Under the pieces are notes generated by a model, which was given only the letters and a program-made list of their open reading frames with translations, did not search any database and was not told the origin of the DNA. 64,000 bases of DNA from the NCBI RefSeq assembly GCF_014200495.1, contig NZ_JACHBY010000005.1, forward strand, positions 186,001 to 250,000, written 5' to 3'. Positions within the stretch are counted from its first letter, which is position 1; each line of letters begins with the position of its first letter. The DNA comes from Mucilaginibacter geliditolerans (GTDB taxonomy: Bacteria; Bacteroidota; Bacteroidia; Sphingobacteriales; Sphingobacteriaceae). Made by a program: the position numbers and the translations under genes. Of this stretch, positions 1-64,000 are shown piece by piece.

Positions 1-369
1 GTGGCGCGTGTAACATCTGCTAAAACTACTATAGTTATAACTGATGCCGGGAGTGATTTTACATTCCCGGCCGAGGTTAATGGTGTGCAGCCATCAGAAA
101 TTGAGTTCGATGCAAGTAATGTTGAAAGCGGGGTTACTTACCAATGGCAGATCACCCCTGAGAATAAACAATTAAAGGCTAAAGATTCAACTACAGATTC
201 AAAATTCCTGGCGATACTAAGTCCGCAGGTGCAAAATGAGAACCCCGACGGCGTTTCAGTAACACTTACAATAGCAAATGGTGCTTGTAAAAGTGCTACC
301 ACTAAAACCTTTAAATTCACTATTAATGATAGCCAAAGTGGCGTTACTGTAACCCAACTAGGTAGCTAA
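1..369 (+). CDS. 3' end of an Ig/PKD-like domain protein (5' truncated by window)
   Basis: The reading frame is open from the first base, and the GTG there is probably an internal Val codon, so only the last 122 residues are visible. The fragment is rich in Thr, Ser and Val with alternating beta-strand patterns (TYQWQITPEN, GVSVTLTIANGACKSAT) that resemble an Ig- or PKD-like beta-sandwich. It ends 3 bp before the tape measure gene, so it is probably co-transcribed with the eCIS locus. It could be the C-terminus of a large surface or fibre-like component or of another accessory protein. No catalytic motif is visible and the full protein lies outside the window, so its role in the particle is unknown. 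Confidence 0.55.
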   Translation: MARVTSAKTTIVITDAGSDFTFPAEVNGVQPSEIEFDASNVESGVTYQWQITPENKQLKAKDSTTDSKFLAILSPQVQNENPDGVSVTLTIANGACKSATTKTFKFTINDSQSGVTVTQLGS

Positions 370-372
370 AAA

Positions 373-2004
373 ATGTTAAGGCACATCATCCACCGGCAAA
401 AAATTATACTTAATCTCTCAAATAGGGAGTATGCAGGTGCTTTGCAGGCAAGTGTAAGCAACCTGATGCAGCATGATTTAAAGGTTGGTATTGATGCCGT
501 TTTTAATAATGCTTTTCCCGAAGATAAAATTATACGCATTGATAAGTTGCAGCTTAACCTTGGCACCATAAACCAGCAGAACTTTGAGAACGAGTTTAAA
601 GCGCAATTGCTGAGCGAACTGGCCAAAGGCTTATCGGAGCAAAAAGATAATTTAAGCTATGCCGATAGTGCCGAGGAGTTAAGTAAGGAGCAATCGTTGA
701 TAAATGCCCTCATTTATTTTTTAGAGAAAGGTTATTTACCCTGGTACCAGGCAGCAACAACTACTATGGATGATTGGGAAACGGAGATCCTGAACAATTT
801 CACAGCCCGCGAATACCAGCAGTTTTTTGATAGAATATTGCTAAAACACCATGCGAATGAGGCGATCATGCAGCGCCTGATTTTACAGTTCTCCGATAAG
901 TTTTTAGGGGCATTGTTATCCGGCGCGATGCCAGAATTCGGCGTTTCATGGGAGCTGATCTATAACGATCTGGCGCTGATTGTACATAGCTTCAGTAGGC
1001 AAACAACAACTGTAGTACGCCACAAAATATGGCAGTATATTTTACAGGCTTTGCCCGATAAAAAGGGGAATGAGCTTAGTTACTATATTTTAGAACAGAG
1101 CGCAGTTTACTTTGGCATTAATAGCACTGTTATCAGCAATAAAAAACAGGATGAAATATTGGAAGGTCTGAAAACCGATATTATATACGCTGATTTTAAA
1201 AAACTGATCGTTTGTTTAAAACAAGAGATTAAGAAAGATCGGGGTGAAAAAAATGGAAAACCCGGTAAAAACACCAAGGCTTTTAGTGAAGAGCAAGGTA
1301 TAACAGATGAGGATAAAATTGCTGCTGATGGAAACATCGCCCTGGTTGATGAAGATATCGCTTTAGGAAATGACGGTACTATCCCGGATAATGAAACCGC
1401 TGCAATAAATGACCCGGGTATTGAAAATGAGGAACAAGCATCTGCAAAAAAGGAGAAGCCAAAAACAACGAAACGTAAAAGGGATGCACAGGTAATCGCC
1501 GGGGATGTAATATTTGTAAATAGCAGCGGGATAGTAATATTACACCCATTTTTAAAACCATATTTTGAGGGCCTGGAACTTTTTGCTGAAAAGAAATTTG
1601 TAAGCGACGAAGCCCGTCAGCGCGCAGTATTGCTGCTGCATTACCTGGCTACGGGCGAAACAAAGGTTGCCGAATTTAACCTCACGCTTCAAAAGGTAAT
1701 GTGCGGTTATCCGCTGGACGATACGCTGCCGGATGAGTTGTTGTTAACAGAAAAAGAGATCACCGAATCGGATAATTTATTATCCGCTGTAACTAATTAT
1801 TGGGTACCTTTAAATAACACATCTATACAAGGCTTACGCAACTCTTTTTTGCAGCGTGAAGGTAAGCTGGAACTAAGGGAGAACGGTTGGCTGCTCACCA
1901 TTGAGCAAAAGACACTGGATATATTACTGGGCAAACTGCCCTGGGGAATTTCAACCATCCGCCTGCCATGGATGGAACAGTTATTAAACGTGGATTGGTA
2001 TTAA
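373..2004 (+). CDS. Contractile injection system tape measure protein
   Basis: The N-terminus reads MLRHIIHRQKIILNL followed at residues 55-64 by RIDKLQLNLG, which matches my recollection of the N-terminal signature of the eCIS tape measure family (CIS_TMP, Afp14-like). Residues about 284-370 are a charged Lys/Glu/Asn/Asp-rich linker with low complexity. A second conserved block (GIVILHPFLKPYF onward, about 385-543) contains the Trp-rich end LPWGISTIRLPWMEQLLNVDWY-like motif of the family. In eCIS particles this protein sets inner-tube length and is loaded in the tube lumen. At 543 residues it is compact. It lies between an Ig-like gene (3 bp gap) and the first cargo gene (10 bp gap), fitting a single operon. 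Family recognition is from memory of the signature; role in this particle is inferred. Confidence 0.85.
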   Translation: MLRHIIHRQKIILNLSNREYAGALQASVSNLMQHDLKVGIDAVFNNAFPEDKIIRIDKLQLNLGTINQQNFENEFKAQLLSELAKGLSEQKDNLSYADSAEELSKEQSLINALIYFLEKGYLPWYQAATTTMDDWETEILNNFTAREYQQFFDRILLKHHANEAIMQRLILQFSDKFLGALLSGAMPEFGVSWELIYNDLALIVHSFSRQTTTVVRHKIWQYILQALPDKKGNELSYYILEQSAVYFGINSTVISNKKQDEILEGLKTDIIYADFKKLIVCLKQEIKKDRGEKNGKPGKNTKAFSEEQGITDEDKIAADGNIALVDEDIALGNDGTIPDNETAAINDPGIENEEQASAKKEKPKTTKRKRDAQVIAGDVIFVNSSGIVILHPFLKPYFEGLELFAEKKFVSDEARQRAVLLLHYLATGETKVAEFNLTLQKVMCGYPLDDTLPDELLLTEKEITESDNLLSAVTNYWVPLNNTSIQGLRNSFLQREGKLELRENGWLLTIEQKTLDILLGKLPWGISTIRLPWMEQLLNVDWY

Positions 2005-2014
2005 CTTTATATCT

Positions 2015-3190
2015 ATGAAGGAAAGCAAGCAATCATCACAGCAGGAAAATAACCCTTTAAAAAGCAGTAGTCTGTTTTTTAAGGATCATACTGTACAGGC
2101 CAAGCTTACCATAAACCAGCCTAATGATGCACACGAGCAGCAGGCCGACCATATGGCCGACCAGGTAATGCGCATGCCCGATCCATCAGTAAAACAACCG
2201 GGCTTTTTTAAACCAGCCATTAATCCGCTCCAGCGCAAATGCCATGAGTGCGAGGAGGATGATAAAAAGCTGCATCGTAAGGAAAGTTCAACCGGCGAAG
2301 TACATGCCGATAGTCAGCTTAATAGTTATGTGAGCTCATTAGGCTCAACTGGGCAGTCGATGTCATCAACTGCGCGCCAGTTTTTTGAGCCGCGGTTCGG
2401 CTATAATTTTTCAAGCGTTAAGCTCCATACCGATTCGGTAGCGGCAAAATCGGCACAATCCATCAACGCGCTGGCTTATACCAGCGGTAACAATATAGTT
2501 TTTAATACCAACCAGTATTCGCCCGAAAGTGATAGCGGAAAAAAACTCATAGCGCATGAACTTACGCATGTTGTACAGCAGGGGCTAACTAACCAAAGTA
2601 TCCAACGGCAATTGGACCCATTAGATGGTGGGCTTCCTCCAGGCGGCTTACCTCAACAACCCCAGGCACAGCCCACTGATGGCGGGCAGCAAGGTGCGGT
2701 AAAAGAGGGCTCCTCTTCGAGTAGCTCAAGCGGTTCAAGCGGCGGCGGCGGTGGTGGCGGCCCGGTAGCTTCAGGAGATTGCCGTGTGGATGTAAGGGCT
2801 ACTAAAATTCCGGCTTTGCATGGTATACCAATTTACCATCTTTTTGTTATACTGCATAATAAAGGAACAGGCGAGGAAAGTTATTACCGTGGCGGGCCAG
2901 CTGGCAGCGGACCTTTTGGCAATATTGTTACCATGCATGGCAGATACCTGCCCGGTACTATTGACTGGGAGCCATCAGCACCTTCGGTTACTGCACAAGA
3001 TCCGGTGGATTGTACAACAACCGATGCCTGCTTGGTTAGAGAATTAGCGCGTATTGATGGTACAGCCACTCCATATGCACCTACCGGCCCTAATAGTAAT
3101 ACTGTGGCACGGACAATATTACATAATTGCGGTATTCCGGAAGTTAAACCAGTTTGGGTAGCACCAGGCTGGGGCGATCCCGTTCTATAA
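2015..3190 (+). CDS. eCIS cargo: leader + DUF4157 core + GPNSN-motif C-terminal domain
   Basis: Residues about 20-60 form the leader shared by the cargo set (AKLTINQPNDAHEQQADHMAD, ending VMRMPD). QRKCHECE at 73-80 is a CxxC knuckle. The DUF4157 core (about 103-190) contains FFEPRFG, VKLHTD and the zincin-like HELTH at 181-185. A Pro/Gln then Ser/Gly linker (about 200-250) leads to a separate domain (255-391) with H275 in YHLFVIL, GRYLPGTIDW, GPNSNTVARTIL (358-369) and a final APGWGDP. That domain recalls C-terminal domains I associate with DUF4157 and Rhs-type proteins. Its function is unassigned; a permuted papain-like fold is only a guess, and no obvious nucleophilic Cys sits at the NSN position. 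DUF4157 is widely associated with eCIS toxins, so this is probably payload. A small gene follows 12 bp downstream. Confidence 0.82.
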   Translation: MKESKQSSQQENNPLKSSSLFFKDHTVQAKLTINQPNDAHEQQADHMADQVMRMPDPSVKQPGFFKPAINPLQRKCHECEEDDKKLHRKESSTGEVHADSQLNSYVSSLGSTGQSMSSTARQFFEPRFGYNFSSVKLHTDSVAAKSAQSINALAYTSGNNIVFNTNQYSPESDSGKKLIAHELTHVVQQGLTNQSIQRQLDPLDGGLPPGGLPQQPQAQPTDGGQQGAVKEGSSSSSSSGSSGGGGGGGPVASGDCRVDVRATKIPALHGIPIYHLFVILHNKGTGEESYYRGGPAGSGPFGNIVTMHGRYLPGTIDWEPSAPSVTAQDPVDCTTTDACLVRELARIDGTATPYAPTGPNSNTVARTILHNCGIPEVKPVWVAPGWGDPVL

Positions 3191-3202
3191 AAAAGAAGAA
3201 AT

Positions 3203-3463
3203 ATGAAATTTAAATCAAGGGAAGAACTGCAACAGTATTTGGTAACGCAGTTCCCGGTAAATACAACAGATCATGATACAATAACCAATTGGTTAAAGGA
3301 TAATGGATTTGAATATTCCGCGCTTACTGATAATGTAGTATACGCATCAGTTATCAGCGAAAGGAAGTTTTTAACTATCACCAAATTGCTGGTCAGGTTT
3401 GTTTTTACACCCGATAAATTATTGAAGGAAATAGCTGTTGAACAGGGAATAATAGCACCATAA
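3203..3463 (+). CDS. Small hypothetical protein between eCIS cargo genes (possible immunity/adaptor)
   Basis: This 86-residue protein has no signal peptide, no membrane segment and no recognised domain. It looks like a compact alpha/beta protein, with LQQYLVTQFP and ITNWLKDNGFEYSAL helices followed by VVYASVISERKFLTITKLLVRFVF strands. It starts 12 bp after the first cargo gene and 47 bp before the next, on the same strand. Small unknown genes directly after toxin genes are often immunity proteins or loading adaptors, so that is the natural hypothesis, but nothing in the sequence itself proves it. No comparable small gene follows the other three cargo genes. Confidence 0.7.
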   Translation: MKFKSREELQQYLVTQFPVNTTDHDTITNWLKDNGFEYSALTDNVVYASVISERKFLTITKLLVRFVFTPDKLLKEIAVEQGIIAP

Positions 3464-3510
3464 TGGATGCGATAAATATTTGATGCTAACGAATTGTAAA
3501 TGGATAGGAT

Positions 3511-4464
3511 ATGGGATCAATAACATGCAAAACCAATCGTTGTGAATCGGCACGGTCAGCTACCGGCCGGCCGGCATTTTTTCAGGCTAAACTTGCCATA
3601 AACCAGGAGAATGATGTTTATGAACAGGAAGCCGATAGCATGGCTGATAATGTTGTACGGACGGGGGATAATTCCATCAATCAAAAAAGCTTTTTCAAGC
3701 CATCGGCCATACAACGTAAATGCAATGCCGGGAACGAAGGCGCGGGCAGCAATGCCGTGGATAGTTATGTTGGCTCGTTAAACTCATCGGGCCAGGCAAT
3801 GCCCGAGGGCAGCCGTAAATTCTTCGAACCCAAATTCGGGCGCGATTTCTCGGATGTTAAATTGCATACAGGTTCAACAGCGGCAAAATCGGCACAAGCC
3901 ATAAACGCGCTGGCCTATACCAGCGGCAATAATATTGTTTTTAATACCGGGCAGTATTCACCTGACAGCGAAAAAGGGAAAAGATTATTAGCACATGAGT
4001 TAACCCACGTGGTGCAGCAAAGCAGCAGCACTACCACTCCCGGCGTACAAAGAATGCTGGCCTGCCCTACCCATTTAAATGACAATGACCCGGTACCGCC
4101 GGGTTTTAAACCTTATTTCGGTAGTACGAGTGTCTTTCATTGCGGTTTTAGAACAATTCTTGAGGACAGGGCGCCTACGCCAGACGACCCGATGAATGAA
4201 TGTGTTTATGATCATTCAGGAGTATTGGTTACCGATAGCCATCCAAATGCCGGCTGCCAGGGAACCCCTGATCAGTATGACTCCAAGGCAGATCCGATAA
4301 AACATACTGTCCTTGATTCGGGGGGTATTGTGCGAGCCGGAGGCCCTGCATTATTATCATCAGTGGGCCATGCTGCAGGCGAGGCTGTAGATGCTGTAAC
4401 ACAGCCAATAAGGGACGTTGGCAGTTGGCTGGAGCGTGGGGTTAGGGGTATTTACGGGATGTAA
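3511..4464 (+). CDS. eCIS cargo: leader + DUF4157 core + uncharacterised Cys-containing C-terminal domain
   Basis: The leader occupies residues 23-50 (FFQAKLAINQENDVYEQEAD) and is followed by QRKC at 68-71, where the second Cys of the CxxC seen in its siblings is missing. The DUF4157 core (about 85-170) has FFEPKFG, VKLHTG and HELTH at 162-166. The C-terminal domain (about 184-280) begins CPTHLNDNDPVPPGFKPY and contains FHCGFRTILEDRAPTPDDP, CVYDHSG and AGCQGTPDQYD, with conserved-looking Cys, His and Asp residues. I recall this domain from other DUF4157 proteins but know no function for it. The last 35 residues are an amphipathic tail (VGHAAGEAVDAVTQPI). It is shorter than its siblings and has a divergent leader (VVRTGD instead of VMRMPD). 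Confidence 0.8.
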   Translation: MGSITCKTNRCESARSATGRPAFFQAKLAINQENDVYEQEADSMADNVVRTGDNSINQKSFFKPSAIQRKCNAGNEGAGSNAVDSYVGSLNSSGQAMPEGSRKFFEPKFGRDFSDVKLHTGSTAAKSAQAINALAYTSGNNIVFNTGQYSPDSEKGKRLLAHELTHVVQQSSSTTTPGVQRMLACPTHLNDNDPVPPGFKPYFGSTSVFHCGFRTILEDRAPTPDDPMNECVYDHSGVLVTDSHPNAGCQGTPDQYDSKADPIKHTVLDSGGIVRAGGPALLSSVGHAAGEAVDAVTQPIRDVGSWLERGVRGIYGM

Positions 4465-4498
4465 TAAATCACCATATATAAAAAAGAAACATAAAAAA

Positions 4499-5893
4499 AT
4501 GCTGGCCACACAACAACAGTCAACCGTAACTGAAGTGAAAAATAGTTCGCCTCAAAAAGGTCACTTTTTTCAACCGAAACTCAGCATCAACCAACCCAAT
4601 GATGTGTACGAGCAGGAAGCTGATCATATGGCCGACCGCGTTATGCGCATGCCTGATCCGTTTGCAAGCCAGGATAGTTTTTTTAAACCCGCCAATCACA
4701 CCATACAGCGTAAATGTGCTCATTGCGAGCAGGAAGATAAAATGCTGCACCGCAAAGAGAGCTCTACAAGTGAAGTTGCGGGCAGCAGCCAGTTAGATAG
4801 TTATGTAAGTTCGTTAAGCACAGCAGGGCAATCTCTTTCCGCAAACAGCAGGCAGTTTTTTGAGCCTCGCTTTGGGCATGATTTTTCCAATGTGCGTATC
4901 CATACTGATCAAGTAGCCGCAAAATCGGCGGAGTCGATAAACGCGCTGGCTTATACTACGGGAAATAATATAGTTTTTAATAGCGGGCAATACTCGCCTG
5001 ACAGCCCCACAGGGCAACGGTTAATGGCGCATGAGCTAACGCACGTAATACAGCAGGGTGGAAGCGCTGCATCAAAAATTCAAAAAGTAGATAAGACACC
5101 TGCCGCTCCATGTAACCTGGTATCGGTCGTGCCTTCGAATGACCGGTATAAATTTGTAGTAGATACCGATAATTTTGAAGAGGGGCAGCAGAAGGCGTTA
5201 ACAGACAAATTAGCAATAACCAGCACCGCTTCACCCATTGATGTGTTAGGCATGGCAAGTGCAGAAGGGCCGGAAGCAAATAATGTTACATTATCATGCA
5301 AAAGGGCTAGTAAAGTAGCAACAATAGTGAGGGGATCGGGGCATACAGTTGGCCTGGAAAATGCCACCGGTGGATATCCGGGCTCGGAGCATGATAAAAA
5401 TTACAGGGCTGTTGCCCTAAATATTCAGGCAGCGCCGCCGCCTTGTGTTCCACCACGCGCTCCGGCACCCGGGTCATGGCATGGTACAGTAAGAATTCCC
5501 GAATTAACGGATCCGCATATTCACAGTACATCAACGTGCAGGGGGGCATGCGGGCCTGATTGCCCCCCTACCTGCACCCATGCACCCGATGTGGTACTGT
5601 GCCTGCCCGATGCAACCCGAAGTTGTCATTACACCTTTACTTATCACGATGTTCAGGAGTGTGGCTCGCACCTGGGTTGCAGGATACATGATGATTGTTA
5701 CGATGCCTGTGCATGTGTTGGAGATTGCTATACTGATCCATGTCATCGCAATTGCGACCTTCAATGTTTTGCTGTATATGGCACTACGCAATGTAACGAA
5801 TGGAGGAAGGGAAATGGACCTTTTGACAGCCATATACAATACTCTATGCCTCCAGAAATTTCAGCAGCAATTCCAGGGCCATGCCCTCCTTAA
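4499..5893 (+). CDS. eCIS cargo: leader + DUF4157 core + OmpA-like + phospholipase A2-like domain
   Basis: The ATG at 4499 is preferred over an upstream in-frame ATG at 4418 that lies inside the previous gene, because it gives the same leader spacing as the siblings (464 residues). The leader is at 22-55, QRKCAHCE at 70-77, and the DUF4157 core at about 98-187 with HELTH at 178-182. Residues about 205-312 resemble an OmpA-like fold (GMASAEGPEANNVTLS, then CKRASKVATIVRGSG). Residues about 317-464 are very Cys-rich and contain GCRIHDDCYDAC, with His397-Asp398 matching the CCxxHDxCY catalytic signature of secreted phospholipase A2 except that the first Cys is Gly. A membrane-lipid-cleaving toxin is a reasonable inference. 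An OmpA-like module could hold the protein near peptidoglycan or a particle component. Confidence 0.83.
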   Translation: MLATQQQSTVTEVKNSSPQKGHFFQPKLSINQPNDVYEQEADHMADRVMRMPDPFASQDSFFKPANHTIQRKCAHCEQEDKMLHRKESSTSEVAGSSQLDSYVSSLSTAGQSLSANSRQFFEPRFGHDFSNVRIHTDQVAAKSAESINALAYTTGNNIVFNSGQYSPDSPTGQRLMAHELTHVIQQGGSAASKIQKVDKTPAAPCNLVSVVPSNDRYKFVVDTDNFEEGQQKALTDKLAITSTASPIDVLGMASAEGPEANNVTLSCKRASKVATIVRGSGHTVGLENATGGYPGSEHDKNYRAVALNIQAAPPPCVPPRAPAPGSWHGTVRIPELTDPHIHSTSTCRGACGPDCPPTCTHAPDVVLCLPDATRSCHYTFTYHDVQECGSHLGCRIHDDCYDACACVGDCYTDPCHRNCDLQCFAVYGTTQCNEWRKGNGPFDSHIQYSMPPEISAAIPGPCPP

Positions 5894-5937
5894 CCAAATC
5901 GAAGAAAGATGAGTGTATTTTACGGGCTATTATAAAT

Positions 5938-6765
5938 ATGAGTGCAGGAAAATATGATCTTAAACAGTACAAAAGTTCGGCAAGGTTGCCGGATATGAGA
6001 TCTGTATTTTTTCAACCCAGGCTAACGGTTAACCAGCCTAATGATGTGTATGAGCAGGAGGCTGAGCATATGGCAGATAAAGTTATGCGTATGCCATCAT
6101 CGCCCATAAATACAGGTGGGTTTTTTAAGCCCGCCAATAATATTATACAGCGTATGCCTGCAACTATTCAGCGAAAAATGGAGATGACCGGTAATGATGC
6201 AGCACATTGCATGCAAAAAGCGGAAGAAACCCTCAAAAAGCTGGAAACAAATATGCAGGGTAATAGCTACGGTAAACAGGATTATATAACAGGTGCCGTA
6301 AAAATGCTCCGGAGCAAATGGGATGCGAAAAAAATTAAATGCTATCATTTTGATGGGATGGTACATGGTGAAGACGACTACTCAGGAGATGAGATATGGC
6401 TGGATGGTGATAACGATAATTTTTTGGATGAAGGAACGCTGCTGCATGAAGGTGTACATGCATACCAGGCATCACAGCATAAGGATATTGCAGCTAAATA
6501 CGCTGATGCATTAAACACGCAAAGACCGCTTGATCCTGCCAAACCTGCCGACCTGAAATTATTGAAATGGAAGGCATGGACGGAATATTGGGCCTACCGT
6601 GCTAAATACGATTATTTTAACCCTACCCTTAAGCAAGCCGCGAAGGAGGAAGATATAGACAAATGGACGATGGATACACCCGATGTGCATAAATCCACAG
6701 CAAGGGTATGGTTGGGTGATCAGTCGTTTATTCCAAAAGCATACGACCCTAAAATTGATAAATAA
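5938..6765 (+). CDS. eCIS leader fused to a distinct HEXXH zincin domain (no DUF4157 core)
   Basis: The start at 5938 gives a leader spacing equal to the siblings; an in-frame ATG at 5881 would overlap the preceding gene by 13 bp and add 19 residues. Residues 24-70 carry the same leader (FFQPRLTVNQPNDVYEQEAE, VMRMPSS, GFFKPANN, IIQR), but the FFEPRFG/VKLHT/HELTH core is absent. Instead residues about 85-275 hold a different domain with LLHEGVHAYQ (HEXXH at 170-174) and Glu216 in WTEYWAYRAKYD as a possible third zinc ligand. The protein is therefore likely an exported or loaded metallopeptidase-fold effector. It sits 6 bp before the eCIS ATPase gene. The domain family was not recognised by name, and catalytic activity is inferred only from the zinc motif. 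Confidence 0.78.
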   Translation: MSAGKYDLKQYKSSARLPDMRSVFFQPRLTVNQPNDVYEQEAEHMADKVMRMPSSPINTGGFFKPANNIIQRMPATIQRKMEMTGNDAAHCMQKAEETLKKLETNMQGNSYGKQDYITGAVKMLRSKWDAKKIKCYHFDGMVHGEDDYSGDEIWLDGDNDNFLDEGTLLHEGVHAYQASQHKDIAAKYADALNTQRPLDPAKPADLKLLKWKAWTEYWAYRAKYDYFNPTLKQAAKEEDIDKWTMDTPDVHKSTARVWLGDQSFIPKAYDPKIDK

Positions 6766-6771
6766 TTACCC

Positions 6772-8073
6772 ATGCTGCAAGCGATCGAGACACATATTCA
6801 CCAGTTTTCAGGCTATCTTAAAGCCATCATCCGAAAGGATGTTAGCGCTGAGTGGGATCTGACGGCATTGATAGCAGCGATTACCGAAGAATTTAAAAAG
6901 TACAGTATTCAGCTGGAGCCACCTGAAGGGCTGATCTTCCTGATGGTTTATATTCCGCATATATATCCTAATTTTTATGATGAAGTAATGAAGGAAGCTA
7001 TGCCACAGGGGGGCGATTTTCCCGAGTTTGGGGGTGTTAGGGGGAGCAGTCACCGGGGATTATTGCCTACCGGCGAAACTGCCCAGTTTATACTTGCCGG
7101 CGATGATATAGCCAAACGACTGTTTGTTCAGCAATTACTTACCGTTGGCACACTGGTGCGGTATGGAATATTATACCTTGAAACTGTAAAAGAGGGCGAA
7201 CCGATCATGAGCGGACGAATAATTGCCGAACAGGAATGGATAAGCCGCCTGGTAATTGGTGTTGAGATACCCCCGCGTTTTGGCCCGGAGTTTCCGGCTA
7301 AACGGATAGTAACAGAGATGCAATGGGACGACCTGGTACTTAACCCCTATACCTTTAGCCAGATCAACGATATTAAAACCTGGCTGATGTATAATGCCAA
7401 ATTAATGCAGGATGAGGTATTAAAGAGAAAGGTGAAGCCCGGCTACAGGGTTTTGCTGCATGGCCCTCCCGGTACGGGTAAAACCCTAACAGCGTCATTG
7501 CTGGGCAAGCAGTTTAATAAGGAGGTATATCGTATAGACCTGTCGCAGATCGTATCGAAATTTATAGGGGAAACGGAAAAAAACCTGGAGAAGGTTTTCT
7601 CAAAGGCGGAGAATAAAGGCTGGATCTTATTTTTTGATGAAGCGGATGCATTATTCGGCAAGCGGACACAAACCCAAAGCTCGAACGATAGATATGCTAA
7701 CCAGGAGGTTTCCTACCTGCTGCAAAGGATAGAGGATTTTCCGGGCTTGCTGATACTGGCATCAAACTTTAAAAGTAATATGGATGAGGCTTTTTTAAGA
7801 CGCTTTCATACGGTAGTGCATTTTCCTGCGCCTAATCCTGCGGAGCGTTTATTGCTGTGGCAAAAATCGTGGCCGGCATCTTACAAAATGGAGCCTGCAC
7901 TCAGTCTGAAAATTATAGCTGATAAATATGAGTTGAATGGTGCCGCTATAATTAATATTATGCATTATGCCTGCCTTAAGGCGATAGCCAGGGACGACGA
8001 ATACATTCGCCATGATGATATTTATGAGGCCATAAAAACCGAATACCGCAAAGAGGAGCGAAGCATGAAGTAA
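6772..8073 (+). CDS. eCIS-associated AAA+ ATPase (Afp15-like)
   Basis: The C-terminal half is a canonical AAA+ module: Walker A GPPGTGKT at 231-238, Walker B ILFFDEADALFG at 285-296, sensor-1 LILASN at 327-332 and an arginine finger in RRF at 343-345. The N-terminal 200 residues (EPPEGLIFLMVYIPHIYPNFYD, GLLPTGETAQFILAG) match the N-terminal domain typical of ATPases in eCIS loci. Afp15-type ATPases are conserved in eCIS clusters and are thought to act in particle assembly or cargo loading in the cytoplasm. There is no signal peptide. The gene follows the cargo block by 6 bp and is the last gene of the eCIS operon in this window; the next gene is an unrelated SDR. Confidence 0.9.
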   Translation: MLQAIETHIHQFSGYLKAIIRKDVSAEWDLTALIAAITEEFKKYSIQLEPPEGLIFLMVYIPHIYPNFYDEVMKEAMPQGGDFPEFGGVRGSSHRGLLPTGETAQFILAGDDIAKRLFVQQLLTVGTLVRYGILYLETVKEGEPIMSGRIIAEQEWISRLVIGVEIPPRFGPEFPAKRIVTEMQWDDLVLNPYTFSQINDIKTWLMYNAKLMQDEVLKRKVKPGYRVLLHGPPGTGKTLTASLLGKQFNKEVYRIDLSQIVSKFIGETEKNLEKVFSKAENKGWILFFDEADALFGKRTQTQSSNDRYANQEVSYLLQRIEDFPGLLILASNFKSNMDEAFLRRFHTVVHFPAPNPAERLLLWQKSWPASYKMEPALSLKIIADKYELNGAAIINIMHYACLKAIARDDEYIRHDDIYEAIKTEYRKEERSMK

Positions 8074-8177
8074 CGGTAATTGCCCTTTGTGACAATGCAA
8101 TTACAGTATTAGTGCCACTTGTACAAAACGTATCATTAATACCCACTTTTGTATAAATCCACCTTGAAAATTGACCA

Positions 8178-8185
8178 TAATTTTG
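8178..8185 (+). promoter_or_regulatory. Candidate -7 box (TAATTTTG) for the SDR gene
   Basis: TAATTTTG fits the Bacteroidota -7 consensus TAnnTTTG and lies 22 bp before the SDR start codon. No well-spaced -33 TTG was found, so this is a suggestion only. Confidence 0.35.
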
Positions 8186-8207
8186 ACCCAACAAAAAAAT
8201 TAAAACA

Positions 8208-9026
8208 ATGGCAAAAACAATTTTTATAACAGGTGCATCCAAAGGTTTTGGAAAGATCTGGGCAGAAGCATTTTTAAAGCGTGGCGATAAGGTTATAGCA
8301 ACCGCAAGAAACCTTGAAACACTTAACGACCTGGTAGCTAAATATGGCGATGCTATATTACCTATCAAATTAGATGTGAACGACAGGGCGGCAGGTTTTG
8401 CAGCCGTTAAACAGGCAAAGGAGAAATTTGGCGGTATTGATGTATTGATTAATAACGCAGGCTTCGGCTTATTTGGCGCTATTGAAGAAACTACCGAGCA
8501 GCAGGCACGTGAACAAATTGAAACCAATGTGTTTGGTTTATTGTGGTTAACACAGGCTGTATTGCCAATTATGCGTGAGCAGGGGTATGGCCACATTATA
8601 CAAGTATCAAGCGTGTTGGGTATAACCACCTTGCCGGTTTTGGGCTTGTACAACGCATCAAAATTCGCGGTTGAGGGTTTAAGCGAAACATTGGCTGCTG
8701 AAGTAAAAGACTTTGGCATAAAGGTATCATTGATCGAACCTAATGGTTTTTCAACCGACTGGGCAGGTGCATCAGCATTCAATACTGAACCAATACCGGC
8801 TTATGATGGTGTAAGGGCAGCATTCCAGGCTGGGCTTACTGATGATGCTTTTGGCAAACCAGAAGCTACCGTTGATGCGGTTTTAAAACTGGTTGATAGC
8901 GAAAATCCTCCGTTAAGATTGTTCCTGGGTAAAGTTGCTTTCCCTTGGGTTAAACAAGTTTACGCAGGTAAACTGGCTGAATGGGAAGAATGGGCCGATG
9001 TGGCAACAGCCGCACACGGTCACTAA
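8208..9026 (+). CDS. Classical SDR family NAD(P)-dependent oxidoreductase
   Basis: The protein is 272 residues with the complete classical short-chain dehydrogenase signature: nucleotide-binding TGASKGFG at 8-15, the INNAG motif at 81-85, Ser135 in VSSVLG, and the YxxxK pair Tyr148/Lys152 in YNASK. It should reduce or oxidise a carbonyl or alcohol using NAD(P) in the cytoplasm, but the substrate cannot be read from the sequence. The AraC-type gene 60 bp downstream on the same strand is a plausible regulator, since SDR plus AraC pairs are common in this phylum. The hairpin terminator between the two suggests separate transcription units. Confidence 0.92.
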   Translation: MAKTIFITGASKGFGKIWAEAFLKRGDKVIATARNLETLNDLVAKYGDAILPIKLDVNDRAAGFAAVKQAKEKFGGIDVLINNAGFGLFGAIEETTEQQAREQIETNVFGLLWLTQAVLPIMREQGYGHIIQVSSVLGITTLPVLGLYNASKFAVEGLSETLAAEVKDFGIKVSLIEPNGFSTDWAGASAFNTEPIPAYDGVRAAFQAGLTDDAFGKPEATVDAVLKLVDSENPPLRLFLGKVAFPWVKQVYAGKLAEWEEWADVATAAHGH

Positions 9027-9045
9027 TTTAAATGGTATTTAACTG

Positions 9046-9079
9046 ACAAAATCTGCGCTGAATTAAGCGCAGATTTTGT
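9046..9079 (+). terminator. Hairpin terminator after the SDR gene
   Basis: A perfect 14-bp stem (ACAAAATCTGCGCT and its complement) surrounds a 6-nt loop; the right arm itself ends in TTTTGT. It separates the SDR and AraC genes. Confidence 0.8.
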
Positions 9080-9088
9080 GTTATTTGT

Positions 9089-9991
9089 ATGATTATGAAG
9101 CACTTTAAAGGTCTGGCCGAAATGCACCGTTTCAATGGTTTTCCGCCGCCGGAAAACCCGTTGATCAGCCTGTATCATTGTAATAATGCTAATACCTGCT
9201 CGCTTGGCGATCGGGAGTTTAGTTCTGATTTTTATATGATCGGTTTTAAAAAGATCAAATCGGGCGTGGTAATGTATGGCCGTACTAAATACGATCATGA
9301 GAATGGCTCTATGATATTTACCAAACCACGGCAGATCATCCAATTTAAAAACCTGGAGTTTGAGGAAGATGGCTTTTTGATCTTTATCCATGAGGATTTT
9401 CTGAATGGGCACCCGCTACATGCTGAGATCCAGAAATATGGTTACTTTGATTATGAGGCCAACGAAGCTCTTCACCTGTCGCCACGCGAAGAAGAACTGA
9501 TGTGGGACCTGTACCATAAGATCGACGCGGAGTACAACAATAACCAGGATGAATATAGCCGCGATATCATGCTTACCCATATTGATTCGCTATTAAAATA
9601 TGCGCAGCGTTTTTACAAGCGCCAGTTCATTAACCGTACTGAATTATCGGGCAAAACGGTTTCAAAGTTCAATCATGCGCTGGCTGTATATTTCGAAAGT
9701 AATTCAATTGCCAACAAAGGGCTGCCGACAGTAAATTATATTGCAGATCAGCTAAATCTGTCACCACGTTATTTAAGTGATCTTTTAAAACAGGAAACCG
9801 GCAAAACGGCAATGGAGCTTATTCATATCTATCTAATGTCCGAAGCTAAAAACCTGCTTAAAACGGCTGATCAAAGTGTTTCAGAAATAGCCTATACATT
9901 AGGGTTTGAGAATCTGCCTTATTTTTCAAGATTGTTTAAAAAGGAAGTTGGTATCAGCCCAAACCAGTTTAAGAAACAGTTATTGAATTAA
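9089..9991 (+). CDS. AraC family transcriptional regulator
   Basis: The 300-residue protein has an N-terminal cupin-like sensing region (about 1-160, containing VMYGRTKYDHENGSMIF) and a C-terminal double helix-turn-helix (about 200-300). The diagnostic segments are LSPRYLSDLLKQETGKTA and SVSEIAYTLGFENLPYFSRLFKK. This layout is typical of AraC/XylS activators that sense a small ligand. It follows the SDR gene and may control it. It converges with the sensor kinase gene and overlaps its 3' end by 4 bp. An alternative ATG two codons downstream is possible. The ligand is unknown. Confidence 0.92.
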   Translation: MIMKHFKGLAEMHRFNGFPPPENPLISLYHCNNANTCSLGDREFSSDFYMIGFKKIKSGVVMYGRTKYDHENGSMIFTKPRQIIQFKNLEFEEDGFLIFIHEDFLNGHPLHAEIQKYGYFDYEANEALHLSPREEELMWDLYHKIDAEYNNNQDEYSRDIMLTHIDSLLKYAQRFYKRQFINRTELSGKTVSKFNHALAVYFESNSIANKGLPTVNYIADQLNLSPRYLSDLLKQETGKTAMELIHIYLMSEAKNLLKTADQSVSEIAYTLGFENLPYFSRLFKKEVGISPNQFKKQLLN

Positions 9992-11250
9992 TCCTGTTTA
10001 GTAAATAGTATGGTAAAAGAGTGATAAGGCGCAACGAACTGGTAATTTAACGAGCAACCAAAGTTCTCACATATCTGCCGCGATATAGTAAGGCCCAGCC
10101 CCGTACCCTCTGACCGGGATGATTTGTGGAAGCGTTTAAATATATCATCATTTGGCAACGCGGTACTTTCGCCTGTGTTGGCTATGATAAGGCTTTGTTC
10201 TGTCAGTTCAATATTTATCTCGCCGCCAATGTAGTTATGCCTTATGGCATTGCTTATCAGGTTGTTCATCAAAATATCAACCAGGTACCGACTGCCATGA
10301 ATATTTTTAGGCCCTAACGAGCAATTGAGTTTTAATTTTTTATCCTGGAATATTTCATCAAATAGCGCTATCATTTCCATAATAAGCGCGTGCAAATCGA
10401 TCAGTTCGTGGCCGTGGTCCAGTCTGTTCTCTATTTTAACCAATAGTAGTAAGGATTGGTTAAGGCGGTTTAAACGGTTAACAGAGGTATAAAGGTCATT
10501 AAGTATAGTGCTTTGCCGCTCACTAAAATTATCAGTCTGTATCAGCGTATCCAGCTTTGAATTTATTACGGCTATAGGCGTAAGCAATTCATGCGAGGCA
10601 TTTTCGGTAAAGCTTTTCAGGTCCTTATAATCATGCTTTACCCTCGATGCCATGCTGATAACAGCAGTATTTAGTTCCTTAAACTCATCAATGTGGGTAT
10701 CAACCTTTTGCAGTTCATTGGTGTCGGTAACATTGAACATTTTCAGGTCCTTTGTTATGGTGTAGAATGGCTGCCATAAGCGGGTTAATAATAAGCGGTT
10801 GATGATTAGCAAAATCACTAAAAGCAGCAGGATAACCCCTATAGTGATGGCGAAAATAATGCGTATCAGATCCTCGGTCTCAACTTTTGATTCTACAACC
10901 AGTATTTTGTAATACTTGTCTTTAACCATAACCGAGCTGATGAGCCCGCGGCCCGATTCATAACCTTTTTCATTAACGTTAAAATATTTAGTGTCGATGA
11001 ATTGCCGCGTTACGGAATTGACCGGAGCGGGAAAAAAGCTGATCTGCTGATCGTCCGACTTGAAAACCTGGGGCAAATGATGATTAAGATTTACATAATC
11101 AAATACCTCATTTTCCTCCACCACCAAATCCTTATCAATCTGGTTGGTTAATATCCAGCTGATGGTTTGGTAATAGATAATACCGGTGATCATCATCACA
11201 ATAATAGTGGTGATGAGGGTAACGCGATTATACCTGTCTAAAAGCCTCAT
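9988..11250 (-). CDS. Sensor histidine kinase of OmpR-type two-component system 1
   Basis: Two membrane segments (about 10-30 and 130-150) bound a periplasmic sensor region of roughly 95 residues. A short linker precedes the dimerisation/phosphoacceptor helix with SHELLTP (His220). The ATPase domain has the N box NNLISNAIRHN and a G box in GTGLGL. The kinase gene overlaps the upstream response regulator by the ATGA arrangement, so the pair is translationally coupled. It is a clear paralogue of the kinase at 36564-37862: both share RYNRVTL at the N-terminus, ESKVETEDLI/HSKVETEDLI before TM2, and the C-terminal TISRQICENF. The signal sensed is unknown; neighbouring secreted phosphoesterases and receptors suggest a nutrient cue. 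Confidence 0.93.
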   Translation of the reverse strand: MRLLDRYNRVTLITTIIVMMITGIIYYQTISWILTNQIDKDLVVEENEVFDYVNLNHHLPQVFKSDDQQISFFPAPVNSVTRQFIDTKYFNVNEKGYESGRGLISSVMVKDKYYKILVVESKVETEDLIRIIFAITIGVILLLLVILLIINRLLLTRLWQPFYTITKDLKMFNVTDTNELQKVDTHIDEFKELNTAVISMASRVKHDYKDLKSFTENASHELLTPIAVINSKLDTLIQTDNFSERQSTILNDLYTSVNRLNRLNQSLLLLVKIENRLDHGHELIDLHALIMEMIALFDEIFQDKKLKLNCSLGPKNIHGSRYLVDILMNNLISNAIRHNYIGGEINIELTEQSLIIANTGESTALPNDDIFKRFHKSSRSEGTGLGLTISRQICENFGCSLNYQFVAPYHSFTILFTKQD

Positions 11251-11924
11251 GATTCTGTAAACTTATAGCCCATGCCATAAGCAGCCTGTATATAATCCCT
11301 TGAACCCGCTTCAACCAATTTTTTCCGGATGTTTTTTATGTGCGAATAAATAAAATCAAAATTATCGGCCATATCCACGCCATCGCCCCATAAATGTTCG
11401 GCAATGGCATTTTTTGAAACCACCTTGCCTTTGTTAGCTATAAAATAAAGCAAAAGCGCATATTCCTTACGGGTAAACTTAATGCTTTGTTTGCCAACTT
11501 TTACCTCTTTGCCCAACAGATCTATAGTAATTTCATTAAAAGTGAGGATGTTGCTGCCGTTATAGGATTTGCGGCGGATAATGGCAGTTACCCTTGCCTT
11601 TAACTCCGACAGGTGAAAAGGTTTTACCAGGTAATCATCAGCGCCAAGGTCTAAACCCTCCAGGCGGTCGTCGAGTGAGTTTTTGGCTGAAATAATAAGT
11701 ATCCCATCGGTATAATTATGTTCTTTGATGATCTTGAGCAGGTCAATACCATTGCCGCCGGGTAAGGTTATATCCAGCAGAATGCAATCATAACGGTACA
11801 CGTTTACTTTTGTTAAAGCTGTTGCGTAATCGGCAGCGGTTTCGCAAATATTGCCGGCCTCGGTAAAGTATTCTTCAATACTTTCACGCAAACCTTGCTC
11901 ATCTTCAATGACTAATATCTTCAA
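11247..11924 (-). CDS. OmpR/PhoB-family response regulator of two-component system 1
   Basis: The receiver domain (1-120) has the acidic pair IEDEQ, phosphoacceptor Asp51 in LLDITLPGGNG and the conserved Lys in LVKPFH. The C-terminal winged helix (about 130-225) contains FTRKEYALLLYFIANKGKVVSKNAIAEHLWG-like sequence and ends in the usual AAYGMGYKF. It is co-transcribed with the kinase through a 4-bp overlap. The regulator at 35884-36564 is a near twin of almost the same length, implying a recent duplication. It is divergent from the TonB-dependent receptor at 12122 across a 197-bp intergenic region, which makes that receptor a likely target. Confidence 0.94.
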   Translation of the reverse strand: MKILVIEDEQGLRESIEEYFTEAGNICETAADYATALTKVNVYRYDCILLDITLPGGNGIDLLKIIKEHNYTDGILIISAKNSLDDRLEGLDLGADDYLVKPFHLSELKARVTAIIRRKSYNGSNILTFNEITIDLLGKEVKVGKQSIKFTRKEYALLLYFIANKGKVVSKNAIAEHLWGDGVDMADNFDFIYSHIKNIRKKLVEAGSRDYIQAAYGMGYKFTES

Positions 11925-12121
11925 AGCAGTTTTTTTACAAAGTTATTATTCAATACTGTAAATTTTCTGGAATAATAGCAACATGCAGAAAATTATCCCG
12001 GTGCAATTGTGTTATAATCTTTTGTTTGTAATTAAGTTGTTTCAATTGTGTTACACACAAAATTTATCCAAAGTTAAATAGCACATTTGGCGCAAAATCG
12101 ATTTTTCAAATTATTATTATA

Positions 12122-14575
12122 ATGCGCAACATTGCTCTCTCTTTTCTTTTTATTGTACTTTCTATAAACGTATGGGCTCAAAATAATACTGCTAAAGGTA
12201 AAATTAGCGGGAAGGTTGTTGATGCAAGTAATAATACACCTGTTGATTATGCTACTGTTAGCCTTTTTAAAGATGGCAGCGCTAATCCGTTTAATGGTAT
12301 GAGCACCGACCCCAAAGGAAACTTTACTTTAAACCACCTGGCCGATGGTACTTATAAGTTAACCATTGATTTTATCGGCTACCAGAAAAAGGTTATTGAT
12401 CATATTATTATCAGCGGCTCAAATACTATTGCATTGGGCGAGGTAAAACTGGCCCCGGTACAAACCCAGTTACAGGCTGTTGTGATTACTGCCAAGGCCC
12501 CAATAGTTGAAAACAAGATTGATAAGATGGTTTACAACGCTGCCAATGATGTAACCGCGCAGGGTGGCGTGGCGCTTGATGTGCTGAAGAAAGTTCCGCA
12601 GGTTAGTGTTGACATTGATGGTAACGTGGAGCTGCAGGGTAACTCAAACATCAGGTTTTTAATAAACGGAAAGCCGTCAAGCATTTTTGGGGCGAGTTTG
12701 GCTGATGCGCTGCAATCGATTCCAGCCAGCCAGATCAAAAGCATTGAGGTAATAACCAGCCCGGGTGCAAAATATGATGCATCAGGAACTGGCGGCATCA
12801 TTAATATTATTTTAAAGAACAACAATGTACAGGGTGTAAACGGCAGTGTAAACCTTTCAGCAGGTACACGTTTAGAGAACGGCTCTTTTAATTTAAATGC
12901 CAAGAAAGGTAACTTCGGCGTAAACGCCTATTTCAGCGGTAATGAGCAGCTTAATTCCACTACCAAAACCACTACCAGCCGTACCTCGGTTGATAGTGCA
13001 AAGGATGTAAGCCGCCTTATCCAAACTGGTAGCAGTGCGTTTAAAAGGAGTGGTTACCAATCGGGTATTAGTTTTGATTGGAGTATCAGCAAAAAAGATG
13101 AATTGACCGGCTCATTTGGCTTTAACCATTTTGGGAATCATGGTGAGGGCCCAACCAGCCAGTTGCAGGAAACTACCGATGCAAATAATACTACAACGTT
13201 GTATCTGCCCAGCCTGCGTAATTCAAGCAGCCGTTTCAGCGCCAACTCATCGGATGTTAGCCTGAGCTATAAAAAGACATTTGATAAAAAAGATGAAGAA
13301 CTGGATGTATTGTACACATCGAGCTTTGGAAATAATAGTAATAATTTTTCGCAGGTGCAGACTTATCCCTTAGGAGGCTATCCTGCATCGGGCCAGTCGG
13401 GCACAAACCCGGGAACGGACAAGGAAACCGATATATCGGTAGATTATACCAATCCGTTCAGCAAAAAGTTCACACTGGAAACCGGTGCTAAGGCAGTTAT
13501 AGAAGGCATCGGCAACAGCGTTGTTACTGATACCCTTTTAAATGACGGCGAGTATGTAAACAATCCCAACCAAACCTATAGCTTTAATTACCATCGCGAT
13601 ATATTTGCCTATTATTTATCAGGTACGTTTTCATTATTCAATGATTTTATAAACGGCCATGCGGGTGTACGTTATGAGTATACAACAACTACTGCCGATT
13701 TCCCGGGGACGAGCATCCCCGACTACGGGACTTTAGCGCCATCGTTTACCATACAGCATAAGCTTAATGAAACGGAGTCGATAAAATTTAGCTATAGCTA
13801 CCGTATTCAACGCCCTGATTATGGTGATTTGAACCCTTTCTATAATATCAGCGATCCGCACAATATCAGTACCGGTAACCCGGACCTGAAACCGGAGATT
13901 GGCCATAATTTTGAACTAGGCTATAACAAATCATTTAATCAGGGGACTAATGTTTATGTAGCTGCATTCTATAGGCATAATACCAATGATATCCAATCAT
14001 TCACCACTTATTATTCTACATTGGCTATTAATGGTACTGATTATTCCGATGTTTCACTTACCCAGCGATACAATATCGGATCCGAAACAAATGAAGGTGT
14101 TAACTTATATGTTTCGGTACCTGTTACAGGCAAATTCAGCCTGCGCTCAAACATGTTTGTTGCCGACAGGATATCAAACAACCCCGGCAGCCCGCAGGTA
14201 AGCGGTGTGATATACAGGGCGAACCTGAATGCTTCTTATGATTTTGGGCACAACTTTATTGCTGAAGTTTTTGGTAATTACCGTTCATCACAAAGAACCA
14301 TACAGGGCACTAATCCGGGCTTCGGGTTTTATAATCTGGCAGTACGTAAGCAATTCCTTAATAAAAACGCCAGCATTGGTTTAACAGCTGCCAATCCGTT
14401 TAACAAGTATGTGAGCCAAACAGCTACTACTACAGGTGCTAACTTTAGCCAGGTATCAACCCGCGAGATCCCTTTACAATCCTTTGGCATAAGCCTCAAT
14501 TACAAATTCGGCAAGCTTGAATTTAAAAAGGATAAAGAGAAAGACAACCAGGATGTACCGCCAGAGGCTAATTAA
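12122..14575 (+). CDS. TonB-dependent receptor-like outer membrane beta-barrel protein
   Basis: A signal peptide (1-20, ending VWAQ) is followed by a carboxypeptidase-regulatory-like beta-sandwich (about 25-115, KISGKVVDASNNTPVDYATVSL). Next come a plug domain (about 120-235, with LDVLKKVPQVSVDIDGNVEL and FLINGKPSS) and a long barrel of aromatic strands matching the OMP_b-brl family. The plug and barrel are like those of receptors regulated by a local signalling pair rather than SusC proteins; no SusD follows. It is divergent from the response regulator of system 1. The ligand is unknown. Its 3' end overlaps the convergent phosphoesterase gene by 8 bp with no terminator hairpin seen. Confidence 0.88.
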   Translation: MRNIALSFLFIVLSINVWAQNNTAKGKISGKVVDASNNTPVDYATVSLFKDGSANPFNGMSTDPKGNFTLNHLADGTYKLTIDFIGYQKKVIDHIIISGSNTIALGEVKLAPVQTQLQAVVITAKAPIVENKIDKMVYNAANDVTAQGGVALDVLKKVPQVSVDIDGNVELQGNSNIRFLINGKPSSIFGASLADALQSIPASQIKSIEVITSPGAKYDASGTGGIINIILKNNNVQGVNGSVNLSAGTRLENGSFNLNAKKGNFGVNAYFSGNEQLNSTTKTTTSRTSVDSAKDVSRLIQTGSSAFKRSGYQSGISFDWSISKKDELTGSFGFNHFGNHGEGPTSQLQETTDANNTTTLYLPSLRNSSSRFSANSSDVSLSYKKTFDKKDEELDVLYTSSFGNNSNNFSQVQTYPLGGYPASGQSGTNPGTDKETDISVDYTNPFSKKFTLETGAKAVIEGIGNSVVTDTLLNDGEYVNNPNQTYSFNYHRDIFAYYLSGTFSLFNDFINGHAGVRYEYTTTTADFPGTSIPDYGTLAPSFTIQHKLNETESIKFSYSYRIQRPDYGDLNPFYNISDPHNISTGNPDLKPEIGHNFELGYNKSFNQGTNVYVAAFYRHNTNDIQSFTTYYSTLAINGTDYSDVSLTQRYNIGSETNEGVNLYVSVPVTGKFSLRSNMFVADRISNNPGSPQVSGVIYRANLNASYDFGHNFIAEVFGNYRSSQRTIQGTNPGFGFYNLAVRKQFLNKNASIGLTAANPFNKYVSQTATTTGANFSQVSTREIPLQSFGISLNYKFGKLEFKKDKEKDNQDVPPEAN

Positions 14576-15734
14576 CCTTTAGCGATACAGTAGCACTTTT
14601 GCCAAAAACTATTTTCTGTGCCGGATTTGTTGGATTTGTATTCCACAAACACTCTCTTACGGTCAGGATTTGTTTTTTGGCATTCAGCGATATTAGCTGG
14701 AATGATTGCAATGTTTCGTCCTTGGCTGAGTAAGCGCCTTTCATGGGTGAATCAACCCTGAATGTATTCAGGCTTATGTCGTTATCCGGGCCTTTATAAG
14801 CATAAAACTGGTTCCAATTGCTGTTGCCATGGAAATATGCTTTAATGTTTGGATGGGCTTTCAGGAACTTCACAAAGCCGCGCTGTTCAATATCGGTAGC
14901 TCCATCATCCTTTGATGCTACATTGCCTTCTTTGTAATGCTCGGCAACCAGGTTCTGGAATTTATTTTCGGCCGTCATGTTATATGGAGGCAGCGGATTA
15001 GTGAAATGCTTGGATTCGCAGGTAGGCTGATCATGCGTAAAAATAACTACCGGCGTGTTGGCTGCAACGGTATCCAGGTCTTTCTTCATCCATATCCGCT
15101 CGGCTGAATCGGCCCATAGGGTGATGAACATAAAGTGTATGCCCTTTATATTGCGCGAGTAATTGATCTTATCAATAGTAAAATCATAAGCCTCATTGGT
15201 CATGGGTGTTTGTGGCTTAAGCATCAGGTTATAAATGCCAACCATTGATGTTGGGTCGGTTAATGGCTCCAAAGGTTTAGGAAAGCCGATGGCATTTGAG
15301 ATATCATGATTACCCGGTAATATCAATAATTGTGCAGGTTTGCCATTGTGCCCGGTTACATGCAGGCTGCCCATGTAATCCGTTTTAAATTGATCCCATG
15401 ACGTTGCCGCGTTTTGTATAGGCGCTTCCATACGGTTGGCAATATCGCCGCCTTCAATAACATAATCTATTCCACCTGTTACATTACCGGCATTAACCCC
15501 GCCATCAGCAGGGAGGGTGAGTGAGGGCAGCGTATTCATTTGCTTTACCATTGCAGCATTTACGGTATGACCGCTAACAGCAGTATCACCCCTGAATTTG
15601 GCACGGGTTATACCATAATGCGCATCCGAAGTAAAAATCATTTGCACAACCTGGGCATGCGCCAATTTAGGGCCGTTTAACAAAACAGCGGCAATAAAAA
15701 TGGCCTTAAAGAGCTTTTTGCAAGTATGTTTCAT
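14568..15734 (-). CDS. Secreted calcineurin-like metallophosphoesterase with altered last motif
   Basis: A signal peptide (about 1-28, ending AHAQ) precedes a metallophosphoesterase fold. Motifs visible in order are SDAHYG (D-x-H), EGGDIANR (GDxxxR), LPGNHDIS (GNHD) and FTHDQP (metal His). The final GHxH motif is replaced by FHGNSNWN, so one usual metal ligand is missing or differs. It should hydrolyse phosphomonoesters or phosphodiesters outside the cytoplasm. It is the second gene of a pair with the EEP-type protein upstream (11 bp gap), so the two probably act together on an organic phosphate source. The exact substrate is not inferable. Confidence 0.85.
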   Translation of the reverse strand: MKHTCKKLFKAIFIAAVLLNGPKLAHAQVVQMIFTSDAHYGITRAKFRGDTAVSGHTVNAAMVKQMNTLPSLTLPADGGVNAGNVTGGIDYVIEGGDIANRMEAPIQNAATSWDQFKTDYMGSLHVTGHNGKPAQLLILPGNHDISNAIGFPKPLEPLTDPTSMVGIYNLMLKPQTPMTNEAYDFTIDKINYSRNIKGIHFMFITLWADSAERIWMKKDLDTVAANTPVVIFTHDQPTCESKHFTNPLPPYNMTAENKFQNLVAEHYKEGNVASKDDGATDIEQRGFVKFLKAHPNIKAYFHGNSNWNQFYAYKGPDNDISLNTFRVDSPMKGAYSAKDETLQSFQLISLNAKKQILTVRECLWNTNPTNPAQKIVFGKSATVSLKVN

Positions 15735-15745
15735 TTTTAAATATG

Positions 15746-16939
15746 TTAATTTTTTTCAACCGGATCGGCAATGCTGTATGCATTTCTGTTTGCCTTAACC
15801 AGCAACTTAATAGTAACAGGATATTTGTTTGAAAATTGAAATAGCGCGTTGATAACCGCGGCCGGTGCTGATGTATTTATCTGTGGTGTTGGGCTGGTAA
15901 TATCAACACCAATGCGGTGACCATCGTTACCAATGGTTTTGTAGGAATTAGGCACATAAGTCACGTAATTTGCACCTTTAACCAGCCACGGCGAAATAAA
16001 AATATGGTCGTACCAGGATTTTGCGCCGCCGCCTGTACCGCATGAGTTTGGTACAGTTGTCAGTGCCCTGGTTGTTGTTGTCAGTTCTGAGGCATAAGCG
16101 CTTGAATTATCTTCCCATTCTGCAGGGTATTTAACAGTTTGGTCGGGGTAAAACGGAGGGTCGCTCATACGTTTTGTGGAATCAGTTGAAGTAATTACAC
16201 TCTGATAGCCGGCTTCGTAACTATTGGCGGTATTAAAATCGCCCATGTTAATAAGGTTAGGGAAATAGGCAAACTTAGCGCGTAAGGTGGCCATATAATG
16301 CGAAACCTGCATATCGCGTATTGTACTTGGTGTGCCTGATTGGGTATGATTTACTACTACATATAAATAAGTGGTATCATGTGTAATAGCCAGGTTCGGG
16401 TCGTTATAGTATAATTTGTAAAGATCAAAATCAGTAGTATATAAATACAGGCTCTCTGTTTTTACATAGGTTAATTTCTGTTTGTTATAAAACAGTACCG
16501 ACATGTTACTGCCACCACTTGCATCGGTAGGGGTTGCAAAGGCGTAACGGCCGGGAAACACCGTATTAAGCACGCTGTCGGTAATATTATCGGCAAGGTT
16601 AGTAGGTAGGCCTGCTGATGGGGAAAAGGCATTCATTTTTTCACAGCTCATCAAATCGGGCTGTGCGTATTGAATAATTGTTCTGAAATAACCGTTTAAT
16701 GTTGTTGTGGTGCCCTGGCAATCATCGCCATAGCTTAATACATTGTAAGCCATTACATTTAAGGTGTCGGTTTTATCAACAGTATTTGCCAGCGGCGGGC
16801 CAGGCTTTGTTGTTACCGGGGGAGGTGTCACCGTAGTAGTGGTATCAGCTTTGGTAACCGGCTTAGTTGCCGTCGACTTTGAGCAGGATGCGAATAGAAA
16901 TATTCCGGCTGTTAAAACGGTTAATAATGTTGTTTTCAT
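15746..16939 (-). CDS. Lipoprotein of the endonuclease/exonuclease/phosphatase (EEP) superfamily
   Basis: The N-terminus ends in a lipobox (FLFASC), so the mature protein is probably lipid-anchored, followed by a Thr/Pro linker. The EEP fold is supported by NVMAYNVLSYG (strand 1 with Asn), a Glu in PDLMSCEKM, INMGDFNT (D-x-N) and a C-terminal DGHRIGVDI in place of the common SDHxP. Such enzymes cleave phosphodiesters in nucleic acids, phosphoinositides or sphingomyelin-like lipids. It begins 87 bp after the beta-helix gene, with a hairpin terminator in the gap, and is 11 bp from the metallophosphoesterase gene. Together these suggest a secreted phosphodiesterase plus phosphatase pair. Confidence 0.82.
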   Translation of the reverse strand: MKTTLLTVLTAGIFLFASCSKSTATKPVTKADTTTTVTPPPVTTKPGPPLANTVDKTDTLNVMAYNVLSYGDDCQGTTTTLNGYFRTIIQYAQPDLMSCEKMNAFSPSAGLPTNLADNITDSVLNTVFPGRYAFATPTDASGGSNMSVLFYNKQKLTYVKTESLYLYTTDFDLYKLYYNDPNLAITHDTTYLYVVVNHTQSGTPSTIRDMQVSHYMATLRAKFAYFPNLINMGDFNTANSYEAGYQSVITSTDSTKRMSDPPFYPDQTVKYPAEWEDNSSAYASELTTTTRALTTVPNSCGTGGGAKSWYDHIFISPWLVKGANYVTYVPNSYKTIGNDGHRIGVDITSPTPQINTSAPAAVINALFQFSNKYPVTIKLLVKANRNAYSIADPVEKN

Positions 16940-16975
16940 TCGGTTATTCAGTATATGTGTTAGGGGATTTAATAA

Positions 16976-17009
16976 ATAAAGGCAGTTACGTAATCGTAAC
17001 TGCCTTTAT
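16976..17009 (-). terminator. Hairpin between the beta-helix and EEP genes
   Basis: A perfect 15-bp stem (ATAAAGGCAGTTACG and complement) with a 4-nt loop is followed on the minus strand by a T-rich run. It probably ends or attenuates the receptor/beta-helix transcript before the EEP-phosphoesterase pair. Confidence 0.8.
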
Positions 17010-17026
17010 GCAATGTTTTTAAATTA

Positions 17027-18469
17027 TTAGTGTTGGTTACCTACACCACTTAACTGGTAGCAACCCATATCTCTTCCAGGCAATGTTATACCGCTTGAAC
17101 CAAAGTTAGGATCGACAGGTATACCTGTAGTTATAGGTTGGAAAGCTGTAGTTGTTCCTTTACCGGCAGCAGGTGAGCCACTTTGTAAATGGAAGTTATA
17201 AGCATCAACCGAACATTGGGTAACCCATGAACCAGCAGTTGCAGGCAATGGGAAGTTAACAAACATTGGGTCGTTTTTGCCAACTAATGAGCTACCGTCA
17301 TAAACTAAGCCAAAGGTATATGATGCACCTAAGAAAGCTGCCATGTTAGGGATATCGGTAGCTTGTGGATGTGTAACAACCGGCTGAGCTACGTTTGTAG
17401 GTACAAATTGACCAGCTATTGAAGCATTATCAGCATAATAGAAGTTGTAACCGTATGCAGTTTTAGTGATCACGTCAGAAGCACTGTAGGTTGTATCGGC
17501 TAAGTAAACCTTTGCACCACCCGGGCCACCTGCTATACGCACGCCGAAATCACAGTTAACGATAAGGTTGTTATATACTAATGCTCTTGAGTTGTTCTCA
17601 ATTTCAACTGAACCGCTTCTTGCACCGTAAACACCGTTGTTTCTGAAACCATCATTTACATATGTGTTGTTATACATGGTAAACTGGCATTCGCCTAATG
17701 TAGTACCGTCACTAGCTGTTTTTGTACCGTTGGTTGCACCGCCTATAATTAAGTTATAAGCCATGTTACCTATCGCACTGCCTTTAGCATTGAAACCATC
17801 ACCACCGTTGCTACCGCATTTTTCCATAGTGTTTCTCATAATATTATAGAAACCGCCATAAAAACGTGTTGCATCATCAGGTGAGCCGTACATCCATGAA
17901 TCCTCCATAATGAAAACACCGTTAGGGTTCATGAAGTATAAAATGTATTGGGCACCAACTTTTAATGAGTTAGAGTTAGGGAAAGGAAGCGCTTTTAAAG
18001 CAGCACCACCAAAATCAAGGTGAGTCCATTTAAGTACTACCAATTTGCTGGTTCCGCTGGCGTATATACCACCCCAGCCACCAACATAAGCCGAATCCTG
18101 GCCTACACTTGAAGAGCCAGTTGTTTTAACCCTGCGTGGGTCGGTAATAGTTACAGGTGCGTCTTTTGTACCAAGACTTACCAAATCACCATTTACAATA
18201 ATGTTTGCGCCATTGGTCATGTTAAGCTTAACACCTTTTTGTATTAAAAGCGTATCACCTGCATTAATGGTAATGTCGCCACCAATGGTGTAAGTTTGGT
18301 TTGCAAGGAATGTACCCTTGTAAGTTCCCGCTGGTAATGTTCCGGTGTTAGGAATTGCTTTACCTATCTGGATTTGTGGTACCGATACCACTGCTTTATC
18401 GCCGCTCTTGCTGCACGCTGCAAGCGCTAAAAGCGATATTCCTAATGTAAAAATTTGTAACTTTTTCAT
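17027..18469 (-). CDS. Right-handed beta-helix lipoprotein (module 1)
   Basis: A lipobox (ALAAC at about 15-19) indicates lipid anchoring. The body is a series of short beta-strand turns typical of right-handed parallel beta-helices: ILYFMNPNGVFIMEDSWMYG, NIMRNTMEKCGSNGGDGFN, ALVYNNLIVNCDFGVRIAG. It ends in a segment (YNFHLQSGSPAAGKGT) closely matched by the homologue at 40774-41967 (DFHLKTGSPAIGKGN). It follows the receptor gene by 57 bp, like its homologue follows its own receptor. The pair therefore probably works as a receptor with a surface-binding lipoprotein, in the manner of SusC/SusD. No catalytic lyase residues were identified, so binding is as likely as cleavage. Confidence 0.78.
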   Translation of the reverse strand: MKKLQIFTLGISLLALAACSKSGDKAVVSVPQIQIGKAIPNTGTLPAGTYKGTFLANQTYTIGGDITINAGDTLLIQKGVKLNMTNGANIIVNGDLVSLGTKDAPVTITDPRRVKTTGSSSVGQDSAYVGGWGGIYASGTSKLVVLKWTHLDFGGAALKALPFPNSNSLKVGAQYILYFMNPNGVFIMEDSWMYGSPDDATRFYGGFYNIMRNTMEKCGSNGGDGFNAKGSAIGNMAYNLIIGGATNGTKTASDGTTLGECQFTMYNNTYVNDGFRNNGVYGARSGSVEIENNSRALVYNNLIVNCDFGVRIAGGPGGAKVYLADTTYSASDVITKTAYGYNFYYADNASIAGQFVPTNVAQPVVTHPQATDIPNMAAFLGASYTFGLVYDGSSLVGKNDPMFVNFPLPATAGSWVTQCSVDAYNFHLQSGSPAAGKGTTTAFQPITTGIPVDPNFGSSGITLPGRDMGCYQLSGVGNQH

Positions 18470-18526
18470 AAAAAAATGATGAACTGAATAGTGTTTAATT
18501 AAATGTTATAGTTGTTGTTTTGGGGT

Positions 18527-21409
18527 TTAAAAATTGTATTTAACACCCAGGTTGTAGCGTGCGTAAAACTGATCGTACTGAACAGTGGTATATGCCGCGC
18601 TTTCCTGGTGCTGGTATTTGGCTATGCCTGAATAGTTATAGGTATTATTTTGCTTGATGATCAATTCGTAAGGGGTATTTAAAAGGTTATTGGCTTTAGC
18701 ATAGATGATGAAGTGGCGGCCGATCTTCTTCTGTGCAGAAGCATCAAGGTAAGTCGATGGTCTTTCCCAGGTATCAAGCCCGTAATAGTTTGATACAGCT
18801 TCGATACGCTCGCCGATATAGGATAGAGACAACTGCGCGTCTAAACCAAGGTGCAGGTCTTTATACAATAATGATGCATTACCTATATTGGCTGCCTGGC
18901 CCTGTAATGGCCTGGTTTGATTACGCTGGGTAACTACGCCATCAAGTACAACGCTTTTTGGCGTGGTGATCTGTGAGTTGGTATAAGTATAGTTTATTGA
19001 CGCGCCTATGTTACCGAAGAATTTCTTAGCATCAAGTTCAGCACCGTAATTTTGGGCATTACCAAAGTTGGTAGGGGTAAGATACAAACTTGCTCCTCCG
19101 TTTGCCTGTTCAAGTACGGTTTCAATTGGGTTAATAAGCTGTTTGTAAAACCCACCCAACATAAAGGCATCAAATACACCAGGGAAAAACTCATATCTTA
19201 TATCATAGTTATTAATAACGGTATGTTGTAAATATGGGTTCCCAATATGTCCGTAAGTTTCATCAGCAGTTTGATCCGGATAAGGGATAAGGTCAGCAAA
19301 TGCCGGGCGCAGAATTGATTTGTAATATGATGCCCTTAAAGCCTGCTCATCTGTAAGCGCGTATTTAACGTTAACGCTTGGCAAATAATCAGTATAGGTT
19401 ATGGTTGCTGTTTTGCCCGGGAAAGTTACCGGCAGCTGCGAGATATAATACTGGTAAGTATGTTCGCCTCTTACCCCGGCAATTACATCCAGCTTGTCGC
19501 TGATATAATATTTCACCATAGCGTAGGCGCCCTGTATATTTTCAGTAAATGTGTAAACACCGGGATCGGTAGCTGAAGAACCTTTTGCATTTACGGTATC
19601 GGCACCCACAAACATGAATTTTGCATTAGGGATGGTGGTATATGTTTCAGGTACACCGTTAACTATTGTATTGGGTAAATTATAGCTGTCTACAAAGTTG
19701 TCGCGTGTTTTATGCCTGAGCATGCCACCTGCTGAGAACTGGGCATCGCGGCCAAATATTTTTACATTATAGTGCAGGTTTAAATAGGCCGAAAGGTCCT
19801 TATCAGTATTATGCATCCATATCCTTGATTCGTTTTGAACCAGTGTAGGGCCGTTGGTTATGCCGTCAGCAACTGAAACGTTAGGCTCATTTGGGTTACC
19901 GGTAGGCTGGCTGGTTGTTGATGTTGGGCTAGTGCCGTATTGTGTGTCAAATTCCGCATCGTCAGGTAGTTTATGCGTAGCCTGTGAAGTGGAGACTGTC
20001 CAGTCAAATGAAAACGGATTGCTTATTTTGTGCTTGCCACCGAGGGTTATATTATAGATATTCTGAAGATCCGACCTGGTTTCGGTTAAATTATCAACAG
20101 AAAAAGTACCGCGATAACCTTGATAAGTATAGCCACCATAAGTGTCCTGCTGAGTTTGGCGTACCCTGTATTGGTTTAATGCAAGATAAGTGGCAAATAA
20201 GTTAATGGTATTGTTAGGGTCAAATTTATAATCGAGAGATGCGATAGCGCCTACACGTTGCAATTGCGTTGAATACTGGCGGTTATAAGAGCTTTGAAAA
20301 GCAGTTTCCTGATTTTGACCGCTGTTACCTACCGGTGGGCCTACAGTGTTGGTTTGTACCACGGTAAAGCTGTTGTCGCCCTGGTACAGGTTTTGGTAAC
20401 TGCCTGAGAAAAGCACACCCAGCTTATTGTTCAAATAACGATTACCTATGGTTAAGCTTGCATCCAAATTTGGGGCGGGGTTTGCTGTTTTGGTAATCAA
20501 ATTTTGATAAGGAAAATCCGCCGGGGTCGCTATACCTCCCGGATTTATTTCGCCCGGTGCTTTACTGTTTACCGTACTGCGGTCGAAACTTGCAAAAGGC
20601 CTGTCGAAAAATATCTGGCTGTAGCCTGTACCTACCTCGCCGTCTATCCTTAATCCGTTAGGAGCGGTTTTCATTACCAGGTTTACTACACCACCTGATG
20701 CATCACCTTCCATATCAGGGGTAAGTGTTTTGTATATATCTATCCTGTCAACTAATCCGGCAGGGAAAATATCCAGCGGTACATACCTGTTTTTGTTGTC
20801 GGGGCTTGGGATCTTGATGCCGTTTATCAAGGTGGTATTGTATTGTTTATCCATACCACGGATGATCACGTGTTGCGCATCGCCTGTACTGCTTCTGTCA
20901 ACAGATATACCTGACACACGTGCAAGTACATTTGATACCAGCACATCCGGAGAAATAGCGATACTCTGGGCCGATACTACATTGATAGTATTATTGGAGT
21001 TCTTTTCATCGCTCCTTGCTGCCCTGTCGCTACCCCTGTTTGCATGTTCGGTAACAGATACTTCAGTAAGGGCGGTGGCATTATCAGCCATGGCAATGTT
21101 TAATACGGCTGTATTTTCTTTGGTTACCTCAACCGTATAATCCTGGGTTGTTTTGTAGCCTATAAAGCTTACATGCAGTTTGTAAACTCCGGCGGGTACG
21201 TTTTTAAACGTATAAACTCCATCCAGTTTAACGGTGGTGTTCTCTCTGAAACTAATATTTTCGATATGAACGGTAGCGCCAACAAGCGTTTCTCCGTTTT
21301 TCGCGTCGGAAACGTTCCCTTTAAGAATTTGAGCAGATGCCGAAAAGTAAAAGCCGGTGAATAGAAAGAATAATATTAAACAGCGTTTTTTTTGTAGAAG
21401 TATTTTCAT
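18527..21409 (-). CDS. TonB-dependent receptor (module 1)
   Basis: The ATG at 21409 is preferred to a TTG two codons upstream. After a signal peptide (ending SASAQ) there is a carboxypeptidase-like domain (LKGNVSDAKNGETLVGATVHI), then a plug with NVLARVSGISVDR, VIIRGMDKQYNTTLINGIKIPSP and DMEGDASGGVVNLV, then a large barrel ending in YNLGVKYNF with a terminal Phe. This plug type belongs to a receptor family separate from SusC. The protein is a clear paralogue of the receptor at 38032-40752. It should import a ligand across the outer membrane with TonB energy. Gene context with phosphoesterases suggests an organophosphate or a product of it. Confidence 0.9.
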   Translation of the reverse strand: MKILLQKKRCLILFFLFTGFYFSASAQILKGNVSDAKNGETLVGATVHIENISFRENTTVKLDGVYTFKNVPAGVYKLHVSFIGYKTTQDYTVEVTKENTAVLNIAMADNATALTEVSVTEHANRGSDRAARSDEKNSNNTINVVSAQSIAISPDVLVSNVLARVSGISVDRSSTGDAQHVIIRGMDKQYNTTLINGIKIPSPDNKNRYVPLDIFPAGLVDRIDIYKTLTPDMEGDASGGVVNLVMKTAPNGLRIDGEVGTGYSQIFFDRPFASFDRSTVNSKAPGEINPGGIATPADFPYQNLITKTANPAPNLDASLTIGNRYLNNKLGVLFSGSYQNLYQGDNSFTVVQTNTVGPPVGNSGQNQETAFQSSYNRQYSTQLQRVGAIASLDYKFDPNNTINLFATYLALNQYRVRQTQQDTYGGYTYQGYRGTFSVDNLTETRSDLQNIYNITLGGKHKISNPFSFDWTVSTSQATHKLPDDAEFDTQYGTSPTSTTSQPTGNPNEPNVSVADGITNGPTLVQNESRIWMHNTDKDLSAYLNLHYNVKIFGRDAQFSAGGMLRHKTRDNFVDSYNLPNTIVNGVPETYTTIPNAKFMFVGADTVNAKGSSATDPGVYTFTENIQGAYAMVKYYISDKLDVIAGVRGEHTYQYYISQLPVTFPGKTATITYTDYLPSVNVKYALTDEQALRASYYKSILRPAFADLIPYPDQTADETYGHIGNPYLQHTVINNYDIRYEFFPGVFDAFMLGGFYKQLINPIETVLEQANGGASLYLTPTNFGNAQNYGAELDAKKFFGNIGASINYTYTNSQITTPKSVVLDGVVTQRNQTRPLQGQAANIGNASLLYKDLHLGLDAQLSLSYIGERIEAVSNYYGLDTWERPSTYLDASAQKKIGRHFIIYAKANNLLNTPYELIIKQNNTYNYSGIAKYQHQESAAYTTVQYDQFYARYNLGVKYNF

Positions 21410-21823
21410 GAACAAGGGGATTTTTAATGCAGATGATCGCCATCTTTTGTTGATTTATCTGCAAAAACACCCTTTAATTCTGTGTGAATTCTGAATTTTC
21501 TACCAATTTGTGTTTTGTTAACACAATGATTTTTTTATGTTAACACCGGAGAGAAAAAACGACCAAATGTTGTGGTTTTGTTTATAATTTATTAACATAA
21601 AATTTCCCTTTTTGCATTCAGAATTTACGAAAATTCTCAAAAACAAAATTTATTTTTTGCTGTACTAACAGCCCTGTATCGTATAAGGAAATAGCCCGTT
21701 TCTTTATGCGATAAAATCCCTCAAAATATTGAATGCCAGTGTTTAAGATATTATAAAAATACAAAGGCCATCCCAACGGGGATGGCCTTTGTACATTGAA
21801 CCTAAATAGATGCTAAGCGCTTA
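21410..21823. other. Intergenic region: terminator, receptor promoter and ATTCAGAAT-type sites
   Basis: No gene is seen. The region holds the sulfatase-operon terminator near its right end and the promoter region of the module 1 receptor (transcribed leftwards). Two ATTCAGAATT-type sites occur at 21487-21497 (AATTCTGAATT, a palindrome around one base) and 21616-21625. Two copies of GTTAACAC lie at about 21517-21524 and 21539-21546. These are candidate regulator-binding sites only. Confidence 0.5.
21760..21793 (-). terminator. Terminator of the sulfatase operon
   Basis: A perfect 15-bp stem (TACAAAGGCCATCCC and complement) with an AACG loop lies 30 bp after the last sulfatase stop codon on the minus strand. 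Confidence 0.85.
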
Positions 21824-23449
21824 CTATTGCCCTATTTTAATATCAACCGCCGATTTTGGTTTGATCAAATTAAAATCAAGCACCACGTTGTTTTCATTTA
21901 CCCAGGTGAGGTATTCCAATGAAAGTTTTTTCACAACATCGGGATATTTTGCAGCGAGGTTAGTAGTTTCACCACGATCGACATCAAGGTCATATAACTC
22001 CCACTGATTGGTTGGGAATGCGGATACCAGTTTCCATTTGCCTTCGCGCATGGCCCGGTTACCCCAAAGCTCCCAGAATAATGGTTTATCGCGATTGATG
22101 GGCTCGCCTTTAAAGAATAAGCCGGTTAAGCTTTTGCCGATGAGCGGATTGATCTTATGCCCGTTATAAACCGCCGGGTATTTTGCACCGGCAAGATCAT
22201 AAAAGGTAGGGGCAAGGTCAACCAAATGCGCTGTACCTGTGGCAATAGTATTTGGTTTTATTTTACCCGGGAACCATGCGATCAATGGTGAGCTCATACC
22301 ACCTTCATATAATGCGCCTTTAAATGAACGCAGTGGGGAATTGGAAACAAACGACCAGTTTTTGCCCTGCGACTCAAATGAACCTGATGTGCCAACCGGC
22401 CCTAAGTTGCGGGCGGCATGTACCTTGCCATGTGCCACATCTTCGGCAGGCGCACCGTTGTCTGATATAAATACGATGAGTGTGTTATCATCTTTTTTTA
22501 TTTTCTTCAATTCCTCCAGCACTTTGCCAACATTCTGGTCCATGCGGTCAACCATAGCGGCATATACTTCCATTTTAGATTTCCACAGCTGCTGCTCATC
22601 ATAGGTGAGGTTATCCCAGTTTGGTACTTCAGCATCACGCAGAGCAATGGTTTGCGAAGGATCACGGATACCCAGCTCAACCTGCTTTTTAATACGTTCC
22701 TTACGCAGCGAATCCCAACCGATATTGTACCTGCCTTTGTATTTGGCAATATCCTCCGGCAAGGCCTGTAACGGCCAGTGCGGCGCGTTAAAAGTTAGGT
22801 AAAGGAAGAATGGCTTATCGCTTTTGCTTTGTTCATCCAGGTATTTAACGGCATGGTCGCCTATTTCATCGGTCATGTAATAACTGTCATCCGGTTTATG
22901 CCAGCGTTTGTTATTTTCTTCAATTATTACCGGGTATTTGCCACCGCCCAAAGGCATGTAGCTTGTATTAAAATAGTTTGCAGCGCCACCGATGATACCG
23001 AAGAATTTGTCAAATCCACGCTGATTTGGCCAGCCCAGACTATCATTACCCACGTGCCATTTTCCCGACATGAGCGTACTGTAACCGTCTTGTTTCAATA
23101 CCTCGGCCAGCGTTACCGATTCTCTATTCAAATAACCCTGATATGCAGGTAAGCCTAAATCAACATCAAAATAACCGATGCCAGCTTTGTGCTGATCCTG
23201 CCCGGTTAGGATAGATGAGCGTGTTGGCGCACAAATGGCATTATTGTAAAACTCTTTTAGGCGCAAACCCTGCGCTGCCAGCCTGTCGAGATTGGGTGTA
23301 TGTATTTCTGATCCATAGGAACCCAAATCAGAATAGCCCATGTCATCAACCACAATAAGGATGATGTTTGGCTTTTTGCCTTGGGCATATAACTGCTGCT
23401 GTACCATTATGGCCAGCAGCAGTATAAGTGCGATTTTAATTTTCTTCAT
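21824..23449 (-). CDS. Secreted arylsulfatase-like sulfatase (Cys-type), last gene of operon
   Basis: A signal peptide (1-23) precedes a type I sulfatase: metal-binding VVDDMGYSDLG (Asp35/36), the formylglycine site CAPTRSSILTG with Cys73, LMSGKWHVG with Lys/His, and SDNGAP with Asp/Asn ligands. Cys73 must be oxidised to formylglycine by a maturase encoded elsewhere. The enzyme should remove sulfate esters from an organic substrate in the periplasm or at the surface. The gene starts 2 bp after the stop of the upstream sulfatase, a strong operon signature. Substrate (sulfated glycan or aryl sulfate) cannot be decided; the length of 541 residues is usual. Confidence 0.92.
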   Translation of the reverse strand: MKKIKIALILLLAIMVQQQLYAQGKKPNIILIVVDDMGYSDLGSYGSEIHTPNLDRLAAQGLRLKEFYNNAICAPTRSSILTGQDQHKAGIGYFDVDLGLPAYQGYLNRESVTLAEVLKQDGYSTLMSGKWHVGNDSLGWPNQRGFDKFFGIIGGAANYFNTSYMPLGGGKYPVIIEENNKRWHKPDDSYYMTDEIGDHAVKYLDEQSKSDKPFFLYLTFNAPHWPLQALPEDIAKYKGRYNIGWDSLRKERIKKQVELGIRDPSQTIALRDAEVPNWDNLTYDEQQLWKSKMEVYAAMVDRMDQNVGKVLEELKKIKKDDNTLIVFISDNGAPAEDVAHGKVHAARNLGPVGTSGSFESQGKNWSFVSNSPLRSFKGALYEGGMSSPLIAWFPGKIKPNTIATGTAHLVDLAPTFYDLAGAKYPAVYNGHKINPLIGKSLTGLFFKGEPINRDKPLFWELWGNRAMREGKWKLVSAFPTNQWELYDLDVDRGETTNLAAKYPDVVKKLSLEYLTWVNENNVVLDFNLIKPKSAVDIKIGQ

Positions 23450-23451
23450 TA

Positions 23452-25338
23452 CTATTGATTATCTTGAGCGGCCTTTTTTATGCCTTCAGTTAATGATTTC
23501 GGTGCATCTGCTGTTCTGTGGATCCTGCGTTTGATCACATCGTCCCAATCAATCAACGGATACAGGTTGTTATTTTTAGCCTGGGCATCAAACAGGTCCT
23601 GTAACTCTTTTAATTTCTCCGGATATTTTTTAGCCAGGTCAATGCGCTCGTTAAAGTCTGAGTTCAGGTCATAAAGTTCCCAGGTATCAGTACTGAAACC
23701 GCTTGACGGTGCAGGCTGGTTTGCACCTGCTTTAGCCAGATCGGTAAAATCAGGATGGTGGTAAACTTCTGCTTTCCAACCGTCTTTATAAATAGACCTT
23801 GATCCGAAAATATAATAGTACTGCACATGGTGTTGTGACGGTGCATCAGGATGATCAAAAGAATAAACCAGCGAAGTACCTTGTATGGTATCCTGTTTAA
23901 TTCCCCTGATATATTCGGGAGCATTAATGCCCAGGAATTCCAGCGTAGTTGGCAGCAGGTCAATAACGTGGCCATATTGCGTACGTATAGTACCCTTGTC
24001 TTTTATTCCTTTCGGATAGAAAACGATCAGCGGGTTACGTGTACCACCTTCGGAGTTTGCATCCTGTTTCCAGTATTTAAATGGTGTGTTTGCAGCCTGT
24101 GCCCAGCCCAGCGGGTAATTGCCTTCTACAGCATCGGGAGTGCCTATTTCACCTATTTTAGCCAGGTTATATTTTAAGTTTGCTTCTTCAGAAAGCGGTG
24201 AACTGAACAGTTGCCTGTCAATATCGCCATTGGCGGTTCCTTCTTTACTTGCGCCATTATCACCAATAACAACATAAATCAAGGTGTTATCCAACTGGCC
24301 GCTTTCTTTCAGGTAATTGATCAAACGTCCAACTTCATGATCGGTATAGGTTAAATAACCTGCATATACCTCCATAAAACGGGCGTACAATTTTTTCTCA
24401 TCTGCCGAAAGGCTGTTCCATGCTTTAATGCTTGGGTTACGGGCCGGTAACACCGCGTTAGCAGGTATAATGCCCAGCTTTTTCTGCCTTGCAAAAACTT
24501 CTTCTCTGAACGCGTCCCAGCCAGCATCAAACTTGCCTACATACTGGTCGCTCCACTCTTTTGATACCTGGTGAGGCGCGTGTGTGGCACCAGGTGCATA
24601 GTACAGGAAGAAAGGTTTATCAGGCGCTACCTTATGCTGACGGGTAAGATAGAAAATAGCCTTATCGGTGATCTGCTCATTTAAATGGCGGCCATCGGGA
24701 GTTGCGTGGGCATTATCTTCAACCAGATCAGGTTTGTACTGGTCTGTTTGTGAGCCCAGGAAACCGAAGTTATGGTCGAAGCCCTTTCCGCTTGGCCAGC
24801 GGTCGAACGGTCCTGCATCAGTTGCATCCTCATCAGGCGTTAAGCCGTATTTACCAACCTGGAAGGTGTTATAGCCATTCTCACGCAAAATCTCGGCTAT
24901 GGTACCTTTATCCGAAGGGATGCGGCCATCCCAACCAGGGAAACCAGCCGACAGCACCGTATGCGCAAAGCCGGCCATGTGTACCCTTGACGAGTTCCGC
25001 CCGGTTAACAAAGCCGCACGGGTAGGGGCGCAAATTGCAGTGGTGTGAAAGTTGGTATAACGCAGACCGTTGTTTGCTAAACTATCAAACGTAGGCGTGC
25101 GTATCACACCGCCAAAGGTGCTCGATGCACCGAAGCCCACATCATCCAGCAAAATCCAGATAACGTTTGGCGCTCCTTTTGGCGCTTTGATGGGCGGCGT
25201 CCATGCTTCTTTTGATTCGGCCAGCGTTTTGCCGATCACCCCCTGAAAGGGTTGCTGTTGCTGCGTTATGTTTTGTGCCTGTGCCTGCTGCAGCGCGGCC
25301 CCTGCCAGCAGCAGGGAGGCAATAATTGTTTTCTTCAT
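23452..25338 (-). CDS. Secreted arylsulfatase, long AtsA-like type
   Basis: A signal peptide (1-22) is followed by an N-terminal extension (FQGVIGKTLAESKEAWTPPIKAPKGAP) characteristic of long bacterial arylsulfatases. Core motifs are ILLDDVGFGASSTFGG (Asp65/66), the active-site CAPTRAALLTG with Cys103, and VIGDNGASKEG. It is a paralogue of the next-upstream sulfatase, sharing TPTFDSLANNGLRYTNFHTT and WAQAANTPF, but lacks that protein's C-terminal sandwich. Removal of sulfate from aromatic or glycan esters is expected after formylglycine formation at Cys103. It is separated by 26 bp from the preceding sulfatase and 2 bp from the following one. Confidence 0.93.
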   Translation of the reverse strand: MKKTIIASLLLAGAALQQAQAQNITQQQQPFQGVIGKTLAESKEAWTPPIKAPKGAPNVIWILLDDVGFGASSTFGGVIRTPTFDSLANNGLRYTNFHTTAICAPTRAALLTGRNSSRVHMAGFAHTVLSAGFPGWDGRIPSDKGTIAEILRENGYNTFQVGKYGLTPDEDATDAGPFDRWPSGKGFDHNFGFLGSQTDQYKPDLVEDNAHATPDGRHLNEQITDKAIFYLTRQHKVAPDKPFFLYYAPGATHAPHQVSKEWSDQYVGKFDAGWDAFREEVFARQKKLGIIPANAVLPARNPSIKAWNSLSADEKKLYARFMEVYAGYLTYTDHEVGRLINYLKESGQLDNTLIYVVIGDNGASKEGTANGDIDRQLFSSPLSEEANLKYNLAKIGEIGTPDAVEGNYPLGWAQAANTPFKYWKQDANSEGGTRNPLIVFYPKGIKDKGTIRTQYGHVIDLLPTTLEFLGINAPEYIRGIKQDTIQGTSLVYSFDHPDAPSQHHVQYYYIFGSRSIYKDGWKAEVYHHPDFTDLAKAGANQPAPSSGFSTDTWELYDLNSDFNERIDLAKKYPEKLKELQDLFDAQAKNNNLYPLIDWDDVIKRRIHRTADAPKSLTEGIKKAAQDNQ

Positions 25339-25364
25339 TTGTCTTTGAGTGGTTTTATATTGAT

Positions 25365-27647
25365 TTATTTAGTAGTTTCAAGTGTTACGCTCCTTAAATC
25401 GCCGGTGAACTTAAATGGTACTTTATAGGTTGGACTAACTTCCGTGTTGGAATCCTTGCCGACATCAAATCCGTCATTCAAATTGAAATACAGCATGGCC
25501 CTCTTTATTTTAAGTGTACCGGATCCCACTTTTTCGTCGTTTATATATAAATTAAGCGTACCTGTTTGCGCGAAAAAGCTTGCGCGGATAAACTCTGCTT
25601 TTAAAGATGCTTTACCCGGAGATAATGCTTTATCACTTACAATATCTATAGGGACAGAAACGCCATCGGCTTGTACAAAATGCAATTTGTTATCCTGTAC
25701 AAAAAAGCTGATGCCGCCAAACCTGCCGCCCCCGGCAAACAATACTCCCTGAGCACCATTTTGTGGAATGGTAACATCGGCTGTCGCCGTGAATGATTGC
25801 ATAGCTATATTTACCGGCGCAACCACTAATTGGGACAGGCCATTGTATAAAACAACTTTTTTATGGACAACAGGAGGTATAAGGGTATTTGATTTACCCA
25901 TCAACTCCTTTAATGGGTAGATGTTATATTTTATAGCCAGCGAGTCAAATACACCTTTTAGTTCAGTTAGCTTAGCAGGATCCTGTGTTGCCAGGTTTTT
26001 AGATTCTGTCCAGTCTTTATCCAAATGGTAAAGTTCCCATTCATCCGTATCAAAATCAGCGCCTATGTTATGGTAGGCTTCTGCTTTCCAGCCATCTTTG
26101 TAAATAGATCGGCTGCCGGCAATCTCGTAATATTGGATAGTATGTTTTGAGGGCGCTTTAGCATCATCAATAGAATAAGCAAAGCTGGTACCCTGAAGTG
26201 GCTTTTGCTTATATCCGTTGATGGTGTCCGGAAGTTTGGCCCCTGTAAGGTCGATGGTAGTTGGCAAAAGATCAATAAGGTGTGTGTACTGGAAACGGAC
26301 CCCGCCTTTATCTTTTATACCATTTGGATAGAATAAAATGAGCGGATTATGTGTTCCGCCTTCGGCGTTGGCATCTTGCTTCCATTCCCTGAAAGGTGTA
26401 TTAGCGGCTTGCGCCCAGCCCAGCGGATAGTTTGATGCCGCGTATTCCGAGCCTAATTTATCGTATTGTGTTAACAGGTAGGAGATATCCTGCTTCCCAT
26501 CAATGATCACCTTATCACCAATACTCGATCCCCTGTCCGATCCTTCCTTGCTGGCGCCATTGTCGCCAATCATTACATAGATCACGGTATTATCCAATTG
26601 GCCAATATCTTTCAGGTAGTGGATAAGGCGTGCTATCTGGTCGTCGGTATAACTCAAATAGCCGGCATAAACTTCCATAAAGCGGGAGAAGATCCTTTTT
26701 TCATCAACTGAAAGAGAATCCCATGCTTTCACCCTTGGGTCGCGCAGTGGTAATATGGTTCCTTTTGGTATCAGCCCTAATTTCTGCTGATTAGCGAATA
26801 CGGCTGCCCGGTATTTGTCCCAGCCGCTGTCGAATTTACCTTTGTATTTATCTATCCATTCTTTAGGTGCCTGGTGCGGGTCGTGCGTTGCGCCGGGTGC
26901 CAGGTAGATGAAAAACGGCTTATCAGGCGCGCTTGATTTTTGGTTGGCGATGTAATTAATGGTCTTATCTATCAACAGTTCATTCAGGTGTTTGGGATTA
27001 GTATCCCGCTCAATCTTTTGGTTATCCTCCCATAATTGGGGATGCCACTCATCTGTCTCAGCCTCTAAAAAACCATAGAAATGCTCAAACCCGCGCCCCG
27101 TAGGCCAGCGGTTAAATGGCCCGGCTTGTGTTTCATCGGCAGTAGGGGTTAAGTTCCATTTCCCGATGGAGAATGTATTGTAGCCGTTTTCCTTTAAGAT
27201 TTCTGCTACGGTGCCAGTTTCAAAAGGGATCCGGCCATCATAGCCGGGAGTACCTACAGCGGTAAAGGTAAACAGACCCATGTGCACTGCGTGGTGATTA
27301 CGGCCGGTAAGCAAAGCAGCACGCGATGGCGCGCAAATACCCGTTGTGTGAAAATTGGTATAGCGCAGGCCATTGTTTGCCAAGCTATCAAAGGTAGGTG
27401 TACTTATAAGACCACCGAATGTGCTGCTGGCGCCAAAGCCCACATCGTCCAGCAAAAGCCAGATAACATTTGGAGCACCTTTTGGAGCCTGTTTTTTTTC
27501 AGGATACCATTCTGTGGTTTGATCTATCGTTTTTCCGATCTTGCCTTTGTATACGGGTTCGGGATCGTGCTGGGCGAATACATTATAACCGGAGAGCAGT
27601 AACACTCCGGTTAATAATATGCTGCTTACTTTAATTTTTTTCTTCAT
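25365..27647 (-). CDS. Secreted arylsulfatase with C-terminal beta-sandwich domain
   Basis: The catalytic part matches its downstream paralogue: LLLDDVGFGASSTFGG, CAPSRAALLTG with Cys105, and MIGDNGASKEG. At 760 residues it is about 130 longer. The extra C-terminal region (about 605-760) is strand-rich (LYNGLSQLVVAPVNI, LFAGGGRFGGISFFVQDNKL, GTLNLYINDEKVGSGTLK) and resembles a concanavalin-like or laminin-G-like sandwich that might bind a glycan. It has a signal peptide (1-25). Its close similarity to the following gene points to tandem duplication and divergence, perhaps for different positions on one substrate. Confidence 0.92.
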   Translation of the reverse strand: MKKKIKVSSILLTGVLLLSGYNVFAQHDPEPVYKGKIGKTIDQTTEWYPEKKQAPKGAPNVIWLLLDDVGFGASSTFGGLISTPTFDSLANNGLRYTNFHTTGICAPSRAALLTGRNHHAVHMGLFTFTAVGTPGYDGRIPFETGTVAEILKENGYNTFSIGKWNLTPTADETQAGPFNRWPTGRGFEHFYGFLEAETDEWHPQLWEDNQKIERDTNPKHLNELLIDKTINYIANQKSSAPDKPFFIYLAPGATHDPHQAPKEWIDKYKGKFDSGWDKYRAAVFANQQKLGLIPKGTILPLRDPRVKAWDSLSVDEKRIFSRFMEVYAGYLSYTDDQIARLIHYLKDIGQLDNTVIYVMIGDNGASKEGSDRGSSIGDKVIIDGKQDISYLLTQYDKLGSEYAASNYPLGWAQAANTPFREWKQDANAEGGTHNPLILFYPNGIKDKGGVRFQYTHLIDLLPTTIDLTGAKLPDTINGYKQKPLQGTSFAYSIDDAKAPSKHTIQYYEIAGSRSIYKDGWKAEAYHNIGADFDTDEWELYHLDKDWTESKNLATQDPAKLTELKGVFDSLAIKYNIYPLKELMGKSNTLIPPVVHKKVVLYNGLSQLVVAPVNIAMQSFTATADVTIPQNGAQGVLFAGGGRFGGISFFVQDNKLHFVQADGVSVPIDIVSDKALSPGKASLKAEFIRASFFAQTGTLNLYINDEKVGSGTLKIKRAMLYFNLNDGFDVGKDSNTEVSPTYKVPFKFTGDLRSVTLETTK

Positions 27648-27687
27648 TATGATGCGTTTAAATTGGTGGCGTTTTTAACAGCATTCC

Positions 27688-29136
27688 CTATCCCTGTTTT
27701 TTTATAGGCGGGTTTACCCAGGTAGTTTTGTCATGCAGGTACTCATCTGTTGGTACGTAGATGCGTAGGATAACGTTAAAGCTATCTGCAGGTGCAGGCA
27801 GCCAGTTGTTTTGCTTATCTGCTCCCGGATCGGCGTGCTGTAAGTATATATCCAGCGAACCATCGGCATTAAACTTTAATTTGTTGCGGTCGCCGATGGC
27901 ATACCTGCGGATGGGGTTATCTGAGAGATACCTGTCCTTATCATACATGGTAAGCGACCAGAAAGCCCTTGCAGGTGGAAGCTTACCTGCCTCAAAGTGG
28001 ATAACATAATTGTTATTGCCGTTTAGCGGAGCTTTATCTGCATCAGCATTATATCCAATATAAGTAGCTTCTTCGGGCGGCAATGCGCCCAATCCTTTAT
28101 AAGCCACCACAGCTCTTGTAAGATAATCTGTACCGTAATGACCTATTTGTGTGCCATTTTGAGGTTTGAAATCTGTATTGGCTTTTGCATTGTCAAAGGC
28201 CGCGTAAATTTCATTGGGCACATTTTTTAATGCTTTCTGAGTATCCTTATCAAAATCATTCAGATCAAATTTACCACCGGGCTTAACGCCAATCTTTGCC
28301 AGGCGTTGTAAAATTCCAGAGTCTGCTGCCAAGCCTGGGTTTTTTACCAGTAAAGCATTCAAGTAATTAAAAAAGCGATCAACCGGCAATTGCTTTACTG
28401 CCTGAACCACGGTTAACTGATGGGCCTGCACTTCTTTAATTTCAGGGTCTACTACATCATAATGCGTTGTTTTTTTAGCAGTAGCAGCGCCGGTTTTACC
28501 CCAGTCACTTAATAAGGTGAGCTTAAACTGGTCTTGTATAGGGCTTACAAAATTCACCTGGTCTTCAGGGCTGTTTACCTGTATACGGCCAATTATCCAA
28601 ACCAGGTCGGTAGGAGATTTTACTTCCTGCAAACCATTGGGGATAGTACCGTGCCAGCGCGGCCCGGTAATTACATAGGTTTGCGCATGTGTGCCTGTAG
28701 TTCTTTTACCAAAGGATGAGAAAACGTTGGTCCATGCGTCCATTAGCGGTACTACAAAGTAGCGGTCCTTAGTATCGGGGATGGTGAGCACAACTGCATC
28801 ATCACCCAGATCTAAAAATGCTGATGAGTAATTGGTATCATTATTTGGCGCTACAACCAGGCGCGAGGTATGGTCGGGGAATTTGTGCCCGTGTATAAAT
28901 ACATTGTTGGGTACACTGCTTACCTGCCGGGTAAGATCCGTTAACACTATGGGTAAGCCATATACGTATGCAGCTTTCGCCAGTTTAATGACCTCTTCGT
29001 TTGCAGCTTTGATATGTTTTTCAATCGGCGAAGCTGGAACGGTAAACTTTAAGGATTTAACAGGTTTTGCTTCAGTTGTAAAAGCGGCCAGTGTACCTAA
29101 TAGTAAAAGGGCATGTGGATTAAGAATTAATTTCAT
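27688..29136 (-). CDS. Secreted DUF1254/DUF1214 protein
   Basis: A signal peptide (about 1-23) precedes a DUF1254 region (about 45-180: KAAYVYGLPIVLTDLTR, APNNDTNYSSAFLDL, VVPLMDAWTNVFSSFGKRT) and a C-terminal DUF1214 region (about 350-480: GYNADADKAPLNGNNNYVIHF, FWSLTMYD, WLPAPADSFNVILRIYVP). These two domains normally occur together in periplasmic proteins of unassigned enzymatic role. It is embedded between sulfatase genes (40 bp and 9 bp gaps), so it probably acts on the same substrate class. Why a sulfatase operon needs it is unclear; it may act on the desulfated product. No metal or nucleophile motif could be named with confidence. Confidence 0.88.
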   Translation of the reverse strand: MKLILNPHALLLLGTLAAFTTEAKPVKSLKFTVPASPIEKHIKAANEEVIKLAKAAYVYGLPIVLTDLTRQVSSVPNNVFIHGHKFPDHTSRLVVAPNNDTNYSSAFLDLGDDAVVLTIPDTKDRYFVVPLMDAWTNVFSSFGKRTTGTHAQTYVITGPRWHGTIPNGLQEVKSPTDLVWIIGRIQVNSPEDQVNFVSPIQDQFKLTLLSDWGKTGAATAKKTTHYDVVDPEIKEVQAHQLTVVQAVKQLPVDRFFNYLNALLVKNPGLAADSGILQRLAKIGVKPGGKFDLNDFDKDTQKALKNVPNEIYAAFDNAKANTDFKPQNGTQIGHYGTDYLTRAVVAYKGLGALPPEEATYIGYNADADKAPLNGNNNYVIHFEAGKLPPARAFWSLTMYDKDRYLSDNPIRRYAIGDRNKLKFNADGSLDIYLQHADPGADKQNNWLPAPADSFNVILRIYVPTDEYLHDKTTWVNPPIKKQG

Positions 29137-29145
29137 ACTGTAATT

Positions 29146-30690
29146 TTATATAGGAAAATAATTTACGTCGGGTCCATTGGTATAGCGCATATACCATACA
29201 CTGGGCCATAGGGGTTTAGCCAGTGTCTTTTCCCACTTGGCAAGTTCCAGTTCCAGTTCCTTTACTTTGGTCCTGTTTTCCAGTGAAAGATCATGCGCTT
29301 CGCCCAGGTCATCCCTGATATTAAAGAGCAGTTCCTTTCCTTCTTTTTCATTGATATATAATTTGAAATCGCCTTTGCGGATGGCTTTTGCCCAGCCTGA
29401 GCGCCAATACAATATCGGGTGGGGCACTGTATTATTTTGTCCGCTTAAATAAGGGATAAGATTTACACCATCATAGTGCACGTGTTCCGGTAGTTTTGTA
29501 TGAGATGCGGCGGCAAGTGTTGGGAATATATCAAGGGTAGAAACGGGTTTGTCATAAATTTTTCCGGCAGGTAAAACCCCCGGATATTTAATAAAGTAGG
29601 GAACCCTGATACCCCCTTCAAAGTGTGTTGCCTTACCACCTCGCAGCGGTCGGTTATCCAGCGCATGGGTATAAGCCGCGCCGCCATTGTCGCTGGTGAA
29701 AATTATAATAGTATTTTGATCGAGCCCCAAATCGCGCAATTTTTGGGTAATTACGCCAACGGCGATATCCAATGCTTTAACCATAGCCTGATAAACACGC
29801 CTCGTACTGTCTTTAACGGTTGTAACACCGGCAAAATCTGCTTTGGTAGCCATAAAAGGGTCATGCGGCGCATTAAAGGGTACATACAGAAAAAATGGTT
29901 TGTCTTTATTTTTGTCAATAAAGTCAGCGGCTTCTTCGCCAAATCGGGTAGTCAAATACTCAGAAGTATAAACGGTTTTTCCGTTTTGCCTAAGCGCTAC
30001 CGGACCCTTACCGTATTTTAATATTTGTTTCACCCAATATAGATGAGGGAGGTCTTCAATTACCAGATCGGCATCATCTACTGATCCATATCTTGATCCG
30101 CCGCCTAAAAATCCATAGTGATAATCAAAACCGTTTTCTTCTGGCGCGAATTCTTCTGTATCTCCGAGGTTCCATTTACCTATTATTCCTGTTTTGTATC
30201 CGCTGCTGCGTAATAATCCGGCAATGGTGATCTCACTCTTTGGTAAACCTTGTTTAATTTTTGCATAGGCTTTATAGTCTATCCCGTCAGGATAAAAAAC
30301 GCCATAAGGCAGGAGTGCCTTTTTAGTTTCCTGTACATGAACACTATCATCAACACCCCATAGTTTGGCCGATCCTACAAAAAACTCAAACCCGAAACGC
30401 TGCTGGTACCGGCCGGTTATAAGCCCGGCCCTTGAGGGTGCGCAAATAGGAGCAGATACATACGCTTGTGTGAATTTTACGCCCTCTTTACCTAAAACGT
30501 CAATATTAGGTGTGCTTATCAGTTTATTGCCAAATGAAGAAAGATCATTGTAACCCAGGTCATCGGCCAAAATGAAAACTATATTCGGATGGGTCTTTGA
30601 TGCTTGTGCATAAGTATTATTACCCCATATTGTTAGGGTAATAATACTTATTGCTATTAGCATATTTAATTTACAACTTTTAGTTTTCAT
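29146..30690 (-). CDS. Secreted sulfatase (Cys-type), first sulfatase after SusD
   Basis: A signal peptide (1-29) is followed by FILADDLGYNDLSSFG (metal Asp pair), CAPSRAGLITGRYQQRFG with Cys83 as the formylglycine precursor, GIIGKWNLG and FTSDNGGAAYTH. It belongs to a different sulfatase subfamily from the two AtsA-like enzymes: it is 514 residues long, has RYQQRFGFE after the active site, and contains RPLRGGKATHFEGGIRVP, common in glycan-directed sulfatases. It lies 19 bp downstream of the SusD gene and so probably processes what the SusCD pair imports or binds. Confidence 0.92.
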   Translation of the reverse strand: MKTKSCKLNMLIAISIITLTIWGNNTYAQASKTHPNIVFILADDLGYNDLSSFGNKLISTPNIDVLGKEGVKFTQAYVSAPICAPSRAGLITGRYQQRFGFEFFVGSAKLWGVDDSVHVQETKKALLPYGVFYPDGIDYKAYAKIKQGLPKSEITIAGLLRSSGYKTGIIGKWNLGDTEEFAPEENGFDYHYGFLGGGSRYGSVDDADLVIEDLPHLYWVKQILKYGKGPVALRQNGKTVYTSEYLTTRFGEEAADFIDKNKDKPFFLYVPFNAPHDPFMATKADFAGVTTVKDSTRRVYQAMVKALDIAVGVITQKLRDLGLDQNTIIIFTSDNGGAAYTHALDNRPLRGGKATHFEGGIRVPYFIKYPGVLPAGKIYDKPVSTLDIFPTLAAASHTKLPEHVHYDGVNLIPYLSGQNNTVPHPILYWRSGWAKAIRKGDFKLYINEKEGKELLFNIRDDLGEAHDLSLENRTKVKELELELAKWEKTLAKPLWPSVWYMRYTNGPDVNYFPI

Positions 30691-30709
30691 AATGTTGCAG
30701 GGTGACAGC

Positions 30710-32152
30710 TTAATTTGTATAACCTGGGTTTTGCGTTAAGCCGGGATTTAAACTGATCTCGCTTTGCGGAATAGCGAACAGATAATTTTTGGTACTGACG
30801 TTAGTTTTGGAGGCTACTTTTGATACCGCCTGTACCAATTGACCAGTTCGAACCAAATCAAACCAGCGTTGGGCTTCCTGTACAAACTCGCGCCTTCTTT
30901 CGGCATACAGCGAATCACGGAACGCGGTTTGTGAAAGGCCTGTTGTTAATGTGCCGGTGTTTGCACGTACCCTAATCTGGTTAATAGCTGCGTAAGCATC
31001 AGCAGTTGGCCCGTTAACTTCGTTCTGCGCTTCGGCATACATCAGCAACACATCGGCATAACGCAGTACGGGAAAATTGATATTGCTTTGGCCGGGGGTT
31101 AACAGTTCGCTCCTGTCGACATACTTGCCGAAATAGAAGGTTGGGAAGTTATAGTTTAAACCCGTAGTTGGATTAACCAGCGAAGTATAAAAAGTAACAG
31201 CCCTGCGTGTATCGGTACTGCTAAACTGTTTATATACCGAGCTATCAGCCGGGATATCAGCCGGAACATTACCAACAAAGCCTGCAAAGTTAGCGCCCAT
31301 TAAGGTGCTGCTATTGCCTAAGCCACCGTTTGAAGAGATCTGTGCTGAGAAAATATGCTCTACACCGTTCTTGGTTGATGGGTTAAACACATCAGCATAA
31401 TTAGGGAACAGTGCGTAGCCATAGTTGCCGTTAATTACTTCTTTAGCTTTGCTTATGGCATCGGTCCAATCCTTTTGGGTCAGGTATACCTTTACCAACA
31501 GTGATTTTGCTGCGCCTCCGGTTGCCCGGCCGATATCTGAACCGGTGTAGCTTACAGGCAGATTTTGCGCTTCAGTAAGATCCGCAATTATTTGCGCATA
31601 AACAGTGGCTGCAGGTGTCCTGTCGACCTTTAAACTATTTAAGTTTGAAGCATCAGCAGGGTTGTGCAATACCAATGGCACATCGCCATAAAACCTTACC
31701 AGGTTAAAGTAAAACAATGCTCTTAAAAACTTTGCTTCGCGTACATAACGGCTTCTTAATGTGGTATCAAACTGTATAGTTGGTATGGCATCAATAGCAG
31801 CATTGGCGCGGCTTATACCGGTATATAGTTGTCGCCATATTACCTGTAACCTGTCGTCAGTTGCAGTATAAGTTATAGAGCTTAATGCCCTTACGTTAGG
31901 GTTAATGGCTGATGGTCCTGCAGCAAGGTCATCAGTAGTCATATCCGCCAGGAAATTAATTTCCCTGCCGTAAAGCGGTTGTTCGGAGCCATCGCTGGTT
32001 AGTTCGCTGTAAATACCGGTTACACCGGCTGCAGCATCCGACTGCGTTTTGTAAAATTGACTAGCGGTTATATATGATGTTGGATTTTCATCCAGCTTTT
32101 TGCAGGCGGCTAAACTACCAACTGCAATTAGTATTAAGAATATCTTTTTCAT
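30710..32152 (-). CDS. SusD/RagB-family surface lipoprotein (sulfatase locus)
   Basis: The N-terminus carries a lipobox (SLAAC, Cys17) and the SusD start pattern CKKLDENPTSYITASQFYKTQSDA. The helical SusD fold is supported by EAKFLRALFYFNLVRFYGDVPLV and the C-terminal RYADVLLMYAEAQNEV and ERRREFVQEAQRWFDLVRTG. SusD proteins cap the SusC pore at the cell surface and capture the substrate. The gene begins 18 bp after its SusC partner and precedes the sulfatases, so the substrate is probably a sulfated compound. Length of 480 residues is normal. Confidence 0.95.
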   Translation of the reverse strand: MKKIFLILIAVGSLAACKKLDENPTSYITASQFYKTQSDAAAGVTGIYSELTSDGSEQPLYGREINFLADMTTDDLAAGPSAINPNVRALSSITYTATDDRLQVIWRQLYTGISRANAAIDAIPTIQFDTTLRSRYVREAKFLRALFYFNLVRFYGDVPLVLHNPADASNLNSLKVDRTPAATVYAQIIADLTEAQNLPVSYTGSDIGRATGGAAKSLLVKVYLTQKDWTDAISKAKEVINGNYGYALFPNYADVFNPSTKNGVEHIFSAQISSNGGLGNSSTLMGANFAGFVGNVPADIPADSSVYKQFSSTDTRRAVTFYTSLVNPTTGLNYNFPTFYFGKYVDRSELLTPGQSNINFPVLRYADVLLMYAEAQNEVNGPTADAYAAINQIRVRANTGTLTTGLSQTAFRDSLYAERRREFVQEAQRWFDLVRTGQLVQAVSKVASKTNVSTKNYLFAIPQSEISLNPGLTQNPGYTN

Positions 32153-32170
32153 TGTTGTAATGGATAAAAA

Positions 32171-35100
32171 TTAAAAGGTTACGCTTAAGCCAAGCAAATA
32201 CGTTTTGTAGTTGGGGTAAGCACCGTAGTCAATACCTTGTGCGGTATTATTTTGCTCAAAGCTGCTCACTTCCGGGTCGTAGCCGGTGTATTTGGTCCAC
32301 GTTACCAGGTTTTGTGCTGATACGTATAACCTTAATTGTTTGGCATGAATTTTTGAGGCTAAACCATTATTGAAGGTGTAACCCAGTACCAGGTTTTTCA
32401 AACGCAGGTAAGAGTCGCTTTCAATAAACTGGTTTGACATTTGGGCAACCGGGTTATTTGACGCACGCGGAATGGTATTGCTCGGGTTGCTTGGTGTCCA
32501 CCTGTCAGCAACTTCCCCCCATGCATTTTGCGATAGGTTGGTGATCTCCATTTGCTGACGTAATGCATTATAGATTTGGCCTCCGTATGAGCCTTGTAAA
32601 AATACCACCAGATCAACGCCTTTATAGCTAAAAGTGTTGGTTAAGCCACCGGTAAACTTTGGCTGTACGCTGCCTAAATTTGTTTTATCGGCAGTGGTAA
32701 TAACGCCATCGCCATTCAGATCCTGATACCTGACATCGCCAGGTTTTGTATTGGCCTTGCTGTTTAAGGTTGGATATTGCGCTATCTGAGCAGCATTCTG
32801 GAATATTCCTGCGGTTTTATAGCCCCAGAAAGTACCCAGCGGTAAGCCAACTTTTATAATCTCAGGCTGTAAAACGCCCAATGTAGTACCCGGGATGGTA
32901 GGGAAGAAAGATGTTTCGCTGTTGCCCAGGCTTAACACCTTATTGCGGTTAAGTGAGTATACCAATGATGTTTTCCATACAAATGAACCGCTGTTTATAT
33001 TTTCGGTGTTTATGCCCAGCTCGATACCTTTATTTGAAACTGCACCAATGTTCTGTAATGATTGTGAATAACCTGATGACAACGGCACAGGAACATCTAA
33101 CAACAGGTTAGTGGTTTTTTTGTAATAGGCATCAAAAGTAAGGTTAATGCGGTTGTCTAATAATCCCAGGTCGATACCACCATCATACTGGGCTGTTTTT
33201 TCCCATTTAAGGTTTGAGTTAGCCAGTTGCGTTTGTGCAAGGCCTACGGCCTGTGTACTGCCAAACGTGTAATTGAAAGGGCTGTATAATGCTAACGACT
33301 GGTATTCGCCGATTTGCGTGTTACCCGTTTCACCTGCACTCACCCTTAGTTTTAAGTTGCTGATAGTAGGGATGCTTTTTATGAAATCCTCTTCACCCGC
33401 GTTCCATGAAAAACCTGCAGATGGGAAATATCCCCATTTGTTGCCAGATCCAAAGCGCGATGAACCATCGGCACGGGCTGATACCGTAAGATTATATTTA
33501 TGTTCGTACGAATAATTGATCCTCGCTAAATAAGAGTTCAGTGTCCAATCATAAGCGTTTGATGTTGGGGTTAAGATCTGCGCGCCGCTTTGCAGGCTGT
33601 TGTAGGTTGTTATATTACTTACAAAGTCTTTGGAGCCTGCTGTTACCGATTCATTTTCAAAATACTGGGTGGTGTAACCAACTAAAACATTCAGCTCATG
33701 ATCCTGATGAATAGTTTTGGTATAAGTAAGGGTATTTTCATTAAGCCAGCTGTTTGATGTAGATGAACCTACAGTAGCGTAACCTAAAGTTGAGTAGCCA
33801 TCACCTGTGTACGATGGTGCATAGAAGTTTGATTTTGAATTCAGGAGATCGGCACCCACACTTACCTTGGCTTTTAAGCCGGGTGCAAGCGTGTATTCGC
33901 CAAACAGGTTACCCAATGAGCGTGTAACTTTTGTTTGGTTAACAATAGAAAGCAGATCCTGTATTGGGTTTGATGGCGTTGTTGAATAAGGGTTAAGCAC
34001 ATAATTACCATTAGCATCCTTAACAGGCAATATAGGTGGGGTTGTTAATATATTGGTGATAACATTTGGGCTGTTAAGGCTGTTGGATGCGATGTTTGAT
34101 GCGGCACCATTTGAAATAGAATAGCTGGTGGTTGCATTAATACCAACATGAAATTTGGTTGAAATATCCCTATCGTAGTTGTACCTTAATGAGTACCGTT
34201 TAAAATCGGTATTCAATAAAATACCTTCCTGATCGAAATAGTTTCCGGCAATGTTATACCTTGATTTTTCATCACCACCAGATAATGTCAGTTCATGACT
34301 TTGAACCGGGGCATTTCTGAAAGCGGCATCCTGCCAGTTGGTTCCTTGCCCGAAAGCTGCAATCTGAGCGGTAGTAAATGTTGGCGTTTGCCCTGAGCTT
34401 GTCTGTATGTCGTTCCTTAATTGTGCCCATTGTGAGCCATCTAAAAGCGGTACTTCCTTGCTTAATTTTTGTGTGCCATAATAACCCTGGTAGCTAACAT
34501 CATTTGTGCCCCTTTTACCTTTTTTAGTAGTTATTATAATAACACCATTAGCGCCTCTTGAGCCATATATCGCGGTAGCAGAAGCATCTTTTAACACTTC
34601 GATCGATTCAATATCAGCAGGGTTTATGGTTGATAATCCGTTTACTGCCGCTCCTGAGCCCGAGCTTGAACTGATGGTTGAGTTATCATTATAAATAGGG
34701 AAGCCATCAATTACATATAAAGGCTCGTTACCACCTGTAATGGAGTTACCACCACGAATGCGCACACTTGCCGATGCGCCCGGCGCACCTGAGCTTTGGG
34801 TTACCTGTACGCCCGGTGCTGCACCACGCAGCAGGTTGTCAACCGATGATGATACCTGTTTAAGGTTATCCTTGGGTATAGTTGATATAGCGCCTGTTAT
34901 GTCGCTCTTTTTCTGTGTGCCGTAGCCCACAATAACTACATCATTTAATTGGGATACCTTATCAGATAACTGGATAGTAACCGGGCTGCCCGTAGCATAA
35001 ACCTCCTTGGTTTTGTAACCAATGAAGCTTACTACAAGCGTATAAGGTAATTTTTGGCCGGTAACAAATACAAAGCGGCCATCGGAGCCGGTAGCTACGG

Positions 35101-35296
35101 AGTGGGTTACACCCTTAATGCGGAGCACTACACCGGTTATGGGCTGGTGGGTGGCACTATCGGTAACTATACCTTCTAAGCGGGAATTTATGAGCGGGGT
35201 TTCTGTTTGTGCAAAAACCGTGTAGGGGATCACCAGGAATATAAAGAGGCTTAGGGCCTTAGTGAGCACGTGTTTGGCATGGATATATATTTCCAT
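32171..35296 (-). CDS. SusC/RagA-family TonB-linked outer membrane transporter (sulfatase locus)
   Basis: A signal peptide (about 1-29, ending VFAQ) is followed by a carboxypeptidase-like domain (about 42-120, LEGIVTDSATHQPITGVVL) and the SusC hallmark VVIVGYGTQKKSDITGAIS. A plug with VRIRGGNSITGGNEPLYVIDGFP, then ASATAIYGSRGANGVIIITTKKG, leads to a 22-strand-type barrel. It ends LLGLSVTF with terminal Phe. It has no STN domain, so it is not coupled to FecR/ECF signalling. It is the first gene of a seven-gene minus-strand operon with SusD, four sulfatases and the DUF1254 protein. Substrate import across the outer membrane is well established for the family; identity of the cargo here is inferred only from neighbours. 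Confidence 0.95.
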   Translation of the reverse strand: MEIYIHAKHVLTKALSLFIFLVIPYTVFAQTETPLINSRLEGIVTDSATHQPITGVVLRIKGVTHSVATGSDGRFVFVTGQKLPYTLVVSFIGYKTKEVYATGSPVTIQLSDKVSQLNDVVIVGYGTQKKSDITGAISTIPKDNLKQVSSSVDNLLRGAAPGVQVTQSSGAPGASASVRIRGGNSITGGNEPLYVIDGFPIYNDNSTISSSSGSGAAVNGLSTINPADIESIEVLKDASATAIYGSRGANGVIIITTKKGKRGTNDVSYQGYYGTQKLSKEVPLLDGSQWAQLRNDIQTSSGQTPTFTTAQIAAFGQGTNWQDAAFRNAPVQSHELTLSGGDEKSRYNIAGNYFDQEGILLNTDFKRYSLRYNYDRDISTKFHVGINATTSYSISNGAASNIASNSLNSPNVITNILTTPPILPVKDANGNYVLNPYSTTPSNPIQDLLSIVNQTKVTRSLGNLFGEYTLAPGLKAKVSVGADLLNSKSNFYAPSYTGDGYSTLGYATVGSSTSNSWLNENTLTYTKTIHQDHELNVLVGYTTQYFENESVTAGSKDFVSNITTYNSLQSGAQILTPTSNAYDWTLNSYLARINYSYEHKYNLTVSARADGSSRFGSGNKWGYFPSAGFSWNAGEEDFIKSIPTISNLKLRVSAGETGNTQIGEYQSLALYSPFNYTFGSTQAVGLAQTQLANSNLKWEKTAQYDGGIDLGLLDNRINLTFDAYYKKTTNLLLDVPVPLSSGYSQSLQNIGAVSNKGIELGINTENINSGSFVWKTSLVYSLNRNKVLSLGNSETSFFPTIPGTTLGVLQPEIIKVGLPLGTFWGYKTAGIFQNAAQIAQYPTLNSKANTKPGDVRYQDLNGDGVITTADKTNLGSVQPKFTGGLTNTFSYKGVDLVVFLQGSYGGQIYNALRQQMEITNLSQNAWGEVADRWTPSNPSNTIPRASNNPVAQMSNQFIESDSYLRLKNLVLGYTFNNGLASKIHAKQLRLYVSAQNLVTWTKYTGYDPEVSSFEQNNTAQGIDYGAYPNYKTYLLGLSVTF

Positions 35297-35391
35297 ATAT
35301 TTAAATGTTTCATGTTAATGATTCGTTTCGTTAGTAAAGCTTTGATGATCAGTATGTGATTCGCAGTCGGGGCTGATCCATCATGTAATTT

Positions 35392-35427
35392 ACCGGCAAG
35401 GCTCCCTTGCCGGTTTTGTTTTTTTAT
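35392..35427 (+). terminator. Orphan rho-independent terminator-like hairpin
   Basis: A perfect 10-bp stem (ACCGGCAAGG and complement) with a 3-nt loop is followed by TTTTGTTTTTTT on the plus strand. No plus-strand gene ends nearby, so it may end a small or antisense RNA starting near the SusC 5' end. Confidence 0.6.
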
Positions 35428-35862
35428 GGGGAGAGTAATTATTTCATCATGCTGAATTAAATTAAATAGGGGTTGAAAAAGTATGGTCAATTGCGCATGG
35501 GATTGCTGTTCGCCCAATGCGATTTACTGTATTAATCGATAAAAGATTAGTGACGATTTGTGTTATGCTCAACAACAACACATACAGCAGCATGGCTGTA
35601 AAGAGATTACACCTGTAGAGGCGTATAAAGTAGAACCAGAATGTAAAAATGCTTTCATTGCTTTTGTTTTACGACGCAAATATATAAAATTATTTTATAT
35701 TCTACTAAATATGTGGATTTAATAGAAATTATAATTAATTAGATGAAAATCAAGACATAATCGGCATTAGTTTGGCCGGGGATTATCACGAGGCGCCTTT
35801 AGCTTGTTTAGCTGATGCCTGATTATATAAGTAATATTCAGAATATATTCATTATTGCATTT

Positions 35863-35870
35863 TAGCTTTG
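35863..35870 (+). promoter_or_regulatory. Candidate -7 box (TAGCTTTG) of two-component system 2
   Basis: TAGCTTTG is an exact match to TAnnTTTG. It ends 13 bp before the TTG start of the response regulator, implying a very short leader. An ATTCAGAAT site ends 18 bp upstream of the box. Confidence 0.5.
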
Positions 35871-35883
35871 CAAAAAAAAATCG

Positions 35884-36564
35884 TTGAAGATCTTAATCAT
35901 TGAAGACGAGCAGAGCCTGCGGGAAAGTATTGAAGAATACTTTAAAGGGACAGGCAATATTTGCGAAACGGCCAGCGATTATTCAACGGCATTAGAGAAG
36001 ATCAATCTTTACCGGTACGATTGTATCTTATTAGATATTACCCTGCCCGGCGGTAATGGGATTAACCTGCTTAAAAATTTAAAAGAGAATAATCATAGTG
36101 ATGGCATCCTAATAATATCAGCCAGGAACTCACTCGACGACCGCTTGGAGGGTTTGGACCTCGGCGCTGATGACTATCTTGTTAAACCCTTTCATCTATC
36201 TGAATTAAGATCAAGGATTACAGCAATAACCCGCCGTAAAACCTTTAACGGCAATGGCAGCAATGTGCTTACAATTAATGAAATTAGTATTGATTTAACT
36301 GGAAAAGAGGTTAAAATAAAAAATCAGGATGTAAAACTTACCCCAAAAGAATATGCCCTTTTACTTTATTTTATTGCAAACAAAGGTAAGGTGGTTTCAA
36401 AAAATGCTATTGCAGAACACCTATGGGGCGATGGGGTTGATATAACTGACGATTTCAACTTTATTTACGCTCATATTAAGAACATACGTAAAAAATTAAT
36501 GGAAGCCGGCGGTAAGGATTATATACGGGCAGCTTATGGCATGGGCTATAAATTTACAGGTTAA
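35884..36564 (+). CDS. OmpR/PhoB-family response regulator of two-component system 2
   Basis: The receiver has IEDEQ, Asp51 in LLDITLPGGNG and LVKPFH; the winged-helix domain has LTPKEYALLLYF and AAYGMGYKF. It is nearly collinear with the regulator at 11247-11924 (226 versus 225 residues, shared stretches such as RLEGLDLGADDYLVKPFH). The start codon is TTG; no upstream in-frame ATG exists and alignment with the paralogue's ATG fixes the position. It overlaps the kinase start by one base (TAATG). It faces the same direction as the receptor/beta-helix/phosphoesterase module 2, which is its probable target. Confidence 0.94.
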   Translation: MKILIIEDEQSLRESIEEYFKGTGNICETASDYSTALEKINLYRYDCILLDITLPGGNGINLLKNLKENNHSDGILIISARNSLDDRLEGLDLGADDYLVKPFHLSELRSRITAITRRKTFNGNGSNVLTINEISIDLTGKEVKIKNQDVKLTPKEYALLLYFIANKGKVVSKNAIAEHLWGDGVDITDDFNFIYAHIKNIRKKLMEAGGKDYIRAAYGMGYKFTG

Positions 36565-37862
36565 TGAAGCTTTTAGCAAGATATAACCGTGTAACCCTGA
36601 TGACCACCGTAATCATCATGCTTTTAACTGGCATTGCTTATTACCAGGCCATTAGCTGGACATTTACCAGGCAAAAAGATAAAGATCTAACGGATGAGGA
36701 AACAGAGATTTATGAATATGTAAATCTTAATCATCGCCTGCCGGAGATTTTTGAAACCGAACACCAGCAAGTAAGCTTTACCAAAATAAATATAGGTCCG
36801 GTAAAGCGGGTGTTTGTTGATACAACTTATTTTAAAATATGGGGAAAGAATAATCCCAAAAGGCAACAATTTCATGCAATAGGAGGATATGAGCCTGCCA
36901 GAGGCCTTATAACATCGGTTATAATTGGACATCAATATTATAAGGCATCTATCATCCATTCAAAAGTAGAAACAGAGGATTTGATCCAGATTATCTTCTC
37001 AATCACAATAGGTGTTATCCTGCTCTTACTGATTATATTATTTGCAACCAACCGGTTCATCCTGAACCGGCTATGGAAGCCTTTCTATAATCTTATGCAA
37101 GAACTGGATCTGTTTAATATCACGGATAAAAATATAATCCCCAAAATTGATACCTCTATTGATGAATTTAAGCGGTTGAATAATTCAGTAGCTAATATGA
37201 GCAATAAGGCAAAGCGTGATTACCAAACGCTGAAAACCTTTACCGAAAATGCTGCGCATGAACTCAATACCCCAATTGCTATAATCAACTCAAAGCTGGA
37301 CCTGCTCATACAAACCGAAAATTTTAGCGAATGGCAGGGTAAATTGTTAACAGAATTGTATGGCGGCGTTTTACGTTTAAACAGGTTAAATCAATCCCTG
37401 CTATTATTAGTTAAAATTGAAAACCAGTTGATGGATGAACATCAACATATCAACTTACACGAACTGATTGAAGGAATGATCATTCAGTTTGATGACATAT
37501 ATAACGATAAAGGATTAAAGCTCACTTATAAGCTGGATAAAAAGGAAATTTTTGCAAGCCGGTATTTGATGGAGATTTTATTGAGCAATCTTATTATTAA
37601 CGCCATAAGGCATAATTATACCGGTGGTGAAATCATCATCAGCTTAACCGCTGAAAATTTTATCATACAAAATACGGGGAATGATGAGCCGTTGAACAAA
37701 GAAGAAATATTTATAAGGTTTCATAAATCATCCGGTTCAGAAGGCAGTGGTTTAGGTTTAACCATATCCCGGCAGATATGCGAAAATTTCAATTTTTTAT
37801 TGGATTACAGATTTCATTCGCCATATCACGCTTTTATAGTAACCTTCCCAAATCAGGTTTAG
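36564..37862 (+). CDS. Sensor histidine kinase of two-component system 2
   Basis: The architecture equals its paralogue at 9988-11250: TM1 at about 10-30, a periplasmic region to about 140, TM2 at about 142-162, the phosphoacceptor AHELNTP with His232, the N box LSNLIINAIRHN and the G box GSGLGL. The periplasmic region is about 12 residues longer than in system 1 (extra KNNPKRQQFHAIGG segment) and is the most divergent part. The two kinases may therefore respond to related but different signals. It is translationally coupled to its regulator. The signal is unknown. Confidence 0.93.
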   Translation: MKLLARYNRVTLMTTVIIMLLTGIAYYQAISWTFTRQKDKDLTDEETEIYEYVNLNHRLPEIFETEHQQVSFTKINIGPVKRVFVDTTYFKIWGKNNPKRQQFHAIGGYEPARGLITSVIIGHQYYKASIIHSKVETEDLIQIIFSITIGVILLLLIILFATNRFILNRLWKPFYNLMQELDLFNITDKNIIPKIDTSIDEFKRLNNSVANMSNKAKRDYQTLKTFTENAAHELNTPIAIINSKLDLLIQTENFSEWQGKLLTELYGGVLRLNRLNQSLLLLVKIENQLMDEHQHINLHELIEGMIIQFDDIYNDKGLKLTYKLDKKEIFASRYLMEILLSNLIINAIRHNYTGGEIIISLTAENFIIQNTGNDEPLNKEEIFIRFHKSSGSEGSGLGLTISRQICENFNFLLDYRFHSPYHAFIVTFPNQV

Positions 37863-38031
37863 CGCATTAAGCAAGTGTTAATTAATTACTATATAAAAAC
37901 CCCTCGTGCTGCCCATTCCTCCTTGATTGTTAAATGTCCGTTACCATATAATTAAGCGTTAAATTTCGACTGTCATATTCAATATTTATTCAGAATTGAC
38001 CCTGTGTTTTGCCGCTATATAAGCAAAACAT

Positions 38032-40752
38032 ATGATCAAAAAGCTCTACTTTTTTATACTTTTCGTACTGTTCACAACCACTGCCTGGGCTCAGAATGCT
38101 ACGCTAAAAGGCCATATTACGGATAAACAAACAGGCGAAGTTCTACCCGGAGCGGTAATACATTTTGATGATTACAAGAATGCCGTTTCGGCAAACGAAA
38201 AGGGTGAATATACCTTAGCCAATATTACTCCTGGCGAGTATAAGGTGAAAGTTAAATTTATTGGTTATTCAGAATTCGAGCAAAAGATCAAGATTGGCGC
38301 GGGTCAGATAATGATGCTGGATATTAAACTGGAATCAAAAACCAATGATCTTAAAACAGTAACCGTTTTCGGAAAGCTTGATAAGGAATCGGAAGCAGCC
38401 GGGCGCACATCAGAAAAAAATGCAGATAACATTACCAATGTGGTTACTGCTAAAGTTATGGAGCGCTCGCCGGATATTAATGCAGCTAATGTGCTGTCGA
38501 GGGTATCGGGTGTAACTATACAGCGTAACACCGGTGGTGATGAAGCATATGCCATTATCCGCGGGCTCGAACCGCGTTATAACAACACACTTATTAATGG
38601 TGTAAAGGTTACCAGCCCTGATGAAAAATCAAGATATGTATCGCTTGATATTGTGCCATCAGATATGCTGCAGCGGATTGAGGTAAGCAAATCATTGCTG
38701 CCTGAAATGGAAGGTGATGCTATTGGTGGTACGGTAAACCTCATTTTTAAGGATGCCCCTGATACCATGCTGTTGAAGGTCACCGCGCAGGTTGGTTACA
38801 GCCAGATCTTTTTCGACCGTAAGTTTTATACCTTCTCAAAACAGGATATTCAGCAGCAGAGTCCATCCGGGCGTAATGGGAGTAATTATGTAGCTCAGCC
38901 GGGTGATTTTAGTCGCTCAAACCTTGATTTTGAACCCAAAACAGCGCTGCCGTCAACCGTATTAGGATTAACCTATGGCAAACGTTTCCTGGACGGGAAA
39001 TTGGGTATCATGTTATCCGATAACTTTCAAAACCAGTATTATGGTTCTAATTCCCAATTTAACCCGGTAGTTCCAAACCCGCAAAATGACTTTAAGCCGG
39101 GTATAACTGATGTATCAAACCTTACCTATTCAAACCAGCAATTAAACAACGGCCTTTCATTTCATGTCGATTATAAGATTGATGATCATAACCAGATATT
39201 AGTAAACAATGTTTTATTGTATAGCTACCTGGCGCAGGCCCGCCTCAGTATTGATACCTCAATTGTTGGTGGTAATGGTGGGCGAGTGGGCCCGGGTACA
39301 GGGTCAGTTGTAAATGACGACCGGTCACTAACCCAAAAGGAGTTCCTCGAAAATCTTAAAGTAGAGGGTAAGCACATCCTTTCAAAACATTTTTTGTTTG
39401 ACTGGGCCGGTGTATTCTCTACATCAACCAAAAAAGTACCTGATGAGGCTGATATCTCCATCGACCATAAAATAAATGCTGACTTTACCAGCACCCCCTA
39501 TTATTTTGATGGCATAAGCCATACCTGGCAGCACAATAACGATAAGGACGAAAGCGGCCTGGCCAACCTTACGTACAGGGCCAGGGTTAAAGATATACCG
39601 GTAGAGATAAAGGTTGGTGGTTTATATCGCCATAAAGACAGATATAATGCCCAGGATCAATATAATTTAAAGCCTGATACTGATGCCAGTGGTAAAAAGC
39701 AGCAATTCACCGGCATTTATAACGCACAATGGACCGTATACAATGCAAAGGGCACAGCCGGTTACGATGTAAATGATTATACCGCTTTTGAAGATATAAC
39801 AGCAGGTTATGCGGAGTTTAAAGTTTCATTCCCTAAGCTGGATATATTTGGCGGTGTTAGGGAAGAGCATACCTCGCAGGGTTTTGACTATGTTACTTTT
39901 ATTCCAACACTGGAAAACGATGTAAGAAAGAGCTATACCGATATGCTGCCCAGCTTGCAGTTGAATTATAAATTAACTGATAAAAGTCAGCTTAGGGCCT
40001 CCTTTTTTGAATCTATTTCGCGGCCTAATTATTATGAGCTGGTGCCTTATACCATTCAAGGTGTAAGCGGTATTAATGAAATGGGTAACCCGGCCCTAAA
40101 ACATGCCACAGCAGACAACTTTGACCTTAGGTATGAGCTTTATCCAAAGGATGATGAGCAGATATTTGTAAGTGCCTTTTACAAAAAATTGTACAATCCT
40201 ATTGAGCTGGCGTTAACAGGTTTTGGCAGCGGCGATATTACCTACACCCCCGAAAATGTTGCCCCACAGGCTACTATTGAGGGTATCGAGTTGGTTTACA
40301 CCAAGTACTTCGGGCATTTTGGGGTGTCGGCTAATTATGCCTACATCTACTCAAATGTAAAATCATTAAAAGTAGTTCCCGATTCTGTAGGACCCAATAA
40401 TACTACAGTAACCAAATTACAGAGCAGGCCACTACAGGGGCAAACCAATAATTCATTAAATGCATCACTAATGTACCGCGATAAGCGCCATGGTATATAT
40501 GTGCAGTTAGCGTATCAGTACCTGGGCAAAACGCTTTCGCAGGTTTATGCTAACTACGGGTACGATTATTACACACAGCCTCAGTCATTCCTGGCGTTGT
40601 CGGGCGAAAAAGCATTGGACAGGCACTTCACCATATTCGGAAAATTCAATAATCTTTTAAACACACCAACAACTATAAAGATCAACGATATAACGGTGGG
40701 TCAGAATATTTATAAGGCTAACTACAACATCGGCTTACGATACACACACTAA
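38032..40752 (+). CDS. TonB-dependent receptor (module 2)
   Basis: A signal peptide (1-21, ending AWAQ) is followed by a carboxypeptidase-like domain (about 25-107), a plug (NVLSRVSGVTIQR, AIIRGLEPRYNNTLINGVKVTSP, EMEGDAIGGTVNLIF) and a barrel to residue 906. It is a paralogue of the receptor at 18527-21409, with the same plug motifs in the same order and similar barrel segments (SQIFFDR). It starts 169 bp after the kinase gene and 21 bp before a beta-helix lipoprotein. An ATTCAGAATT site lies 35 bp before the start codon. The substrate is unknown but probably related to the nearby phosphatase. Confidence 0.91.
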   Translation: MIKKLYFFILFVLFTTTAWAQNATLKGHITDKQTGEVLPGAVIHFDDYKNAVSANEKGEYTLANITPGEYKVKVKFIGYSEFEQKIKIGAGQIMMLDIKLESKTNDLKTVTVFGKLDKESEAAGRTSEKNADNITNVVTAKVMERSPDINAANVLSRVSGVTIQRNTGGDEAYAIIRGLEPRYNNTLINGVKVTSPDEKSRYVSLDIVPSDMLQRIEVSKSLLPEMEGDAIGGTVNLIFKDAPDTMLLKVTAQVGYSQIFFDRKFYTFSKQDIQQQSPSGRNGSNYVAQPGDFSRSNLDFEPKTALPSTVLGLTYGKRFLDGKLGIMLSDNFQNQYYGSNSQFNPVVPNPQNDFKPGITDVSNLTYSNQQLNNGLSFHVDYKIDDHNQILVNNVLLYSYLAQARLSIDTSIVGGNGGRVGPGTGSVVNDDRSLTQKEFLENLKVEGKHILSKHFLFDWAGVFSTSTKKVPDEADISIDHKINADFTSTPYYFDGISHTWQHNNDKDESGLANLTYRARVKDIPVEIKVGGLYRHKDRYNAQDQYNLKPDTDASGKKQQFTGIYNAQWTVYNAKGTAGYDVNDYTAFEDITAGYAEFKVSFPKLDIFGGVREEHTSQGFDYVTFIPTLENDVRKSYTDMLPSLQLNYKLTDKSQLRASFFESISRPNYYELVPYTIQGVSGINEMGNPALKHATADNFDLRYELYPKDDEQIFVSAFYKKLYNPIELALTGFGSGDITYTPENVAPQATIEGIELVYTKYFGHFGVSANYAYIYSNVKSLKVVPDSVGPNNTTVTKLQSRPLQGQTNNSLNASLMYRDKRHGIYVQLAYQYLGKTLSQVYANYGYDYYTQPQSFLALSGEKALDRHFTIFGKFNNLLNTPTTIKINDITVGQNIYKANYNIGLRYTH

Positions 40753-40773
40753 AACAATTTTAATTAAATTAAC

Positions 40774-41967
40774 ATGAAAAACAGATTTTCCTTATTAGTA
40801 ACCGGCCTGGCCTTTGTGGCGGCTTTGGCCTCATGCTCTAAAAATGAGAGCACAAAAAACGTTACCCCGGTTTTACCGCCTTCGCATCCTATTACGGCAG
40901 GTAATATCAGCGGTTTTGTAAAAGGTACCTTGCTGGCTGGCAGCACATATACTGTTACCGCAGATCTTACCGTAAAAAAAGGCGATACGCTGGCAGCACA
41001 ACCAGGTGCAATAGTTGTAGTTAAAGGCGACTCACAGATCACTGTTGACGGTGTTTTGCAGGTGCTGGGTACACAAACAAAACCGGTATATTTTAATTCC
41101 GATGTACAAACACCGGGCTCATGGGGCGGCTTAGCCTGCGATAGCGCACAAGCGGTAACTATTAAATGGGCTCATATTGATAATGCAGGTGGCCCTGATC
41201 CAACCGGTAGCCCAAGAAAAACAGTATCTGTAGTATCACAGATTGCTGTTGATATAGAGGATTCATGGATCACGAACGGACAGGACGATGAGATTAGCAT
41301 CAGGGGTACTGCCAAAATCACCATTCTGCGCAATACTATTGTTTCATCCGGAAGCACAGATGGAGAAGCAATTAATATAAAAGATGGTGCAACTGGTGAT
41401 GTAGCGTATAATGTTGTATTTAGCCAGGCCGGTACAGGCGTTAAACTGGAAACAAATGCTACGGTACCTTTTCCGCAAACTATTGTAAATGTTTACAACA
41501 ACACACTCGTATCCAACGGATGGAGAAGAGGTGCAGCTGAACCCGGCAGAGGTGTATCTATTGGAGTAAATGCCATTGGTCACGTGTATAACAACATTAT
41601 GGTAAATGATTACCAGGGTTTTGAATTGTTTACGGATGGTGATGCCAAAAATACTACTTATGGTAATAACCTTTTCTTTGCTACTGCAACTACATTTGTT
41701 GATAAAACAGTTACGCCAACAGTTACTGTTAACCTGGCTGCTAATTTTTACCCAAGCGATGGTTTAGGTAAAGCACAGGGAACTGACCTGATCAGCGTTG
41801 ACCCGTTGTTCACATCATTCAATGGCTCATTTGTGTTGCCTAACGGCGCTGCAAATCCTAATGATTTTCACCTTAAAACAGGCTCGCCTGCAATTGGCAA
41901 AGGTAATACAACTTACAATGCTGATTTAGGTGCTTACACATCTGACGGTAAAGGAAACAAACACTAA
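40774..41967 (+). CDS. Right-handed beta-helix lipoprotein (module 2)
   Basis: A lipobox (ALASC) marks it as a lipoprotein. The body is a parallel beta-helix of short coils (AVDIEDSWITNGQDDEISI, KITILRNTIVSSGSTDGEAIN, GHVYNNIMVNDYQGFEL). It ends DFHLKTGSPAIGKGN, like its homologue at 17027-18469; the two share TLLAGSTYTVTADLTV/TFLANQTYTIGGDITI-type N-terminal coils. It is tightly linked to its receptor. I infer a surface-exposed ligand-binding or ligand-processing role analogous to SusD; no lyase catalytic triad was identified. A terminator hairpin follows. Confidence 0.8.
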   Translation: MKNRFSLLVTGLAFVAALASCSKNESTKNVTPVLPPSHPITAGNISGFVKGTLLAGSTYTVTADLTVKKGDTLAAQPGAIVVVKGDSQITVDGVLQVLGTQTKPVYFNSDVQTPGSWGGLACDSAQAVTIKWAHIDNAGGPDPTGSPRKTVSVVSQIAVDIEDSWITNGQDDEISIRGTAKITILRNTIVSSGSTDGEAINIKDGATGDVAYNVVFSQAGTGVKLETNATVPFPQTIVNVYNNTLVSNGWRRGAAEPGRGVSIGVNAIGHVYNNIMVNDYQGFELFTDGDAKNTTYGNNLFFATATTFVDKTVTPTVTVNLAANFYPSDGLGKAQGTDLISVDPLFTSFNGSFVLPNGAANPNDFHLKTGSPAIGKGNTTYNADLGAYTSDGKGNKH

Positions 41968-41989
41968 TTATAAACTTATTTAAATTTTC

Positions 41990-42021
41990 ACCGAAGTATT
42001 TGCCCCAGCAAATGCTTCGGT
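41990..42021 (+). terminator. Hairpin after the module 2 beta-helix gene
   Basis: A 14-bp stem (ACCGAAGTATTTGC with one G-T pair) and a CCCA loop separates the beta-helix gene from the YncE-like gene, in the same relative place as the hairpin in module 1. There is only a weak T tract (TATTTAT). Confidence 0.65.
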
Positions 42022-42036
42022 ATTTATACTATTTAC

Positions 42037-43038
42037 ATGAAAAGGATCTTATTATTTTTTTGCTGCTCTACTGCATTATTTTTAAACACATTAACATCAT
42101 CGGCACAAAGCTATATGCTTGATAAAACAATCGCGCTACCGGGTAACGGCGGTTATGATTACGTTTTTATTGACCAGGTAAACCATCGCTTATATGCATC
42201 ACACGGTACGGCTGTAAACGTGGTTGACCTGCAAACAGAAAAAGTTATAGGCACCATAAGCGGCATGAAAGGCGTACACGGCATAGCTGTAGCCAATGAC
42301 TTGAACAGGGGCTTTATAACTGATGGCAAGGCAAATGCTGTTGTGGCCTTTGATATCAATACCCTTAAAATTATTAAAACCATCCCCTTAACAGGCAATG
42401 GCCCCGATGGCATTATTTATGACCCGTCATCAAAAAAAATATTTGCTTTTGAGGGCGATAGTAACAGCGCCGCAGTGATTGACCCTAAAGAATTAAAACA
42501 AACAGGCTCAGTAGCTTTAGGCGGAGGCCCTGAGTTTGCTGTGGCGGATGGCAAGGGCTTAATTTATAATAATCTGGAAGATAAAAACAGCCTGAATGTT
42601 ATTGATACCAAAACTCTTAAAGTGATCCATAATTATCCGCTTGAGCCTTGTGGCGGCCCTACAGGTATAGCTATGGATAAGGATAACCAGCGCTTATTTA
42701 CCGTATGCCGCAAAAATACCGGCATGAGCGTAATAGACGCGCAAACCGGCAAAGTGATACAAACATTACCTATTGGCGCCGGTGTTGATGCAGTGGTTTA
42801 TAATGCCGCCGCCAAACTGATTATCGCATCAAATGGTGATGGAACGGCTACTGTATTCAAGCAGAAATCAGCTGATAGCTATGAGCTGGTACAAACGTTA
42901 AAAACGCAGTATCGTGCCAAAACAATGGCTTTAGATACTACCACGCATAAGTTATATTTGCCTGTGGCCGATTATCAGCCAGGAACAAAAACCCAAATAG
43001 CCGACACATTTAAGTTGTTGGTGTTCACTTTAAAATAA
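42037..43038 (+). CDS. Secreted YncE/YVTN-family beta-propeller protein
   Basis: A signal peptide (about 1-24, ending SSAQS) is followed by about seven repeats of the YncE/YVTN propeller type: LYASHGTAVNVVDLQTEKVIGTI, AVVAFDINTLKIIKTI, SLNVIDTKTLKVIHNY, MSVIDAQTGKVIQTL. Each repeat is roughly 40 residues with a D-x-x-T turn. Such propellers act as binding scaffolds or, rarely, enzymes. It lies 5 bp before the acid-phosphatase-like gene and may bind the phosphatase or its ligand. Function not assigned. Confidence 0.85.
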   Translation: MKRILLFFCCSTALFLNTLTSSAQSYMLDKTIALPGNGGYDYVFIDQVNHRLYASHGTAVNVVDLQTEKVIGTISGMKGVHGIAVANDLNRGFITDGKANAVVAFDINTLKIIKTIPLTGNGPDGIIYDPSSKKIFAFEGDSNSAAVIDPKELKQTGSVALGGGPEFAVADGKGLIYNNLEDKNSLNVIDTKTLKVIHNYPLEPCGGPTGIAMDKDNQRLFTVCRKNTGMSVIDAQTGKVIQTLPIGAGVDAVVYNAAAKLIIASNGDGTATVFKQKSADSYELVQTLKTQYRAKTMALDTTTHKLYLPVADYQPGTKTQIADTFKLLVFTLK

Positions 43039-43043
43039 TTAAT

Positions 43044-44057
43044 ATGGAACGCAGAGATTTCGTAAAGAATACAGCCCTGGCAGCACTTGGAGCGTCTTTA
43101 ATCGGAGGTCCGCTGGGTGCCTTGGCTGAAGCTAAAATAACCCATTTAGAAAGCGAAGACCTCTCGCCTTCGGCATTGAAGGATGATTACGCGTTGCACT
43201 TTATGGCTTTGGGCGACTGGGGCCGCAATGGCGAATATGACCAAACGCAGGTTGCCACGCAAATGGGATTGTGGGGTGCATCACACCCTAACAACTTTGT
43301 TATTTCTGTTGGCGATAACTTTTATCCGAAAGGGGTTATTAGCGAGGAAGATCCCTTATGGCATTATTCTTTTGAAAACATATATACCGCGCATTCCCTG
43401 CAATGCGATTGGTACCCGGTTTTGGGTAATCACGACTGGCATTCGGATGTAGATGCACAGATCCGTTACAGCAAAATAAGCCGCCGTTGGGATATGCCTG
43501 CGCGTTATTACTCAAAAGAAGTTAGTTTAAATAAGGATGCTGATAAGGAAATAAAAACTCCGGGAGCACCTAAAAGCAAGGATAAGGTACTTTTTGTAAT
43601 GATGGATACTGATCCGTTTTTGCATGAGGATAAGGCTGATTACGTTGAAAAACAAATCGCCTGGTTAAAAGATACATTGGCAAATGCGTCAGCAGATGTT
43701 AAGTGGAAGATAGTTATTGGCCATCACCCATGCTATACCGTTGGCCCGCGTATTAATAATTATGATACGATAACGATGAGGAAAACCTTGCCGCAGATAT
43801 TTGCAGATAACAAGGTGGATGTTTATTTATCAGGCCATGAGCATTCATTGCAGCACCTTAAACCAGAGGGTTTTTGCCACCAGTTTATTTCGGGAGCAGG
43901 GTCAGAGTTAACGCCGGTAACTACCGGTATCCCTTACAGCCGCTTTGAGGCTTCGGATCATGGCTTTATGTATTTTTCTGCAGATGCAAACAGGCTGAAT
44001 GTTAAAGCTATAAACTATAGCGGAACCGTTTTATACGAAACTACCTTAACGAAATAA
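43044..44057 (+). CDS. Tat-exported purple-acid-phosphatase-like metallophosphoesterase
   Basis: The N-terminus MERRDFVKNTALAALGASL is a twin-arginine signal, so the enzyme is exported folded, consistent with cytoplasmic metal loading. Catalytic motifs in order are LGDWGRNG, VGDNFYPKG, LGNHDWH, IGHHPCY and SGHEHSLQHL, the complete metallophosphatase set seen in ACP5/tartrate-resistant acid phosphatases. It should release phosphate from phosphomonoesters in the periplasm. It is the last gene of module 2, followed by a bidirectional terminator. Its counterpart in module 1 uses a Sec signal and is a different branch of the superfamily. Confidence 0.9.
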   Translation: MERRDFVKNTALAALGASLIGGPLGALAEAKITHLESEDLSPSALKDDYALHFMALGDWGRNGEYDQTQVATQMGLWGASHPNNFVISVGDNFYPKGVISEEDPLWHYSFENIYTAHSLQCDWYPVLGNHDWHSDVDAQIRYSKISRRWDMPARYYSKEVSLNKDADKEIKTPGAPKSKDKVLFVMMDTDPFLHEDKADYVEKQIAWLKDTLANASADVKWKIVIGHHPCYTVGPRINNYDTITMRKTLPQIFADNKVDVYLSGHEHSLQHLKPEGFCHQFISGAGSELTPVTTGIPYSRFEASDHGFMYFSADANRLNVKAINYSGTVLYETTLTK

Positions 44058-44088
44058 CAATAAAGCCGCGCAAGCGGCTTTATTGTTA
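44055..44088. terminator. Bidirectional terminator between convergent genes
   Basis: A perfect 15-bp stem (TAACAATAAAGCCGC and complement, loop GCAA) overlaps the stop codon of the acid phosphatase gene and lies 46 bp from the end of the convergent hydrolase. A-rich and T-rich flanks allow use on both strands. Confidence 0.85.
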
Positions 44089-44133
44089 TAAAACCGTTTA
44101 TGATTGAACTGTTGACTATAACGTTCACTATGA

Positions 44134-44910
44134 TTATCCAGTTAAAAACTCTTTAACAAATGCGGCCGTAAGCTCATATAATTTGTTGTCTTTTTCGATA
44201 GCGCCCGATTCACCAATAATTGAGCTGTGGGTTGCCGGTAATATAGCCAGGCGTGCACCGGGTATTAGCCGCGCCATTTTTACCGTGTGCTCAGCGGTTA
44301 TTACATCATGGTCGGCTACCATAATCAATGCCGCTGCTTTTATCGATCGCAGATCATCATCATTCCAATCTTTAAAGGTTAGCATCCGTTCCCTGTCCTT
44401 ATTAAACATTACCTGTAAGTTATCCTGCGATGCTACTTTTAAATAAGCTGTTTTCAGGAATTCCGGCATATCATTTATTGTGGCATTTTGCAATCCTTCA
44501 AAAAGACCGGGGATAAATCCGTCCCGTTTATAAGCGCCTGAAATAACAACTATTTTGTTGACTATATGCTGGTGTCTTATGGCGATTTGCATAGCAGTGC
44601 TACCGCCATTGCTAAAGCCTAAGAAATTGGCTTTATCTACCTTAAGGTAATTAAGCAACCCGGCTATATCATCGGCATCCTGCATAAAAGATTCCGGGGC
44701 ATCCCTGTCGCTTGTGCGGCCATGGGCCTGTAGTTCAACGGCGATTACTTTGTTATAAGTTGAGAATATTGGCAAAAGGTTGCCAAAAGTAGTTTCGATA
44801 GTTGAACCACCGCCGTGTACGAGTACCAAAGGTATATCTCCATTGCCATGTATTTCATAATACATATTTAGCCCGTTTACGGGGGCATAGCCTGCTTTTG
44901 AATTTTCCAT
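44134..44910 (-). CDS. Alpha/beta hydrolase
   Basis: The 258-residue protein has an oxyanion-hole HGGG (about 32-35), the nucleophile elbow GFSNGG with Ser100, an Asp in MVADHDVIT and a His in LPATHSSI, a full catalytic triad. There is no signal peptide, so it is cytoplasmic. The fold and length fit esterases, lactonases or C-C hydrolases of small molecules; the substrate is not inferable. It stands alone, convergent with the phosphatase and divergent from the oxidoreductase gene. Confidence 0.9.
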   Translation of the reverse strand: MENSKAGYAPVNGLNMYYEIHGNGDIPLVLVHGGGSTIETTFGNLLPIFSTYNKVIAVELQAHGRTSDRDAPESFMQDADDIAGLLNYLKVDKANFLGFSNGGSTAMQIAIRHQHIVNKIVVISGAYKRDGFIPGLFEGLQNATINDMPEFLKTAYLKVASQDNLQVMFNKDRERMLTFKDWNDDDLRSIKAAALIMVADHDVITAEHTVKMARLIPGARLAILPATHSSIIGESGAIEKDNKLYELTAAFVKEFLTG

Positions 44911-45048
44911 AATATTATTTGCTGTATACAGTGTTTAATTGGTATTTTAAAGCAACGCTAATCTACCAAAATTAGTAAAAAGGAAAAAGACGGTGCTCAC
45001 CAAACAAAGTCGGCTTTTCAGCATTGTAACAAGTATAAATTGATAAAA

Positions 45049-45972
45049 ATGAATGCGATAGAATATACAGCATATGGGAATTCCGATGTTATAAAACCTG
45101 GGCAGATTGATAAGCCGGAGCCAAAGGACAACGAGATTCTGATAAAGGTGGATGCTACTACGGTAAACCCAATGGATATGAAGTTGCGTACCGGTGTGCT
45201 GCAACAACAAATACCGCTAACTTTTCCTTACATCCCCGGGCTGGATGTTGCCGGGACAATAGAGGCTGTTGGTGATAAGGTTAGCCGTTTAAAAGTTGGT
45301 GATGTAGTATTTGCCACAACCTTTGGCGGTACTTATGCAGATTATGTGGTGATAAAAGAAGAGCAGGCTGCCAAAATACCAAACAATGTAAGTACAGAAG
45401 AAGCCGCCTCCCTGGCTGTGCCTTTAGTTACCTCTTATACTTTTTTGGTTGAAAACGGCAAGGTGAAGGCCGGAGAAAAAGTATTGATACACGGCGCTGC
45501 CGGTGGGGTAGGTGTGGTAATGGTGCAGATGGCTAAAGCCCTTGGCGCATATATAATAGGCACTGCCTCGGGTAAAGGATTGGAGCTCGCGAAATCATAC
45601 GGGGCCGATGAGGTTATCGATTATAAAGAGCAGGATTTTAGCACATTGGTAAAGGATGTTGCCCTGGTTATTGACCTTGCAGGCGGTGAAACGCAACTCA
45701 AGTCTTTTGGTGTAATTAAATCAGGCGGCTTGTTGTTGAGCGCCGTAATGCCGCCATCAGAAGATCTGGCTAAGCAGCATAATATTACTGCTAAGTTTAT
45801 TTCTTCGGGTCCCGGTTATCATAAATTGGAGTTCGGTACAAAACTGGTTGAAGAAGGAAAGATAAAACCGCAGATAGCCCAAACCCTGAATTTAAAGGAC
45901 GCAGCCCGCGCCCAGGACATGGTTTCGGTAGGTGGGTTAAATGGCAAGGTTGTGCTGAAAGTTGGTGCTTGA
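45049..45972 (+). CDS. Zinc-independent MDR-family NADP-dependent oxidoreductase (quinone-oxidoreductase-like)
   Basis: The ATG at 45049 is chosen over a TTG three codons upstream. The N-terminal GroES-like domain has VNPMDMKLRTG and IPGLDVAGTIEAVGDKV; the Rossmann domain has LIHGAAGGVGVVMVQMAKALGA. No Cys/His zinc ligands characteristic of zinc-ADHs are visible, which fits the quinone oxidoreductase/enoyl reductase branch. It should transfer hydride from NADPH to a quinone, enone or similar. It is monocistronic with a terminator 20 bp after its stop codon. The substrate cannot be named. Confidence 0.92.
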   Translation: MNAIEYTAYGNSDVIKPGQIDKPEPKDNEILIKVDATTVNPMDMKLRTGVLQQQIPLTFPYIPGLDVAGTIEAVGDKVSRLKVGDVVFATTFGGTYADYVVIKEEQAAKIPNNVSTEEAASLAVPLVTSYTFLVENGKVKAGEKVLIHGAAGGVGVVMVQMAKALGAYIIGTASGKGLELAKSYGADEVIDYKEQDFSTLVKDVALVIDLAGGETQLKSFGVIKSGGLLLSAVMPPSEDLAKQHNITAKFISSGPGYHKLEFGTKLVEEGKIKPQIAQTLNLKDAARAQDMVSVGGLNGKVVLKVGA

Positions 45973-45992
45973 ATTTTTAGATAGTTATAATT

Positions 45993-46025
45993 AAAAAGCC
46001 ATCCGGATTTTCCGGATGGCTTTTT
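45993..46025 (+). terminator. Terminator after the MDR oxidoreductase
   Basis: A perfect 15-bp stem (AAAAAGCCATCCGGA and complement) with a TTT loop; the right arm ends in a five-T run. Confidence 0.88.
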
Positions 46026-46197
46026 AAATTGATACTATTCACTTTTTAAGCTTTTTACAAAGTTTACCAACGCTACTTTCGTAATATAACGCTGCAATTC
46101 TGCAGTAGTAAAAAGTCCTGTTGATGTGTTTGTGAATTTATATGATTCATTACCCGTTTGTTAACCTAAATTTAAAACACCAGCAATAAGATATCTT

Positions 46198-46205
46198 TAG
46201 GTTTG
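46198..46205 (+). promoter_or_regulatory. Candidate -7 box (TAGGTTTG) of the ECF sigma gene
   Basis: TAGGTTTG matches TAnnTTTG exactly and lies 26 bp before the sigma gene start codon. No good -33 partner was identified. Confidence 0.45.
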
Positions 46206-46231
46206 CATCAAACTTTGATTGAAGCAACACC

Positions 46232-46831
46232 ATGGTTTATCAGGATCTGACGGAGCAAGTATTGTTGAATAAGTGCAGCACTAATGATACGGCAGCGTTC
46301 CAGGTGATCTATGATAATTTTAAAACATTCGTATTTGGTATTGTGAATGCCCGGATTGACGATCAGGATGACGCGCTGGATGTAACACAGGATATTTTTA
46401 TCAGCCTGTGGGAAAACAGGAAGCAGCTGGCCGGAATAAGGGATTTTAAAACCTACCTGTATGTTTACAGCCGTAACCAGGTAATATCGGCGTACCGGAA
46501 AAAAAATATCCGGCTTAAGGGCGAAACTTATTTGTTGGAAAAGCTTGACCAGGTAGAGCATTCATCAGAGCAGTACCTGTTTGCCAGGGAACTCACTACC
46601 TCCATTGATAACGCTGTTGGGTTGCTGCCCGAAACCATGCGTAACTGCTATACTTTAAGTAAAAGTGAGGGCAAAACGAATAACGAGATCGCCGATATCT
46701 TACAAATCTCAGAAAAAACGGTTAGGAATAATGTTTCAGAAGCCTTAAAGCGCCTGCGTTTCTATCTTCAACGCAACAATCCTGAAATCTTTATGCTGTT
46801 GCTCTCACTATCTCTTTTATTCCGTTATTAA
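46232..46831 (+). CDS. ECF-type RNA polymerase sigma factor (SusC/FecR-linked)
   Basis: The 199-residue protein has sigma-2 sequence (VIYDNFKTFVFGIV, DVTQDIFISLWENR) and sigma-4 sequence (LPETMRNCYTLSKSEG, NNEIADILQISEKTVRNNV, ALKRLRFYL). A hydrophobic tail (IFMLLLSLSLLFRY) is typical of Bacteroidota ECF factors beside SusC genes. It is followed by a FecR-type anti-sigma factor and a SusC with an STN domain, the classical trans-envelope signalling triad. It probably drives the SusC/SusD genes when the transporter is occupied. Confidence 0.93.
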   Translation: MVYQDLTEQVLLNKCSTNDTAAFQVIYDNFKTFVFGIVNARIDDQDDALDVTQDIFISLWENRKQLAGIRDFKTYLYVYSRNQVISAYRKKNIRLKGETYLLEKLDQVEHSSEQYLFARELTTSIDNAVGLLPETMRNCYTLSKSEGKTNNEIADILQISEKTVRNNVSEALKRLRFYLQRNNPEIFMLLLSLSLLFRY

Positions 46832-46918
46832 TTAGCGGTGCGAATTAGTAACAAATTCTTAACATCTTCTTAAAGGACAAAATCGCTTTTCGTTCGAGCT
46901 ATATACAAAGCATAATAA

Positions 46919-47884
46919 ATGTATAGCAAGATTAAGCAACTCTTTCATCGGTATCAATCAGGAAAAGCCAGCCCTGCGGAACGTAAAATAGTAGAGGATT
47001 GGTTTGAGGAGTTTGATGACAGGCAGCAGCCAATAAATGAAGAGCAACAATCCATACTTTTCGGCCAGATGGACAGGAAGATACAAGCCATGTTGTATCC
47101 CCGTAAATCATATGTATGGTTAAAAGCCGCCGCTGCCATATTACTTGCTTTAAGTGCAACCTTAGTTATTCACCATATCAATTCGGCAAGTTCGCCGCTT
47201 ATTGCTTACCAGGTTATAAAGGTGCCTAATGGCATAAAAAAGGAAATAACATTACCCGATAGCAGTATCATCTATTTAAATTCTGGATCCAGCGTTAGTA
47301 TACCTTCTGATTTTGGCAATAAGAAAAGGGAAATATCTTTTACGGGTGAGGCTTTCTTTATTGTTAAACATAATCCCCATAAGCCATTTACCCTGCATGC
47401 CGGCAAATTATTAATAGCCGATATAGGAACTTCGTTTGATGTAAAGGCTTATCCTGAAGACAGGCAGATCAGTGTAGCTGTTGAAACCGGGAGCGTAGCC
47501 GTTGAAAAGAAGACAGCGGCCGGAAAATCTACAGTTTTAGCCGGTTCAATGACCCAGAATCAGCAACTTATCTATAATAAAGCTAACGATACTCATATAC
47601 TTGGTAAAATACCATCAGCAAATATTGCCTCGTGGCACAATAATCAGCTTCGTTTTGATAATGCTTCATTTGCGGAAATAGCCAGTCAGCTGGAGCGCTG
47701 GTATAATGTTTCTGTAAAGATAAATAACCCTGATGTGCAAAGCAACAGGCGCTATACCATCAGTTTTGATAATGAACCGGTAAATCATGTGCTGGATGTG
47801 CTTACCAAGCTAAGCGGAGCCACCTATCAAATTAATCATCAAAGTATAGTTATCCATCTTAAAAACGCTAAAAATATGAACTAG
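46919..47884 (+). CDS. FecR-family anti-sigma factor
   Basis: The N-terminal cytoplasmic region (1-60) includes SGKASPAERKIVEDWFEEFDD, the usual FecR lead. A transmembrane helix (about 65-83) is followed by the FecR periplasmic domain (about 105-200, VPNGIKKEITLPDSSIIYLNSGS, FTGEAFFIV) and a C-terminal DUF4974-type domain (about 250-321, FDNASFAEIASQLERWYNVSVKI). It should hold the ECF sigma until the STN domain of the downstream SusC signals. It sits 87 bp after the sigma gene and 110 bp before SusC. Confidence 0.94.
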   Translation: MYSKIKQLFHRYQSGKASPAERKIVEDWFEEFDDRQQPINEEQQSILFGQMDRKIQAMLYPRKSYVWLKAAAAILLALSATLVIHHINSASSPLIAYQVIKVPNGIKKEITLPDSSIIYLNSGSSVSIPSDFGNKKREISFTGEAFFIVKHNPHKPFTLHAGKLLIADIGTSFDVKAYPEDRQISVAVETGSVAVEKKTAAGKSTVLAGSMTQNQQLIYNKANDTHILGKIPSANIASWHNNQLRFDNASFAEIASQLERWYNVSVKINNPDVQSNRRYTISFDNEPVNHVLDVLTKLSGATYQINHQSIVIHLKNAKNMN

Positions 47885-47994
47885 CTATTAATGGAAATTA
47901 AAGCAGGAGATGTTACGACCATCCCCTGCCTGACCGGGCGCTATAGTAGTGCCGGTAATTATAACGATCATTTCATCATTAAAATTCATCAAAA

Positions 47995-50900
47995 ATGCAA
48001 AAATTTTATCGAACAAAGCTTTATAAGTATTTGAAATATAGCTTTCGGCCGTCAATAATCTGTTACATACTTGCCGTTATTTTTTTAACAGACAGCAGTA
48101 TAACAGCTTCAGCAGCCGAAGGGCAAAGTATTAACACGGTTCACATTTCATTAAACGTTACCAACACCCGTATTAAAGAGGTGTTTGGCCTTATTGAACA
48201 GAAAACCAATTTTTCTATCGGATATGACAACGCCCTTGATATTAATCAAAGGGTATCGGTACATATTGATAACCAAACCGTTAACCAAACCCTACAGGCG
48301 GTATTGAAAAACTATAATGGTACCATAAGCCAGGTGGATAACTACCATATCTTAATAAAAGTTGAAAAAAAGGAGTTGTCAGGCCAGTCATCAAAACAAA
48401 AAAGAAAAGTGACCGGAAAAATTGTTGATGAAACAAACAGCCCGCTTCCCGGTGTAAGCGTTCGCGAAAAAGGAACCAGTAATGGTGTGTTAACCAACAT
48501 AAGCGGTAATTATACTATCGTGGTTGATGAGGGTGCTACATTAGTTTTCTCGTTTGTAGGATATACTTCGCAAGAGGTAGTTACAGGTGCCAGGGAACAA
48601 ATCAATATCGCACTAAAACCTAACAGTAATATTTTGAATGAGGTAGTAGCTGTTGGTTACCAAACTGTTCGCAAAAGTGATTTTACAGGGTCAATATCAA
48701 GTGTAAAGGCCTCTGAAATTAACACCTCGGCGCCAACATTAGGCCAAGGGCTGGTAGGTAAGATAGCAGGTGTGCAGGTTGCACAGGTATCAGGTGCGCC
48801 ATATGAAACGCCTAAGATAACGGTAAGGGGAGTAGGTTCATTATACGCCAGTTCCGATCCTTTATATGTAATTGATGGTTACCCTGCCGGTAATGATTTG
48901 TTCATCAACCCACAGGATGTTGAATCGGTAGATGTTTTAAAAGATGCTGCATCAGCGGCTATATATGGTTCAAGGGCCGCGGGTGGTGTGGTTTTGATTA
49001 CCACCAAGCACGGTCCTAAAAATGATTCACCGGGGAAATTTGAATATGACCTGGATATTGGCATGGATCAATTAGCTAAAAAAGTTAAACTTTTGGATGC
49101 TGACCAATTTGCACAACTGGCCATTGACGGCCGTAACAATACTTATAAAGATCTATGGGTAGCTAAGGGTAATACCTGGAACAACTCCATGTATTCTGAC
49201 GATAACGCTACCCGTATAGCTAATGTGGGCAATGCAGCATCGGTAAGTATACAGCCCAGTACCTATGATTTTGCCACACAAACATTAATTCACCAAACCA
49301 CCAATACCGACTGGCAGAATGAGTTGTACCGCAACGCCTTAACAACAAATAATAACCTTTCGTTCTCAGGAAATTCGGGCGATACCCGTTATTATTTCAG
49401 TACCGGTTATCAAAATCAGAATGGTATTATGCTAGGTACCGGTCAGCAAAAGATCAATCTGCGCGCTAATGTGGACGGAAAGATAGGCAAAAAATTAACC
49501 ATAATGGCTAATGTAGCCTTTACCCAAAATACTAACCAGGAAACACAGGACGGTCGCTGGGATCATAGTCCGGCGCTTGGTGCTTTAATTTACCTGCCTA
49601 ACTTCCCGGCTTATAACCCTGATGGCAGTATAGCAACTAACCTTGTTGCAGCGCTTTCACCATTATATGGTTACCAGGCTATAGAAAACCCAATAGCCAC
49701 AGCCACCGAGATCAAGATAACTCGTGTAGGTAACAGGGCTACATACAATACACAGGCTACTTATGAAATTTTGAAAGATTTTACTTTCAAGGCGAATTTA
49801 GGCATGCAAACTTATGGTGAAAACTATAATTATTACCTGCCAACCAGCCTGAGTAATGGTTCATTCGCACCTTATTCGGCTGCTTCAATAGCTGCCGCGA
49901 AGGCTGTACAGCAAACTATTGACTACCGCGATGAATTAGGCGAGTTTACACTGAATTACAGTAAACAGATCAAAAAAAATCATTTCGACGCGCTTGCAGG
50001 TTATTCGGCCCAAAAAACAATCAATAATGTTTTAGAGGTTCAGGGTATAGGTTTTCAGAATGATAACATTCCTAACATAACTGGCGCGGCGCCAAGCGAC
50101 ATCACTTTAATTACCCCAACCAGTGGCAGTATTCCTGAGGGTACGCAACCTACCGGTAACGCGGTGTATACCCTGGTATCTTATTTTAGTAGGATAAACT
50201 ATAATTACGATGGTAAGTACTTTTTATCAGGCTCTATACGTACGGATGGTTCTTCCCGTTTTGGCCCGGATAACAGGTACGCGGTGTTCCCGTCGGTATC
50301 AGCCGGTTATAACCTGTCTGATGAATCTTTCTACCATAACTGGCTTGGTGATCAATCCAGTATTAAACTGCGTGCCAGCTGGGGTTTAAGCGGTAACAAT
50401 AATATCGGTAATTATAATACGCAGCAAACCGTAAATTCACCAATAAGCACAGTTTTTGGCAATGGTACAGCTTTAACCAGCGCCATTACACCTGGTTCGA
50501 TAAAAGATCAGAAACTGGGCTGGGAAACTACCTCGCAGTATAATTTCGGTGTGGATGTGGGCTTGTTAAAAGGCCGCTTATTTATTATCGGCAATTATTA
50601 CCTGAGCGATTCTTATAACCTGTTGTTCAACCAGCCGGTATCGGCGCTTTCAGGTAGCCAAAGTATCTTAACTAACTTAAATAACTCAAAAGTAAGTAAC
50701 AAAGGTTTCGATCTGCAACTGGATGGAAAACCGATTGTTGGTAAAGATTTCAATCTTGATATCAGCGGTAATATCTCTTTCAACCGTAACAAGGTACTGG
50801 CGCTGGGTAATGGCAATACCATTATCACTAACGGAGCTGAGCGTTCTTATCTAACTAACATAACTGAAACCGGTGAGCCTATAGGTATGTTTTACGGCTA

Positions 50901-51657
50901 TAAAGTTGGCGGTATTGTTCAGGCATCAGATATGGCTAATATAGCTGCTGACCAGGCAGTATACAAAGCAAATGGAAATTCATATCCTGCAGGCTATGTA
51001 TTAAAGGGTCATGCGCAATCGTCCTTTTCAACCACACCGTTGGAGCCGGGTGATCTTTGGTTTGTTGATACCAATCATGATGGTATTATCAACAGTAAGG
51101 ATGCGGGCGTTATCGGTAATCCTTACCCTAAGTTCACTTATGGGTTTGCCGTAAATGCTACTTATAAGAATTTCTATTTCAGCACATCATTTAATGGTTC
51201 TTACGGTAACCAGGTATTGGATGGTCAGGACTATTATCTGTATAACATGGAAGGTTCCGGCAATCAATATGAAGATGTTGCCAACCGTTACATCAATGCA
51301 TCCGATCCGGGCGCAGGTACAGTATACCGTGCATCACGCGGTGGCGACCAAAGTAACAGCACCCGTTTATCTACCTTTTACCTGCAAAGCGGTTCTTATT
51401 TAAGATGTACCAACGCAACAATAGGGTACAATATTAAATCTCCGTTTGTGCTGAGAAACTTAGGGCTGAGCGGCCTGAAGGTATTCGGTTCAACAAACAA
51501 CCTGTTTACTATTACCAAATACAAAGGCTATAACCCCGATGTTGATTATGACTACTCCTATAGCGGATCGCAGGGTACTAATATTACGCCCGGTGTAGAT
51601 TATGGTGTTTATCCGCTGGTACGGTCATATAACTTAGGTATAAAAGCAATTTTTTAA
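47995..51657 (+). CDS. SusC/RagA-family transporter with STN signalling domain
   Basis: An N-terminal signal/membrane segment (about 18-40) is followed by an STN domain (about 48-120, ISLNVTNTRIKEVFGLIEQKT) that contacts FecR. A carboxypeptidase-like domain (about 139-210), the motif VVAVGYQTVRKSDFTGSIS and a plug (VRGVGSLYASSDPLYVIDGYP, AASAAIYGSRAAGGVVLITT) follow, then a barrel ending in YNLGIKAIF. At 1220 residues it is normal for STN-containing SusC proteins. With SusD 22 bp downstream it forms an outer membrane importer of an oligosaccharide or peptide. No glycan-degrading enzyme lies beside it, so its substrate is unclear. Confidence 0.95.
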   Translation: MQKFYRTKLYKYLKYSFRPSIICYILAVIFLTDSSITASAAEGQSINTVHISLNVTNTRIKEVFGLIEQKTNFSIGYDNALDINQRVSVHIDNQTVNQTLQAVLKNYNGTISQVDNYHILIKVEKKELSGQSSKQKRKVTGKIVDETNSPLPGVSVREKGTSNGVLTNISGNYTIVVDEGATLVFSFVGYTSQEVVTGAREQINIALKPNSNILNEVVAVGYQTVRKSDFTGSISSVKASEINTSAPTLGQGLVGKIAGVQVAQVSGAPYETPKITVRGVGSLYASSDPLYVIDGYPAGNDLFINPQDVESVDVLKDAASAAIYGSRAAGGVVLITTKHGPKNDSPGKFEYDLDIGMDQLAKKVKLLDADQFAQLAIDGRNNTYKDLWVAKGNTWNNSMYSDDNATRIANVGNAASVSIQPSTYDFATQTLIHQTTNTDWQNELYRNALTTNNNLSFSGNSGDTRYYFSTGYQNQNGIMLGTGQQKINLRANVDGKIGKKLTIMANVAFTQNTNQETQDGRWDHSPALGALIYLPNFPAYNPDGSIATNLVAALSPLYGYQAIENPIATATEIKITRVGNRATYNTQATYEILKDFTFKANLGMQTYGENYNYYLPTSLSNGSFAPYSAASIAAAKAVQQTIDYRDELGEFTLNYSKQIKKNHFDALAGYSAQKTINNVLEVQGIGFQNDNIPNITGAAPSDITLITPTSGSIPEGTQPTGNAVYTLVSYFSRINYNYDGKYFLSGSIRTDGSSRFGPDNRYAVFPSVSAGYNLSDESFYHNWLGDQSSIKLRASWGLSGNNNIGNYNTQQTVNSPISTVFGNGTALTSAITPGSIKDQKLGWETTSQYNFGVDVGLLKGRLFIIGNYYLSDSYNLLFNQPVSALSGSQSILTNLNNSKVSNKGFDLQLDGKPIVGKDFNLDISGNISFNRNKVLALGNGNTIITNGAERSYLTNITETGEPIGMFYGYKVGGIVQASDMANIAADQAVYKANGNSYPAGYVLKGHAQSSFSTTPLEPGDLWFVDTNHDGIINSKDAGVIGNPYPKFTYGFAVNATYKNFYFSTSFNGSYGNQVLDGQDYYLYNMEGSGNQYEDVANRYINASDPGAGTVYRASRGGDQSNSTRLSTFYLQSGSYLRCTNATIGYNIKSPFVLRNLGLSGLKVFGSTNNLFTITKYKGYNPDVDYDYSYSGSQGTNITPGVDYGVYPLVRSYNLGIKAIF

Positions 51658-51679
51658 TAAAGCGATAAATTCTGAAAAG

Positions 51680-53212
51680 ATGAAGAATATAAAACTCAAA
51701 TCATTTAGCCTGTTGCTTTTATTAGCGCTGGGCTCATGTAAAAAAGACTTTTTGCAGCAAAGTGATCCCAACTCAGTAGCTATAACTAATTACTTTAAAA
51801 CGGAGAACGATGTTTTATTAGCAGTTAACGGTTGTTATTCGGCGCTACGCAATACCAATACAATTGGAGAAACCAGTGATCTGTGGACCGATCAGCGTTC
51901 AGACGATACCGGTACTAACGATAGCCAGTCTAACTCCGGCGAACCGTTTCAGTTCAACAATTTCTCACTGGTGCCCGGCAATAGCTACCTGTACGCACAT
52001 TGGTTAGCCATGTATAATGTGATCTCGGATTGTAATATCATCCTGGGCAATATCGATCAGGCAACATTCAGCAATGCGAACAATAAGCTGATCTATAAAG
52101 CCGAAACAGAAACCATTCGCGCGCTTATTTATTTTCATATGGTACGTGAGTTTGGTGCTATTCCTTTGGTAACTGTTCAGCCTACAACAACTGATCAGAT
52201 TACCGCGCTTACTTTCAGGGCATCCGAAGCTGCAGTTTACGCCCAGATAGTTAGTGATCTGAAAGATGCCGTAAGCAGCCCATTGCCAACTACACAAGCC
52301 ACGGGCACTATAGGCCGTTTATCACTAGCTGCGGTTAATACTTTACTGGGGCAAGTGTATTTAACAATGGCTACTACAGAGGATCAGACAAACCGTACAG
52401 CTAATTTAAATAATGCTTTAACCTATCTAACTGCGGCATATAACTACAAAACCTTCAGCAGTCTGTCGTCAATTCCTTATACGGATGTTTTTGATGTTAC
52501 TAAAAAATCTACCTGTCCGGAGTTGATATGGCAAATTGTTTACAAACAGGGCGACCCCATTTACAGTTCCGTTATTGCGGCAAATAACCAGGCCAGCGGC
52601 GAAACTATCGATTCGCAAAAACCTTCATCATCAGTAGGGGATAACGTAACCCATGACCTGGTAAATGAATATGAAACGGGTGACCCACGTATGGCGTTTT
52701 CTATAGCCTATGCCAATGCACCTAGTGTTAAGGATTGGTATGTCACCAAATTCAGGGATGTGAGCAGTGCCGCAGGCGTAAATGGTTATGGGGGTAACGA
52801 CTGGATATTAATGCGCTACGCAGATGTAATATTAATGCTTGCTGAAGTAAATATGTATTTGGGGAACAATAGTACAGCCATTCAATACGTGGATATGGTA
52901 CGCGCAAGGTCGGGTATGCCATCTTACGAAGTGTCATCACAAACAGCACCATACAGTACTAATTTCCCAACCCTTAAACTGGCTATTTTACATGAAAGAC
53001 GTGTAGAGCTGGCGTTTGAACATCATCGCTGGTTTGATCTGCTGCGGACGTTTACTACTGCGGAACTGGTGAGTTATTTCCAGGCAAAAAGTCAGGCTAA
53101 CTTTGGATCGGCAGTATTGGCTAACTTTTCTACTAAGGATAGGTATTACCCTATACCATTTAAGGAATATAACCTTGATCCGGTAAAAATGTACCAGAAC
53201 CCGGGGTATTAA
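51680..53212 (+). CDS. SusD/RagB-family surface lipoprotein (ECF-linked locus)
   Basis: A lipobox (LALGSC, Cys20) precedes SusD features: CKKDFLQQSDPNSVAITNYFKTENDV, KAETETIRALIYFHMVREFGAIPLV, and the C-terminal RYADVILMLAEVNMYLGN and HERRVELAFEHHRWFDLLRT. It acts as the surface lid of the preceding SusC. Length (510) is normal. A hairpin terminator follows 14 bp after its stop codon. Confidence 0.95.
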   Translation: MKNIKLKSFSLLLLLALGSCKKDFLQQSDPNSVAITNYFKTENDVLLAVNGCYSALRNTNTIGETSDLWTDQRSDDTGTNDSQSNSGEPFQFNNFSLVPGNSYLYAHWLAMYNVISDCNIILGNIDQATFSNANNKLIYKAETETIRALIYFHMVREFGAIPLVTVQPTTTDQITALTFRASEAAVYAQIVSDLKDAVSSPLPTTQATGTIGRLSLAAVNTLLGQVYLTMATTEDQTNRTANLNNALTYLTAAYNYKTFSSLSSIPYTDVFDVTKKSTCPELIWQIVYKQGDPIYSSVIAANNQASGETIDSQKPSSSVGDNVTHDLVNEYETGDPRMAFSIAYANAPSVKDWYVTKFRDVSSAAGVNGYGGNDWILMRYADVILMLAEVNMYLGNNSTAIQYVDMVRARSGMPSYEVSSQTAPYSTNFPTLKLAILHERRVELAFEHHRWFDLLRTFTTAELVSYFQAKSQANFGSAVLANFSTKDRYYPIPFKEYNLDPVKMYQNPGY

Positions 53213-53226
53213 CCGATATAATAAAC

Positions 53227-53258
53227 AGCATAAAGGGATGAAATATTCCCTTTATGCT
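53227..53258 (+). terminator. Hairpin after the second SusD gene
   Basis: A perfect 12-bp stem (AGCATAAAGGGA and complement) with an 8-nt loop lies between SusD and the DUF218 gene. The T tract is weak, so partial read-through is possible. Confidence 0.7.
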
Positions 53259-53272
53259 TTAATCAAAAAATT

Positions 53273-54535
53273 ATGAAGAGAATTATTTTAACGGTCATCC
53301 TGGGCGTATTTATAAGGGTGGCTTTGGCGCAAACACCTGGCTATAACCCATCTTATCGTTTCCTCCATTCGGGCAATTTAGTGGCCGATAAAAATTTCTA
53401 TTTACTTACCGTTATAGAACATGATCCGGCTACTTCCACTCTTTTGCGTAAGAATGAAGTATTGTCGTCGATATTAAACAAAAGAGTTACTTTACTAAAA
53501 CAGCATGTTACAGATACCTGCAGCTATCCGGTAACCTTGTTAACCGATTTTAAATATACGGCTGATGATTCACTCAAAATTAATGCAACAATTAAAGCAA
53601 TATATGCAGCTAACCCGGCTGTTTTTAACCGTGTTATAGATAATGATTTAAGAGCGAGTGGGTACTATCAACGCTTTGCACCTTTAAGCAATCAGGAACT
53701 GCTGTTAAAAGCCTGGGGGCAATATATTTATGGCATTAACTATATCATAGATCAGTTTGGCATGGGTAAAAAAATGCGTTACCCGCGCATTGATACTGCT
53801 AATTATGTGGTTACCAGCCGCTATTACCGTATGGTGCTAAAAGATATTTTCGCCCAATTGGATGAACAGACTGATCAGATGCAACTGTTTTACCAACCTT
53901 CTTTAGCTATTGCTATGCAATTAATGCAAGCTAACGACCGCGATGAGCCTGCGCGATTTGAGCCGATGGAGCAAAAGGAAAATAAAAAGGCTTTTGACAG
54001 GGTAAAACAAGTTCAGTGGAGTAAATACACTTATGCAACCATAGTTATACCCGGTAACGGCCCTGAGTTGTACACTACGCCGATAAGTCCGGATAACAAG
54101 ATCCATTGCGATGCAGCAGCAGCGCGTTACCTAAAAGGATTGGCACCATACATCATCACAAGTGGCGGTTATTGCTATCCATTCAGAGGGCCGTATTGCG
54201 AAGCCATCGAAATGAAGAAATATCTGATGGGTAAATACAACATACCCGAAGATGCGATCATTATTGATCCGCATGCGCGCCATACTACAACCAATATCAG
54301 GAATGCTAATCGTTTGATGATCCGTTATGGCATCCCGATAAGCAAGCCATCGTTATTTGTTACCAGTAAAAGCCAGCACGATTATGCCATGAATGATGCT
54401 TTTGACAGGCGCAACCAGCATGAGTTGGGCTATGTGCCCTATCGCGATAAAAAAAGCATTTCAAATCAGGATATAGTATACTACCCGGTATTTGAATCCC
54501 TGCATATGGATCCGCTCGATCCACTTGATCCCTAG
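53273..54535 (+). CDS. Secreted DUF218 (YdcF/ElyC-like) protein
   Basis: A signal peptide (1-19, ending ALAQ) precedes about 230 residues of helical sequence and a DUF218 domain (about 245-400). The latter has IVIPGNGPELYTTPIS, ITSGGYCYPFRGPYCEA, EDAIIIDPHARHTTTNIRNA and SLFVTSKSQHDYAM, the usual E. coli YdcF/SanA/ElyC landmarks. The family is linked to envelope functions but its biochemical role is not settled. It ends with an unusual repeat (MDPLDPLDP). It follows the SusCD pair by 60 bp and may process the transported compound, though that is only inference. Confidence 0.82.
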   Translation: MKRIILTVILGVFIRVALAQTPGYNPSYRFLHSGNLVADKNFYLLTVIEHDPATSTLLRKNEVLSSILNKRVTLLKQHVTDTCSYPVTLLTDFKYTADDSLKINATIKAIYAANPAVFNRVIDNDLRASGYYQRFAPLSNQELLLKAWGQYIYGINYIIDQFGMGKKMRYPRIDTANYVVTSRYYRMVLKDIFAQLDEQTDQMQLFYQPSLAIAMQLMQANDRDEPARFEPMEQKENKKAFDRVKQVQWSKYTYATIVIPGNGPELYTTPISPDNKIHCDAAAARYLKGLAPYIITSGGYCYPFRGPYCEAIEMKKYLMGKYNIPEDAIIIDPHARHTTTNIRNANRLMIRYGIPISKPSLFVTSKSQHDYAMNDAFDRRNQHELGYVPYRDKKSISNQDIVYYPVFESLHMDPLDPLDP

Positions 54536-54580
54536 GCAACACGAAATTGAATTTTATCATAACCATTAATACTCAATTAA

Positions 54581-55450
54581 ATGAAGACGATAGCTATTTT
54601 ATTATTCACAGGCTTACTTTCTTTTTTGGTTACAGGGGATGTTACTATGAACCTGGTAAAGGAAACAACCATTGATTCATTGGGTGCCTGCCAGGGCGTA
54701 TCCATTCAGCATGGAAAAGCTTTATTATATGGCGATAGGGAAGTAGGCATGATCAGGCAATTCTCGTTTGATCATGATACCTTAACTTACGACCATAAAG
54801 AATGTAAGCTTACTGTTAATGGCAAAAATGTGATCAATCATCCTACCGGTGTGGCTTACCACGGCAACCTGCCTGTTTTTATGGGAAATTCTGTTAAACC
54901 TGCGCCGGGAGAAAAAGCTTGGAAGGCAATGATCTATTGCATTAACTGGGCTGGGTTATGGAAAACAGGAACGCTTGACGGTGGTAACCTGTTGAAAACC
55001 ATTAGTGATGACGCCTGTATACAAGGCACCCGCCCTGAATATGTTGAATATCAGCATAAATGGTATGTGGCCACAGCTGATTATGGCAATCATGGTAACG
55101 AGGTACGTTTATACGACCCTGAACGTTTAAGCCATTGCTCAAAAACAAGCGAACCGGGTGTGCTCTACAAAAAATTCACCTGCACACCATGGGTGCAAAA
55201 CCTTTACTGGATTGCAGATAAAGGAATAATTGTACTAATACAAAACCAGATAGAGGGCCGCAAATGGCGCTTTACTTATGTCGATTTGGAGAAATCTATT
55301 CAAACTGGCCAGCAGCAGGTAATTAAAGTAGTTGATGTGGACGAGCGTGCTGATGAACTGGAAGGCTTTGCTTTTAATGGTAAGGATAAGGGCGTAGCTG
55401 TCACCTCATCACGTAAAAAGAACGTTAATTTTATGGATATTAACTGGTAA
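54581..55450 (+). CDS. Secreted hypothetical protein, probable beta-propeller
   Basis: A signal peptide (about 1-19) is followed by strand-turn repeats (GVSIQHGKALLYGDREVGMIRQFSF, GVAYHGNLPVFMGNS, EYVEYQHKWYVATADYGNHGNEVRLYDP, LYWIADKGIIVLIQN). These resemble a six-bladed propeller, though the repeats are not regular enough to assign a family. It has few Cys and no catalytic motif I recognise. It lies 45 bp after the DUF218 gene on the same strand and is followed by a terminator, so it is probably the last gene of the SusCD-associated unit. Confidence 0.7.
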   Translation: MKTIAILLFTGLLSFLVTGDVTMNLVKETTIDSLGACQGVSIQHGKALLYGDREVGMIRQFSFDHDTLTYDHKECKLTVNGKNVINHPTGVAYHGNLPVFMGNSVKPAPGEKAWKAMIYCINWAGLWKTGTLDGGNLLKTISDDACIQGTRPEYVEYQHKWYVATADYGNHGNEVRLYDPERLSHCSKTSEPGVLYKKFTCTPWVQNLYWIADKGIIVLIQNQIEGRKWRFTYVDLEKSIQTGQQQVIKVVDVDERADELEGFAFNGKDKGVAVTSSRKKNVNFMDINW

Positions 55451-55485
55451 ACGCGCCCTCAACCTCGTTTGAGAGCCAATACAAT

Positions 55486-55515
55486 AAATCAGGCCTTTCT
55501 TCCAGGGCCTGATTT
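55486..55515. terminator. Terminator between convergent propeller and receptor genes
   Basis: A 10-bp stem (AAATCAGGCC and complement) with a 10-nt loop, followed by two further T residues after the right arm. It lies between two convergent genes and may serve both. Confidence 0.65.
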
Positions 55516-55564
55516 TTAAATTAACTGATCTTAAGAACGATTGAAGACTTTTGTGCTTATTGAT

Positions 55565-58033
55565 CTATGAAGCATCGTCGATCCGTTTATCCGGCCTGAC
55601 TTCCTTTTTCCTGGGTTGTTTTGAGGGGCTGGCGCTACTGCCAAAACGATAGGAAAAAGTTAATGTAGCCCTTGAGCCTACTGTGCGCCGTTCAAAATCG
55701 AGTAACAGATCATCGCTGCTTCTTAGAAATGCCCATTTCCTGCTGTTAAAAATATCATTGGCGTTAAAAATTAGCGAGGCCCTGTTCCCTGGCAAGTCAT
55801 ACTTTGCAGCGGCATCCATGCCAAATACCGCCCGGTTTTTGTCCTGTACAATCATATCCGGTGCCCGGTAATCCGCGCGGATTTGCAGTGATATTCTTTC
55901 CGGGAGGGATACATTACTGGTGACGTTTGCATTCCAGCTAAGGCCGGTGTTGTGGGCAATGCCAAATTGGGGAGCCGCGTCATTATCCCGTTCATAAATA
56001 TTTGTATTGGCTGTAAAGTCCCATCCTTTAACCAGATCAAAATGGCCAATCAGTTCAAGTCCGGTAGTAGTTGAGCGCTTTAAATTTTGAGCAGTTGTTA
56101 TCACCACGCCGTCAACCGGGTCGCTCTCTATATGTTTAATTACATTATTAATCTGGTTGTAATATATGCCGGATGTAAATGATATGTTTTCCCAGGTTTT
56201 GTTGTAATCCAGTTCTAAGGAATTGATACTTTCGGGCCTTAAAGCCGGATTACCCCTTTCGTAATTTACCGGATCGGAAAAATCGGTGGCTGAGTTCAAT
56301 TCCCGCGCGGTAGGCCGTGAAACCCGGTTCGTAAACGTGAACTGCAGCTGACTGTTATTTTCAAGTTTTTCCGTTAGCAGCACACTCGGATATAAACCCT
56401 TACTCGGAACTTTTACAGGATCAGCAAATAAGGAATTGTTTGCATCATAACTCCTGAAGGTAGCATTCAGGTGGCTGTCTTCTGCCCTTAAACCTAACTG
56501 GTAGCTAAAATCAGCAATATGGTCCCGATAGTTCAGATAGACGGCATGCACCTGATTATTACTGCTGAAAAAACTGGTGAAATCATAAACCGGAAACTCG
56601 CCGGTACCGGTAACACCATAGGCATACTGGTTGTTATTGCCCAGTGTGATCTGACTGCGGTAACCGGCTGAGAACTGGCCCGTTTTACCCACCGGCAAAA
56701 TGTAATCCGCCTGTATGTTATAATTGGTAGCATTATTCCTTATATCGCTTATCAGTGGCGTATCTAGGGGAAGTGCTTTTTGCCCGTTAACGTTTATAAG
56801 ATGTGTTTGATATTCCTGGAAATTACGAAAATTGCCATAGGCATAAGAAAAGTTGAAAGTAAGTTCCTCTTTAGGCTTTTTAAAATGCTGACTATAATCC
56901 ACATCCAGTTCATAACTGTTGCCATTGTTATTAGTGGTGTTATTGCGTGTACTTGACTGTACAGGGAGGCTGTTTGCAGCCAGGTTATCAATACTTAAAA
57001 CCTCATCACGATGAGTATTGCGTAAGTTGAGGCTGCCCGAAATACCCAATATGCTTTTCGGTGCTAATGAATAATCAATCCCGGCTTTTAAAAACTGGAT
57101 CTTGTTCCTGGTAACGGATGGAAATGTTTCGTTGGAATAACGAACGGAATCGGTAGGTTTCAGGAATGTCATGTATTGAAAGCCATTGCTATAAGTATTT
57201 CCATTTTTAACACTATAGTTTCCGTACAGGTTTACCTTGCCGCTTTGGTAACTCAGATTTGCACTTCCGTTATAGTTATCGCGGGTGCCGCCACCAAGGT
57301 CTACTGAACCGTTTAACCCGGGTCTGCTGTTCTTTTTAAGGATGATATTGATAATGCCCTCACCATTAGCATCATATTTAGCTGACGGATTGGCGATCAC
57401 CTCTATGCTTTCAATTGAGCTGGCCGGTATGGATTGAAGAATCTGGGTAATATCGCCATTTGCAATAACCGAGGGTTTGCCATCAACCAGTACTTTAACG
57501 CCGGTCGACCCGCGCAGGCTTACATTACCATTGCCATCAATTTGCAGGGTGGGGACGTTTTGTAACAGATCTGCTGCATTGCCACCTTTGCTCACCAGGC
57601 TTTGATTAACTGAGAATACTTTTTTGCCATCGATGTTTTGCAGCGCCGCTTTTTTGCCCGTAACCACTACTTCTTTCAGCGAGGTATTTTTTGAGGGTTT
57701 CATCATCAGTTCACCCATATTTAAATTACCGGTTGCCGGGCTGATAATAATGTTCTCTTTCAGCATATCTTCGTAGCCAACATAAGCTATCCGCAGCGTA
57801 AATGTCCCGGCAGGTAAATTTTCAAGCACGAAATTGCCGTTTATGTCGGTTTGTACCCCTTTAACTGTGGCTTTTGTATGCGGATCGGATAAAGCTACGG
57901 TTACGAACGGGATGTTTTCATGGGTAAGGGTATCCTTGACTGTCCCGGTTATTTTTTTGTTATTCTGACCATATGCTGCAACAGCCATCATTAGTATTAG
58001 TGTCGCTGCCATTTTCATTTTAAGTAATTTCAT
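55565..58033 (-). CDS. TonB-dependent receptor-like outer membrane protein (OMP_b-brl family)
   Basis: The ATG at 58033 is preferred to a TTG seven codons upstream because it leads straight into the signal peptide (MKLLKMKMAATLILMMAVAAYGQ-like). A carboxypeptidase-like domain (about 27-115) precedes a plug (ADLLQNVPTLQIDGNGNVSLRG, VKVLVDGKPSVIANG, NPSAKYDANGEGIINIIL) and a barrel with the OMP_b-brl signature SRPTARELN. The C-terminus carries a basic KQPRKKEVRPDKRID tail after the barrel. It resembles the protein at 12122-14575 in type. It is divergent from the LytS/LytTR pair and is its probable target. Ligand unknown. Confidence 0.88.
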   Translation of the reverse strand: MKLLKMKMAATLILMMAVAAYGQNNKKITGTVKDTLTHENIPFVTVALSDPHTKATVKGVQTDINGNFVLENLPAGTFTLRIAYVGYEDMLKENIIISPATGNLNMGELMMKPSKNTSLKEVVVTGKKAALQNIDGKKVFSVNQSLVSKGGNAADLLQNVPTLQIDGNGNVSLRGSTGVKVLVDGKPSVIANGDITQILQSIPASSIESIEVIANPSAKYDANGEGIINIILKKNSRPGLNGSVDLGGGTRDNYNGSANLSYQSGKVNLYGNYSVKNGNTYSNGFQYMTFLKPTDSVRYSNETFPSVTRNKIQFLKAGIDYSLAPKSILGISGSLNLRNTHRDEVLSIDNLAANSLPVQSSTRNNTTNNNGNSYELDVDYSQHFKKPKEELTFNFSYAYGNFRNFQEYQTHLINVNGQKALPLDTPLISDIRNNATNYNIQADYILPVGKTGQFSAGYRSQITLGNNNQYAYGVTGTGEFPVYDFTSFFSSNNQVHAVYLNYRDHIADFSYQLGLRAEDSHLNATFRSYDANNSLFADPVKVPSKGLYPSVLLTEKLENNSQLQFTFTNRVSRPTARELNSATDFSDPVNYERGNPALRPESINSLELDYNKTWENISFTSGIYYNQINNVIKHIESDPVDGVVITTAQNLKRSTTTGLELIGHFDLVKGWDFTANTNIYERDNDAAPQFGIAHNTGLSWNANVTSNVSLPERISLQIRADYRAPDMIVQDKNRAVFGMDAAAKYDLPGNRASLIFNANDIFNSRKWAFLRSSDDLLLDFERRTVGSRATLTFSYRFGSSASPSKQPRKKEVRPDKRIDDAS

Positions 58034-58332
58034 GAACCGATTTTTGATGCTCAAAGCTGTTTCTTACAAACAGTTTTCAATAATCAATTCGATACTGTTC
58101 GTTCTATTTTCAACCAGGAAAGCGATTTATCCGGTAACGTGAGTTTTCTCATCGTTTTGGTGTTTATCTGAATTTTGCAGGTAATTACAGGGAATAATGG
58201 GCTAACTGTATAAAGGAGTGCCTGAAAATAGAAAAGGTTGGTATTTTTGAAGATGAACAGCTGATAAACAGTAATGAATAAATAATTCGTGCCATAGCGG
58301 ACTGATTCTTTATCTTAAAACAAAAAACTCTG

Positions 58333-59349
58333 ATGGAAATATCGAGGTACAGACCGGGTATCATTCAGCTCCAGGTGCTGATTTGGGCGGCTGTGCTATT
58401 GTTAATCTTTTTTTCGCTGTTGCCGATGGATGGCCTGCTGAAATCAGTCATATATACGATAGTCAACACAGCATCGTACGCCATCATTATTTATGGGAAT
58501 ATTCTGGTCTTATATCCGGTGTTTTATCAAAAAAGAAGGTTTGTTTGGTACGGCATAACGGTAACGCTTTTTTTGATCGCCACTGGTGTTTTAAGGGGAT
58601 ATGCATCTATAATACTTTATCAGCATTTTTTATTGATAAAAGCAAATCCTGTAAATTTGCTTGCACTGCTCGGTTATGTCCCGGGCGGCGTGCTGATCTA
58701 TATCCTGAGCCTGGTTTTTCGTATTGCTATCGCCTACTTCACCTTAAAGCAGCAAACCGAGGAAATCCTTTTGCAGAAAAGCCAGGCTGAGCTCAACTTA
58801 CTCAAATCACAGGTACAGCCACACTTCCTCTTTAATGTGCTGAATAACATTTACTACCGGGTTTATAAAGTTGATCCGCTATCGGCCGGTTTAATAGAGC
58901 GCCTGTCGGACATTATGCGTTATTTTGTTGATGAAAGCCCAAAAGAAGAAGTACCGGTAGCCACCGAAGTGGCATTCATTGAAAACTATATGGAGCTTGA
59001 AAAAGTCCGTATCAGGCATGGTGCCACTATTAATTTTGAGAAGGTATATAACCCGGAGCTCCGCATTCCGCCCATGTTGCTGATGACCTTTGTAGAAAAT
59101 ATTTTCAAACACGGGATCGATAAATCACGAAGGCAAAATCAGGTAACTATTTCACTGGTGCAGCAAGATGGCTACCTGGTTTTTAAGACCAGTAATCGTA
59201 AGGTGCTTTCGGTGGCAACTAATCAACCTAGCGGATTTGGGATAGTTAACTTAACCAAAAGGCTCAGGATGTTATACGGATCGAAATTTGAACTTAGTAT
59301 TGATCAGGATGGAGAATTATATACTGCATTTTTAAAAATCCCGCTTTAA
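58333..59349 (+). CDS. LytS-type sensor histidine kinase
   Basis: Four transmembrane helices (about 14-31, 37-62, 72-93, 110-135) anchor the protein, with no separate periplasmic domain. The His_kinase domain has LLKSQVQPHFLFNVLNNI with His164, then a GHKL ATPase with MLLMTFVENIFKHGI (N box) and SGFGIVNLTKRL (G box). It overlaps its LytTR regulator by one base. This is the Bacteroidota LytS/LytR-like family; the signal is probably sensed within the membrane. It is divergent from a TonB-dependent receptor across 299 bp. Confidence 0.93.
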   Translation: MEISRYRPGIIQLQVLIWAAVLLLIFFSLLPMDGLLKSVIYTIVNTASYAIIIYGNILVLYPVFYQKRRFVWYGITVTLFLIATGVLRGYASIILYQHFLLIKANPVNLLALLGYVPGGVLIYILSLVFRIAIAYFTLKQQTEEILLQKSQAELNLLKSQVQPHFLFNVLNNIYYRVYKVDPLSAGLIERLSDIMRYFVDESPKEEVPVATEVAFIENYMELEKVRIRHGATINFEKVYNPELRIPPMLLMTFVENIFKHGIDKSRRQNQVTISLVQQDGYLVFKTSNRKVLSVATNQPSGFGIVNLTKRLRMLYGSKFELSIDQDGELYTAFLKIPL

Positions 59350-60059
59350 TGAATTTAAACTGCATAATCATTGATGATGAGCCCGACGCAATTGATCTTG
59401 TGGAGCTGCTGATAAGGCAAAGTACGACATGGACCCTGAAAGCGAAGTGCTATGATGCATTGGAAGCATTAGCATTTTTAAAAAACAACCAGGTTGATTT
59501 TATTTTCCTGGATATTAATATGCCGAAGCTAACAGGTATGGAATTGGCTAGCTTGTTGCCGCCCCAAACCAAAATTGTTTTCACCACGGCTTATTCCGAA
59601 TATGCTGTGGAAAGCTATGCTTTTCAAACAATTGATTACCTGTTGAAACCAATCACCTTAAAACGCTTTCTGGCATCCGTGCAAAAAATAGAACAGTATT
59701 TTTTAAAGTATGAACCGCAACAATTGCCAAATGCCGAACAGAGTCAGGAGTTTTTTTTCGTGAAATCAGGAAAGGTATTAAGGAAAATAGTACTGAAGGA
59801 TATTCTATATTTTGAAGGGGAGAAAGATTATGTAAGATTGGCGACAGGCCAGGAACAATTGCTGATATACCGCCGGTTAAAGGATCTCGAAGAACAATTA
59901 AACCCACCATTTATCAGGGTACACAATTCTTATATCATCAATTATGAACAGCTTAGTAAAATTGAAGATAACCATATTCATATAGCAGACAAACGTATTC
60001 CAATAAGTGAAAAATTCAGAGAGCGGTTTATGGGGCTCATCCAAAAAAATAAGTTTTGA
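59349..60059 (+). CDS. LytTR-family response regulator
   Basis: The receiver domain (1-120) has IIDDEPDA, phosphoacceptor Asp55 in FIFLDINMPK and the Lys in YLLKPI. The LytTR DNA-binding domain (about 135-236) has FFVKSGKVLRKIVLKDILYFEGEKDYV and FIRVHNSYIINYEQLSKIE. LytTR regulators bind pairs of short repeats upstream of targets; the divergent receptor gene is the obvious candidate. It is coupled to the kinase gene by a TAATG overlap. Confidence 0.94.
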   Translation: MNLNCIIIDDEPDAIDLVELLIRQSTTWTLKAKCYDALEALAFLKNNQVDFIFLDINMPKLTGMELASLLPPQTKIVFTTAYSEYAVESYAFQTIDYLLKPITLKRFLASVQKIEQYFLKYEPQQLPNAEQSQEFFFVKSGKVLRKIVLKDILYFEGEKDYVRLATGQEQLLIYRRLKDLEEQLNPPFIRVHNSYIINYEQLSKIEDNHIHIADKRIPISEKFRERFMGLIQKNKF

Positions 60060-60119
60060 CCCCAGTATAAAACAGATTTTATTTTTGTTTTTATAGCCGT
60101 AACAGTTTACCTTTAGCTT

Positions 60120-61562
60120 ATGAAAGAACCTGTTTATATAGGCTTCGCAAATAAGATTGCCGCTATGATTGATAGCGAAATTTATAAGGCTGAAGATAAA
60201 TTGCCCTCATTACGCAGTTTACATAAAGAAAATGGCCTGAGTATAGGGACTATTTTGCAGGCTTTCAATTACTTGATCGATAAAGGGTTAATTATATCCC
60301 GGGAGAAATCGGGGTATTTTGTTAATCACCGCCCCGGTAAAAGGCTGCCATTGCCGCAGGCACTGCCCGTATCTTTATCCGAAAGAAGTGTACATATTGA
60401 CAAGTTGCTGCAAAAGCTGCGGAACGACGGAACCGGCAGAAATTTCGTTTCATTTGCCAATGCCCAGCCCGATCACAGACTGCTGCCTTTTAATAGTATA
60501 AAGCGAGCCATACAGCAAACTTCAAGAGATATCAGCGGTAGTTATTTAATGCTGGAAAGCCGGTATGGTAACAGGCAGCTGCGTGAAGAGATCGCCAAAA
60601 GATCATTCCTTTGGAAAGGTTCAACTCATGCTGATGAATTGATTATTACCAATGGAGCAACGGAAGCAATCCTATGTTGCCTTAAAACTGTAACGAAACC
60701 CGGCGACACCGTTTTAGTACAGGATCCCTGCTATTATGGTGTTATGCAGGTGTTAGAATGCCTGGATCTGAAAATCGCCACGATACCTTCACATCCGGAA
60801 ACTGGCATAGCAGTAAATGATTTTAAAACTGCATGCAAAAAGCTAAATATTAAGGCCTGCGTACTGGTTAGTAATTTTAATAACCCCGACGGCGCGAGTA
60901 TAAGCACAGAAGGAAAAAAACAGATAGCTGAATTTGCGAACACGCATCACATCCCGGTAATTGAAGATGACCTTTACGGAGAGTTATTTTTTAGAGGGAG
61001 CCGACCCGACACGATCAAGGCGTATGATACTGATGGTTGGGTGATGTATTGTAACTCCTTTACCAAAACACTGGTTCCCGGGTTTCGGATAGGCTGGTGT
61101 GCAGCGGGCCGGTTTGCCTACGAAGTGGCCAGGATCAAATCAATGCATAATGGTTCAACCTCCAATTTTGGCCAGCGGGTTGTGCTGCAACTGCTCAGCT
61201 CAGGCTCTTATGAAAGACATCTGCAGAAATTCAGGCTTGAACTGAACAAGAACCTCATCCGCACCACTAACCTTATTGAGCAGCATTTTCCTGAGGGAAC
61301 CAAAGTAACGAGGCCCAATGGGGGGCTGGTTATCTGGGTGGAATTACCTGAAAATATCAATGTCGTAGCTTTTCAGGAAAAGGCTTTTCAGCACGAGGTG
61401 TCCTATGCTCCGGGAGAGATTTTTTCTGCTAAAGGTGATTATCAGCACTATATGCGTATCAGTTATTGTAATTTATGGGAGAACAAAGTGCAAAAAGCGC
61501 TTATTGAACTAGGGCAGTTACTGAGCGGGGTTTATGAAAGCTCCGTTGGGCGAGTTGGATAA
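60120..61562 (+). CDS. MocR-type regulator (GntR HTH + PLP aminotransferase-like domain)
   Basis: The N-terminal GntR winged helix (about 1-70) has IYKAEDKLPSLRSLHKENGLS and SGYFV. The remainder is a fold-type I aminotransferase domain with SRYGNRQLREEIAKR, ITNGATEAI, SNFNNPDG, EDDLYGEL and the PLP lysine K316 in NSFTKTLVPGFRIGW. All principal PLP contacts appear intact, so it could be catalytic as well as regulatory. MocR proteins often regulate amine, amino acid or vitamin B6 pathways. The nearby exported RidA-domain protein makes a role in enamine or amino-acid chemistry possible but this is speculative. Confidence 0.94.
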   Translation: MKEPVYIGFANKIAAMIDSEIYKAEDKLPSLRSLHKENGLSIGTILQAFNYLIDKGLIISREKSGYFVNHRPGKRLPLPQALPVSLSERSVHIDKLLQKLRNDGTGRNFVSFANAQPDHRLLPFNSIKRAIQQTSRDISGSYLMLESRYGNRQLREEIAKRSFLWKGSTHADELIITNGATEAILCCLKTVTKPGDTVLVQDPCYYGVMQVLECLDLKIATIPSHPETGIAVNDFKTACKKLNIKACVLVSNFNNPDGASISTEGKKQIAEFANTHHIPVIEDDLYGELFFRGSRPDTIKAYDTDGWVMYCNSFTKTLVPGFRIGWCAAGRFAYEVARIKSMHNGSTSNFGQRVVLQLLSSGSYERHLQKFRLELNKNLIRTTNLIEQHFPEGTKVTRPNGGLVIWVELPENINVVAFQEKAFQHEVSYAPGEIFSAKGDYQHYMRISYCNLWENKVQKALIELGQLLSGVYESSVGRVG

Positions 61563-61793
61563 TCTGTCATTAATAACGTACTAAGTCACGGCTATCATTC
61601 ATTTTCCACCATAGCTTTTTATGTTATACGGGTGTTACACCAGTATATAATTTAATCGTATAGCGATTGGCTAGTAACGGCTAACCGCTTATTTGTGAGA
61701 TTTTAATCTGTTACTATTAAATATATAGAAACTGTATCTGTTATATTTTAGGGTATTTGATCAAATTTGTGGTGTTCATTTAACCCCCATATC

Positions 61794-62660
61794 ATGAAAA
61801 ATTACACCATTACGCTCTTGTTTTTATTGGTGATATCAGTAAGCAGTAACGCACAAAATACAACTATGAATACTACACAATTAGCAGAAAACACGGTAAG
61901 GAATTTCCTTGAAATTGTTCGTTCCGGAAAATCGCCGGAAAGAGCTTCAGAATTTATGGCAGATTCGGTAAAAGCGCATCAGCTTAATGCGGAGCATCCG
62001 GAAACTATTACCAGAACACCGGAAAATTATACCCAGCATGTCAATGAGTTCCTGCAAAGTTATGGCCATTACCAGTTTGAAGTAACTGAACTTATCGCCA
62101 ACAATGACAAGGTTTATGCACGCTGGAAACAAACCGGGAATCAGACAGGTGATGTTGATGGATTTAAACCCACGGGATTACCGGTAACTGAGATAGGGAG
62201 CGCAGTTTATAGGGTGGCTGCTGGAAAGATAGTTGAATACTGGGTACAGATTGACCGGAAAGGTACAGAAGTACAGCAGCAGAATAATAGCAGCATTAAA
62301 CCCGGTGCAAGCAAAGTTGGTTTGCCTTTTTCGGATGCTTACATCTCCGGTGATGTGTTGTATATATCCGGCCAGATAGGAATAGACCATACCGGTGAAC
62401 TGGTAAACACCGGGTTTGAAGCCGAAGCAACGCAGGTGATGGAAAATCTTGGCAATGTGCTACGAAAAAGCAGGCTTCATTACAAGGACCTGGTTAATGT
62501 AACAATATACCTTACAAGTATGGATAACTATGCTGCACTCAATAAAGTTTACAGCAACTATTTCGGCAAGAAATTCCCGGCGAGGGTATGTATTGCTGTT
62601 AAGGAGTTACCACGCCAGGCACATGTTGAAATTGCGGCAGTAGCAGATTTTAATAACTGA
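61794..62660 (+). CDS. Exported SnoaL-like + RidA-family fusion protein
   Basis: The ATG at 61794 begins a clear signal peptide (MKNYTITLLFLLVISVSSNAQ), so I prefer it to an in-frame ATG nine codons upstream. Residues about 28-160 match a SnoaL-like ester cyclase/NTF2 fold (LAENTVRNFLEIVRSGKSPERASEFMADSV, RWKQTGNQTGD, VYRVAAGKIVEYW). Residues about 170-288 match RidA/YjgF (DAYISGDVLYISGQIG, DLVNVTIYLTSMDNYAAL), with the key Arg in FPARVCIAV and the Glu in HVEIAAVADF that support imine/enamine deaminase activity. RidA proteins are usually cytoplasmic, so export is unusual. The fusion could link two steps on one small molecule. Confidence 0.88.
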   Translation: MKNYTITLLFLLVISVSSNAQNTTMNTTQLAENTVRNFLEIVRSGKSPERASEFMADSVKAHQLNAEHPETITRTPENYTQHVNEFLQSYGHYQFEVTELIANNDKVYARWKQTGNQTGDVDGFKPTGLPVTEIGSAVYRVAAGKIVEYWVQIDRKGTEVQQQNNSSIKPGASKVGLPFSDAYISGDVLYISGQIGIDHTGELVNTGFEAEATQVMENLGNVLRKSRLHYKDLVNVTIYLTSMDNYAALNKVYSNYFGKKFPARVCIAVKELPRQAHVEIAAVADFNN

Positions 62661-62763
62661 TCCCGGTAATTCAATTGGGCAGATATGAAATCATCTTTTT
62701 ATTTCCCATCTGAGCGTGATGACTTTATCCTGGTCAACACGCTTAATCATTAACCGATAAAAC

Positions 62764-64000
62764 CTACTTTATCTCAAACTCATAACTACCTGCCTGTAGC
62801 TGATAATTATTTTGTATCGGCAGTTCTTTGCCATTAGCATACACCTTTTTACCGTCATTAGTTGGGAAAACAACACTTGCCGTAGAATTTGCAGGAACGG
62901 TAACAGCATAATTAATGCCCTTGCCAACACGTTTCCATGAAGATATTATTTTACCATAAGGCCCGGTATGCGTAGCTTCAAAATGATCAAGCCCTGTTAC
63001 AAAATTGGGCGACAATAATATATTTTTAAAGCCAGGCTGCGTTTCATCCGGCTTTATGCCGCCCAATGCCTTGTACAGCCAGGCATCAATTTCGCCGAAC
63101 ATGATGTGGTTTAATGACAAGTCTCTTGGTGCGTTAATGTTCCAGTTTTCATACAAAGTAGTAGCGCCATTCACTATCCACCATCCCCATGATGGGTAGG
63201 TATCCTGCGAAGCTAATCTATAAGCCGTTTGTGCCTGCCCGTTTTCACTCAGGGCATTTAATATGGCTTTAGCACCCAGTATACCAACATCCAGATGGAA
63301 ATTGTTGGCAGCTACTGAATCAGCAAGATGAGCTGCGGCTTTGGCCTTTAAACTATCGGGTACTATGCCCCAGCAAAGCGGTACACTTTGCTCCGTTTGA
63401 TGGCCTTCGGCATAAATACCTGTTTTGGGGTTCAGGTATTTGGCATTAATTGCAGCCTTAATTTTAGTGGCTAAGGCCGAATACTTTGCATAATCATCGG
63501 CTTTACCTAATATTTTAGCCGCTTTTGCCAATATGTTTACATCTACATAATAATAAGCCGATGAGGTGAGTTCAACCGGGGTTTTTGATTTTACCGGTGC
63601 CCAATCGCCCAGCCCCCAGGTGGTTAAGCCCGTTGGGTAAAGCTCATTTATATGATCCACATAACGCTGGATATTACCATAGCAATCGCTCAATAACTTA
63701 GGATCGCCATAAAATAAATATACATTCCAGGGAATAATGGCGATGGTACTCGTCCAATCCGGGCCATTACCCCATTCGTAACCCCAGCCATCAGTTGGAA
63801 TTATAGATGGTAATACGCCGTTAGGCTGCTGCTCATCGCGGTGATCGGCCATCCATTTTTCATAAATAGTGATGCCATCAAAATTATATAAACCTGTTTC
63901 GCTGGCAATATGCGCATCACCTGTCCATCCGTTTTTTTCGCGCTGCGGGCAATCGGTTGGATAGCCAAACAGGTTTGATAAATAAGACGCGTTTGAAGCC
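62764..64000 (-). CDS. GH78 alpha-L-rhamnosidase, C-terminal part (5' end beyond window)
   Basis: The frame is open to the window edge. The edge segment encodes TDCPQREKNGWTGDAH, a hallmark of the GH78 (alpha/alpha)6 catalytic domain. It continues with GWGYEWGNGPDWTSTIAIIPW, GLGDWAPV and SYPSWGWWIVNGATTLYENW-like sequence, and ends in a C-terminal beta-sandwich (GINYAVTVPANSTASVVFP, ELPIQNNYQLQAGSYEFEI). It should release terminal L-rhamnose from plant or bacterial polysaccharides or glycosides. The N-terminus and signal peptide are outside the window. It may belong to a glycan-degradation locus continuing to the right. Confidence 0.95.
   Translation of the reverse strand, partial: ASNASYLSNLFGYPTDCPQREKNGWTGDAHIASETGLYNFDGITIYEKWMADHRDEQQPNGVLPSIIPTDGWGYEWGNGPDWTSTIAIIPWNVYLFYGDPKLLSDCYGNIQRYVDHINELYPTGLTTWGLGDWAPVKSKTPVELTSSAYYYVDVNILAKAAKILGKADDYAKYSALATKIKAAINAKYLNPKTGIYAEGHQTEQSVPLCWGIVPDSLKAKAAAHLADSVAANNFHLDVGILGAKAILNALSENGQAQTAYRLASQDTYPSWGWWIVNGATTLYENWNINAPRDLSLNHIMFGEIDAWLYKALGGIKPDETQPGFKNILLSPNFVTGLDHFEATHTGPYGKIISSWKRVGKGINYAVTVPANSTASVVFPTNDGKKVYANGKELPIQNNYQLQAGSYEFEIK

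Follow-up and report, generated by a model that had tools for sequence, protein, structure and literature searches.

The four leader-bearing proteins C1 to C4, encoded in an eCIS locus, are probably the cassette-diversified cargo of one eCIS, with a two-part leader made of an FF tag and a relocated helix that carries the third zinc ligand of eCIS_core. Coordinates refer to the window, the whole stretch of 64,000 nucleotides that was analyzed. We propose that C1 to C4 form one operon and would be the cargo of a single particle, diversified through cassette exchange. The FF-type blocks (FFQPKL ... FFKPA ... QRKC) would more likely be the recognition tag for loading, and the helix NDxYEQEADxMADKVM would be the third-zinc-ligand helix of the eCIS_core metallopeptidase, moved ahead of HExxH by a circular permutation of the M48-like fold. 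In intact cargo this helix may fold back on the core and complete the zinc site, and after injection the differing C-terminal domains would act on the target. As C4 has no core, its helix would be vestigial; comparison with a sister genome suggests that it was acquired by recombination between adjacent cargo genes at the FFKPA block.

The eCIS around these genes is genuine. It includes a tape measure gene and an AAA+ ATPase gene (Table 1), and genes for a sheath, two gp19 tube proteins, CIS_tube, a spike/hub, gp25 and Pvc16_N lie upstream of the window. The leader-bearing open reading frames (ORFs) are located between the tape measure and the ATPase genes, as had been predicted, and C1 to C4 are thus encoded in an eCIS locus, as expected of eCIS_core (DUF4157) cargo. 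The tape measure gene, C1 to C4, an 86-aa gene and the ATPase gene are all transcribed in the same direction, neighbors being separated by no more than about 50 bases or overlapping slightly; except for the C1/C2 pair, the cargo genes are at most about 50 bases apart. Named relatives are mainly Mucilaginibacter, which would place the organism in the phylum Bacteroidota. The same genome carries a second eCIS tape measure gene on another contig, with four eCIS_core proteins encoded nearby, and a fifth eCIS_core protein of this kind on a third contig.

Table 1. Features of the cargo region, in window coordinates.
Feature	Position	Strand	Evidence or remark
CIS tape measure protein (CIS_TMP)	373..2004	+	PF19268, E 1.5e-126
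C1: leader, eCIS_core, "GPNSN" C-terminal domain	2015..3190	+	PF13699, E 3.8e-29, residues 116-190
C1: ND-AHEQQADHMADQVMRM segment, predicted third-zinc-ligand helix (Glu41)	2123..2176	+	Profile A2; hhalign Prob 91, E 1.1e-6 to the post-HExxH motif
C1: FFKPA block	2204..2218	+	FFKP invariant in C1-C4
86-aa protein, candidate immunity or accessory protein	3203..3463	+	Travels with C1
C2: leader, eCIS_core, C-terminal domain with conserved Cys/His/Asp	3511..4464	+	PF13699, E 9.9e-32
C2: predicted ligand helix (Glu38)	3610..3663	+	Profile A2
C3: leader, eCIS_core, weak OmpA-like part, Cys-rich tail (CRIHDDCY)	4499..5893	+	PF13699, E 4.9e-32
C3: predicted ligand helix (Glu39, numbered from base 4496)	4598..4651	+	Profile A2
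C4: leader, no eCIS_core, zincin-like domain (HEGVH ... WTEYWAYRAKYD)	5881..6765	+	No Pfam family
C4: ligand-helix segment, altered	6040..6093	+	EQEAE instead of EQEAD
C4: homology switch point	6095..6121	+	Upstream resembles sister gene X, downstream sister C4'; at FFKPA block (6121)
eCIS-locus AAA+ ATPase, placed like a Pvc15-type loader	6772..8073	+	PF00004, E 3.5e-28

Pairwise BLASTP analyses bore out both the common leader and the unrelated C-termini of the original prediction. The N-termini (first 75 to 100 residues, approximately) share 54 to 68% identity over 50 to 71 aa, with E values of 2e-19 to 7e-35, and no similarity was found among the C-termini (best off-diagonal E value 1.3). 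When all four are aligned, FFKP and the first Glu of the EQEAD motif are among the columns without variation. PF13699, currently named eCIS_core, was detected above its cut-off in C1, C2 and C3 (E 4e-29 to 5e-32). The Pfam profile search did not find it in C4, so that the DUF4157 assignment stands for C1 to C3 and falls for C4, which consists only of the leader and its own zincin-like domain.

Counting the window's own members, 37 proteins share the C-terminal domain of C1, which has a conserved His, RxGGP and GPNSN, and 80 share that of C2. Both domains are found behind eCIS_core and also in core-less proteins, and neither has a Pfam or PDB match. C3, read from its ATG at 4499, had been described as OmpA-PLA2-like. 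Its OmpA part is retained as a weak one, with matches below the cut-offs; for the PLA2 part there is the CxxHDxCY motif, which we take to be PLA2-like, with neither a profile match nor a PDB match to the C-terminus. The zincin-like domain of C4 gave scattered weak Pfam matches to several zincin families. Profile A4, used for the C4 zincin search, reached BepA at E 0.008 to 0.013, a match that may stem from its eCIS_core part. Among the 120 listed of 145 homologs, at least 8 (P0001, which is C4 itself, P0002 to P0004, P0006 to P0008 and P0010) have this domain without a core; others have it behind leader and core. The database copy of C4, P0001, starts at an inner ATG, base 5938.

The prediction of a four-gene array holds as regards the cargo genes and had overlooked the 86-aa gene between C1 and C2. 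The latter was found in 2 of 300 genomes of the order, the two with a near-identical C1 C-terminus (2 further genomes gave weak 31% matches, with stops), and also beside the C1 relative in L073, a locus described below. Its product might be an immunity or helper protein, which is a guess. As in polymorphic toxins, the locus combines a shared N-terminus with unrelated C-termini and cassette exchange among relatives; an immunity gene beside each toxin was not found, the only small gene being the one next to C1. The array had also been called larger than usual. This is correct for the phylum sample, in which leader hits occurred close to a tape measure gene on 51 contigs, with one hit on 31 of them, two on 11, three on 7 and four on 2. 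It is incorrect among Mucilaginibacter, where we counted seven cargo genes in L080 (from sp. OK268), five in L081 and six in the sister genome G588.

We searched 296 genomes of the phylum with a leader profile of 54 positions (A2), which yielded 89 hits in 54 genomes; a CIS tape measure was present in 63 genomes. Leader and tape measure occurred together in 52 genomes, the leader alone in 2 (G199 and G217), the tape measure alone in 11 and neither in 231 (Fisher p 2e-44), meaning that 52 of the 54 leader genomes have a tape measure, versus 11 of the 242 leader-less ones. On the same contig, 82 of the 89 hits lay within 8.0 kb of the tape measure gene, and the other 7 were on contigs without one. 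Leaders far from any eCIS locus, named in the original prediction as evidence against it, were therefore not the pattern in these genomes, and this linkage led us to reject a general secretion signal. It supports a modular cargo array of one eCIS, and the same leader was found with other C-termini in relatives (Mucilaginibacter loci and G588). For 87 of the 89 hits, the element that followed on the same strand within 1.5 kb was an eCIS_core, the exceptions being C4 and G231:34635; the idea that the leader is always accompanied by a core is thus not quite correct.

The central motif of the leader is not confined to leaders. Among homologs with a C4-type C-terminal zincin, P0031, P0032, P0038 and P0051 carry a block such as LTVGAPDDHSEQEADRIAEKV directly behind HExxH, P0111 has a weaker rear version, P0042 has the motif inside the front part of the core, and P0034 has it on both sides, with a degenerate rear copy; in others it precedes HExxH. 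We determined its position in eCIS_core proteins of the 296 genomes. Of 139 core hits 98 were translated, namely 49 of the 52 without an upstream leader hit and 49 of the 87 with one; the leader-less hits left out (G092:C22, G272:C2 and G237:C17) were all weak. Cores below 25 bits, including BlaR1-like proteins and other zincins, were omitted, and ORFs with several cores were counted per core. A 17-position scoring matrix built from both motif kinds was applied at a threshold of 3.0, the 99th percentile of the best scores in shuffled proteins being 2.8.

In 93 deduplicated cores the motif was located upstream only in 51, downstream only in 38, on both sides in none and on neither in 4. As the cores were sampled unevenly, 51:38 is no natural frequency, and only the mutual exclusion is meaningful. 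The upstream motif lies 114 to 347 residues before HExxH and the downstream motif at +31 to +33. Two of the cores with neither, G107:C16 and G192, stand; G139:C170 is cut at a contig end and G296:C5 looks false. A looser text pattern gave 51 upstream, 30 downstream, 5 both and 12 neither in the 98 cores, its "both" cases arising from Q.KAN..G strings at -62 that do not resemble the motif, and the matrix was used instead. Two further sets scored with the matrix without deduplication, one from the protein database (148 upstream, 8 downstream, 1 both, 21 neither) and one from named genomes (100, 2, 1 and 13, respectively), lean toward upstream because similarity to the cargo of the window was the basis of their selection; some of their "neither" rows start at contig ends or have a sub-threshold rear motif, and in the second "both" case (L108) the rear match, at +63, is unlike the motif. 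When the three sources were pooled and deduplicated, all 290 motifs assigned upstream and all 48 assigned downstream had Glu at the first Glu position, with a matrix that favors Glu. Parsimony on a tree built from 126 cores requires six or more switches of the motif from one side to the other, three of them forced by well-supported branches; this tree rests on 97 columns, has many unresolved forks, and includes six rows with a weak rear motif set to "downstream" by eye.

These positions bear on the view of the leader as a single address tag. The whole leader, YEQEAD helix included, might be one eCIS loading signal recognized by the AAA+ protein or the tube, its likeness to a zinc helix being incidental or secondary. 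We regard this as a possible but rather unlikely explanation. It would account for the strong linkage of the leader to eCIS and for ExxAD-helix leaders on core-less cargo, and passages of PMC11495950 describe loading of PVC cargo by N-terminal signal peptides through Pvc15. However, in 38 of the 93 cores the motif lies behind HExxH, where no N-terminal signal is possible, and upstream and downstream copies exclude each other. The predicted role of the leader as one shared address tag is therefore not upheld for its central motif, which behaves as part of eCIS_core, before or after HExxH.

The FF blocks behave differently from the helix in core-less cargo. At least two FF dipeptides are present in the first 110 residues of all four cargos versus none of 61 comparison ORFs (ATG start, six frames, 150 aa or more) taken from window positions 8,101-64,000, L009 and L010. 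Among FF-type proteins of the C1, C2 and C4 C-terminal families, the helix was detected in 49 of 51 with a core versus 5 of 13 without (Fisher p 1.1e-5, a value that is too small since 8 of the 13 core-less proteins belong to the C4 family and are not independent). In core-less P0002, P0003 and P0006 two FF blocks (FF ... FFKPA) are kept and the stretch between them is gone, and P0010 has a disrupted version of the helix. As core-less FF-type cargo often lacks the helix while keeping the FF blocks, the latter are better candidates for the loading tag, and this loss also argues against a single loading signal. A leader that is purely an eCIS_core-independent tag was likewise not upheld by the motif positions and the core-less proteins.

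The helix is not always lost with the core. In named loci, 16 of 122 leader ORFs have no core. Six of them appear truncated or split (L090, two in L100, L122, L124 and L125), those in L078, L080 (two), L081, the cyanobacterial L116, L127, L128 and L130 keep the ExxAD helix, that of L086 has a degenerate helix and that of L073 has lost it. Core-less database proteins with an ExxAD helix are P0056, P0078, P0083, P0103, P0118 and P0200. Their helices likely reflect a second role or a recent core loss. Core-less relatives without FF blocks often have an LQRxxGN start segment (17 of the 33 from the C1 and C2 families, with taxa mostly not given). The FF blocks are absent from many leader proteins and thus cannot be a universal eCIS tag.

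We then turn to the nature of the helix. A profile of cores in canonical order (A6) matched BepA in the PDB (6ait and 6sar) with whole-sequence E values of 3.7e-4 to 5.3e-4; the HExxH stretch alone gave E 0.017, and the motif stretch alone gave 2 bits, which is not significant. The rear motif of A6 aligns with BepA TQQNEQEADRIG, its first Glu falling on residue 201 of chain 6sar_A (TQQN-E201-QEAD). According to passages of PMC7950410, the zinc ligands of BepA are H136, H140, E201 (on helix H5) and H246, and the M48 active-site plug has the motif HPxxxxR. Leader profile A2 matches the rear motif of A6 over 18 columns in the same register (hhalign Prob 91, E 1.1e-6); searched alone against the PDB, it found no peptidase and chance helices only. 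By sequence comparison, the leader motif NDxYEQEADxMA thus appears to match the third-zinc-ligand helix of M48 peptidases, and the two alignments together suggest a circular permutation that places this helix ahead of the HExxH helix. At profile level, HExxH is combined with a Glu-bearing third-ligand helix as in M48-like gluzincins, in permuted order in C1 to C3. BepA shares HExxH and a Glu-x-x-Ala-Asp helix as third zinc ligand; it differs in its canonical order, its extra TPR domain, and in being an Escherichia coli envelope protein rather than cargo.

Closure of the zinc site by the leader helix is what we infer from these alignments, and some observations weigh against it. The upstream helix, 114 to 347 residues ahead of HExxH, would need a long fold-back. 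Sister cargo Y of G588 has HELTH and the motif on neither side, the clearest counterexample to a strict need for the helix. Passages on AlgoCIS report that the toxicity of Cgo1 is independent of its HExxH motifs (PMC8894135). The split zinc site might even be a safety catch, the enzyme being open and inactive as long as the leader is held by the loader or the tube and closing after ejection, with the FF blocks as the handle; we consider this version quite unlikely. Alternatively, the motif could be a separate helix beside the core on either side, such as a chaperone or dimer element, that does not bind zinc. Its variable position and the few cores without it would fit, but the invariant Glu, the in-register match to BepA E201 and the conserved Glu that passages of Zhang et al. 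2012 (PMC3482391) place on the third helix of this domain make this improbable.

The array changes between close relatives, and the origin of C4 can be traced in part. The sister genome G588, about 90% identical at the DNA level, has C1, the 86-aa gene, C2, C3, two cargo genes X and Y, and a short C4' that lacks the motif. C4 bases 5881-6094 are 82.7% identical to gene X and bases 6121-6762 are 90.4% identical to C4', versus 67% in the cross-comparisons, and the switch coincides with the FFKP block present in all cargos of the window. This comparison with the sister genome suggests a chimaeric C4, its two parts meeting at the FFKPA block. Most simply, recombination between neighboring leaders would have caused a deletion in the window's lineage, the alternative being an insertion in G588. 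We prefer the deletion because an X-like C-terminus also occurs in L073, a comparison limited to the last residues. L073, from a Mucilaginibacter xinganensis MAG, is the nearest named locus and has C1, the 86-aa gene, C2 and then three other cargo genes before the ATPase gene.

It is established that DUF4157 cargo can form arrays in which one N-terminus is combined with many C-termini, as described in passages of PMC3482391 and PMC8213781. The closest parallel is AlgoCIS of Algoriphagus machipongonensis, whose cargos Cgo1 and Cgo2 were both shown to be in the tube lumen, as stated in parts of PMC8894135; they are DUF4157 proteins with a common N-terminal part, predicted to be disordered, and differing C-termini. 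AlgoCIS has two cargos versus four here. The lack of eCIS_core in C4 and the 86-aa protein would fit accessory proteins that merely sit in the operon and are not injected, but the strong association of DUF4157 with eCIS (passages of PMC8213781) and the tube localization of Cgo1 and Cgo2, which have the same plan, make this highly improbable.

The polymorphic toxins with a PVC-metallopeptidase domain have an HExxHxxQ-E signature with the Glu on the third helix, according to passages of Zhang et al. 2012 (PMC3482391); C1 to C3 differ in having the Glu helix ahead of the HExxH domain. The string "permut" has 0 occurrences in the first 300,000 of the 357,715 characters of that paper. Parts of Danov et al. 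2024 (PMC11297309) describe DUF4157 cargo near eCIS core genes with a predicted N-terminal loading signal, as here, and state that a specific conserved loading-signal sequence was not detected, whereas in the lineage of C1 to C4 FF blocks and a helix motif are clearly conserved. Evans and Waterfield grouped eCIS signal peptides by alignment, as passages of PMC11495950 indicate. Searches of literature text (figures not being searchable) for the motif letters, and for DUF4157 with circular permutation, returned nothing relevant. As far as searchable text shows, the two-part leader, the two-sided and mutually exclusive position of the ligand helix, and the natural chimaera at the FFKPA block are new with respect to the literature.

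These results bear on what eCIS_core (DUF4157) does in the eCIS cargo that it marks. If the leader supplies the zinc ligand that the core is missing, many such proteins would have a "disordered leader" that is part of the enzyme, and annotation by PF13699 only would miss part of the active site as well as core-less cargo such as C4. The separable FF blocks would then be a concrete candidate for the loading tag in this lineage. If the zinc site did act as a safety catch, unloading would be coupled to activation, on the cargo or on the target.

Two cores from other genomes (L117 and L121) were grouped with upstream-type cores in the tree, and their ligand helix was scored as downstream, and they possibly represent independent moves of this helix. 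A lone eCIS_core protein of the downstream-helix type is encoded on another contig of the window's genome, on which the tape-measure search found no tape measure.

Three very long eCIS-locus proteins (1188, 1020 and 1120 aa) had no Pfam family match at an E value of 0.001; they are candidate baseplate or tail-fibre proteins.

Features outside the window
Feature	Locus and coordinates	Source or context
Second eCIS locus; four eCIS_core proteins (three +, one -)	L011 6823-18702	Window's genome, G000:C2, about 72.8-84.7 kb
Single eCIS_core protein, 600 aa	L012 7721-9523	G000:C4
Three very long proteins	L010 6382-16369	Flanked by gp25 and tape measure
Cores of downstream type by score	L117 7273-12507, L121 5773-8061	Chamaesiphon MAG and another bacterium

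Core-less proteins carrying the C-terminal domain of C1 or C2 (P0129, P0149, P0164, P0166 and others) often start with a LALQRxxGNxA-like segment, a possible counterpart in other lineages of the FF blocks.

In the second eCIS locus, the four eCIS_core proteins have a common N-terminus, very different from that of the window cargo, and their ligand helix lies behind HExxH. As both the cargo N-terminus and the helix position differ from those in the window, each eCIS locus has its own cargo style.
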